From Lactobacillus acetotolerans DSM 20749 = JCM 3825 (GTDB lineage: Bacteria > Bacillota > Bacilli > Lactobacillales > Lactobacillaceae): DNA of 38,194 nucleotides. Shown here one piece after another: positions 1 through 38,194 of the stretch; positions within the stretch are counted from its first letter, which is position 1, and every line of letters starts with the position of its first letter. The notes beneath the pieces were generated by a model that worked only from the letters and a program-made list of their open reading frames with translations, did no database searches and was not told where the DNA came from. Position numbers and translations under genes: made by a program. Location: positions 1 to 38,194 of the forward strand of contig NZ_AYZC01000011.1 of assembly GCF_001436775.1 (NCBI RefSeq), in the 5' to 3' direction.

Positions 1-26
1 ATACATATCAAATTTTAGCAAATTTA

Positions 27-55
27 ATTATACCATTAAAGAGATAAATTTAAGC
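27..55 (-). promoter_or_regulatory. Possible promoter firing leftward out of the window
   Basis: On the minus strand there is a perfect TATAAT (27-32) preceded by a T-rich stretch with a weak -35 candidate near 50-55. It lies downstream of two terminator-like hairpins, so it would start a new transcript for a gene beyond the left edge. The -35 match is poor and no gene is visible, so this is tentative. Confidence 0.3.
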
Positions 56-126
56 AAAAAAGCAGGAGAAAGACCAAATTCATCCCCTCATCAATAGATG
101 GGGAGGTATTCTTTGTTCTTTCTCCT
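56..126 (-). terminator. Long two-part stem-loop followed by a U-run
   Basis: Arms 64-73 and 117-126 pair perfectly over 10 bp. After one mismatch, 75-78 pairs with 112-115, and an inner hairpin pairs 82-92 with 97-107 around a 4-base loop, with one mismatch. Read on the minus strand, the structure is followed by six T (56-61), as in an intrinsic terminator. It lies beyond the terminator of the neighbouring surface-protein gene, so it is either a second terminator or the end of an unrecognised small RNA. Confidence 0.55.
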
Positions 127-147
127 AACTGTTTGTTCTCATTGCAT

Positions 148-177
148 AAAAAATTTGCCCAGTAAGGGCAATTTTTT
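148..177 (-). terminator. Intrinsic terminator of the 511-aa surface protein gene
   Basis: A short GC stem (155-160 with 166-171, five-base loop) is flanked by A6 and T6, so a U-run follows on the minus strand. It lies 15 bases downstream of the stop codon of the preceding minus-strand gene. Confidence 0.8.
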
Positions 178-191
178 GTACTTCAATTTTA

Positions 192-1727
192 TTACTTAGT
201 CTTACCCACAGTTAATTCTGGACGTTTAGTAAACTCAACATAGAGTTTAGAACCAGATACGGATAAGCCTTCAATTTCACGCCGAACCTTTAGATGACTT
301 CTACTCTTATAACTACCATTTTCAGCAACTCTAAAAATATAATCATTAAAGGCAATATAGAACTGGTTATGGTTAGCATCATACGTGAAACCTTGAACCG
401 GTGAACCATTACTAATAAAGTTAGTTTGGGTGGCACCAATTTCAGTTGGGGTCCAAGTATCGCCATTACGAGTTACCTTCCAGTATTCATAACGGCCATT
501 GCCACCATTATGGAATAGAGCATACATAGTGTGATCATTAGCAAAGGTAGCGTTATGAATGTAACGCTGGTTAGCCGCATCCTTATTCCAAATCTTGAAA
601 GTCCAGATTTTATCCATCTTCATATCACTCTTACGAATCCGCATAATTTCTTCAGAGGCACTTGAATTCTTAAATTTATCATTGTTGGCCAACACATAAA
701 TATACTTACCTGTAGAACTAATGGATTGACCGTGCCCTAATTTAATATACGGGCTTACCCTAATATGAGATGCATAATCCTTAAAAGTGGACCACTTCAA
801 AGCAAGCAAATTTTGAGCAGCATACTTACTCTTTATGTGATTTAAATTATAAGAAACTAGGTGACCGTGCTGATCATTACCATCATAAAACATGGATACA
901 GTAAAAATATTATCCTTAACGGTAATACCTTCTGGAACCACACCAACTTGCCCCATCTTATCGGCTGCTTGACCATACTGTAAACTAACAAACCTTGGTT
1001 GGAACAGTCTAGTTCGTAAAGTTAAACCTTTAGCCTTGAAAGTATTAGATGAAGTTTCAGGTCCAAAATCATGGGCCGCATTCCAATGTCTTGACGCAGA
1101 TTTTGAACTGCCTTTCCAAGTTGAAACTTCTTTTGGTGCCTTCATAGCAAACTTATCAGCACTAGAAATTCCTTCTTTTTCATCTGCCCGAACAGTTACT
1201 GTATTAGCCGCCTCGGCTTTGCCATAACTATATTTAACTTTACTTGTACCTGGAACAGAAGAATTAATGGAAGATTCAGAAACATGTACCTTTTGGGGAT
1301 CTATTTCTGTCCCCTTACTATCAGTTGCGTAATTAATTGCATCCCTGGTTGGGAAACTATAATAACTATTCCTTACTAAACTAACATTCGCAGCCAAAGA
1401 AATTTTATTTCTTGCAAAAAAGTTTTGGTTTACCCAGCCAACATTTCTGCCATCAACGATAATGTACCAATACTTACCTTTCTTAGTGGTAGCATATTTC
1501 TTGGATTGGATCTGTCCGTGCTTGAAATATTTAGTCGATGTAAATTTACCCGCTGGTCCACCCTTCAAAACATGGTGGTAAACTGTATAATTTTTTGTAC
1601 CAGCTATCTTAGTCACAGCCCTTTTGTAGCTCTTGGCATGAACACAATTATAACTAATGCCAACAACTAAAAAAGCAGCAATGGCCAATGTAATAACAGT
1701 TAGTGATATCTTAACCGATTTTTTCAT
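192..1727 (-). CDS. Secreted SH3/GW-like surface protein, paralogue A (511 aa)
   Basis: Function unknown. Residues 1-31 form a signal peptide (KK, hydrophobic core, likely cleavage after VHA), with no LPXTG anchor. Residues about 35-108 resemble a GW/SH3b module (motifs YWYIIVDG and VGWVNQNFF), a fold that in other Firmicutes binds teichoic acids or peptidoglycan. Residues about 109-180 look Ig-like. The rest has repeated aromatic beta-strand patterns (GHGQSI, YIYVLAN, FYIAFNDYIF) that suggest a propeller-like domain; this is inferred, not proven. The gene starts with ATG after AAAGGG and ends just before a terminator, so it is probably monocistronic. A longer paralogue lies at 3939-5594. Wall association through the GW-like module is the most economical guess. 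Confidence 0.8.
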   Translation of the reverse strand: MKKSVKISLTVITLAIAAFLVVGISYNCVHAKSYKRAVTKIAGTKNYTVYHHVLKGGPAGKFTSTKYFKHGQIQSKKYATTKKGKYWYIIVDGRNVGWVNQNFFARNKISLAANVSLVRNSYYSFPTRDAINYATDSKGTEIDPQKVHVSESSINSSVPGTSKVKYSYGKAEAANTVTVRADEKEGISSADKFAMKAPKEVSTWKGSSKSASRHWNAAHDFGPETSSNTFKAKGLTLRTRLFQPRFVSLQYGQAADKMGQVGVVPEGITVKDNIFTVSMFYDGNDQHGHLVSYNLNHIKSKYAAQNLLALKWSTFKDYASHIRVSPYIKLGHGQSISSTGKYIYVLANNDKFKNSSASEEIMRIRKSDMKMDKIWTFKIWNKDAANQRYIHNATFANDHTMYALFHNGGNGRYEYWKVTRNGDTWTPTEIGATQTNFISNGSPVQGFTYDANHNQFYIAFNDYIFRVAENGSYKSRSHLKVRREIEGLSVSGSKLYVEFTKRPELTVGKTK

Positions 1728-1907
1728 TTTTACCCTTTCCCTGCTTTTTATGTTACATGAACATATTTTTACACACTCTTACTGTTTGAACAATGTTTGT
1801 TATCATTATTATTTTATGAGAGATTAATGAAGAAGAAGGCTTTTCTCTTTTATTTGCTATATAATGACATAGTTAAAATAAATATATTTAAGGGAGACTT
1901 TTTATTT

Positions 1908-3347
1908 ATGATTGAATCACAAAACAATCCCAAGAAGATGATGTGGATCACCCTTGCAATGATGGCCTTTTCTACCGTATGGAGTTTTGGTAACGTTGTA
2001 AACGGGTTTGTCTACTTTGATGGAACAAAGGTTGTCTTCAGCTGGATTCTTATGTTCCTACTCTACTTTGTTCCCTATGCTCTAATGGTGGGTGAGCTTG
2101 GTTCTGTTTTCAAAAGTTCTGGAGGTGGTGTTTCATCTTGGGTTAACGCAACAATGGGACCAAAATGGGCCTATTACGCTGGATGGACCTATTGGGCCTG
2201 TCACGTGGTATACATTTCAAGTAAAGGTACTGGTGGCCTGAGAGCCATGGCTTGGGGTATCCTCACTAATACCAAATGGTATGATAGTTTACCAACCGCA
2301 TGGACACAATTTGCTACATTAGCAGTCTTTTTATTCTTCTGTTGGGTAGCTAGTCGTGGTATTCCAGTATTAAAGAATTTAGCCACTGTTGCGGGAACAT
2401 CAATGTTTATCATGTCAATTCTATTCATCGTTATGATGTTTGCTGCACCATTAATTAACCCACATGCTGGTTATTACAACATTAATTGGAACTGGAAGAG
2501 TTTCTTACCAACCTTCAACGTTAAATATTTAACATCACTTTCAATTTTAGTATTTGCTGTCGGTGGTTGCGAAAAGATCTCGCCTTATGTTAATAAGGTA
2601 AAAAATCCTTCAAAAAACTTTCCTAAAGCTATGATCACTTTAGCTATTATGATCATGGTTTCGGCTATCTTAGGTACCTTTGCAATGGCAATGATGTTTG
2701 ATCCGAAAGTTGTTAACGCACATATGAACGAATACATTTCTAATGGTCCTTACATCGCCTTTCAAAGATTAGATGATTACTACCACGTTAACAGTCTGTT
2801 CGTATATATTTACGCTTGGTGTAATGTAATCGGTCAATTTTCAACTTTGGTTCTTAGTATCGATGCACCCTTAAGGATGCTGCTTGGTAGTAAAGAAGCT
2901 AAAGATTATATCCCAAAGAAATTACTTAAAGTTAACAAACATGGTGCATTTATCAACGGTATCTGGATGGTTGTTATTCTTTCAGGTGCTTTGATTGTTG
3001 TTCAGGCATTATTACCCGATGCACAATCAGTAATGGCTCAATTGATTAAATTAAATTCAACAACTATGCCGTTGCGTTACTTATGGGTATTCATAGCCTT
3101 TATAGCTTTACGTAAACAAAAAGATAAGTTTGAAGATAAAAATAATTACCAAATGACTCATCATCAAGGTCTAGCTTACACCGCAGGCTGGTGGTGTTTT
3201 ATCGTCACACTTGCTTGTTGTATTTTAGGTATCTACTCACCAGATCCATTGACGCTATTCTTAAACGTTGCTACACCAGTTATTTTAGTTGCTTTAGGTT
3301 TAATTTTACCTACTATTAAAAAACATCAAGATAAAAAATTAGCATAA
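1908..3347 (+). CDS. APC-family amino acid permease, YjeM-like (479 aa)
   Basis: Probable proton-coupled amino acid transporter or antiporter in the cytoplasmic membrane. About 12 hydrophobic segments are visible from residue 10 to the C-terminus. The opening resembles the YjeM branch of the amino acid-polyamine-organocation superfamily (SSGGGVSSWV in the TM2-3 region; VGGCEKISPYV in the TM6-7 region). Substrate cannot be read from sequence. The reading frame stays open up to 1797, but the ATG at 1908 is preferred: AGGGAG lies 11 bases upstream, and translation from here begins directly with the first membrane segment. A TATAAT at 1860-1865 may be its -10 box. The gene ends at a terminator and is transcribed alone, parallel to the regulator gene downstream. 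Confidence 0.85.
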   Translation: MIESQNNPKKMMWITLAMMAFSTVWSFGNVVNGFVYFDGTKVVFSWILMFLLYFVPYALMVGELGSVFKSSGGGVSSWVNATMGPKWAYYAGWTYWACHVVYISSKGTGGLRAMAWGILTNTKWYDSLPTAWTQFATLAVFLFFCWVASRGIPVLKNLATVAGTSMFIMSILFIVMMFAAPLINPHAGYYNINWNWKSFLPTFNVKYLTSLSILVFAVGGCEKISPYVNKVKNPSKNFPKAMITLAIMIMVSAILGTFAMAMMFDPKVVNAHMNEYISNGPYIAFQRLDDYYHVNSLFVYIYAWCNVIGQFSTLVLSIDAPLRMLLGSKEAKDYIPKKLLKVNKHGAFINGIWMVVILSGALIVVQALLPDAQSVMAQLIKLNSTTMPLRYLWVFIAFIALRKQKDKFEDKNNYQMTHHQGLAYTAGWWCFIVTLACCILGIYSPDPLTLFLNVATPVILVALGLILPTIKKHQDKKLA

Positions 3348-3370
3348 TTTTATTGGATAAAATGTGAAAT

Positions 3371-3400
3371 AAAAGCGCCTCTAGAAGGCGTTTTTATTTT
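3371..3400 (+). terminator. Terminator after the permease gene
   Basis: CGCCT (3376-3380) pairs with AGGCG (3386-3390) across a 5-base loop, extended by flanking A/T pairs and followed by a T-rich tract from 3391. Confidence 0.85.
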
Positions 3401-3428
3401 GAAAATGATACACTTTACATTGTATAAG
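3399..3428 (+). promoter_or_regulatory. Promoter of the perR-like gene
   Basis: TTGAAA (3399-3404), an 18-base spacer and TATAAG (3423-3428) lie 21 bases before the TTG start codon. The -35 box starts inside the T-tract of the preceding terminator. The sequence between the boxes contains a weak inverted repeat (ATACA, 8 bases, TGTAT), which is not a convincing PerR box. Confidence 0.5.
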
Positions 3429-3449
3429 TAACGTAATGGAGATGAGTAT

Positions 3450-3899
3450 TTGTCAACTAAACTTGAAAAACAAGCTGAAGAACTTCTGCATGAACATCAT
3501 TTAAAGGCAACTAAGCCCCGCTTAAGGATTCTTCTATACTTGATGACACACCATAATCATCCAACCGCTGAAACAATTTATCAGGATATTGCCAGTGATA
3601 AGCCAACTTATCGGGCTACCATTTACAATACACTTAATACTTTAGTTAACGTAGGAGTTATCATTGAAATAAAAAATGGGGACAGTTCCTCTCATTATGA
3701 CTACTTTGTTAAACCCCATTTTCACATCATCTGTACTAATTGTGGTAAAATTGCTGATGTCTTTTATCCCAATTTCAATACAATTGAAAATAAAATGTGT
3801 ACAGAAGCCGAAAAGCAAACAGGTTTTATCACTTCTAAGAGTCACATAGAGATATATGGATTATGTCCTGATTGTCAGAAAAAATTACAAAAAAAATAA
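3450..3899 (+). CDS. perR: Fur-family transcriptional regulator, PerR type (149 aa)
   Basis: DNA-binding repressor, probably sensing peroxide through a metal-catalysed oxidation mechanism. The N-terminal winged helix spans about residues 14-80 (TKPRLRIL, ATIYNTLNTL). The dimerisation and metal domain follows. Its residues fit the B. subtilis PerR regulatory site: H37, D84, H90, H92 and D103, with D rather than E at the last position, which favours PerR over Fur. Structural zinc is held by C95, C98, C139 and C142. The start is TTG at 3450: no in-frame ATG lies near, and GGAG sits 7 bases upstream. It is monocistronic between two terminators. Whether it controls the flanking surface-protein genes or its own promoter cannot be told here. 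Confidence 0.88.
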   Translation: MSTKLEKQAEELLHEHHLKATKPRLRILLYLMTHHNHPTAETIYQDIASDKPTYRATIYNTLNTLVNVGVIIEIKNGDSSSHYDYFVKPHFHIICTNCGKIADVFYPNFNTIENKMCTEAEKQTGFITSKSHIEIYGLCPDCQKKLQKK

Positions 3900-3925
3900 G
3901 AGGTTTTCAAACCTCTTATTTTTTT
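3891..3925. terminator. Bidirectional terminator between perR and the 551-aa gene
   Basis: A strong 11-12 bp stem (3895-3906 with 3909-3920) is flanked by an A-run and a T-run. It separates two convergent genes and can serve both strands. Confidence 0.88.
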
Positions 3926-3938
3926 CTGCTTAAATTAA

Positions 3939-5594
3939 TTACTTAATTTTCGTACTTTCAAGTAATTCAGCACGTTGAGCCAAGTTTACATATAGGCGAC
4001 CGTTACTTACAGACAAGCCCTCAATCTCACGACCATTAGTATTAAATTGGTAAGTCTGTTTAATTGCACCCTTTCGACTTATCTTAAAGATTAAATCATT
4101 AAATGCAAGGTAGAAATTATCATTAACAGGGTCATAAGTAAAGCCTTGAACTGGAGCACCGTTACTTACAAAATTGCCATCAGTCTTACCAACTAACTTA
4201 GGATACCAATTATCACCCTTACGGGTTAATTCCCAGTATTCATAGCAATTATTCTTTATATCATGGTAGACAGTATACATATCAGTATCGGAAACGACTA
4301 CACCATTGTGGAAGTAACGTGGATTACTTGCATCGTCAACCCAAGTCTTAATTGTCCACATCTTATTAATCTGCAAATCACTCTTACGGATTTGAACTAA
4401 TTCTTCTGAATCAGGACTTTCTTTCAAAGTATGATCATTTACCAAAGTATAAATATATTTCTTGGTTGATCCCATTGCTTGACCGTGGCCAATTGGTATA
4501 TATGGGCTTACCTTAATATGCTTAACATAGTTAGTAAACTTCTTTTGTGACATAGTTAGTAGATCTTGGGCATGAAATGGGTTGGTTAACTTATTTAAAT
4601 CATAACCAACAACGTGTCCACTAAGTAAGTTAAGGTGACTGAGTAAACTCGTATAAGCCCAACCATCTGATACAGTTATACCTTCAGGAATATGACCCAC
4701 TCTATTAATGTTATCGTCACCAGGATCTTGGACACTTAATAAGACTGGTTGATAAAATCTCGTCTTAAGAGTTAAGTCACCACTATTAAAGGTATGTCTC
4801 GTATTATCTGGTGTAAATTCAGTTGGACTAATGTAATTATCAGATGAACCATAGTGGGATTTCCACGGTTTATAATCATTAGTACCTGGCTGTGCGGTTA
4901 CACCACTGGCACTAGCAATACCTTCTTTGGTACTCTTTCTAACCGTAACTTTTATGGTAGCGGTAGCATCACCGTAAGTATATTTTACGTTATAAGTTTT
5001 TGGTTTATTACATGCGATACTATCTTTAGATACATTAACTTCGGAATTATCAACTACTGTCCCCATATAATTAGTTGCGTAACTGATAGCATCCCTAGTG
5101 TTAAATTTATAATTATCGTTTCTTACCAAACTTACCGTTTTTGGAACAGCAATTTGGTTTCTTGCAAAGAATTTTTCATTAACATAACCTACTTTACGAC
5201 CATCAACGTAAATTCTCCAATAACGAGCTTTTTTAGTCTGGACAGATTGATCAGACTGAATATGGTTATAACGGTAAGTTATTCCATCGGTTACCTTGGT
5301 ATGAACATGGCCGCCAGAAACAGATTTCCATACTTTATAATTTTTGTTACCAGCAACTTTGGTCATCATCGCATAACCAGTAACGCGTTGAGTGCCAGCT
5401 TTTTGCTTTTTATTAGTCTTACTACCATCAGCCTTGGATGAACTAGACTTGGTTGATTTAGCAACTTTAGTACTACTTGTATCCGCTGGCTTTGAATTAC
5501 TTGCGGCAAAAGTCGTATTTGCATTAACCGCAAATAATCCTAAGCTAACAGCAAATGCTGATACAAACGTCAGTATTTTCTTAGAATATTTCAA
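3939..5594 (-). CDS. Secreted SH3/GW-like surface protein, paralogue B (551 aa)
   Basis: Homologue of the 511-aa protein to the left and colinear with it. It has a Sec signal peptide (residues 1-30, cleavage likely after TFA), then a Ser/Lys/Thr-rich linker (about 31-70) absent from paralogue A. A GW/SH3-like module follows (YWRIYVDG, VGYVNEKFF, about 75-150), then an Ig-like segment (about 151-220) and the same large C-terminal beta-rich domain (GHGQAM, YTLVNDH, FYLAFNDLIF). There is no LPXTG motif. The linker may span the wall and the GW-like module may bind wall polymers; both are inference. The start is TTG, chosen because GGAGGG lies 6 bases upstream. Monocistronic, convergent with perR. 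Biological role unknown. Confidence 0.82.
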   Translation of the reverse strand: MKYSKKILTFVSAFAVSLGLFAVNANTTFAASNSKPADTSSTKVAKSTKSSSSKADGSKTNKKQKAGTQRVTGYAMMTKVAGNKNYKVWKSVSGGHVHTKVTDGITYRYNHIQSDQSVQTKKARYWRIYVDGRKVGYVNEKFFARNQIAVPKTVSLVRNDNYKFNTRDAISYATNYMGTVVDNSEVNVSKDSIACNKPKTYNVKYTYGDATATIKVTVRKSTKEGIASASGVTAQPGTNDYKPWKSHYGSSDNYISPTEFTPDNTRHTFNSGDLTLKTRFYQPVLLSVQDPGDDNINRVGHIPEGITVSDGWAYTSLLSHLNLLSGHVVGYDLNKLTNPFHAQDLLTMSQKKFTNYVKHIKVSPYIPIGHGQAMGSTKKYIYTLVNDHTLKESPDSEELVQIRKSDLQINKMWTIKTWVDDASNPRYFHNGVVVSDTDMYTVYHDIKNNCYEYWELTRKGDNWYPKLVGKTDGNFVSNGAPVQGFTYDPVNDNFYLAFNDLIFKISRKGAIKQTYQFNTNGREIEGLSVSNGRLYVNLAQRAELLESTKIK

Positions 5595-5678
5595 AATTTT
5601 CCCTCCAGATTAAAGATTACATTCTCTATTGTAATATAAAATAGCTACACAAAAAAATACAAAATTGATACACTTTGT

Positions 5679-5707
5679 TTGACAGCCTTTATAGTAAGTG
5701 CTTTAAT
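5679..5707 (+). promoter_or_regulatory. clpP promoter
   Basis: A consensus -35 box TTGACA (5679-5684), a 17-base spacer and TTTAAT (5702-5707). The -10 box touches the first base of the CIRCE operator, so a bound repressor would block initiation. Confidence 0.85.
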
Positions 5708-5733
5708 TAGCACTGTACTTATAAGAGTGCTAA
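5707..5733 (+). promoter_or_regulatory. CIRCE operator (HrcA binding site) upstream of clpP
   Basis: TTAGCACTG, nine bases, GAGTGCTAA. This matches the CIRCE consensus (TTAGCACTC-N9-GAGTGCTAA) at 17 of 18 arm positions. The predicted transcription start falls within it. Heat-inducible, HrcA-repressed clpP expression is the expected outcome. No CtsR-type GGTCAAA tandem repeat was seen. Confidence 0.92.
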
Positions 5734-5757
5734 TTAAGAATTTTAGGAGGCAGATAT

Positions 5758-6342
5758 ATGCTTGTACCTACAGTTATTGAGCCTACTGCTCATGGCGAAC
5801 GTGCATATGATATCTATTCACGTTTATTAAAAGACAGAATTATCATATTAAGTGGTGAGATAAATGACCAAATGGCTAACTCAATCATCGCTCAGTTATT
5901 GTTCCTTGATGCACAAGACAATACAAAAGACATTTCACTTTACATCAATTCACCGGGTGGTGTAATTACTTCTGGCTTAGCAATCATGGATACTATGAAC
6001 TTTATCAAGTCCGATGTTTCCACCATTGCTATTGGTATGGCAGCTTCAATGGCTTCCATCCTGTTGACCAGCGGAACAAAGGGTAAGCGTTTCGCGTTAC
6101 CTAATTCCACTGTCCTTATTCACCAACCTTTGGGTGGTGCACAAGGTCAACAAACCGATATCCAAATTGCTGCAAATGAGATTATGAAGAGTCGTAAGAA
6201 GATTAACAATATCTTACACGAAACCACCGGTCAACCCATGGAAAGGATCCAAAAGGATACCGACCGTGATAACTACATGACCGCTCAAGAAGCTAAAGAT
6301 TACGGCTTAATTGATGAAATCATGGTTAATAAGAAGAAGTAA
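5758..6342 (+). CDS. clpP: ATP-dependent Clp protease proteolytic subunit
   Basis: Serine peptidase that forms the tetradecameric chamber and degrades substrates unfolded by ClpC, ClpE or ClpX in the cytosol. At 194 aa it has normal length. The catalytic triad is Ser97 (GMAASMAS), His122 (IHQP) and Asp171 (DRDN). It also has the oligomerisation region SPGG and the hydrophobic N-terminal loop (VPTVIE). The start is ATG, 7 bases after AGGAGG. It is monocistronic, with a CIRCE-controlled promoter upstream and a bidirectional terminator downstream, so it should be induced by protein-folding stress. Confidence 0.98.
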
Positions 6343-6364
6343 TAAATAGTAAGATATTTATTGC

Positions 6365-6397
6365 AAAAAGGAGTTCACAAATGTGAACTCCTTTTTT
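6365..6397. terminator. Bidirectional terminator between clpP and whiA
   Basis: A 14-bp arm (6365-6378), the loop AAAT, and a complementary arm (6383-6396) with A- and T-runs at its ends. It serves convergent clpP and whiA, and its right arm overlaps the whiA stop codon. Confidence 0.92.
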
Positions 6398-7331
6398 ATT
6401 TTCTTAAACTATCGGCCATTTCATGTAATTTTTTAAAGCGATGATTAACTCCAGATTTAGAAATCGGTCCATCAGGTACTTGCTGGGCCATCTCTTTAAG
6501 CGATAATTCTGGATTATCTAACCGAAGTTGAGCAACTCCGCGCAGTTTTTCAGGTAAATTACCTAAACCATTCTTCTTTTTAATCAACCGAATATCTTCA
6601 ACTTGTTTAGCAGCTGCGGTTGCAGTCTTTTTCAAATTTGCAGTATCACAATTAACTAGGCGATTAACAGAATTACGCATATCCCGCATAATCCGCAAAT
6701 CTTCAAAGGACAACATTGCATTAAGTGCACCAACAACGTGCAGAAAGTCGCCAATTTTCTCTGCTTCCTTCAGATAAACAATGTAACCATGGCGGCGCCT
6801 CGTAGTTTTAGCATTTAAATAAAAATAATGATTCATCAGCTTAAGTAAATCATCATTATGATCTTTGTACACTGAATAAATTTCCAAGTGATAGCGACTC
6901 GTTTGGGGGTTATTCACACTCCCACCTGCTAAAAAAGCACCACGTAAATAAGACATTGCCCCTTCACGCGATCTCATAATTCGATTAGGAACCCTTGTAA
7001 CTACATCATCATTTTTATCTAAAATTTCTAAATTTCGTAAAATTCCTTTTACATTAGTTTGCAGCCGAACCAAATATTGATTGTTCTTCTTCAATTTCAT
7101 TTTTCTTGAAACTATCAATAATGGTTCAACTGCATAAGCACTTTTAATTAATGTGAAGATTCGACGAGCAATCGCAGGATTCTCAGTTGTAATATCCAAA
7201 CTAAATTGGTGATCGTGAAAATTTAAAACCCCATTCATGCGCAAAAAAGCGGCTAATTCCGCTTTGGCATGTTCAGGATGTACTTTTAGTGAGGTTAATT
7301 CTTTTTTAACCGCACTAGCATAACTTGCCAT
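6396..7331 (-). CDS. whiA: DNA-binding protein WhiA
   Basis: Conserved Gram-positive DNA-binding protein linked to cell division and chromosome segregation, originally defined as a sporulation regulator in Streptomyces. At 311 aa it has typical length. The N-terminal two-thirds carries the degenerate LAGLIDADG homing-endonuclease fold (for example YLRGAFLAGGSVN near residue 128). The C-terminus carries the helix-turn-helix (SLKEMAQQVP, SKSGVNHRFKKL). Its ATG overlaps the yvcK stop codon by one base (TAATG), so the two are translationally coupled as the last genes of rapZ-yvcK-whiA. Transcription ends at the shared terminator with clpP. Confidence 0.96.
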   Translation of the reverse strand: MASYASAVKKELTSLKVHPEHAKAELAAFLRMNGVLNFHDHQFSLDITTENPAIARRIFTLIKSAYAVEPLLIVSRKMKLKKNNQYLVRLQTNVKGILRNLEILDKNDDVVTRVPNRIMRSREGAMSYLRGAFLAGGSVNNPQTSRYHLEIYSVYKDHNDDLLKLMNHYFYLNAKTTRRRHGYIVYLKEAEKIGDFLHVVGALNAMLSFEDLRIMRDMRNSVNRLVNCDTANLKKTATAAAKQVEDIRLIKKKNGLGNLPEKLRGVAQLRLDNPELSLKEMAQQVPDGPISKSGVNHRFKKLHEMADSLRK

Positions 7332-8368
7332 TATTCATCAGTCATCCTTCTGCGTGACATTGCCTCAAGAGCCAAATTAATTATTTCTCTAGCAACTTTT
7401 TTACCATCATGAAAGACCAGCCCACTATGCTGGTCAATAAAATCATCGGTAATAACCCGGCAATCTTGCTTGCGTAAGCCTGCAAAATCATTCCTTACGG
7501 GTTCCAAATAAGCATCATAATCTTCTGGATGAAACTTACTCATATCAATTTTGGCACCATTAACAAGCGCCGTATTAATATAATGACCACCAAGATGATT
7601 ATTAATCACCTGAACGTGTTCTGCATCACTAAAATGATCGGTTTCACCGCGCTGGGTCATAATATTACAAATATAAATTACTTCAGCGCTAGTTTTACGG
7701 ACGGCTTCACCCAAATTGGGAATCATTAAGTTAGGCAAAATTGACGTGAATAAACTACCTGGCCCTAAAACAACGGCATCAGCCTGCATAATAGCAGCTA
7801 ATACTGGCAAAACGGCTGTTGGTTTAGCACCAGAATTTGTATCTGTTACCCAAACACGCTTTATTCGCTTATCTTTAGAAGTAATTTCTGTTTCACCAAC
7901 CTCGGTAGTACCATCAACAAATTCAGCGTTCAAAGTTAACGGTTCGTTAGATGCTGGGAAAACATGACCATCAACACGCATCATTTTTGACAATGATTGG
8001 ACAGCATCAAAAATATTTCCGTGCATTTCATTTAAAGCAGCAATGATTAAATTACCAATCGCGTGCCCTGAAAAAAATGAATCAGAGGAATCAAAACGAT
8101 ATTGAAAAACATTTTTTTCTTCCTGTGAAATATCGCTTAATGAGACCAAGACATTCCGAATATCACCAGGTGGAACAACGTTAATAAAATTTCGAATCGA
8201 ACCAGATGACCCACCATCATCCGAAACGGTAACTATGGCCGTAATTTCTGCATTTTTATCTTTTAAAGCATTTAAAATAACCGGTAATCCGGTTCCGCCA
8301 CCGATAACGACCACTTTGGGTCTCCTACTTTTGATGACCCGAATTATCTTTGATTCTCCGTATGCCAT
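7331..8368 (-). CDS. yvcK: YvcK/GlmR family protein
   Basis: Member of the CofD-like/YvcK family. In B. subtilis this protein (GlmR) binds UDP-GlcNAc and directs carbon toward cell-wall precursors, and is needed on gluconeogenic substrates. Visible motifs are the Rossmann-like loop [10 protein letters not shown] near the N-terminus and DDGGSSG. The ATG at 8368 (345 aa) is preferred because AGGTGG lies 5 bases upstream; an in-frame GTG at 8377, directly after the rapZ stop, would add three residues. It lies between rapZ and whiA in a tight operon, a combination conserved in Firmicutes. Confidence 0.95.
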
Positions 8369-8377
8369 GTTTTCCAC

Positions 8378-9253
8378 CTATTTCCTAGTATACCGACTGA
8401 CTTCACGGTGTGTGATATCAACCGGATATTTCTTCGATAAATCACGTGCTAACTGCTGAGCTATTGCAACGCTTCGGTGCTGGCCACCGGTACAACCAAT
8501 TGCCACCGTCAATTTCTCTTTTCCTTCTTTAATGTAACCTGGTATAGCCGTTTCTAAGAGATCTAGTAATTTTTTATAAAAAACCTGCGTTTCTTTCTTG
8601 TCCATAACATAGTCAAAAACTCGTTTATCCAATCCCGTAAAAGGCCTAAGTTCAGGAATATAAAACGGATTAGGCAAGAAACGAACATCAATTACATCAT
8701 CGGCATCGATTGGCATACCATATTTAAAGCCAAAAGACATCACTTCAATGGAAAACGGCTGCTTCTTTCGATCACTAAATTCATCAAGCAATTTTTGCTT
8801 TAATTGTTTAGGGGTCAACTTAGAAGTATCGATAACATAATTAGAATGATTCTTGATGGGCGTTAAAATCCGTCTTTCTTCTAAAATTCCATCAAGAAGT
8901 CGGCCATTAGTGGCAAGTGGTGGAAGCCGTCTAGTTTCCTTATAACGAGCAACCAAAGTATCATTTGATGCATCCAAAAACACAATCGTTGCTTGAACTT
9001 GGCCATTATCTTCAAGTGAATTAACCTCGTTTAATAAATCTTTATAAAAGTTTCTTACACGCAGATCAATTACAACCGCAACTTTTTTAAAATCATCAGA
9101 ATTAACCATTAAATCCCAAAAGCCGCTTAACAGTTCCGGTGGCAAATTATCAACAACAAAATAACCTATATCTTCTAATGCATGGGCAGCAACGGTCTTA
9201 CCTGCACCACTCATACCTGTTATGATCAATAATTGTTTCTTTTCGTCAGCCAT
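8378..9253 (-). CDS. rapZ: RNase adapter/nucleotide-binding protein RapZ (YvcJ)
   Basis: P-loop nucleotide-binding protein. The E. coli homologue is the adapter that routes the sRNA GlmZ to RNase E; the Firmicute homologue YvcJ hydrolyses nucleotides and influences competence, and its RNA role is unproven. At 291 aa it has Walker A GMSGAGKT (about residues 13-20) and a conserved C-terminal block GCTGGQHRSVAIAQQL. The start is ATG after a strong GGAGGG. It is the first gene of rapZ-yvcK-whiA, with its own extended -10 promoter, after the terminator of the HdeD-like gene. Confidence 0.95.
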   Translation of the reverse strand: MADEKKQLLIITGMSGAGKTVAAHALEDIGYFVVDNLPPELLSGFWDLMVNSDDFKKVAVVIDLRVRNFYKDLLNEVNSLEDNGQVQATIVFLDASNDTLVARYKETRRLPPLATNGRLLDGILEERRILTPIKNHSNYVIDTSKLTPKQLKQKLLDEFSDRKKQPFSIEVMSFGFKYGMPIDADDVIDVRFLPNPFYIPELRPFTGLDKRVFDYVMDKKETQVFYKKLLDLLETAIPGYIKEGKEKLTVAIGCTGGQHRSVAIAQQLARDLSKKYPVDITHREVSRYTRK

Positions 9254-9275
9254 AAAAGACCCTCCTACTAGTTAA

Positions 9276-9304
9276 ATTATAGCATACCGGGTGTTTCTTC
9301 TTAA
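9276..9304 (-). promoter_or_regulatory. Promoter of rapZ-yvcK-whiA
   Basis: On the minus strand: TTAAGA, a 17-base spacer and TATAAT (9276-9281) with an extended -10 TGC directly before it. It is placed just upstream of the GGAGGG of rapZ. Confidence 0.75.
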
Positions 9305-9318
9305 TTTCTTTGACCAAG

Positions 9319-9339
9319 AAAAAAAGGCCTTTTGGCCTT
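9319..9339 (-). terminator. Terminator of the HdeD-like gene
   Basis: AAGGCC (9324-9329), a four-base loop and GGCCTT (9334-9339), followed on the minus strand by seven T. It separates the HdeD-like gene from the rapZ promoter. Confidence 0.88.
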
Positions 9340-9355
9340 AATTAATATCTTTAAT

Positions 9356-9898
9356 TTAACGATGTGCAAAAGCCACAACGATTTGATCGATTCCAAATAT
9401 TATTAACCAAACAGCGATAAGCATTACCAAAGTTAAAGCAGATAAAGCTGGATTAAACATTAAAGCAATGGAAATGAGTAAACTCAAAATATCCAAAATC
9501 AAATCAAATACAAAGTAAAACGTAGGGAACTTACGTAAATGCCATGCAAAGACCATACCTGCAATTGAGTCAACAAAGAACCAAATTGCAAACAAGTAAG
9601 CAAGCGCTAAACCAGCCACATCATAAGAATATAAGAACAGGATACCAACAATGATATCTAAAATACCAGCAAGAATAGTTACCCATCCGTATGACATTAA
9701 ATCACGAAAGTGGCTGTAAACGGCAAACCATACAAATCCTTGAACAATAGACAAAATGGCAAAGATTAATACGAATGCACGTAAACCAACACCGGGGTGT
9801 CTAATAAGCAAGATGGCTGCAATAACCATTAAAATACCAGAAATAAAAGCAGCCCAATCAAAGCCACGATGTTCTTTAGAACTAGAAAAATTATCCAT
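9356..9898 (-). CDS. HdeD/DUF308-family membrane protein (180 aa)
   Basis: Integral membrane protein with six predicted hydrophobic segments, arranged as the repeated two-helix units typical of the HdeD/DUF308 family. E. coli HdeD is tied to acid resistance at high cell density, but the biochemical role is unknown, and in lactobacilli it is unproven. ATG start, with AAGGAGG a few bases upstream. It lies 60 bases after uvrA on the same strand. No hairpin is visible in that gap, so it may be read from the uvrBA transcript, from a weak TAAAAT promoter in the gap, or both. A strong terminator follows. Confidence 0.82.
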   Translation of the reverse strand: MDNFSSSKEHRGFDWAAFISGILMVIAAILLIRHPGVGLRAFVLIFAILSIVQGFVWFAVYSHFRDLMSYGWVTILAGILDIIVGILFLYSYDVAGLALAYLFAIWFFVDSIAGMVFAWHLRKFPTFYFVFDLILDILSLLISIALMFNPALSALTLVMLIAVWLIIFGIDQIVVAFAHR

Positions 9899-9958
9899 TT
9901 TTATTCCTCCTTGGTGCTTATTTTACACTTTTTGAAAAATAATGGAACTTTATTTTAA

Positions 9959-12817
9959 CTATTTGGCCTTAGACTTTTGTTTCTGTGCTTCCTTGGTTAA
10001 CCTGGTATCACGCTCCAAAACTGGTTTCAAATACTGCCCGGTGTAACTTTCTTTTACTTGGGCTACATGTTCAGGTGTACCAGTGGCAACAACTGTTCCA
10101 CCACCATCTCCACCTTCTGGACCTAAATCAATTAGCCAGTCTGCATTTTTAATAATATCAAGGTTATGCTCAATAATCAAAACAGTATTACCTTCATCAA
10201 CCAAACGCTGTAAAACTTCAAGTAAGCGTTTGATATCATCCGTATGAAGTCCAGTAGTAGGTTCATCAAGAATATAGAAATTTTTACCAGTAGACAATTT
10301 CTGCAATTCTGCAGCAAGTTTCATTCTTTGAGCTTCACCACCAGATAGAGTGGTAGCAGATTGACCGAGTTTAACGTAGCCTAATCCTACATCAACAATA
10401 GTTTGCAATTTACGGGCAATCTTTGGAATATTCTTAAAGAATTTACATGCCTCGCTAATTGTCATATCTAAAACTTGGGCAATATTTTTCTTGCGGTAAG
10501 TAACTTCTAGAGTTTCAGAATTATAACGCGTACCATGACAAACTTTACAAGGAACGTAAACATCAGGTAAGAAGTTCATCTCAATTTTAATAATTCCGTC
10601 ACCATGACAAGCTTCACACCGTCCACCTTTCACATTGAAAGAAAAACGGGCTTTGGTATACCCACGTAATTTTGCTTCGTTGGTTTGTGCAAACAAAGTA
10701 CGAATATCATCAAATACACTAGTATATGTGGCTGGATTACTGCGCGGCGTTCTACCAATTGGACTCTGATCAATATCAATTATCTTTTCAATATTATTAT
10801 AACCACGGATACTCTTATACTTTCCTGGTTTAGTCGAATTATTATTTAATTTTTGTGCCAATGCACGTTTTAAAATCATATTGACTAAGGTAGATTTACC
10901 AGAACCAGATACACCAGTTACAACGATAAATTTGCCTAGTGGAAAATCCACTTTAATATTCTTTAAATTATTTTCAGCAGCACCAGTAATAGTAATTTTT
11001 TTACCGTTACCCTTACGTCGCTTTAACGGAACCGGCACAAATTTTTTACCAGACAAGTATTGACCAGTCAACGACTTAGGATTTTTTTCGATTTCTTTAG
11101 GTGTGCCAACGGCCATCACTTTACCACCATAAGCACCAGCACCTGGACCCATGTCGACAATATAATCGGCTTGACGCATTGTCTCCTCATCGTGTTCAAC
11201 AACAATTAATGAGTTACCCAAATCGCGCATTTTCTTAAGTGAAGCAATCAAACGATCATTATCTCGTTGGTGCAATCCAATTGAGGGTTCATCCAAAACA
11301 TACATAACTCCAGACAAATTCGAACCAATTTGTGTAGCTAAACGAATTCGCTGGGCTTCACCACCAGATAAAGTATTAGCAGAACGTGACAATGTCAGAT
11401 AATCTAACCCAACATTATTTAAGAACGTTAAGCGATCACAAACTTCTTTCAAAATTGGTTTAGCAATCATCGTGCCTTGCTTATCTAATTTAACACTCTT
11501 AAAGAATTTAAGAGCTTTATCAATAGATAAATCCGAAGCTTCTGCAATGTCCTTACCCATAACTTTAACTGCTAAAGCTTTTTCATTTAAACGTTTGCCA
11601 TGACAGGTTGAACAGGTTAACTCAGTCATATATTTTCGCATTATATCCCGCATAAATTTTGACATGGGACGACGATAACGACGTTCGACGTTATCCATAA
11701 CGCCTTCAAATGGTTTAGTTGTGTCATTTACACCAAAGTCACCAGTAACATTAAATTTAATGACTTTATCTGACCCATGTAAAATAATATTTCTTTGTCG
11801 CTTAGTAAGTTTCTTATATGGCTTATCCATTGGAATTTTAAGTGCGGCACAGGCCTGCTTAAGCATGCCACCGTAGTACTTCGAATTCTTCCAAGGTGCT
11901 ACAGCACCTTCTGCCAAAGTCTTACTTTTATCAGGAATAACCAAATCCTCATCGACAGAAAGCTTAACACCTAAGCCATCACAATCCGGACAGGCACCAA
12001 AAGGAGCATTAAATGAAAACAGCCTTGGTTCCATCTCGCCAACAGTAAACCCACATTTAGGACAAGCATAGTACTCAGAGAAATTAAGTGTTTGGCCACC
12101 AATAACGTCAACGTTCATATACCCATCGGACAGACGTAATGCTGCTTCAACGGAATCAAAAAGACGTGAACGGATACTTTTTTTGACAATCAACCTATCA
12201 ACAACAATATCAATGGTATGACGCTTATTTTTCTCTAGACTAAATTTCTCACCAATTTCATGCATTTTACCGTCAACGATTACCCTGACATAACCTGCCC
12301 GTTGAACTCGTTTGAACACTTCTTTGTGTGCACCACGTTTCGATCGAACAACTGGTGCTAAAAGTTGAATCTTAGTTCTTTCAGGTAATTTCATGATCCG
12401 ATCAACCATTTGATCGACCGACTGACGTTCAATTAAGGTGCCATCATTTGGACAGATAGGGTGACCTACTCTAGCCCAAAGTAAACGTAAATAATCATTA
12501 ATTTCTGTAACAGTTCCAACAGTTGATCGTGGGTTATGTGACGTTGTCTTTTGGTCAATTGAGATAGCTGGATTTAAGCCTTCGATTGAATCAACATCTG
12601 GCTTATCCATTTGCCCCAAAAATTGTCTAGCATAAGAAGACAATGATTGAACGTAACGTCTGCGTCCTTCAGCATAAAGGGTATCAAAAGCTAGAGAACT
12701 TTTGCCAGAACCAGACAAACCAGTTATAACAACCATTTTATCTTTTGGAATAGTTAAATTAATATCTTTTAAGTTATGCTCTCGTGCACCACGAATCACA
12801 ATTTTATCGTTTGCCAT
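9959..12817 (-). CDS. uvrA: Excinuclease ABC subunit A
   Basis: DNA-damage recognition ATPase of nucleotide excision repair; a UvrA dimer loads UvrB on lesions. At 952 aa it is full length. It has two ABC modules: Walker A GLSGSGKS at residues 33-40 and GVSGSGKS near 635-642, with signature motifs [12 protein letters not shown] and [12 protein letters not shown]. Zinc fingers of CxxC type are present (CPKCGF with CPDCDG; CEACHG with CKVCHG). Its ATG lies 14 bases inside the end of uvrB, so the two are translationally coupled. It should share the SOS-type promoter upstream of uvrB. Confidence 0.98.
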
Positions 12818-14855
12818 TTAATGCCTTTCCCTTTTTCTTAATTGGTTTTCTACCAGAATTCTGCAATTCCATAATTGCATCCCGCAAGTTAGCGGCTTCT
12901 TCAAAGTCAAGTTTCTTAGCAGCATCTTTCATCTGTTCACGAAGCCCTTTAACCATAGACTTTTTTTGCTTCACTGTTAATTCATCAAAGTTCAAATCAG
13001 CAAAGCTGTCGCTCTTCTTTTTCTTGGATTTACCACCATCTTTAGTAGCAGAAATGGCATCCCTAATTGGTTTAACAATTGTTTTAGGTGTGATTCCATG
13101 ATCTTTATTAAATTTCTTCTGGATTTTACGCCTACGTGTAGTGGCATCGATTGCTTTTCTCATCGAATCAGTAATAGTATCAGCATACATAATTACTTCC
13201 CCATGAGAGTTACGTGACGCACGACCCATCGTCTGAACAAGTGGCCGGTAAGCACGAAGAAATCCTTCCTTATCAGCATCTAAAATTGCAACAAGTGAAA
13301 CTTCTGGAACATCGATACCTTCACGCAGCAAGTTAATCCCAATTAAAACATCAAATTTTCCTAGCCGCAAATCCCGTAGAATCTGCATTCGCTCAAGTGT
13401 TTTAATGTCTGAATGCAAATATTGTACTTTGATACCAAGGTCTTTCATATAATCAGTTAAATCCTCGGCCATTTTTTTAGTCAAAGTAGTAACAAAGACC
13501 CGTTCGTGCCGCGCAACTCGTTTATTAATTTCACCAACCAAATCATCCATTTGACCCTCAATCGGCCTTACCTCAATCTTCGGATCAAGCAGCCCGGTTG
13601 GCCGAATAATTTGCTCAACTTTATGTTTAGTTCTATTTAATTCATAATCACCCGGCGTTGCAGAAACGTAAAGAATCTGGTTAACGTGTTTTTCAAACTC
13701 AGACAATTTTAATGGCCGGTTATCTAACGCTGACGGTAAACGAAAACCATAGTCTATTAAAGTTTTCTTACGGTTACGGTCACCATTATACATTGCATGT
13801 AACTCTGGCATTGTGGCATGTGATTCGTCAACTAAAATCAAGAAATCATCTGGGAAAAAGTCAAGCAGGGTGTAAGGTGGTTCTCCCGCTTTTCTACCTT
13901 CCATATGGCGAGAGTAGTTTTCAATTCCGTTGGTATAACCAACTTCTCCCATCATTTCCATATCATAAGTTGTTCTTTGTTTAATTCTTTGTGCTTCAAG
14001 TAATTTTCCTTGACCGTTAAATTTCTTAACTTGGACCTTCATTTCCTTAGAAATTGCTTTGAGAGCACGCCGCATTTGTTCATCATTAGTCATAAAGTGC
14101 GTAGCTGGAAACAGTGAAATACTTTCACGCTCACCAATCACTTCTCCCGTTAATGAATCAATTTCAACGATGCGGTCAATCTCATCACCAAAGAATTCAA
14201 TTCGATAAGCATGCTTAGAGTTGCCAGCCGGGAAGATTTCCACAACATCCCCTCTTACACGGAAACGGCCACGTTGAAAATCAATATCGTTACGATCATA
14301 TTGAATATTAACTAAATCACGTAATAATGTATTGCGATCATACTCTTCACCTTCATGAAGGGTAATAACACTCCTCGCATACTCACGTGGGTCACCCAAA
14401 CCATATATACAAGAAACTGAAGCAACAACAATTACATCATTACGCTCCATCAAATCACTGGTTGCCTGGTGACGAAGCTGATCAATCTCATCATTAATAG
14501 CTGAATCTTTTTCAATATAGGTATCTGATTGTGGCACATATGCTTCTGGTTGGTAATAATCATAATAAGATACAAAATAATCAACCGCATTATGTGGAAA
14601 GAAACTCTTAAATTCACCATAAAGCTGCCCCACCAAAGTTTTATTATGTGAAATAACCAAGGTGGGCTTATTCAAATTAGCAATTATATTAGCCATGGTA
14701 AAAGTTTTACCAGTACCAGTAGCACCTTCTAGAATTTGTTCTTTATAGCCTTTTTTGAATCCAGCAGTTAACTTATCAATAGCTTGTTGTTGATCACCAG
14801 CTGGATTATATTTAGATACAAGTTGAAATTTGCGATTTTTTTGTCGTTTAATCAT
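12804..14855 (-). CDS. uvrB: Excinuclease ABC subunit B
   Basis: DNA helicase-like core of nucleotide excision repair; it verifies the lesion and recruits UvrC. At 683 aa it is of usual length. Walker A is GATGTGKT (residues 44-51), the beta-hairpin is [12 protein letters not shown] (about 98-109), and helicase motifs ([29 protein letters not shown]) follow. The UVR motif near the C-terminus ([15 protein letters not shown]) binds UvrC. ATG start with GGGGAG upstream. First gene of uvrBA, with a LexA-like box and TATAAT in the 100 bases upstream. The terminator hairpin of pgcA sits between that promoter and this start codon. Confidence 0.98.
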
Positions 14856-14870
14856 AAAAAGACTCCCCGT

Positions 14871-14899
14871 AAAAAAAGTTGGACTCTAGAGTCCAACTT
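14871..14899 (-). terminator. Intrinsic terminator between pgcA and uvrB, inside the uvrB leader
   Basis: A perfect 24-base palindrome (14876-14899) is followed on the minus strand by seven T (14871-14877). It should end pgcA transcripts. The predicted uvrB -10 box (14911-14916) lies upstream of it, so uvrB mRNA would have to cross it too. Confidence 0.88.
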
Positions 14900-14910
14900 A
14901 TATTTATCGT

Positions 14911-14941
14911 ATTATATTTTACTACCTCGAACGTATTTTCG
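14911..14941 (-). promoter_or_regulatory. uvrBA promoter with LexA-like SOS box
   Basis: TATAAT on the minus strand (14911-14916). The LexA-like box at 14928-14941 reads CGAACGTATTTTCG on the plus strand, one arm mismatch from the Gram-positive form CGAAC-N4-GTTCG. The box overlaps the expected -35 region, which has no good hexamer. SOS induction of uvrB is usual in Firmicutes. Confidence 0.75.
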
Positions 14942-14954
14942 CACGTTATTTGCA

Positions 14955-16679
14955 TTATTTTAATAGTGCGGCTAAAGCCTTTTGGTAATCTTCCGCGGCT
15001 TTCTTAGCAACATCAATATTTTCCCTGTTAACACCAACATAAGCTTTAATTACTGGCTCAGTTCCTGAAGGTCTGAGAGCAACCCAAGTTTCATCATCTA
15101 AAAAGTATTTTAATACGTTAGACTTTGGAAACCCTTTTAGTGGTGTACTTTGACCATTAATAAATGTTTCCTGTTTTAAGAAATCCTGTGCTTTTATTAC
15201 TTTGGCACCATTAATTTTGGTCAAATGCTCATTCCGAAGCTTGGTCATTAATTCTGCCATCTTCTTTTGACCACCGATACCAGGCATTGGAATTGCATCT
15301 GTAATTTCATACGCAACACCATATTTTTGCCAAATCTCTTTTAAACCATCAAAAACAGTCATACCACGTGAAGCATAGTAAGTAGCGACTTCAGCAAACA
15401 TTAAAGCTCCTTGCATTGCATCTTTGTCCCGGGCAAATGGTTTAAACAAGTAACCATAACTTTCTTCAAAACCCATTAGGAATTTTCCATCATGAGTCTT
15501 ATTCATCCGGTCTACTTCTTCACCAATGTATTTAAAACCAGTTAAAACATACTTAGTTTTAACACCAAAATCCTTAGCAATCTTAAATGGTAAAGCACTG
15601 GAAACCACGGAGGTTACAATTTCATAATCCTTCAATAATTTCCCACTCTGTTTAAGATTTACCAACAAATAATAGGCCATTAAGGTAGCAATCTGGTTAC
15701 CGGTTAAAACTTGAAAATCACCATTTTCAGTTCGAACACAAGCACCCATTCTATCTGCATCCGGATCCGTAGCAATAATTACGTTAGCATGCTTTTTATT
15801 GGCCAATTTAACACCGGGATCAAAAACATCACGAAATTCTGGGTTGGGTTTAATAGTCGTCGGAAATTCTGGATCAATAATTGATTGGCTTGGCACAGGA
15901 ATAACATTATCAAAACCGCCCTCTCTAAAGGCACGATCATACAACATTTTACCGGTACCATGCAATGGCGTATAAATGATTTTTAATTTATCAGCATTTT
16001 CCTTAATCATCCTAGTATTAACGTTAACGTTCTTTAATTCATTTAGATAATCCTCGTCAACGTCTTCACCGATTAATTGTAAAGTACCATTTGCCCGCAG
16101 TTCTTTAACTGGAGCAGCTTTAACAGCGAAAATATCTGTAACTTTTTGCGCATGTGCGAATAAACGGTCAGCATTTTCTGGTGCCATCTGTGCACCATCT
16201 TCACCGTAAACTTTATAGCCATTATATTGTTTGGCGTTATGGGAGGCAGTAATGTTAATTCCAGCAAAAGCATGTAAATGCCGAACAGAATACGAGAGTT
16301 CTGGGGTTGGTCTTAGATCATCGAATAAATAAACATGAATCCCGTGTGCACCCAGAATTCTAGCAGCATGCTCTGCAAATTCTCGTGAATGGTAACGTGA
16401 ATCAAAGGAAATGGCGACGCCACGTTTCTTGGCTCCTTGACCATTTTCTTCGATCAAACGGGCCAACCCTTCGGTAACGCGGCCAACCGTAAATAAATTA
16501 ATTCGATTGGTTCCAGGCTCTAGACGCCCTCTCATCCCTGCGGTACCAAAATTGATGTCTTGGCCGAAAGCATCTTCAACCCATTTCTTGTCTTTGCCTA
16601 AAGTCCTTAACTGATCTTGTAAGTAATCAGGTAAGTTTTTGGCTTTCTTCCATTCTTCGAAAGTTTCTTCAGCATTCAT
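14955..16679 (-). CDS. pgcA: Phosphoglucomutase / phosphomannomutase (PgcA type)
   Basis: Interconverts glucose-6-phosphate and glucose-1-phosphate, feeding UDP-glucose for glycolipids, teichoic acid decoration and polysaccharides. About 574 aa, alpha-D-phosphohexomutase superfamily. The motifs occur in order: phosphoserine loop TASHN, metal loop DPDADR, sugar loop GFEESYGY and phosphate loop RPSGTEP. Start choice is uncertain. The ATG at 16679 has GAGG about 12 bases upstream, whereas an in-frame TTG at 16697 adds six residues but has no ribosome binding site of its own. Transcribed alone after the trxB terminator, ending at the palindromic terminator before uvrB. Often annotated pgm in lactobacilli. 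Confidence 0.95.
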   Translation of the reverse strand: MNAEETFEEWKKAKNLPDYLQDQLRTLGKDKKWVEDAFGQDINFGTAGMRGRLEPGTNRINLFTVGRVTEGLARLIEENGQGAKKRGVAISFDSRYHSREFAEHAARILGAHGIHVYLFDDLRPTPELSYSVRHLHAFAGINITASHNAKQYNGYKVYGEDGAQMAPENADRLFAHAQKVTDIFAVKAAPVKELRANGTLQLIGEDVDEDYLNELKNVNVNTRMIKENADKLKIIYTPLHGTGKMLYDRAFREGGFDNVIPVPSQSIIDPEFPTTIKPNPEFRDVFDPGVKLANKKHANVIIATDPDADRMGACVRTENGDFQVLTGNQIATLMAYYLLVNLKQSGKLLKDYEIVTSVVSSALPFKIAKDFGVKTKYVLTGFKYIGEEVDRMNKTHDGKFLMGFEESYGYLFKPFARDKDAMQGALMFAEVATYYASRGMTVFDGLKEIWQKYGVAYEITDAIPMPGIGGQKKMAELMTKLRNEHLTKINGAKVIKAQDFLKQETFINGQSTPLKGFPKSNVLKYFLDDETWVALRPSGTEPVIKAYVGVNRENIDVAKKAAEDYQKALAALLK

Positions 16680-16771
16680 ATAAGTAGTTAACCTCAATTC
16701 TTAACTAGAAATTACATCCCACTCCCCATGTTGTATTTTAGCATTTATGACACAAATCTTGCCAATTAAAT

Positions 16772-16801
16772 AAAAAAGAATCCATCATTTGATGGATTCT
16801 T
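16772..16801 (-). terminator. Terminator of trxB
   Basis: An 11-bp stem (16776-16786 with 16791-16801, four-base loop), followed on the minus strand by a T-run. It lies between trxB and pgcA and ends the long prfB-to-trxB run. Confidence 0.9.
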
Positions 16802-16818
16802 AATCGTTTAAATTATAA

Positions 16819-17748
16819 TTATTTATCGTTTAAATCTTGCATATAATTATATGCTTCTTGGCCAGCAATACTACCGTCACCAACAGCATTTGCAATTTGA
16901 CGCAAATCTTTAGCACGAACGTCACCTAAGGCAAAAACACCAGGTACTTTAGTACGCATATGATTATCAGTTGGGATCCAACCTTTATCATCTAAAATGT
17001 TTAAAGCCTTAAACGGTGCGGTTTGTGGAAGTACACCAACATAAATGAAAACACCTGCTGCTGATAATTTCTTTTCTTCGTCGGTCTTCTTATCACGATA
17101 AGTAATCCCAGTTACTTTATTACCATCACCATCGATTGATTCAGTTTGCGCATTCCAAACAAATTTCATTTTCTTATTAGCAAAAGCACGTTTTTGCAAA
17201 GTTGGTTGTGCCCTTAATTGATCACGCCTATGGACAACAGTCACAGATTTAGCCAATTGAGACAGGTAAATACCTTCTTCAATAGCAGAATCACCACCGC
17301 CGATAACTGCAACATCCTCATCCTTAAAGAATGCAGCATCACAAACAGCACAGTAGGAAACACCTTTACCTGAATATTCTTCTTCGCCAGGAACATTTAA
17401 GTGTTTGTGATCAGCACCAGTAGCAATAATTAAAATAGGCGCAGTATATTCACCAGTGTCGGTTGTAACTACTTTGTTTGTACCATCAAGCTTAACTGAT
17501 TGAACATCGCCATATTCAAAGTCAGGCTTAAACTTCATTATTGAGTCGTACATTTTTTTACCTAGTTCTGGACCTTTAATTTCACTAAAACCAGGATAAT
17601 TATCAATTAAATCAGTATTATTCATCTGGCCACCATATGGACCACGATCAAGAATTAAAACTGATAAATTAGCACGTGAAGCATAAAGGGCAGCAGTTAA
17701 GCCACCAGGGCCAGCTCCAACAATGATTACATCATATTTTTTTGACAT
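16819..17748 (-). CDS. trxB: Thioredoxin reductase
   Basis: FAD- and NADPH-dependent enzyme that reduces thioredoxin. At 309 aa it is the standard low-molecular-weight form. The FAD-binding motif GAGPGG lies at residues 11-16, the redox-active pair C133-AV-C136 follows, then the NAD(P)H motif GGGDSA and the C-terminal FAD motif (ALGDVR). ATG start after GAGGTGA. It is the last gene of the prfB-hprK-lgt-gpsA-trxB run. A 74-base gap holds a good promoter, so it can also be expressed alone, as would suit an oxidative-stress gene. A small hairpin (CTTAC/GTAAG, 17767-17781) lies in the leader. Confidence 0.97.
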   Translation of the reverse strand: MSKKYDVIIVGAGPGGLTAALYASRANLSVLILDRGPYGGQMNNTDLIDNYPGFSEIKGPELGKKMYDSIMKFKPDFEYGDVQSVKLDGTNKVVTTDTGEYTAPILIIATGADHKHLNVPGEEEYSGKGVSYCAVCDAAFFKDEDVAVIGGGDSAIEEGIYLSQLAKSVTVVHRRDQLRAQPTLQKRAFANKKMKFVWNAQTESIDGDGNKVTGITYRDKKTDEEKKLSAAGVFIYVGVLPQTAPFKALNILDDKGWIPTDNHMRTKVPGVFALGDVRAKDLRQIANAVGDGSIAGQEAYNYMQDLNDK

Positions 17749-17784
17749 ATTTTCACCTCATTAGCTCTTACTTTTTGTAAGTAA

Positions 17785-17813
17785 ATAATACAATAGTAAA
17801 ATCTAAAAAGCAA
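17785..17813 (-). promoter_or_regulatory. trxB promoter
   Basis: On the minus strand: TTGCTT, a 17-base spacer and TATTAT, in the gap between gpsA and trxB. Confidence 0.65.
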
Positions 17814-17822
17814 GTATAAAGA

Positions 17823-18842
17823 TTAAAAGCGGATCTCAGGCTTAGGACTTCTGCCCATCATTTCTTTAATTTCTTCATCCACATTAGTATTTTTATATAA
17901 AACGCGGTAAACGGCTTCACTAATTGGCATATCAATATTCTTTTCCTGAGCCAATTCATGAACAGCTTTAACGGTAGTCGCACCTTCAACTACTTGTCCC
18001 ATATTCTTCAATACGTAATCAAGGGTCTTGCCTTCACCAATTTGTTTACCGGCACGCCAATTACGGGAATTAACCGAGGTACAAGTTACAATCAGATCAC
18101 CAATACCAGCCAAACCACTGAAAGTCATTGGTTTAGCACCAAAGTAATTAACACCTAACCGGGTGATCTCAGCCAAACCTCTAGTCATTAAAGCGGCTTT
18201 AGCGTCATCACCATAATGCTTACCAACTAAAATACCAGCTGCAATAGCAATAACGTTTTTAACGGCACCACCGACTTCAACACCAACCAAATCATCGTTG
18301 GTATAGAAACGGACATAGTCATTTGAAAAGAGTTTTTGAATCTTTTTAGCATTATCAACGTTAGTGGATGCACAAGCAATTGCGGTCAAATCTTTTTGGG
18401 CAACATTTTCCGCATGACTCGGACCAGAAATAGCAACAATTCTATCGGTATTATTTGGATAAATCTCTTCAGTTAAGATTTCTGAAACAAGTTTTTTACT
18501 GCCCGGTTCAATTCCCTTAGTAGCAGTTACTAATAAAGGAGTTGCACCTGTTTGAGCTAAAACTTTATGTACGTTCTTAGAAACACTTCGAATAGCTTTT
18601 GTCGGCAATACAAATACAACCAGCTCTGCTCCATCCAAAGCCTTTTCCAAATCACCGGTGGCCTTAGTATTAGGGTTTACCTTCCAATTCTTCATGTAAT
18701 GGCTATTAGTATGATGGGCGTTAATTTCTTGGTTAACACTCTCATTATTGCCATAAAGGGTAACTTCATTTCCATTATCTTGAAGCATGGAACCAAGCAC
18801 AGAACCCCACGAGCCATCGCCTAAAACTGCAATTTTTGTCAT
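17823..18842 (-). CDS. gpsA: Glycerol-3-phosphate dehydrogenase [NAD(P)+]
   Basis: Makes sn-glycerol-3-phosphate from dihydroxyacetone phosphate for phospholipid and teichoic acid synthesis. About 339 aa. The N-terminal nucleotide-binding motif is GDGSWGSVLG, with D in place of the common A or N. Catalytic-region motifs are GAVKNVIAIAAG and GLAGIGDLIVTC. The ATG at 18842 is preferred; an in-frame TTG at 18854 would add four residues that the family usually lacks. It sits 37 bases after lgt and 74 before trxB, in the same direction and probably in one transcript with lgt and hprK. Confidence 0.96.
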   Translation of the reverse strand: MTKIAVLGDGSWGSVLGSMLQDNGNEVTLYGNNESVNQEINAHHTNSHYMKNWKVNPNTKATGDLEKALDGAELVVFVLPTKAIRSVSKNVHKVLAQTGATPLLVTATKGIEPGSKKLVSEILTEEIYPNNTDRIVAISGPSHAENVAQKDLTAIACASTNVDNAKKIQKLFSNDYVRFYTNDDLVGVEVGGAVKNVIAIAAGILVGKHYGDDAKAALMTRGLAEITRLGVNYFGAKPMTFSGLAGIGDLIVTCTSVNSRNWRAGKQIGEGKTLDYVLKNMGQVVEGATTVKAVHELAQEKNIDMPISEAVYRVLYKNTNVDEEIKEMMGRSPKPEIRF

Positions 18843-18879
18843 TTTATATTCCAATCTTTCTTTAAATAAATTTCTTATT

Positions 18880-19716
18880 TTAATCTCTAGTATACGGATA
18901 TTTTAAACCACTACCATCAAGATACCACTTCGGTTTAACTTTTACCCGCCGATATATGAATAGAAACAGAACGCCTATAAATAAAATCAAACTTAAGAGT
19001 TGTGATACCCGAATCACACCAAAAATGTACAGACTATCTGTTCTTAAACCTTCAACAAAGAAGCGAACTACCGAATACCACATTAGGTAGCTCATAAAAA
19101 CTTCACCTTGTTTAAAAAAGTGCTTTTTATGACGTAAACTCAAAATTATAATTAAGCCAATTAAATTGAAAAGGGACTCATATAAAAAAGTTGGTTGATA
19201 ATAAACGCCATTAATCTTCATTTGTTGAATAATAAATTCTGGCAAATGTAGGCTCTCCAAAAAATGTAAAGTGGTAGGACCACCGTGGGCCTCCTGATTT
19301 ATAAAATTCCCCCAACGGCCTAATATTTGTGCAGCCATTATACCGGGAGAAATCACGTCAAGCATTAAAAATGGGGGCAGCATTCGTTTATAACAGAACA
19401 CCAGTAAAACTATCAAGCCCGCAATTAAACCACCATAAATAGCAATTCCACCGTTCCAGATAGCAATTATTTGATTAGGGTGTTGAGAATAATAGCCCCA
19501 TTCAAAGATTACATAGTATATTCTTGCTCCCACGTAACCTAATGGAACCGCCCAAAGTAACAAATCAATAAAATCATCACTTTCAATTTGGCGTTTTTTA
19601 CCTTCACTAATTGACATCCAAGTAGCCAATACAATTGCTACAGCCATAATTACGCCGTACCATTTGACACTCAAATTACCAAGATGAAAAGCAATCGGAT
19701 TGATCGTTAAGAACAT
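18880..19716 (-). CDS. lgt: Prolipoprotein diacylglyceryl transferase
   Basis: Membrane enzyme that transfers diacylglycerol from phosphatidylglycerol to the lipobox cysteine, the first step of lipoprotein maturation. At 278 aa it has seven hydrophobic segments, the Lgt signature GRWGNFINQEAHG, and the loop GGIAIYGGL. Its ATG overlaps the hprK stop codon by one base (TAATG), so the genes are translationally coupled; hprK-lgt pairing is common in Firmicutes. Substrates in this window would include the three osmoprotectant-binding lipoproteins at 32.4-36.2 kb. Confidence 0.97.
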   Translation of the reverse strand: MFLTINPIAFHLGNLSVKWYGVIMAVAIVLATWMSISEGKKRQIESDDFIDLLLWAVPLGYVGARIYYVIFEWGYYSQHPNQIIAIWNGGIAIYGGLIAGLIVLLVFCYKRMLPPFLMLDVISPGIMAAQILGRWGNFINQEAHGGPTTLHFLESLHLPEFIIQQMKINGVYYQPTFLYESLFNLIGLIIILSLRHKKHFFKQGEVFMSYLMWYSVVRFFVEGLRTDSLYIFGVIRVSQLLSLILFIGVLFLFIYRRVKVKPKWYLDGSGLKYPYTRD

Positions 19717-20693
19717 TATTTTTTATCCTTATCTTTTTCTTCTTCTTTTTCGGTATCCTTCTTAGAATTATCAGAAATAAGTTCAGTCAAATGGTTATCA
19801 AAAGTACGGGTAGCATCGTAGCCAGATTCCTTAGCCCTAAAGTTCATCGTAGCCACTTCAATAATATCTTCCATATTACGGCCAACCTTTACCGGAATAG
19901 TAATTTGTGGAATTTCTACATTACAAATTTCACGGGTATCTTCTTGGAACCCGAGCCGATCATAATGTGCCTTATTATTCCAATTAACCATATTAATTAC
20001 TAATTGAATGCTGGTTCTCTTTTTAACAGCACCGACACCAAATAATTCCATGACATCAATAATTCCGATGCCCCGAATTTCCATCATATACCGTAAAATT
20101 TTAGGTGCTTCACCCATAACGGTATCATCATCTTTTTGATAAACATCAATTCGGTCATCAGCTATTAATCGGTGCCCCCGGTGAATCAAACCTAACGCAC
20201 ACTCAGATTTACCAACACCTGATTCACCGGCTAGTAAAACGCCCATACCCTTAATTTCGACTAATTCACCATGAATACTGGTTCTGGTAGCCAATCGTTC
20301 ACGCAAATATTGCGTTAAAAGACCAGATACATACGTAGTTGATTCTGGTGAGCACAAAATTGGTATTTTTGCATTATCAGCGGCTTCTTCAAGTTCTTTT
20401 GGAACTGGCAATGAACGTGAAATTAAAAAACAAGGAGTTTCCTTAGTACACATTTTTTTGAAAACTCTATTACGGCTATCAGGATCAAGCCTAGCTGTGT
20501 AAGAAATTTCGGTTCTTCCTAAAAGTTGGATCCTTTCTTTAGGGTAAAAATCAAAGTAACCGGTTAATTCCAACCCAGGACGGTAAACATCACAAACAGA
20601 AATTTCCTTGCCCATTATATATTGCTTACCGCGATAAACATGGATAATTTTATTATCATTGATTAATTTTCTTAATTTAACTGTTTTTGCCAT
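19716..20693 (-). CDS. hprK: HPr kinase/phosphorylase
   Basis: Phosphorylates HPr of the PTS on Ser46 in response to glycolytic intermediates and reverses the reaction with phosphate, setting CcpA-dependent catabolite repression. At 325 aa it is slightly longer than the usual 310-320 because of a Lys/Glu/Asp-rich tail. Walker A GESGVGKS lies at residues 156-163, followed by the HprK signature region [21 protein letters not shown] start. It lies 18 bases after a small membrane-protein gene and is coupled to lgt. Confidence 0.97.
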
Positions 20694-20711
20694 TTTTTAA
20701 TATTCCTTAAG

Positions 20712-20978
20712 TTATTTATCTACATCTTTGGTTTTAACATTTCGTGCTTTTTTTCGCGGTGGTCGGGTATTTGGATCATTTTCATTAGAAAACCAATCAT
20801 AGTAACCACCACTGGTTGGTGTATTATCATTACCACCTTTACCTGTAAAACGATAAATTAACCAAATTATTAAGATAGCAATAATTGCTACAGGCAATAA
20901 AGCAAAAAAGATATGAAACAAGGCAAAGAGAACTGACAGAATTACTACTGCCAATAAAACAAAACCAACAATTCCCAT
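20712..20978 (-). CDS. Small membrane protein, unknown function (88 aa)
   Basis: Not recognised as a named family. The first 45 residues form two hydrophobic segments (about 3-23 and 26-43) with no signal cleavage site. A basic, Gly/Asn/Pro-rich soluble tail follows (RFTGKGG, PPRKKARN), presumably in the cytoplasm. It is packed between prfB (17-base gap) and hprK (18-base gap) on the same strand, with an ATG start, so it is a genuine operon member. Small membrane ORFs at this place occur in related lactobacilli as I recall, but no role is known to me. Confidence 0.8.
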   Translation of the reverse strand: MGIVGFVLLAVVILSVLFALFHIFFALLPVAIIAILIIWLIYRFTGKGGNDNTPTSGGYYDWFSNENDPNTRPPRKKARNVKTKDVDK

Positions 20979-20995
20979 AAAACTTATTTTTTCAC

Positions 20996-22112
20996 CTACT
21001 CTGGATTCTTTTTACTAAGCAACCATTGTAAATATGCATAAATAAATGGTTGCAACTTTCCATCCATTACACCATTTATATCAGAAGTTTCATAGCCTGT
21101 CCGTAAATCTTTAACTAAATTATAAGGATGGAAAACATAGGATCTAATTTGTGAACCCCAGCCAATTTCTTTTTGGTTTCCTTTCAAAGCCTGCTTTTGC
21201 TTACGCTTTTTTTCTTCTTCCAAATGAAAAAGTTTAGCTCGCAATTCATTCATCGCTGTTTGCCTATTTTGCAACTGCGATCTTTGAGCTTGAGAAGTTG
21301 TAACGATACCTGTTGGCAAGTGTGTAATCCGAACAGCGCTGGAAGTTTTATTAATATGCTGACCACCGGCACCACTAGATCGGTAGACATCGATTCGTAA
21401 ATCTTTAGGATTAATGTCAACTTTGATACTATCGTCAACTTCCGGAATAACCTCAACAGATGCAAAAGACGTGTGCCTTCTTTTAGCAGAATCAAACGGA
21501 GATATCCGCACTAAGCGGTGCACACCGTTTTCAGATTTTAGCATTCCATATGCATTTTTACCTACAACTCGGACACTAGCACTTTTTAGGCCAGCTTCTT
21601 CACCAGGCTCGTAATCGTTGACCTCAAACTTAAAGCCAGCTGAATCAGCGTAATGATGATACATCCTAAGAAGCATATTCCCCCAATCCATAGCTTCTGT
21701 GCCACCAGCACCAGGATGAATTTCTAAAAGGGCATTATGACCATCATACTTGCCAGACAAAAGCAGGTCTAATTCATAATTATGAAACTGTCCTTGCAAC
21801 TTCTTTAGATCGGTTTCAACTTCTTTCTGTAATTCGGGATCCGGCTCCTCACGTAAAAGTTCAACGGCTGTGGCTTCATTTTGATAAGATTTTTGCAAGC
21901 TTAAAAATGAATCACGCTTTTCTTTTAAAGCATTATTATCAGTAATTAATTTTTGGGCTTTTTCTTGATTATTCCAAAAATCTGGGGCTTCCATTTTCCC
22001 GTCATTAATTGCTATGCTTTCATCAATAGCATCGAGGTCAAAGAGACCCCCTAAGGTGATCTAGATGCTTTTTAAGTTCATCTAATTTACTTTGAATTTC
22101 ACTAATTTCCAT
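20996..22112 (-). CDS. prfB: Peptide chain release factor 2, with programmed +1 frameshift
   Basis: Releases the nascent chain at UGA and UAA codons. The gene is in two frames. Codons 1-24 run from ATG 22112 to 22041 and stop at an in-frame TGA (22040-22038). A +1 slip at CTT-T then joins the frame running from 22039 to 20996. The full product is about 371 aa. The frame has another ATG at 21994, but starting there would lose 39 residues. The tripeptide motif SPF (RISPFDSAKR) and the peptidyl-transfer motif GGQ (SGAGGQHIN) are present. AGGAG lies upstream of the ATG at 22112. It follows the secA terminator and starts the run to hprK and lgt. Confidence 0.96.
22037..22052 (-). promoter_or_regulatory. 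RF2 autoregulatory frameshift site
   Basis: On the minus strand: AGGGGG, TCT, CTT, TGA, C. This is the classical arrangement of an internal Shine-Dalgarno sequence three bases before CUU, an in-frame UGA and a following C. Low RF2 slows termination at UGA and favours the +1 slip, so the factor controls its own synthesis. Confidence 0.97.
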
Positions 22113-22141
22113 TTTTTACTCCTAGTTTTAATAATTTTGGT

Positions 22142-22169
22142 AAAAAAAGAGAAAGCTTAACACTTTCTC
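22142..22169 (-). terminator. Likely terminator of secA
   Basis: GAGAAAG (22149-22155) pairs with CTTTCTC (22163-22169) around a 7-base loop, followed on the minus strand by seven T. The stem is short and AT-rich, so some readthrough into prfB is possible. Confidence 0.7.
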
Positions 22170-22185
22170 CCCATTTAATTATCTT

Positions 22186-24588
22186 TTAACGACTAAGATT
22201 TTGCCTAATTTCAGCCTTCATGAACAAACGTGTTACGTCAAATTCAATATTAGAAATCATTTCTTCAAACATTCTGTAACCTGAATCTTGGTATTCAACT
22301 AATGGATTAAGTTGACCATAGCCACGAAGTCCGATTGACTGTCGTAATTGATCCATTGCATCAATATGATCAGTCCAACGATCATCAACAACACGCAAGA
22401 TAACCACCTTTTCAAACTCAAGCATTTGTGAAGGATCATTAAGAACCTTTGCTTTCTGCTCATAGTTCTTTTCAACGATGTCATAAAGCTTCTTCTTCAA
22501 ATCAGCCACACTAATTGTCTTATAGTCAATTGAATCAGCTATTTCTTCAGAAGTTAAACTCGAAACAATAAAATCACGTAATGAGTCAAGACGCCACTTA
22601 CTTCTATCACCCTGCGTAAACATATTTACCTGACTATCAATCGTACGGTGAATCATTGGAATTAAAACATTCTTTAATGAATGAGTAGCTTCAATAACTT
22701 GCATTCTTTCACCATAAATAATTTCACGTTGAATTCGCATAACGTCATCGTATTGCAAAGTCTGTTTACGTGTATCGTAGTTATTACCTTCAACACGCTT
22801 CTGGGCTGATTCAACTTGACGGGTGATCAAACGACTTTCAATTACTTTATCATCATCATTATCAGATAAACGATCCAAGAAATCTTTAACTCGTTCACCA
22901 CCGAAACGTTTCATTAAGTCATCTTCAAGTGATAAATAGAAGCGAGTTACACCTGGATCACCTTGACGACCGGAACGGCCACGAAGCTGATTATCAATAC
23001 GGCGAGATTCATGTCGTTCAGTACCAATTACGGCTAAACCACCAAGTTCTTTAACACCAGGCCCTAATTTAATATCAGTACCACGACCAGCCATGTTAGT
23101 GGCTATGGTTACGGCACCTTTTTGCCCAGCATTCATAATAATTTGTGCTTCTTTTGCATGGTTTTTAGCATTTAAAACAGCATGTGGAATACCCGCTTTA
23201 TCCAACATCTTACTAAGTCGTTCTGAACTTTCAACCGCTACTGTACCAACCAAAACTGGTTGACCTTTAGCATGCCGTTGCTTAATCTCTCTAACAACAG
23301 CACGGAACTTAGAATCTAAAGTTGGGTATAAAATATCAGGCTTATCAATTCTAATAAGTGGTTTATTAGTTGGAATGGTAATTACCTGCATATTATAAAT
23401 TTCCCGGAATTCTTCCTCTTCGGTCTTAGCAGTACCAGTCATACCAGCTAATTTTTTATACATTCTAAAGAAGTTCTGGTAAGTAATTGTTGCTTGGGTC
23501 TTAGATTCTTCTTGAATCTTAACACCTTCCTTGGCTTCAATAGCTTGGTGTAACCCGTCAGAATAACGACGACCTTTCATTACACGTCCAGTAAAAGAAT
23601 CAACAATTAATACTTCGCCATTTTGAACCACGTAATCAATATCTTTAAGCATGATATAATTAGCGCGAAGTGCTTGGTCAATATGGTGCACTAATTTCTG
23701 GTTTTCAACATCATATAAATTTTTTAAGCCAAAATGCTTACAAGCTTTTTCAATCCCGGTTCTAGTTAAAGAAATGGTTTTGGTTGGCCAGTCAATCTTA
23801 TAATCACCGTGATCTTTATCATCATCAAAATCATCGTCATCACTTTTATCTTCTGACAAAGTTTTAACGAAACGATCGGCACGAATATAATCACTGTTAG
23901 CCTGTTCCGCTTCACCAGAAATAATCAATGGGGTTCTAGCTTCATCAATTAAAATTGAGTCAACCTCATCAATAATGGCATAATTAAGCGGACGTTGAAC
24001 CATTTGCTCTTTGTAAACAACCATGTTGTCCCGTAAGTAATCAAAACCAAGCTCAGAGTTTGTTGAATAAGTAACGTCACAATTATAAGCAGCACGCTTT
24101 TCATCCGGTGACATTGAGTTTAAGTTTAAACCAACGGTCAAACCGAGCCACTTATAAAGTTGGCCCATTTCTTGTTCGTCACGGCTAGATAAATATTCAT
24201 TAACAGTAACAACGTGGACACCTTTGCCCGGTAAAGCGTTCAAATAAACCGGCATGGTAGCCGTTAAAGTTTTACCTTCACCAGTCATCATTTCCGCAAT
24301 ATTACCAAAGTGTAGTGCAATGGCACCAAGAATTTGAACGTGGAATGGATATAATCCAAGTACACGTTTAGCACCCTCTCGTGCCACAGCAAATGCCTCT
24401 GGAAGTAAATCCTCTAACGTTTCGCCTTTCTTCAGACGATCACGAAATTCTGGCGTCTTTGCCTGTAATTTTTCATCAGAAAGCTTACTGTATTCATCAG
24501 CATGACTTTCAACTTTAGCTGCAATTTTATCAAATTTTTTTAATTCTCGTTTGTCGCTATTATAGAGTTTCTTTAAAATGTTTACCAT
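22186..24588 (-). CDS. secA: Preprotein translocase ATPase subunit SecA
   Basis: Motor ATPase that pushes unfolded preproteins through SecYEG. 800 aa. Walker A is [11 protein letters not shown] near residue 103; other DEAD motor motifs are [19 protein letters not shown] and [10 protein letters not shown]. It lacks the C-terminal linker and Cys-rich zinc tail of longer SecA proteins and ends at RQNLSR. An acidic insertion rich in Asp lies near residues 243-259. ATG start after AAGGAACG. It is transcribed alone, from a possible promoter just upstream to a hairpin before prfB. Confidence 0.97.
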
Positions 24589-24631
24589 TAAATCGTTCCT
24601 TATATGTAGTTAAGTCTAAAAACACAGATTA

Positions 24632-24660
24632 ATTTTAACATGATTAGCACTAAATGAAAA
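24632..24660 (-). promoter_or_regulatory. Possible secA promoter
   Basis: On the minus strand: TTTTCA, a 17-base spacer and TAAAAT preceded by TGT (extended -10). The spacer contains AGTGCTAA, one half of a CIRCE element, but no second half, so HrcA control is not claimed. Confidence 0.45.
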
Positions 24661-24666
24661 ATAATC

Positions 24667-24701
24667 AAAATAAAGATCCCGCACCAAAATGTGAGATCTT
24701 T
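24667..24701 (-). terminator. Terminator of hpf
   Basis: AAAGATC (24672-24678) pairs with GATCTTT (24695-24701). An inner CAC/GTG pair and an asymmetric internal loop are visible, and an AT-rich tract with T-runs follows on the minus strand. Confidence 0.65.
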
Positions 24702-24724
24702 ATTGCAATTAATAATTTTTAGTT

Positions 24725-25270
24725 TTATTCGTTGGTCTCAATTAAACCATAACGACCATCATTTCTGCGATATACAACACTCGTACCGTTTGTTTCGGCA
24801 TCTTGGAAAACAAAGAAATCATGTTCCAGCATATTCATTTGTAAGATGGCTTCTTCAGGATCCATTGGCTTTAAACCAATTTGTTTATTACGAACTATGT
24901 CAAATTTACCAGGTTTCTTTTCTTCTTCTTTTGGAGTCTCAACGAAGAAATCACGCAAGCCCTTTTCACGGCTCTTTCTATTTACACGTGTCTTATACTT
25001 TCTAATTTGACGCTCAAGCTTTTCAGAAACGAAGTCAATACTACGATACATATCATCCGTGGTTTCTTCAGCCCTTAAAACCAAATAAGGAAGCGGAATA
25101 GTAACTTCAACCTTAGCTGAATGATCACGGTAAACTTTTAAATTAACATGTGCAATCACATCTTGATTTAAATTAAAGTATTTTTCCAACTTCTTTAACC
25201 GTTTTTCAACATAACTTCTTAAAGCATCAGTTACTTCGATATTTTCGCCACGAACATTGTACTTTAACAT
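24725..25270 (-). CDS. hpf: Long-form ribosome hibernation promoting factor
   Basis: Binds the 30S subunit and drives 100S ribosome dimer formation in stationary phase or stress. About 181 aa: an N-terminal RaiA/HPF fold (residues 1-100, beginning LKYNVRGENIEVTDALRSYV), a Lys/Arg-rich linker, and the C-terminal dimerisation domain typical of long HPF (PMDPEEAILQMNMLEHDFFV). The ATG at 25270 is chosen because AAGGAGG lies 8 bases upstream. A GTG at 25288 is in frame, but it lies upstream of that binding site, which would then be coding. The leader has a small GC hairpin next to the binding site. Monocistronic. Confidence 0.96.
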   Translation of the reverse strand: MLKYNVRGENIEVTDALRSYVEKRLKKLEKYFNLNQDVIAHVNLKVYRDHSAKVEVTIPLPYLVLRAEETTDDMYRSIDFVSEKLERQIRKYKTRVNRKSREKGLRDFFVETPKEEEKKPGKFDIVRNKQIGLKPMDPEEAILQMNMLEHDFFVFQDAETNGTSVVYRRNDGRYGLIETNE

Positions 25271-25286
25271 ATTAGAATCCTCCTTC

Positions 25287-25299
25287 ACCGCTATGCGGT
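25287..25299 (-). promoter_or_regulatory. Hairpin in the hpf leader
   Basis: ACCGC, a 3-base loop, GCGGT: a 5-bp GC-rich stem ending 3-4 bases before AAGGAGG on the minus strand. It could stabilise the mRNA or tune translation. It is short, so this may be incidental. Confidence 0.4.
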
Positions 25300-25314
25300 T
25301 TCATCTGTACCTTT

Positions 25315-25344
25315 ATTATACCAGAACATGAAAACGCTCTACAA
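25315..25344 (-). promoter_or_regulatory. hpf promoter
   Basis: On the minus strand: TTGTAG, an 18-base spacer and TATAAT (25315-25320). The spacer resembles a cre site imperfectly. Confidence 0.65.
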
Positions 25345-25351
25345 GAGAATT

Positions 25352-26044
25352 CTAACGGCAAATTGAAAAGCTTCTTATTTCTGAATCCGGTAAAAATTGC
25401 AAAAGTTGATCACGTGCATGATAAAGCGTTCTTCCCGTAGTATAAATATCATCTAACAATAAAATAGATTTCCCGTTAAAACTCTTTTTTATCTTTTCCT
25501 TATCAATATAAAAGCTCTGACTGCTTGCAAGACGCTCATGCTTATTCTTTTCTCCCTGTGCTCCGCAACCAGATTTTTTCTTTAAAAGGGGCGTAAGCGG
25601 AACAAGCCCACTAAAAATTGCACTAATTGTATCGAATTGGCGCTTTTGTTGGTGCTCAGGAGATGTAGGAATTGGTACGTATAGATCTGCTTCAATTTTC
25701 AAAAGTTCTTTATAACAAATTTCTTGCAATACTTCGTACAAAACGTAGTCATCATAACGTTTATAATTTACCATTAGATCATGAAAGTAATCGTTATAAC
25801 GATAAACTGAATAATTATACAAAAGATTTTGTCCATAAATCTGCTGCCAATCTAGGCAATCATGGCACGTTCCTGCCACATTCATATTTTTTGAACAATA
25901 CTTACATCTTATTTCTGATAAACGCTCAAATTGATGTAAACATCTAAAACATATCTTAGGTTCACGATACTTGCTCCAAGAAAAAATTTGTAAAAAAGAA
26001 ATTTCTGGAATAAATTCTTGCTTGCAAAGCAAACATTCATTCAT
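25352..26044 (-). CDS. comFC: ComFC-family competence protein (phosphoribosyltransferase-like)
   Basis: Cytosolic competence protein needed for DNA uptake in transformable Firmicutes; its enzymatic activity is not settled. At 230 aa it is full length. The N-terminal zinc ribbon has CLLC, CFRC, CKYC and CHDC pairs (residues about 4-64). The C-terminal phosphoribosyltransferase motif is LLLDDIYTTGRTL. Its ATG overlaps the comFA stop codon in ATGA, so comFA-comFC are translationally coupled. Intact coding supports, but does not prove, competence. Confidence 0.93.
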   Translation of the reverse strand: MNECLLCKQEFIPEISFLQIFSWSKYREPKICFRCLHQFERLSEIRCKYCSKNMNVAGTCHDCLDWQQIYGQNLLYNYSVYRYNDYFHDLMVNYKRYDDYVLYEVLQEICYKELLKIEADLYVPIPTSPEHQQKRQFDTISAIFSGLVPLTPLLKKKSGCGAQGEKNKHERLASSQSFYIDKEKIKKSFNGKSILLLDDIYTTGRTLYHARDQLLQFLPDSEIRSFSICR

Positions 26045-27324
26045 TTATTCATCTCTCTAATCTGTTTCATTGCGGAACGGATATTTTTCGTATATTTACG
26101 ATAACAATACATAACTAAGCCACCTGGATCATTTTGGGCTCGGCCAACCCTCCCAGCTATTTGTACTAGGCTAGCAGCTGTGTAAATTTGATCATCAGCG
26201 GCAACGATAATTACCCAAACATGTTTAAAAGTCACGCCCCGCTCCAATATCGTTGTTGTTACAAGTAACTGCAACTTCTGTTCACGAAAATCCTGTACCT
26301 TTTCTAAACGTTTATTATCTTTAGCGGAAACTCCATCCATTTTAATATTCTTTAATCGTTCTTCTTTTTGCAATGCTGCAAGGTAAACAGGAATTTGATC
26401 AATATGGGGAACAAATAGCAAGAGTGGGTGCTTAGATCGAATTACTTTTACTATTTCTGCAATTAATTTCGGATGAATTTTTTGCTTTCTCAAAAATGGC
26501 CTTAAAAATAATTTTTCTCGTGGCACTGGTAAAAAACCACCATGAAAACGGCGATTTAACTTTAAAATCTGCAATTTTCCATTTTTTGCTTCATCTAAAA
26601 GATCATTTGTCGGTGTTGCAGTTAAATATACTCGAACTCCTGATTTTTTTACAGCATTTTTGGCAGCAAAATGAAGCTGTGGATCACCAACATATGGAAA
26701 TGAATCCACCTCATCTATCACTAATAAATCGAATGCACCATAAAATTTTAACAATTGGTGAGTTGTACAAATTGTTAATTGCTCTAATCCTGGTTCCTTA
26801 AATTCACGTCCATGATATTTCCCAATCTCAATTTCAGCAAAAGCTTCTTTAAATCGCGGATATAATTCGTTTACCACGTCAATTCTTGGCGTGGCAATAC
26901 ACGCACGTTTCCCTTTTCTCATGCACTCTGCTATCAATTGAAAAAGCATTTCTGTTTTCCCGGCTCCAGTTACCGCATGAACCAAACTATTTTTCTTTTT
27001 ATTAAAATTTTTAACTAATGCATTTGAAATACTCAGTTGTAACGGTGTCAATTTTCCATGCCATGTTAAGCCACCATTTTTCTTTTTAGAAAACGGAACC
27101 TTAACCTGATAACGTATTAATAAATCACCTTCAACTGCCCTTCCAATACCGATACAAGCACGACAATATTGTTTACCATTTGGCAATTTTGCCGTAATTA
27201 AACCGCCGCAACGCTGACAATGATTATTTTCAATAACTTTAATTTTGCTACATCCCATAAATATGCTAGAATCCTCTTGACTCACCAGCCATTGCCGGCC
27301 TGAAAGTGCAGTTAAATTTTTCAT
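26041..27324 (-). CDS. comFA: ComFA, ATP-dependent DNA translocase of competence
   Basis: Helicase-like ATPase that helps pull single-stranded DNA through the membrane channel during transformation. 427 aa. The N-terminal zinc finger has CQRC and CRAC; then come Walker A TGAGKTEM, a DEVD box (LLVIDEVDSFPY), TATPT, and motif VI (QIAGRVGRAQND). ATG start with GGAGG about 12 bases upstream. It is divergent from yigZ, so its promoter must lie in the 49-base gap or inside yigZ. I saw no clear TACGAATA-type competence (ComX) box. Confidence 0.94.
   Translation of the reverse strand: MKNLTALSGRQWLVSQEDSSIFMGCSKIKVIENNHCQRCGGLITAKLPNGKQYCRACIGIGRAVEGDLLIRYQVKVPFSKKKNGGLTWHGKLTPLQLSISNALVKNFNKKKNSLVHAVTGAGKTEMLFQLIAECMRKGKRACIATPRIDVVNELYPRFKEAFAEIEIGKYHGREFKEPGLEQLTICTTHQLLKFYGAFDLLVIDEVDSFPYVGDPQLHFAAKNAVKKSGVRVYLTATPTNDLLDEAKNGKLQILKLNRRFHGGFLPVPREKLFLRPFLRKQKIHPKLIAEIVKVIRSKHPLLLFVPHIDQIPVYLAALQKEERLKNIKMDGVSAKDNKRLEKVQDFREQKLQLLVTTTILERGVTFKHVWVIIVAADDQIYTAASLVQIAGRVGRAQNDPGGLVMYCYRKYTKNIRSAMKQIREMNK
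27245..27272 (+). promoter_or_regulatory. Possible yigZ promoter inside the 5' end of comFA
   Basis: TTGCTA, a 16-base spacer and TAGAAT with an extended -10 TGC. It lies about 100 bases before yigZ and within the opposite-strand comFA coding region, which would make the two transcripts overlap. Confidence 0.45.
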
Positions 27325-27373
27325 AATCTTTGCTTGCCTCCAAAGATTAAGTACGCTAAAAAAGGTGATAATT

Positions 27374-28036
27374 TTGTCAGAAAAAGAAAATTATTTAACT
27401 ATCAAAAATGCTGGTAAGCATGAAATTATTATTAAAAGAAGCAAATTCATCGCTAGCTTGGCACGAACAAGTTCAGTTGAAGCGGCTAATGAATTTATTG
27501 CCCAAACTAAGAAAAAATACCGTGATGCAACTCATAATACCTTCGCATATACAATTGGAAAAAATGATGACCAGGTTAAAGCTAGTGACAATGGAGAACC
27601 TTCCGGTACCGCTGGCGTTCCTGAATTAAAAGTGCTACAGCTCATGAAGCTAAAAAATGTCACCGTTGTTGTAACCCGATACTTCGGTGGCATTAAACTG
27701 GGTGCTGGGGGATTGATCAGGGCTTATTCAAATAGCGTTACACAAGCAGTTGAAAACATTGGTGTTGTTAAACGCGTTTTACAGCAAGAATTAAATTTTC
27801 ACGTAGCCTATAACCGGTTTGATAAAATTAATCATTACTTAAAAGAAAACAAAATTTTTATAAACAATACCAATTATGGTATTGACATCAAAATAAGTGT
27901 GTTTATTGATGAAGATAAACAGGAATCATTCAAAAAGAAATTAATTAATCTGTTAGCAGGAAAAGTTGATTTTACAAAGGGTGAGGAGCGCTACAATGAG
28001 ATACCGGTTGCAGATCATAATTACCACGAAAAGTAA
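27374..28036 (+). CDS. yigZ: YigZ/IMPACT-family protein
   Basis: Conserved protein of the UPF0029/IMPACT family with two domains: an N-terminal IMPACT domain (SKFIASLA, SGTAGVPELKVL, VVVTRYFGGIKLGAGGLIRAY) and a C-terminal ferredoxin-like domain. Eukaryotic IMPACT regulates GCN2; the bacterial role is unclear. About 220 aa. TTG at 27374 is the likely start, because AAGGTGAT lies just upstream. GTG at 27365 is in frame but falls within that ribosome-binding sequence. It is divergent from comFA and convergent with tagO, with a perfect terminator palindrome after the stop codon. Confidence 0.92.
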   Translation: MSEKENYLTIKNAGKHEIIIKRSKFIASLARTSSVEAANEFIAQTKKKYRDATHNTFAYTIGKNDDQVKASDNGEPSGTAGVPELKVLQLMKLKNVTVVVTRYFGGIKLGAGGLIRAYSNSVTQAVENIGVVKRVLQQELNFHVAYNRFDKINHYLKENKIFINNTNYGIDIKISVFIDEDKQESFKKKLINLLAGKVDFTKGEERYNEIPVADHNYHEK

Positions 28037-28066
28037 AAGAGATTAGGAAATTTCCTAATCTCTTTT
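28035..28066. terminator. Bidirectional terminator between yigZ and tagO
   Basis: A perfect 32-base palindrome with A4 at one end and T4 at the other. It serves convergent yigZ and tagO and overlaps the last bases of both genes. Confidence 0.92.
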
Positions 28067-29225
28067 ATTTGTCTTTAGATTTTTTCTTCTTAAGCTGGTC
28101 AGGTTTTTCTTCACCTAAATGCCAAACTTCAACCGTTGGATCTTTTGTAGTTCTCTTATTAATAATTTTCTGAATTAGATGTAACAATGGCTTGTATTTT
28201 TCGCCTAAAAGTCCAATTGATTCCACAAAGAATTCTAAAGCAAATAAAAGCGCAATAATTAAGACCCATGTTCCCCAAGCTGGAGAAAGTAGGAGCAACA
28301 GAGAAATAAATGAAAATATAAGCGACAAAGCATAAATTGTTAAAACGGTTTGCCGGTGAGTTAAACCCATTCGCATCAATTGGTGATGCAAGTGGTGTTT
28401 ATCAGCTTGTGAAACGGGACGTTTATTTAACACCCTTCTAATCATTGCATAGATAGTATCGGTAATCGGTACACCCAAAATAATGATCGGTACAAGCAGA
28501 GAAATAAAGGTTACATTTTTCAAACCTTTTAAAGATAGAACCGCGATCATAAAACCAATATAGAGCGCTCCCGTATCTCCCAGAAAGATTTTGGCAGGAT
28601 GAAAATTATAAGGTAAAAAGCCCAGTAAACATGCAGCTAACATAAAACAAGCTATTGGCACATACAATTGGTGAGTATGCAAGAAGAAGTAACCTACAAT
28701 TCCCATAGTAATGAGCGAAATCATTGATACGCCATCTGCTAAACCATCTAATCCATCAATTAAATTAACTGCATTAGTCAAAGCCAGGATCCAAAAAATA
28801 GTAATCGGGAAACTCCACCAACCTAAATTAATTTCATTTTTAATAAAAGGCAGATTCAGTACATTCATTCGAATACCCGCTAAAAAATATATAACGAGTG
28901 CTGCAATAAAAATACCAAACATTTTTTGCCTTGGTTTAAGTACTAAAATGTCATCAATCATCCCTGTTAAGATAATTACACTTGATGCCAAAAGGACGGC
29001 AAAAGCCTCATGAGTTGGAAATTGTTCTCGTAAAAGGACAAAAGTACCAATATTAAAAGTTACAAAAATACCTAAGCCACCCAAAGTAGGCATAGGTTTT
29101 TTATTAACTCTTCGTGCATTAGGATCATCCACTGCTCCCAAGACAAAAGCAAGCCTCCTAATAAAAGGGGTAATTGCTGCTTGAATGATAACTAAGAAGA
29201 ATAATTCAACGATAATTTTAAACAT
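28065..29225 (-). CDS. tagO: Undecaprenyl-phosphate N-acetylglucosaminyl 1-phosphate transferase
   Basis: Membrane enzyme that starts wall teichoic acid synthesis by moving GlcNAc-1-phosphate to undecaprenyl phosphate. 386 aa, about ten to eleven hydrophobic segments. The MraY/WecA family motifs are visible: DDPNARRVNKKPMPTLGG, NAVNLIDGLDGLADG, FLGDTGALYIGF and the HHLHHQL loop. The C-terminus is a charged cytosolic tail (KKKKSKDK). Ribosome binding signal is weak. It has its own promoter after the rny terminator and ends at the yigZ-tagO terminator. Confidence 0.95.
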   Translation of the reverse strand: MFKIIVELFFLVIIQAAITPFIRRLAFVLGAVDDPNARRVNKKPMPTLGGLGIFVTFNIGTFVLLREQFPTHEAFAVLLASSVIILTGMIDDILVLKPRQKMFGIFIAALVIYFLAGIRMNVLNLPFIKNEINLGWWSFPITIFWILALTNAVNLIDGLDGLADGVSMISLITMGIVGYFFLHTHQLYVPIACFMLAACLLGFLPYNFHPAKIFLGDTGALYIGFMIAVLSLKGLKNVTFISLLVPIIILGVPITDTIYAMIRRVLNKRPVSQADKHHLHHQLMRMGLTHRQTVLTIYALSLIFSFISLLLLLSPAWGTWVLIIALLFALEFFVESIGLLGEKYKPLLHLIQKIINKRTTKDPTVEVWHLGEEKPDQLKKKKSKDK

Positions 29226-29256
29226 AACCGGCTACTTTCTTTAATTACTTGTTTTA

Positions 29257-29285
29257 ATTATACAAGTAGTAAAAAAAATCCACAA
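29257..29285 (-). promoter_or_regulatory. tagO promoter
   Basis: On the minus strand: TTGTGG, a 17-base T-rich spacer and TATAAT (29257-29262). Confidence 0.7.
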
Positions 29286-29306
29286 ATAACATTTTTAGGT
29301 AAAATA

Positions 29307-29336
29307 AAAAATTGAATTCTTTCGAATCCAATTTTT
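29307..29336 (-). terminator. Terminator of rny
   Basis: A 13-bp stem (29307-29319 with 29324-29336). In the minus-strand RNA the loop is GAAA and the only non-Watson-Crick pair is a G-U wobble; on the plus strand the same position is a mismatch. T-rich sequence follows. Confidence 0.85.
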
Positions 29337-29337
29337 A

Positions 29338-30969
29338 TTATTTAGCAATCGCTACAACTCGTTTTTCACGAATAACGGTAATTTTAATATTACCTGGGTA
29401 ATCAAGTTCTTTTTCAACTTGATTCTTAATATCGTGTGCTAAAACAGTTATTCGATCATCTGAAATTTCATCAGGTTCAACCATTACCCGAACTTCACGT
29501 CCAGCTTGGATGGCATACGCCTGTTTAACTCCTTTATAACCCTTCGCAATTTTTTCCAGCTTGGTCAAACGTCTAATATAGTTTTCCAAACTTTCACTTC
29601 TTGCACCCGGACGAGCCGAAGAAAGAGTATCTGCTGCAACAACAAGTTCAGCAATAAACGATAACTTCGGTACATCCCCATGGTGTGCTGCAATTGCATT
29701 TACAACTACGTCAGGTTCATGATATTTACGTGTTAATTCCACACCAATTTCAACGTGTGAACCTTCAATATCATGATCGACGGCTTTACCAATATCGTGT
29801 AATAATCCCGCGCGAACCGCTAATTTTTCATTTAAACCAAGTTCAGCAGCCATTGTTCCGGCTAATTTAGCAACTTCAATTGAGTGTGCCAAAACATTTT
29901 GACCATAAGAAGTACGATATTTAAGACGACCTAAAATCTTAACAAGTTCTGGATTCATTCTATGAATTCCTAACTCCATTAAGGCACTTTCTCCGGCCTC
30001 GTAAATATCATCATTAACTTCTTTTCTAGCCTTATCAACCATCTCTTCAATACGAGCTGGATGAATACGACCGTCTTTAATTAAACGTTCCATCGCTCTT
30101 TTAGCAATCTCACGTCTAATCGAATCAAAGCCACTCAAAGTAACAACCTTTGGTGTATCATCGATAATTAAATCAATTCCTGTTAATGCCTCAAAGGAAC
30201 GAATATTACGACCCTCACGGCCGATAATTCGTCCTTTCATCTCTTCATTTGGCAGATCAACTACAGATACGGTAGTCTCTGCTACCGTATCGGCAGCACT
30301 GCTTTGAATGGCATCAATAATTACTTGACGTGCATAATGATCAGCTTTTGCTTTGACTTCTTCATTACTATTTCTAATCATATCTGCACGTTCTTTGACT
30401 AATTCATCAGATGATTGACTCAAAACAAGTTTCTTAGCTTGTTCCTTATTTAAGCCTGCCACTTCATAAAGCTTTTGCTTTCTTGTTTCGACCAACTTAT
30501 CAGCATCACTAATTTTTTTATCTAAATTAGTCTTTTGCTGCTTTAATTGGTTTTCTTTTTGTGTGAGTCCATTCTCTCTCTCATCCAACAAAGATTTCTT
30601 ATGGTCAAGGGTATCTTCACGTTGCTTAAGACGATTAGTCTTACGGGAAATGTCATCCCGCTTAACATTTAATTCATCTTCAACTTTTTGCCGATAATCT
30701 TGAATCTTTTCTTGGGCTTCAAGAATTTTCTCTTTTTTAGTATTTTCTGCACTTTGTTTTAAAGCTTTTGTAGCTTGTTTCTGTGCATTGGCTTCAGCTT
30801 TGGCAGCAGTTACCTGTGTCTTTGCATCAGCTAAAATATGGTCAGCATCATTTTGTGCATTCTGGGCTTTCTTTTCCCAAACATTCTTTCGAACTGCATA
30901 TCCAATGCCTGAACCAGCTAAAATCGAAATAATAGCAACCGCGACGGGAATCAAAATTATATTTGTCAT
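29338..30969 (-). CDS. rny: Ribonuclease Y
   Basis: Membrane-anchored endoribonuclease that starts bulk mRNA decay in Firmicutes. 543 aa. An N-terminal membrane segment (residues about 3-24) is followed by a long coiled coil rich in Lys, Glu and Gln (about 30-200). Then come a KH RNA-binding domain ([18 protein letters not shown]) and an HD domain with [12 protein letters not shown] as metal-binding and catalytic core. ATG start with AAAGGCGAT upstream. Transcribed alone from a strong promoter after recA to its own GNRA-loop terminator. Confidence 0.97.
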
Positions 30970-31009
30970 GATTACTATCGCCTTTTTTTAGATTATTCAC
31001 ACAGTATTA

Positions 31010-31038
31010 ATAATAAAGAACCTAGAAGCTCATGTCAA
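31010..31038 (-). promoter_or_regulatory. rny promoter
   Basis: On the minus strand: a perfect TTGACA (31033-31038), a 17-base spacer and TATTAT (31010-31015). The best promoter match in this half of the window. Confidence 0.88.
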
Positions 31039-31043
31039 TCAAC

Positions 31044-31071
31044 AAAAAAGCCTTGGAATTAAATTCCAAGG
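31044..31071 (-). terminator. Terminator of recA
   Basis: A 10-bp palindromic stem (31051-31060 with 31062-31071), followed on the minus strand by a T6 run (31044-31049). Confidence 0.9.
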
Positions 31072-31092
31072 TCAAGCTTAATTTCTTCAACT

Positions 31093-32202
31093 TTATTTGC
31101 TTTTGCTGGCAGCTACTTTTTTAGTAGATGTCTTCTTTTCTTCAGCCTTTTCGGCTTTTTCGTTCTTTTCCTTAACTTTTTCAGGATCCTCACGATCAGC
31201 TACAGATTTTTCATCAATCCCATAAGCATGGCGAACTTGATGTTGAATGTCTTTATACATATCCGGATGATCTTCTAAATACTTTTTGGCATTCTCACGG
31301 CCCTGACCAATTCGGTCGCTCTTGTATGAATACCACGAACCAGCTTTATTGATAATGTCTTTATCCGTTGCCATGTCAAGAAGTTCACCACTCTGTGAAA
31401 TTCCTTTACCATACATCATATCTACTTCAGCAACTTTAAATGGGGGTGCAACTTTATTCTTAACAACCTTAATTTTAACTCGGTTACCAATAATGTTACC
31501 AGCTTGTTTAATTTTTTCAGCTCTTCTAATTTCTAAACGAATAGTTGAATAAAATTTCAAAGCACGACCACCGGGCGTCGTTTCAGGGTTACCAAACATA
31601 ACTCCAACTTTTTCACGAATCTGGTTAATAAAAATCGCAATTGTTTTGGTTTTAGAAATAGTCCCAGAAAGCTTACGCAAAGCCTGGCTCATCAATCTAG
31701 CCTGTAATCCAACGTGAGTATCACCCATTTCACCATCAATTTCAGCTTGAGGAACTAAGGCAGCTACAGAATCAACTACCACAATATCGACAGCTCCACT
31801 AGAAATTAAGGTATCCGCGATCTGCAAGCCTTCTTCACCAGTATTAGGTTGAGACAAAATCAGTGAATCAACATCAACGCCAAGTGCTTCCGCATAAGCT
31901 GGATCCATTGCATTTTCAGCATCGATATAAGCAGCTGTACCACCATGTTTTTGCACTTCTGCTACGGCATGCAAAGCAACGGTAGTTTTACCAGAAGATT
32001 CAGGACCATAAATTTCAACAATTCTACCACGCGGATAGCCACCTACACCTAGTGCAGCATCAAGTGCAAGTGAACCGGATGGCACAGTTGAAATTTTGGT
32101 ATCTGCTTTGTCACCCATGCGCATAACTGCACCTTTACCAAAATTTTTTTCAATCTTTTTAAGAGCTACGTCTAAAGCAGCTTTCTTTTCATCTTTGGCC
32201 AA
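31093..32202 (-). CDS. recA: Recombinase RecA
   Basis: DNA strand-exchange protein and SOS co-protease. About 369 aa. Walker A GPESSGKT lies at residues 66-73, followed by the RecA signature ([11 protein letters not shown] region) and a Lys/Glu-rich C-terminal tail ([15 protein letters not shown]). The start is TTG at 32202, giving [10 protein letters not shown], because AGGAGG lies 8 bases upstream. The frame stays open to another TTG at 32235, but that codon overlaps the TATAAT of the promoter and cannot be the start. It has its own LexA box, promoter and terminator. Confidence 0.97.
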
Positions 32203-32234
32203 ACGTTTTTCCTCCTCTAACTTTGTACTATTCA

Positions 32235-32264
32235 ATTATACTTTGATTTATGTCCGCTTTGCAA
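32235..32264 (-). promoter_or_regulatory. recA promoter
   Basis: On the minus strand: TTGCAA (32259-32264), an 18-base spacer and TATAAT (32235-32240), about 33 bases before the TTG start codon. Confidence 0.75.
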
Positions 32265-32272
32265 GGAAAAAG

Positions 32273-32286
32273 CGAACAAATGTTTA
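32273..32286 (-). promoter_or_regulatory. LexA (SOS) box of recA
   Basis: CGAACAAATGTTTA on the plus strand, close to the Gram-positive LexA form CGAAC-N4-GTTCG, 8 bases upstream of the -35 box. A similar box precedes uvrB, supporting a common SOS regulon. Confidence 0.8.
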
Positions 32287-32315
32287 GGCATTTTTATCCT
32301 CAGTATTAAGTACGC

Positions 32316-32343
32316 AAAAATTATAAATTTTACTTTTATAATT
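32316..32343 (-). terminator. Weak AT-only terminator after the last OpuC-like lipoprotein gene
   Basis: A 9-bp A/T-only stem (32319-32327 with 32335-32343), followed on the minus strand by five T. The lack of GC makes it weak, so readthrough toward recA is possible. Confidence 0.5.
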
Positions 32344-32357
32344 AATTCTATATATAA

Positions 32358-33293
32358 TTATTTACTATCTCTAAAATAATGATTTTTAACTAAAAATCTA
32401 TGTGCAACGGTTGATGGCTCTAATAACTGATCATCCACCTCATAGTTCATTTTCCGCATTTGATGCACACCAATTCTACCATCAAGCCGGTGCAGAACCG
32501 GCTTAAGATCTGGATGTTCTCTTAAAATATAATTATTAACTAACATACCACAATTATATGGCGGGAAGAAATGCTTGTCATCCCTTAACAATTTCAGATG
32601 ATAGCTGTCTATACGCCCATCAGTTGAATATCCTAAAACTACGTTCATTCGTCCATTTTGTAAAGCTGAATAAACTAAGCCGATACTCATTGCATGAACT
32701 TTGAAAAAAGTTATTCCATAATCTAACTGAAAATCCGGATATCCGTCACCTTTACGATTTAACCAATCAGTAGAAACCCCTAAAGCATATTTATCTTCAA
32801 CTTTCTTCAAGTCAGAAACCTTTTTTAGATGATCTTTCTTTGCTTCTTTAGGTGTAACCATGAACGCATAAGTATCAGAAAAGCCATAAGTTGGAAAGTA
32901 AGTTTGATCCCAGCGTTTTTTTACTTCTTGTCGAACTATCTCATTAGCCCTTTTAGAATTTTTGATTGGTTCCATTCCTAGATTAGTAGTTAATTCACTA
33001 CCATCATAAGCAGCAGCTTGAATATCCGCATCACGACGATAAAGAGCCTGATGCTGCATTGATGAGGAACCCAAATTATTTACAATTGCTGTTTTATAAT
33101 TCGTTTCGTGTTCAATTAATTCTGCAACTATGTTAGCAATAATTTGAGATTCTGTAGTATTGAGGGCTGTTATCCGAATATTATCATTCCCACTTTGTGT
33201 AGAAGATAATCCAGGTAATCCACACCCGGCTGTAAAGATTACTAACAAAAATGACATTACCAGCAGCACTAATTTCTTAAAAGCTTTTTTCAT
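32358..33293 (-). CDS. Osmoprotectant-binding lipoprotein, OpuCC paralogue 1 (311 aa)
   Basis: Extracellular substrate-binding protein of the glycine betaine/carnitine/choline (OpuAC-type) family. A type II signal peptide ends at C24 (TAGC, with Thr rather than Leu at -3). The mature protein carries family motifs PTYGFSDTYAFMV, GYSTDGRIDSYHLKLL and FFPPYNCGML. It is one of three same-length copies beside an OpuC transporter. A terminator separates it from the copy upstream, and a TATAAT (33375-33380) is present, so it is probably expressed independently. It carries more substitutions than the other two (VKNHYFRDSK end, YGITFFKVHAM), so ligand preference may differ. Confidence 0.9.
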   Translation of the reverse strand: MKKAFKKLVLLVMSFLLVIFTAGCGLPGLSSTQSGNDNIRITALNTTESQIIANIVAELIEHETNYKTAIVNNLGSSSMQHQALYRRDADIQAAAYDGSELTTNLGMEPIKNSKRANEIVRQEVKKRWDQTYFPTYGFSDTYAFMVTPKEAKKDHLKKVSDLKKVEDKYALGVSTDWLNRKGDGYPDFQLDYGITFFKVHAMSIGLVYSALQNGRMNVVLGYSTDGRIDSYHLKLLRDDKHFFPPYNCGMLVNNYILREHPDLKPVLHRLDGRIGVHQMRKMNYEVDDQLLEPSTVAHRFLVKNHYFRDSK

Positions 33294-33374
33294 TTGTGCT
33301 ACCCCCTTTAGTTACCGCTATTGGGAAGAAATTTATTATTAAATTAATAAATATTTTATAACTTCTTTATATGT

Positions 33375-33380
33375 ATTATA
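33375..33380 (-). promoter_or_regulatory. Candidate -10 box for OpuCC paralogue 1
   Basis: A perfect TATAAT on the minus strand between the preceding terminator and the start codon. There is no good -35 hexamer at the usual distance, so activator dependence or a weak promoter is possible. Confidence 0.45.
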
Positions 33381-33401
33381 CTATCTCATTTAATTTTAGG
33401 G

Positions 33402-33435
33402 AAAAATAAAAACAGCCGTTTATTAAACGGCTGTT
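33402..33435 (-). terminator. Terminator after OpuCC paralogue 2
   Basis: A 12-bp stem (33411-33422 with 33424-33435) with a core of AACAGCCG and its complement, followed on the minus strand by a T-rich tract. Confidence 0.9.
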
Positions 33436-33457
33436 CTTTAAACATATAAATATGTTT

Positions 33458-34393
33458 CTATTTTTTATCTCTAAAATAATTATTCTTTACCAAAAATTGA
33501 TGGGCAACAGTTGACGGTTCAAGCAATTCATCATCAACCTCATAATTCATGTGTCTAATCGTATGCATCCCTATTCGACCAACTAACCGGCGTAAAATCG
33601 GTTTAAGGTCAGGATGTTCCCTTAAAACATAATTATTAATCAACATACCACAGTTATATGGCGGGAAGAAATGGCGATTATCCTTCAACAGCTTTAAATG
33701 ATAACTATCAATTCTACCATCCGTCGAATAACCTAATACTACATTCATCCTGCCAGTTTGCAATGCTGAATAAACTAATCCAATATTCATTGCTCGCATC
33801 TTAGGAAAGGAAAGACCGTATGCCTTCTCAAATTCTTTATAGCCTACACCTGGTGCATTTACCCACTCAGAAGCTACACCTAAAGAATATTTATCTTCAA
33901 CTTTCTTCAAATCAGAAATATCTTTTAAGTTATATTTTTTAGCTTCTTCAGGTTTAACCATGAAAGCATAGTTATCAGAAAAGCCATAGGTTGGCAAATA
34001 GGTCTGGTCCCAACGTTTCTTTACTTCATAACGAACAGTATCATTAGCTTTTTTAGAATTTTTAATTGCTGGCATACCTAAATTAGCTGTTAATTCACCA
34101 CCATCATAAGCAGCTGCTTGAATATCAGCGTTATGACGATAAAGCGCCTGGTGCTGCATCGGTGCAGATCCCAAATTATTTACAATTGAAGTTTTATAAT
34201 GAGTTTCATGCTCAATTAATTGCGAAACTATATTAGCAACAATTTGTGATTCCGTAGTGGTCAAAGCCGTTATTCTAATAGTGTCATTACCACCCTGAGC
34301 AGAGGATAACCCTGGCAAGCCACAAGCAGTAGTAGAAATTGCTAATAAGAATACAATTATTACTAACAATAATTTCTTAAAATATTTTTTCAA
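33458..34393 (-). CDS. Osmoprotectant-binding lipoprotein, OpuCC paralogue 2 (311 aa)
   Basis: Second copy of the OpuCC-type binding protein, colinear with the other two. Lipobox TTAC with C24. The conserved blocks PTYGFSDNYAFMV, GYSTDGRIDSYHLKLL and FFPPYNCGML are present. The start is TTG with AGGAGG 10 bases upstream. It follows the terminator of the four-gene transporter operon and has a promoter with TATAAT, so it is a separate unit. It differs around the mid-domain (WVNAPGVGYKEFEKAYG where the others have WLNRKGDGY), a region that could affect ligand binding. Probably supplies the same OpuC permease. Confidence 0.9.
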   Translation of the reverse strand: MKKYFKKLLLVIIVFLLAISTTACGLPGLSSAQGGNDTIRITALTTTESQIVANIVSQLIEHETHYKTSIVNNLGSAPMQHQALYRHNADIQAAAYDGGELTANLGMPAIKNSKKANDTVRYEVKKRWDQTYLPTYGFSDNYAFMVKPEEAKKYNLKDISDLKKVEDKYSLGVASEWVNAPGVGYKEFEKAYGLSFPKMRAMNIGLVYSALQTGRMNVVLGYSTDGRIDSYHLKLLKDNRHFFPPYNCGMLINNYVLREHPDLKPILRRLVGRIGMHTIRHMNYEVDDELLEPSTVAHQFLVKNNYFRDKK

Positions 34394-34504
34394 TCGTAAA
34401 AAACCTCCTACTAGTCACCATTATTTTCTTGACCTAAATACTTAGCTTACCAAGCAGTCCTTTTAATAAAATAATAATATTTAACTTGCTTCTTCACTAA
34501 TTTA

Positions 34505-34534
34505 ATTATACTTTTATCCGTACCAAGTATGCAA
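34505..34534 (-). promoter_or_regulatory. Promoter of OpuCC paralogue 2
   Basis: On the minus strand: TTGCAT, an 18-base spacer and TATAAT (34505-34510), just after the terminator of the transporter operon. The leader to the start codon is about 105 bases long; I saw no clear riboswitch in it. This covers the 202-base gap 34394-34595. Confidence 0.65.
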
Positions 34535-34540
34535 GGTCTA

Positions 34541-34573
34541 AAAAATAAGAATCCGCATATCATGCGACTTCTT
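34541..34573 (-). terminator. Terminator of the opuCABCD operon
   Basis: A 12-position stem (34547-34558 with 34562-34573) with one mismatch and one G-U pair, followed on the minus strand by TTATTTTTT. Confidence 0.75.
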
Positions 34574-34595
34574 ACTTAATTTATTAATTTTAATA

Positions 34596-35255
34596 TTATT
34601 CTCTTAGACCCTTAGGTACTATCCACTTTTCAGCAAAGTTTAGGATGATATCAGCTACGATGGCCATTAAAGCAGTTGGAACGGCTCCAGCTAAAATCAA
34701 AGCACCACCATTAGTAGCGTTCGTACCACGAATAATAATATCACCTAATCCACCAGCTCCAACGAAGGAACCGATAGAAGTAATACCAATGGCAATAACC
34801 AAAGCATTCTTCAAACCTGCAATAATAACAGACATTGAGAGCGGCAGACGAACCATATAAAGCAATTGCAAATTCGTCATGCCCATACCTTTACCTGAAT
34901 CAATAACGTTCTTATCAACGCTTCGCATACCTGTATAAGTATTTTTAATAATCGGTAGCAATGAGTATAACGTTACGGTTACGATAACGGTATTAACACC
35001 CAATCCTAATCCAATCATGACAATAGACAGTAAAGCCAGTGAGGGGATAGTTTGAATAAAGTTAGCAATTTCAACAACGAAATCACCTAAATGTGAATTT
35101 CTAGCAATAAAAATACCGACCGGGATACCAATGATGGCTGCAAACAACACGCCATAGATTGAAATTAAAAATGTACGGTCAAATTGCTGCAAAACATAGG
35201 CTCCGTTATGCTGGTAGTAATAAATAAATTGTTGCCATATAGATAATTTTGACAT
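34596..35255 (-). CDS. opuCD: Osmoprotectant ABC transporter permease, OpuCD type
   Basis: Membrane subunit of a glycine betaine/carnitine/choline importer. 219 aa, about six hydrophobic segments, with the binding-protein-dependent transport EAA-like loop (IDSGKGMGMTNLQLLYMVRLP) that docks on the ATPase. Its ATG follows the stop codon of the binding-protein gene with no gap (TAAATG), and its AGGAGG lies inside that gene, so the two are coupled. Last gene of the operon; terminator follows. It pairs with the OpuCB-type permease. Confidence 0.93.
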   Translation of the reverse strand: MSKLSIWQQFIYYYQHNGAYVLQQFDRTFLISIYGVLFAAIIGIPVGIFIARNSHLGDFVVEIANFIQTIPSLALLSIVMIGLGLGVNTVIVTVTLYSLLPIIKNTYTGMRSVDKNVIDSGKGMGMTNLQLLYMVRLPLSMSVIIAGLKNALVIAIGITSIGSFVGAGGLGDIIIRGTNATNGGALILAGAVPTALMAIVADIILNFAEKWIVPKGLRE

Positions 35256-36191
35256 TTATTTATTCCTCCTAAAATAATTATTTTTAACTAAAAACTGGTG
35301 GGCAACAGTTGATGGTTCTAATAGCTCATCATCAACTTCATAATTCATATGTCTTATTTGATGCATATTCATTTTCCCATCAAGTCTACTTAGAATCGGT
35401 TTAAGATCTGGATGCTCTCTTAAAACGTAGTTATTAATCAACATGCCACAATTATATGGTGGGAAGAAATGACGATTATCTTTTAATAATTTCAAATGAT
35501 AACTATCAATTCGGCCATCAGTCGAGTATCCTAAAACAACGTTCATTCTACCCTCTTGCAATGCCGAATAAACTAAACCGATATTCATTGGATAAGTCTT
35601 TGCGAAGGTTATGCCATAAGTATTTTGGAAGTCTTTATATCCATCACCCTTACGGTTTAACCAGTCAGATGAAACACCCAGTGAATAGTTATTTTCAACC
35701 TTTTTTAGATCGGAAACATTATTTAAGTGATCTTTTTTAGCTTCATTTTGCTTAACCATGAAAGCATAATTATCTGCAAAACCATAAGTAGGCAAGTAAG
35801 TTTGATCCCAACGCTTTCTTACTTCCCTACGAACAGTATCATTAGCTTTCTTAGAATTTTTGATTGGAGCCATACCTAAGTTAGCAGTTAATTCACCACC
35901 ATCATAAGCAGCTGCTTGAATATCCGCATCACGACGATAAAGAGCTTGGTGCTGCATTGGTGCAGAACCTAAATTATTAACAATCGAGGTTTTATAAGGC
36001 GTTTCATGTTCAATTAACTCAGAAACAATATTTGCCACAATTTGCGATTCAGTTGTATTAAGAGCGGTAATTCGTAAATTATTATTACCACCTTGTGCTG
36101 ACGCTAAACCCGGTAGTCCACAACCAGAAACAGAAATCATAATCAGGAATGATGCTATCACCAGCATTAGACTTTTAAGAATTTTTTTCAT
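35256..36191 (-). CDS. opuCC: Osmoprotectant-binding lipoprotein OpuCC (operon copy)
   Basis: Substrate-binding lipoprotein of the transporter, in the classical third position of opuCA-CB-CC-CD. 311 aa. The lipobox is VSGC with C24, the most standard of the three copies. Ligand-pocket region motifs AAAYDGGELTANLG, PTYGFADNYAFMV and GYSTDGRIDSYHLKLL are present. ATG start after AAGGAGAT. It lies 14 bases after the first permease and is directly abutted by the second. Two further copies lie downstream as single-gene units. Confidence 0.93.
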   Translation of the reverse strand: MKKILKSLMLVIASFLIMISVSGCGLPGLASAQGGNNNLRITALNTTESQIVANIVSELIEHETPYKTSIVNNLGSAPMQHQALYRRDADIQAAAYDGGELTANLGMAPIKNSKKANDTVRREVRKRWDQTYLPTYGFADNYAFMVKQNEAKKDHLNNVSDLKKVENNYSLGVSSDWLNRKGDGYKDFQNTYGITFAKTYPMNIGLVYSALQEGRMNVVLGYSTDGRIDSYHLKLLKDNRHFFPPYNCGMLINNYVLREHPDLKPILSRLDGKMNMHQIRHMNYEVDDELLEPSTVAHQFLVKNNYFRRNK

Positions 36192-36205
36192 TTGGGGATA
36201 TCTCC

Positions 36206-36838
36206 TTAGTTGTTATTTACTCCGGCTGGTGTAAGCTTCTTTTCCAATCTGCCAAGTAGATAATCGGTTAACAGTGCCAAAATAATAACAGGAATAGTTC
36301 CACCAAAAATAAGATCTGGTTGGTAAAGGTTTAAACCATTAAAAATAAAGTCACCTAACCCACCGGCGCCTATATACGAAGCTAGTGTTGACCACGCAAT
36401 AACATAGATAGCTGATAAACGGATACCAGACATAATAACCGGCATTGCTAAAGGAATATCAACCTTCGTAATAATTTGTATTTGTGTCATGCCTACTCCC
36501 TTGGCTGAATCAACCGTATTCGGGTTAACTCCTGTCAAACCAACATAAGTATTTCTTAAAATAGGCATCAAACTATAAAGAAATAAGGCAACAATTGCTG
36601 GTAATTGACCAATGCCAAAGATCGGCAGCATCATGGCTAACAATGCTAGTGCCGGAATAGTTTGCAGCATACTTGCAATTGCCATTACTACTTTAGCGGT
36701 TCGTGGGAATTTCATTAAAATGACACTCAACGGAATCGCAACAATAATTCCTAAAGCTAACGCAATTGCGGATATATAAATCTGCTGCCAAGTTTTAGTA
36801 AGAAGCTCAGAACCATGTTGGGTTAAAAAAGCGGTCAT
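36206..36838 (-). CDS. opuCB: Osmoprotectant ABC transporter permease, OpuCB type
   Basis: First membrane subunit of the importer. 210 aa with about five to six hydrophobic segments. The ATPase-docking loop is VDSAKGVGMTQIQIITKVDIP. Its ATG overlaps the stop codon of the ATPase gene by one base (TAATG), so synthesis is coupled. Homologous to OpuCD in the same operon, as usual for these heteromeric permeases. Confidence 0.93.
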   Translation of the reverse strand: MTAFLTQHGSELLTKTWQQIYISAIALALGIIVAIPLSVILMKFPRTAKVVMAIASMLQTIPALALLAMMLPIFGIGQLPAIVALFLYSLMPILRNTYVGLTGVNPNTVDSAKGVGMTQIQIITKVDIPLAMPVIMSGIRLSAIYVIAWSTLASYIGAGGLGDFIFNGLNLYQPDLIFGGTIPVIILALLTDYLLGRLEKKLTPAGVNNN

Positions 36839-38037
36839 TATTTATTCGCCCCTTTTGCTGAATCCTTTGTTTGTTTAGATTTAGATAATAGTGGGTTGTT
36901 ATCACCCCAAATAGTTTCGTAAACAACGTTTACCAAACTTGAACGGGTAACAATACCAACAAGTTTATCATTTTTATCTACAACCGGAACATATTGACCG
37001 TTACGCTCTAAGATTCGGTTGAAGTTATCACGTAAGTAATCGTCAGGACCAATTGTATAAATATTTTTATTGACAATATCGCTAACGCCAGAAACTTGAT
37101 GATAACGTTGTTCCAACTTTTCAATTGAAATATAACCCTTTAAGTGATTAGAATCATCTACTACCAGCAAAGTATCAACGTGGCTAGATTTCATCTTATC
37201 CAAAGCCTCAGTTAGTGAGGCACCCAAATTGATTTTAGCTGGTTTAGTTAACATCACGCTCTTAACTTTAACAGTTTCGTACTGCGCTTCAGCCAAACGA
37301 TCTTCACCAATTAGATTTCTAACGAAATCATTAGCAGGATGTTGCAGAATATCATCTGGTGTACCCTCCTGGATCTTATGACCATCGTGCAATACAACGA
37401 TTTGAGTAGCTAACTTCAAAGCTTCGTCCCTATCATGAGTGACGAAAACGATAGTTTTACCAAATTTAGTTTGCAAACGTTGAACTAAGTCTTGTAAATT
37501 TTCACGAGTAATTGGATCCAAAGCCCCAAATGGCTCATCCATCAAGATTAAATTCTGATCAGCCGCTAAAGCCCTAACAACACCAATTCTTTGCTGTTGC
37601 CCACCTGACAATTCTGACGGATAACGATCCAAATAAGATTCTGGTAATTCAGCCAATTTAATTAATTCTTTGGCTTTAGCATCAAGCTTGGCTTGAGGCC
37701 ACTTCAATAACTTAGGAACCAAAATGATATTATCACGAATGGTCATATGTGGCATTAAGCCGTTACTTTGAATAACATACCCAATATGGCGACGTAAACT
37801 CACAGGATTAAAGTCCTTAACATTCTTTCCTTCAATATAAACATCACCCTTAGTGATACTATTCATACGGTTAATCATCCGCATTAAAGTTGTTTTACCA
37901 GAACCAGAAGTCCCGATAAAACAACAAAAATCACCTTTTTTTATCTTAATATTAATATCTTCAACAGCTGGTGTTTTGCTTTTTGGATATACTTTAGTAA
38001 CATCCTTAAACTCAACCATAGGAGTTTCTTCTGTCAT
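36838..38037 (-). CDS. opuCA: Osmoprotectant ABC transporter ATP-binding protein with tandem CBS domains
   Basis: Cytosolic ATPase that powers uptake of glycine betaine-like solutes. About 399 aa. Walker A is GTSGSGKT (residues 42-49), the signature LSGGQQQR, and Walker B LILMDEPFGALD. Two CBS domains follow from about residue 250 (VMLTKPAKINLGASLTEAL; YTIGPDDYLRDNFNRI), which in OpuA/OpuC proteins sense ionic strength or c-di-AMP. The ATG at 38037 is preferred, as AAGGGA lies about 9 bases upstream. An earlier in-frame ATG at 38055 would add six residues but has no ribosome binding signal. First gene of opuCA-CB-CC-CD, with a candidate promoter just upstream. Confidence 0.94.
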   Translation of the reverse strand: MTEETPMVEFKDVTKVYPKSKTPAVEDINIKIKKGDFCCFIGTSGSGKTTLMRMINRMNSITKGDVYIEGKNVKDFNPVSLRRHIGYVIQSNGLMPHMTIRDNIILVPKLLKWPQAKLDAKAKELIKLAELPESYLDRYPSELSGGQQQRIGVVRALAADQNLILMDEPFGALDPITRENLQDLVQRLQTKFGKTIVFVTHDRDEALKLATQIVVLHDGHKIQEGTPDDILQHPANDFVRNLIGEDRLAEAQYETVKVKSVMLTKPAKINLGASLTEALDKMKSSHVDTLLVVDDSNHLKGYISIEKLEQRYHQVSGVSDIVNKNIYTIGPDDYLRDNFNRILERNGQYVPVVDKNDKLVGIVTRSSLVNVVYETIWGDNNPLLSKSKQTKDSAKGANK

Positions 38038-38073
38038 AATTCGCATTCCCTTCATTTAATTAAGGTTATCTAA

Positions 38074-38102
38074 ATACTAACAAACTGTGGAAAACAAATC
38101 AA
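38074..38102 (-). promoter_or_regulatory. Candidate promoter of the opuC operon
   Basis: On the minus strand: TTGATT, a 17-base spacer and TAGTAT (38074-38079). Both boxes are moderate matches, as may suit an osmotically regulated promoter. Confidence 0.45.
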
Positions 38103-38155
38103 AAAACACTGTTATTAAATTTTAAATTAATTATAAAAAAAGGGTCTATGATATT

Positions 38156-38194
38156 CCCTGTTGATAGTTTATATATGATAAGCTGTTAGCAGGG
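38156..38194 (+). other. 17-bp RNA-like hairpin at the right edge
   Basis: Positions 38156-38172 pair with 38178-38194 around a 5-base loop (ATATG). In plus-strand RNA all 17 pairs form, four of them G-U wobbles; in minus-strand RNA those four become A-C mismatches. This asymmetry hints that the functional RNA, if any, is read rightward. The window ends exactly at the stem base, so what follows is unknown. It may be a terminator stem, a leader element or chance. Confidence 0.5.

Follow-up and report, generated by a model that had tools for sequence, protein, structure and literature searches.

Why should a single OpuC-type importer be accompanied by three receptor genes? The question is raised by a locus of Lactobacillus acetotolerans DSM 20749, contained in a stretch of 38,194 nucleotides (contig NZ_AYZC01000011.1, the window). 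The source genome of this contig is 1.58 Mb in size with a completeness of 99.82% and a contamination of 0.01%. The listing of open reading frames in the window gives, on the minus strand, the order opuCA, opuCB, CC1, opuCD, CC2, CC3, recA, where CC1, CC2 and CC3 are genes for OpuCC-type lipoproteins. The opuCA-CB-CC-CD operon order of an OpuC ABC importer is thus present. A sequence-only reading of the window had noted three receptor copies of equal length, and these were indeed found as intact minus-strand frames of 311 amino acids at exactly 35256-36191, 33458-34393 and 32358-33293. The features are given below, with the residues at three pocket positions (44/99/180) that are discussed later.

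36838..38055, minus strand: opuCA, ATPase with two CBS domains (Pfam ABC_tran and two CBS; NCBIfam proV subfamily)
36206..36838, minus strand: opuCB, permease (Pfam BPD_transp_1; same position in related loci)
35256..36191, minus strand: CC1, OpuCC-type lipoprotein in the operon; 44/99/180 = L-G-R
34596..35255, minus strand: opuCD, permease (Pfam BPD_transp_1; related loci)
34543..34577, minus strand: terminator-like hairpin with T-run, 3' of opuCD (core stem in the scan; extended fold -13.2 kcal/mol)
34505..34510, minus strand: TATAAT 5' of CC2, not above chance (motif and dinucleotide shuffles)
33458..34393, minus strand: CC2, solo OpuCC-type lipoprotein with a TTG start; 44/99/180 = L-G-A
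33408..33438, minus strand: strong terminator-like hairpin in the CC2-CC3 gap (14 pairs; -17.8 kcal/mol)
33375..33380, minus strand: TATAAT 5' of CC3, not above chance (motif and dinucleotide shuffles)
32358..33293, minus strand: CC3, solo OpuCC-type lipoprotein; 44/99/180 = L-S-R
31093..32235, minus strand: recA (follows opuCD directly in all 13 of the named bee-clade loci, L035-L047)

The receptors, their probable partners and their transcription

The assignment of all three proteins to the OpuCC receptors, quaternary-amine binding proteins of subcluster F-III, was upheld. They matched Pfam OpuAC at 148.5-161.9 bits (cut-off 21.2) and the best solved chain was in each case B. subtilis OpuCC, 3ppn, with E values of 7e-93 for CC1, 6e-85 for CC2 and 1e-96 for CC3. 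An identity as EgtU was ruled out, the scores being 288-327 bits to 3ppn against 117-130 bits to EgtUC chains. The copies share 252, 241 and 236 of 311 residues in pairwise comparison (81, 77.5 and 75.9%). A lipobox, judged by eye in the alignment, places C24 followed by GLPGL in each of them, and no extra domain was found in any of them with Pfam. An AlphaFold model of CC2 (mean pLDDT 85.8; both ends low, with a run below 50 only at residues 21-35) has the OpuCC/OpuBC fold with a target-normalised TM score of 0.94 to 3ppn. The top 12 Foldseek matches of this model were binding proteins of the OpuBC or OpuCC type throughout; the title of one of them (5nxy) names OpuAC. An assembly artefact was ruled out as the source of three copies since about 24% of their bases differ and they lie on a single contig. 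The ATPase encoded by opuCA scored 414.9 bits against the NCBIfam proV subfamily model (cut-off 326.6).

Searching the genome with OpuCD returned, besides opuCD and opuCB themselves, one permease that is fused to its own receptor, together with four further matches of at most 33 bits, and hence no second OpuC-type permease pair. The only other PF04069 gene in the genome lies on contig 56, in frame with a permease part, and the fused protein is closest to Listeria Lmo1422 (BilE) and EgtUC. The genome searches found no OpuA-type receptor and no match to a BCCT carrier. Receptors therefore outnumber permease pairs, three OpuCC genes facing one OpuC-type pair, and, no other such pair having been found, OpuCB/OpuCD is the sole evident partner of CC2 and CC3. 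As only opuCB and opuCD were found, the locus is best read as one importer served by alternative receptors. We put at roughly 0.58 the probability that the three are working receptors on one OpuCB/OpuCD permease, each favouring different solutes. All three lipoproteins would then dock on OpuCB/OpuCD and transport would be driven by OpuCA.

The solo copies might instead act away from the permease, as scavengers, sensors or surface factors. Free-standing receptor genes do exist in the order: in one genome (G274, locus L126) a pair of solo OpuCC-like genes stands without any permease gene visible in the surrounding 14 kb, and a third copy lies elsewhere in the genome. However, the identity of 76-81% to the operon copy and the lack of an added Pfam domain speak against such a role here. 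The suggestion of scavengers or surface factors made in the sequence-only reading found no support, and a role away from the permease is considered very improbable.

The same reading had each extra copy flanked by terminators and preceded by a TATAAT box, allowing the doses to be set independently. Hairpins with T-runs were found after opuCD (34577-34543, -13.2 kcal/mol) and after CC2 (33438-33408, -17.8 kcal/mol), thus CC2 is bracketed by terminators and CC3 is preceded by one, but neither the scan nor folding gave a convincing terminator 3' of CC3. The TATAAT boxes are present 5' of CC2 and CC3 but at chance level, as the motif occurred in 369 of 1000 dinucleotide shuffles of the CC2 gap and in 472 of 1000 of the CC3 gap. 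It was present in all four gaps looked at and the -35 hexamers are poor. A promoter scan of 31900-38194 gave 26 matches with 26.2 expected. Promoters specific to CC2 and CC3 thus have no support beyond chance. Alternative receptors for a single permease pair remains the reading supported best, on the grounds of constraint, of pocket differences and of genome searches that found no second pair. With boxes and promoter matches no more frequent than expected by chance, independent dosage is suggested only by the terminators; judged from these, separate transcripts for CC2 and CC3 are plausible. The presence of a riboswitch or leader close to CC2 or CC3 was rejected. The sole Rfam match in 31000-38194, at E values up to 0.1, was an L20 leader at 33398-33493 (25.9 bits against a gathering score of 58.7, E 0.084), which overlaps the CC2 terminator and the 3' end of CC2 and was taken as chance.

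The predicted ligand pocket and constraint on the copies

In the passages of PMC9732360 drawn upon here, the aromatic cage of EgtUC consists of F293, Y341, Y419 and Y443 together with N339, and the ligand carboxylate is contacted by K242, T296 and R379. According to the same passages, the carboxylate is bound in OpuBC and OpuCC via backbone hydrogen bonds and not via a lysine salt bridge (PMC9732360), which counts against the reading of three receptors with different solutes. In CC1 numbering, the four aromatic cage residues align with Y96, Y142, Y222 and Y246, and N339 aligns with D140. These tyrosines, which we take to be the cage tyrosines of OpuCC in agreement with the EgtUC residues, are kept in all three copies. 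Position 140 is D in all three and N in 65 of the 83 distinct OpuCC cores compared. The carboxylate contacts K242, T296 and R379 align with L44, G99 and R180 of CC1, and two of these three sites vary between the copies, CC1 having L-G-R, CC2 L-G-A and CC3 L-S-R.

The 83 cores are those scoring above 200 bits among open frames of at least 220 amino acids whose matches span 230 residues or more, with rows sharing their last 200 residues collapsed; the loci behind the count are an uneven sample weighted to the best matches. Of these, 55 have x-T-R and 18 have L-G-A (CC2 and 17 sequences of its clade), with G-T-K (3), x-T-H (3) and L-D-R (2) as rarer types. L-G-R and L-S-R occur in one core each, CC1 and CC3 respectively, and nowhere else. 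Sixteen EgtU-like cores were set apart, in which column 44 is K in 14 and a gap in 2, and column 99 is T in all 16. Since column 180 is mixed among them (L in 10, R in 3, Q in 3, with a gap close after), the match of R180 to EgtUC R379 is plausible but not certain. Position 99 is of consequence in a known case: OpuBC chains have D there in 3r6u and T in 6eyg, and the title of the latter describes an OpuBC mutant that has glycine betaine bound.

The differences between the copies had been said to cluster around the WLNRKGDGY/WVNAPGVGY block. This held weakly: windows of 25 residues peaked at starts 167-176 (permutation p 0.021), but the clustering was lost with windows of 15 residues (p 0.133) and 10 residues (p 0.45). 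The block does hold the residue aligning, with some doubt, to the carboxylate arginine of EgtUC. Given that the copies differ at the expected carboxylate-holding site, each receptor should favour different solutes. The quaternary-amine cage would be common to the three and the predicted carboxylate site would vary, such that CC3 and CC1 may still take carboxylated betaines, for example glycine betaine or carnitine, and CC2 may prefer solutes lacking a carboxylate, for example choline.

A competing view is one of dose, in which the solutes bound are the same for every copy and the gain is just more receptors per permease. The common cage tyrosines and the identity of 76-81% would fit this. Nevertheless, dN between copies is 0.125-0.145 and dS is 1.4-1.9 (Nei-Gojobori), so that synonymous sites are near saturation with few replacements, and third codon positions are identical at 171-183 of 311 codons. 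The three genes are old and under purifying selection. Such divergence together with the kept differences at 99 and 180 is unlike that of fresh dose copies. Recent gene conversion was also rejected: over residues 211-270 CC1 and CC2 hardly differ in amino acids, but their third positions there are not more alike than elsewhere, which again counts against the dose view. We regard a pure dose effect as unlikely and prefer the reading of three receptors with different solutes.

Occurrence in relatives and probable order of the duplications

An OpuCC match at 1e-50 was found in 22 of the 75 genus genomes compared, with three copies in the source genome and one in each of the other 21 (that of G046 being frameshifted). 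The nearest named loci include those of Lactobacillus apis, helsingborgensis, kimbladii, kullabergensis, melliventris and bombicola, species which live in bees. All 13 loci of this bee clade (L035-L047) have the order opuCA-CB-CC-CD-recA-rny with a single OpuCC, whereas in five more distant loci (L048-L052) OpuCC is single as well and recA does not adjoin. From the opuCD-recA order of the relatives it follows that CC2 and CC3 occupy the opuCD-recA gap. Of the 21 further OpuCC-bearing genomes of the genus, 18 have A at position 180 and three have R (G001, G015, G044). It is the L-G-A form of CC2, not the form of the operon copy CC1, that is the form of these 18. As L-G-A is found within the operon in relatives and outside it here, a swap or replacement, or gene conversion, must be assumed on one side, which counts against the preferred reading.

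In an order-wide sample of 395 genomes, 222 had a match at 1e-50; 16 of these carry two copies and 2 carry three (the source genome and G274). The surroundings were inspected for 3 of the 17 other multi-copy genomes. Two of these form a pair (G106 and G119, loci L127/L128): G106 has an operon gene and a solo OpuCC gene 85 bases behind opuCD, and G119 likewise has a solo gene shortly behind opuCD (seen by tblastn only). The third is G274. In the other 14 multi-copy genomes the copies are split between contigs or lie 28 kb or more from each other.

A phylogeny had been proposed as a means of dating the duplications. Thirty-five OpuCC rows were gathered, and a protein tree of 30 rows (omitting 5 that were near-duplicates or MAGs, or the frameshifted G046) placed all three copies within the clade of the source group with support of 100/99. 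Within it CC3 branches first, then CC1 (98/94), then CC2 with the single copies of the clade (100/97), though long-branch warnings apply to this tree. The order survived removal of the block, pocket and signal columns (97/94, 94/93; a tree omitting 16 of the 35 rows as distant or duplicate). Codon trees were built from 17 rows, 15 in the second; the protein trees and the whole-codon tree agreed in their best-tree order, and codon positions 1+2 resolved only the group of CC2 and the single copies (95/99). The series L-S-R, L-G-R, L-G-A parallels the tree order even when those columns are removed.

This raises the question of whether a triplication confined to this lineage gave rise to the copies, CC1 and CC3 having reverted to the common WLNRKGDGY block. 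A tree of OpuCA+CB+CD places the source genome next to the remaining members of the clade (100/99), and if that is so a lineage-only triplication should group the three copies. One clade of three was rejected on the full protein alignment (AU p 0.003, a test that carried a long-branch warning) and on whole codons (p 0.038). On reduced data it was marginally disfavoured: p was 0.0585 when residues 166-205 were removed, 0.054 when the signal, pocket and block columns were, and 0.097 on codon positions 1+2. (The alignment for the full test and that without 166-205 omits 8 of the 35 rows.) CC1 and CC3 as sisters were not rejected (p 0.0546). A RecA+Rny tree of 12 rows, which leaves the place of the source genome without resolution, also allows room for a triplication in this lineage. 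Against it, two exact reversions to the same nine-residue block are demanded. A triplication confined to this lineage is thus distinctly improbable. The split is old by its synonymous divergence, and the trees give the order CC3, (CC1, (CC2, single copies)), an order weakened by the marginal result for one clade on the reduced alignments. We consider it more likely, though not proved, that the duplications predate the split and that copies were lost elsewhere than that the gene was triplicated in this lineage.

CC1 and CC3 could also have been transferred from a sister lineage outside the sample, in which case one of the two would have taken the place of the operon copy. They have R at 180, as do 59 of the 83 cores (both included), where the other genus genomes mostly have A. 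However, the GC content of the three copies is nearly equal, 0.345-0.348 (neighbours are slightly higher, 0.361-0.395), and all three fall inside the source group's clade. A transfer is accordingly judged improbable. Under the preferred reading of old receptors with different solutes, the copies would stem from old duplications and most relatives with OpuCC would have kept only the L-G-A form, through losses and replacement. A more specific and rather speculative version, drawn from the pocket residues and the tree, is that the three receptors represent living stages of one ligand change, x-T-R to L-S-R to L-G-R to L-G-A. L-G-A, having become the only form in most OpuCC-bearing bee-associated relatives, might then serve a non-carboxylate solute such as choline or acetylcholine, and all stages would here be kept on one permease.

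Relation to known systems

The locus shares with OpuC of B. subtilis and other Firmicutes, as described in the parts of PMC7186363 used for this comparison, the gene order, the CBS ATPase, the two permeases and a lipoprotein receptor with a tyrosine cage. It differs in having two more receptor genes behind the operon, and in its pockets, since x-T-R predominates among OpuCC cores (55 of 83) and L-G-R, L-G-A and L-S-R are found here. The pair G106/G119 is alike in that it shows, as an independent case, an extra receptor directly behind opuCD, with K at the R180 position in the operon copy and R in the solo copy. This pair differs in having one extra copy, in belonging to another family of the order and in keeping T at 99.

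In Pseudomonas, the Cbc core transporter reportedly works with multiple receptors that serve distinct quaternary ammonium compounds, to go by the title of work by Chen et al. from 2010. The Cbc receptor genes are at separate loci. Cbc is thus similar in combining a single core transporter with multiple receptors, but it is proteobacterial, and here tandem lipoproteins lie beside a Lactobacillus OpuC operon. CbcWV is used with CaiX according to the relevant passage of PMC5806209. Multiple receptors per permease have a known precedent in Pseudomonas Cbc. Hybrid OpuB/OpuC osmoprotectant importers of B. subtilis are said, in a title of Teichmann et al. from 2017, to lead from specificity to promiscuity, and the receptor is reportedly the part exchanged in them. 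Those hybrids are laboratory constructs and not a natural receptor set. A literature search on tandem or paralogous OpuCC in Lactobacillus, made on titles only, gave no matching title among the 8 of 11 papers listed, and absence from print is not claimed. What may be new is the tandem arrangement of lipoprotein receptors at a Lactobacillus OpuC operon together with the graded series of pockets.

If the reading is true, the locus would offer, on one importer, a naturally occurring receptor series in which a stepwise change of specificity could be followed with all of its steps in one cell. It would also suggest that, where OpuC of bee-associated Lactobacillus has been named an importer of glycine betaine, carnitine and choline by homology, such systems may mostly import something else.

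The interval between CC3 and recA

A scan and folding of positions 32236-32357 of the window, which separate the OpuCC-type lipoprotein gene CC3 from recA, gave no convincing terminator, so that transcripts of CC3 may continue into recA.

OpuCC-type genes in other genomes

The sole opuCC of G046, a genome of the same genus, is frameshifted near residue 250 (locus L018). Despite this, opuCB, opuCD and recA are all in place there. A solo OpuCC gene lies directly after opuCD in G106 (L127:4555-7157) and G119 (L128), an independent case. At the position equivalent to CC1 R180, which aligns with some doubt with the carboxylate contact R379 of EgtUC, the alignment has K in the operon copy and R in the solo copy of these two genomes.

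Two solo OpuCC-like genes of G274 (L126:5829-6746 and L126:8240-9286) flank one oppositely oriented gene, the product of which, judged by eye, resembles a membrane protein with a CBS domain. The 14 kb taken around them showed no gene for a permease.

The EgtU-like receptor of the source genome

The EgtU-like receptor on contig 56 of the L. acetotolerans genome (L129:3395-4201) apparently aligns Q with the carboxylate-binding R379 of EgtUC and, on this residue, may therefore not be a plain ergothioneine receptor.
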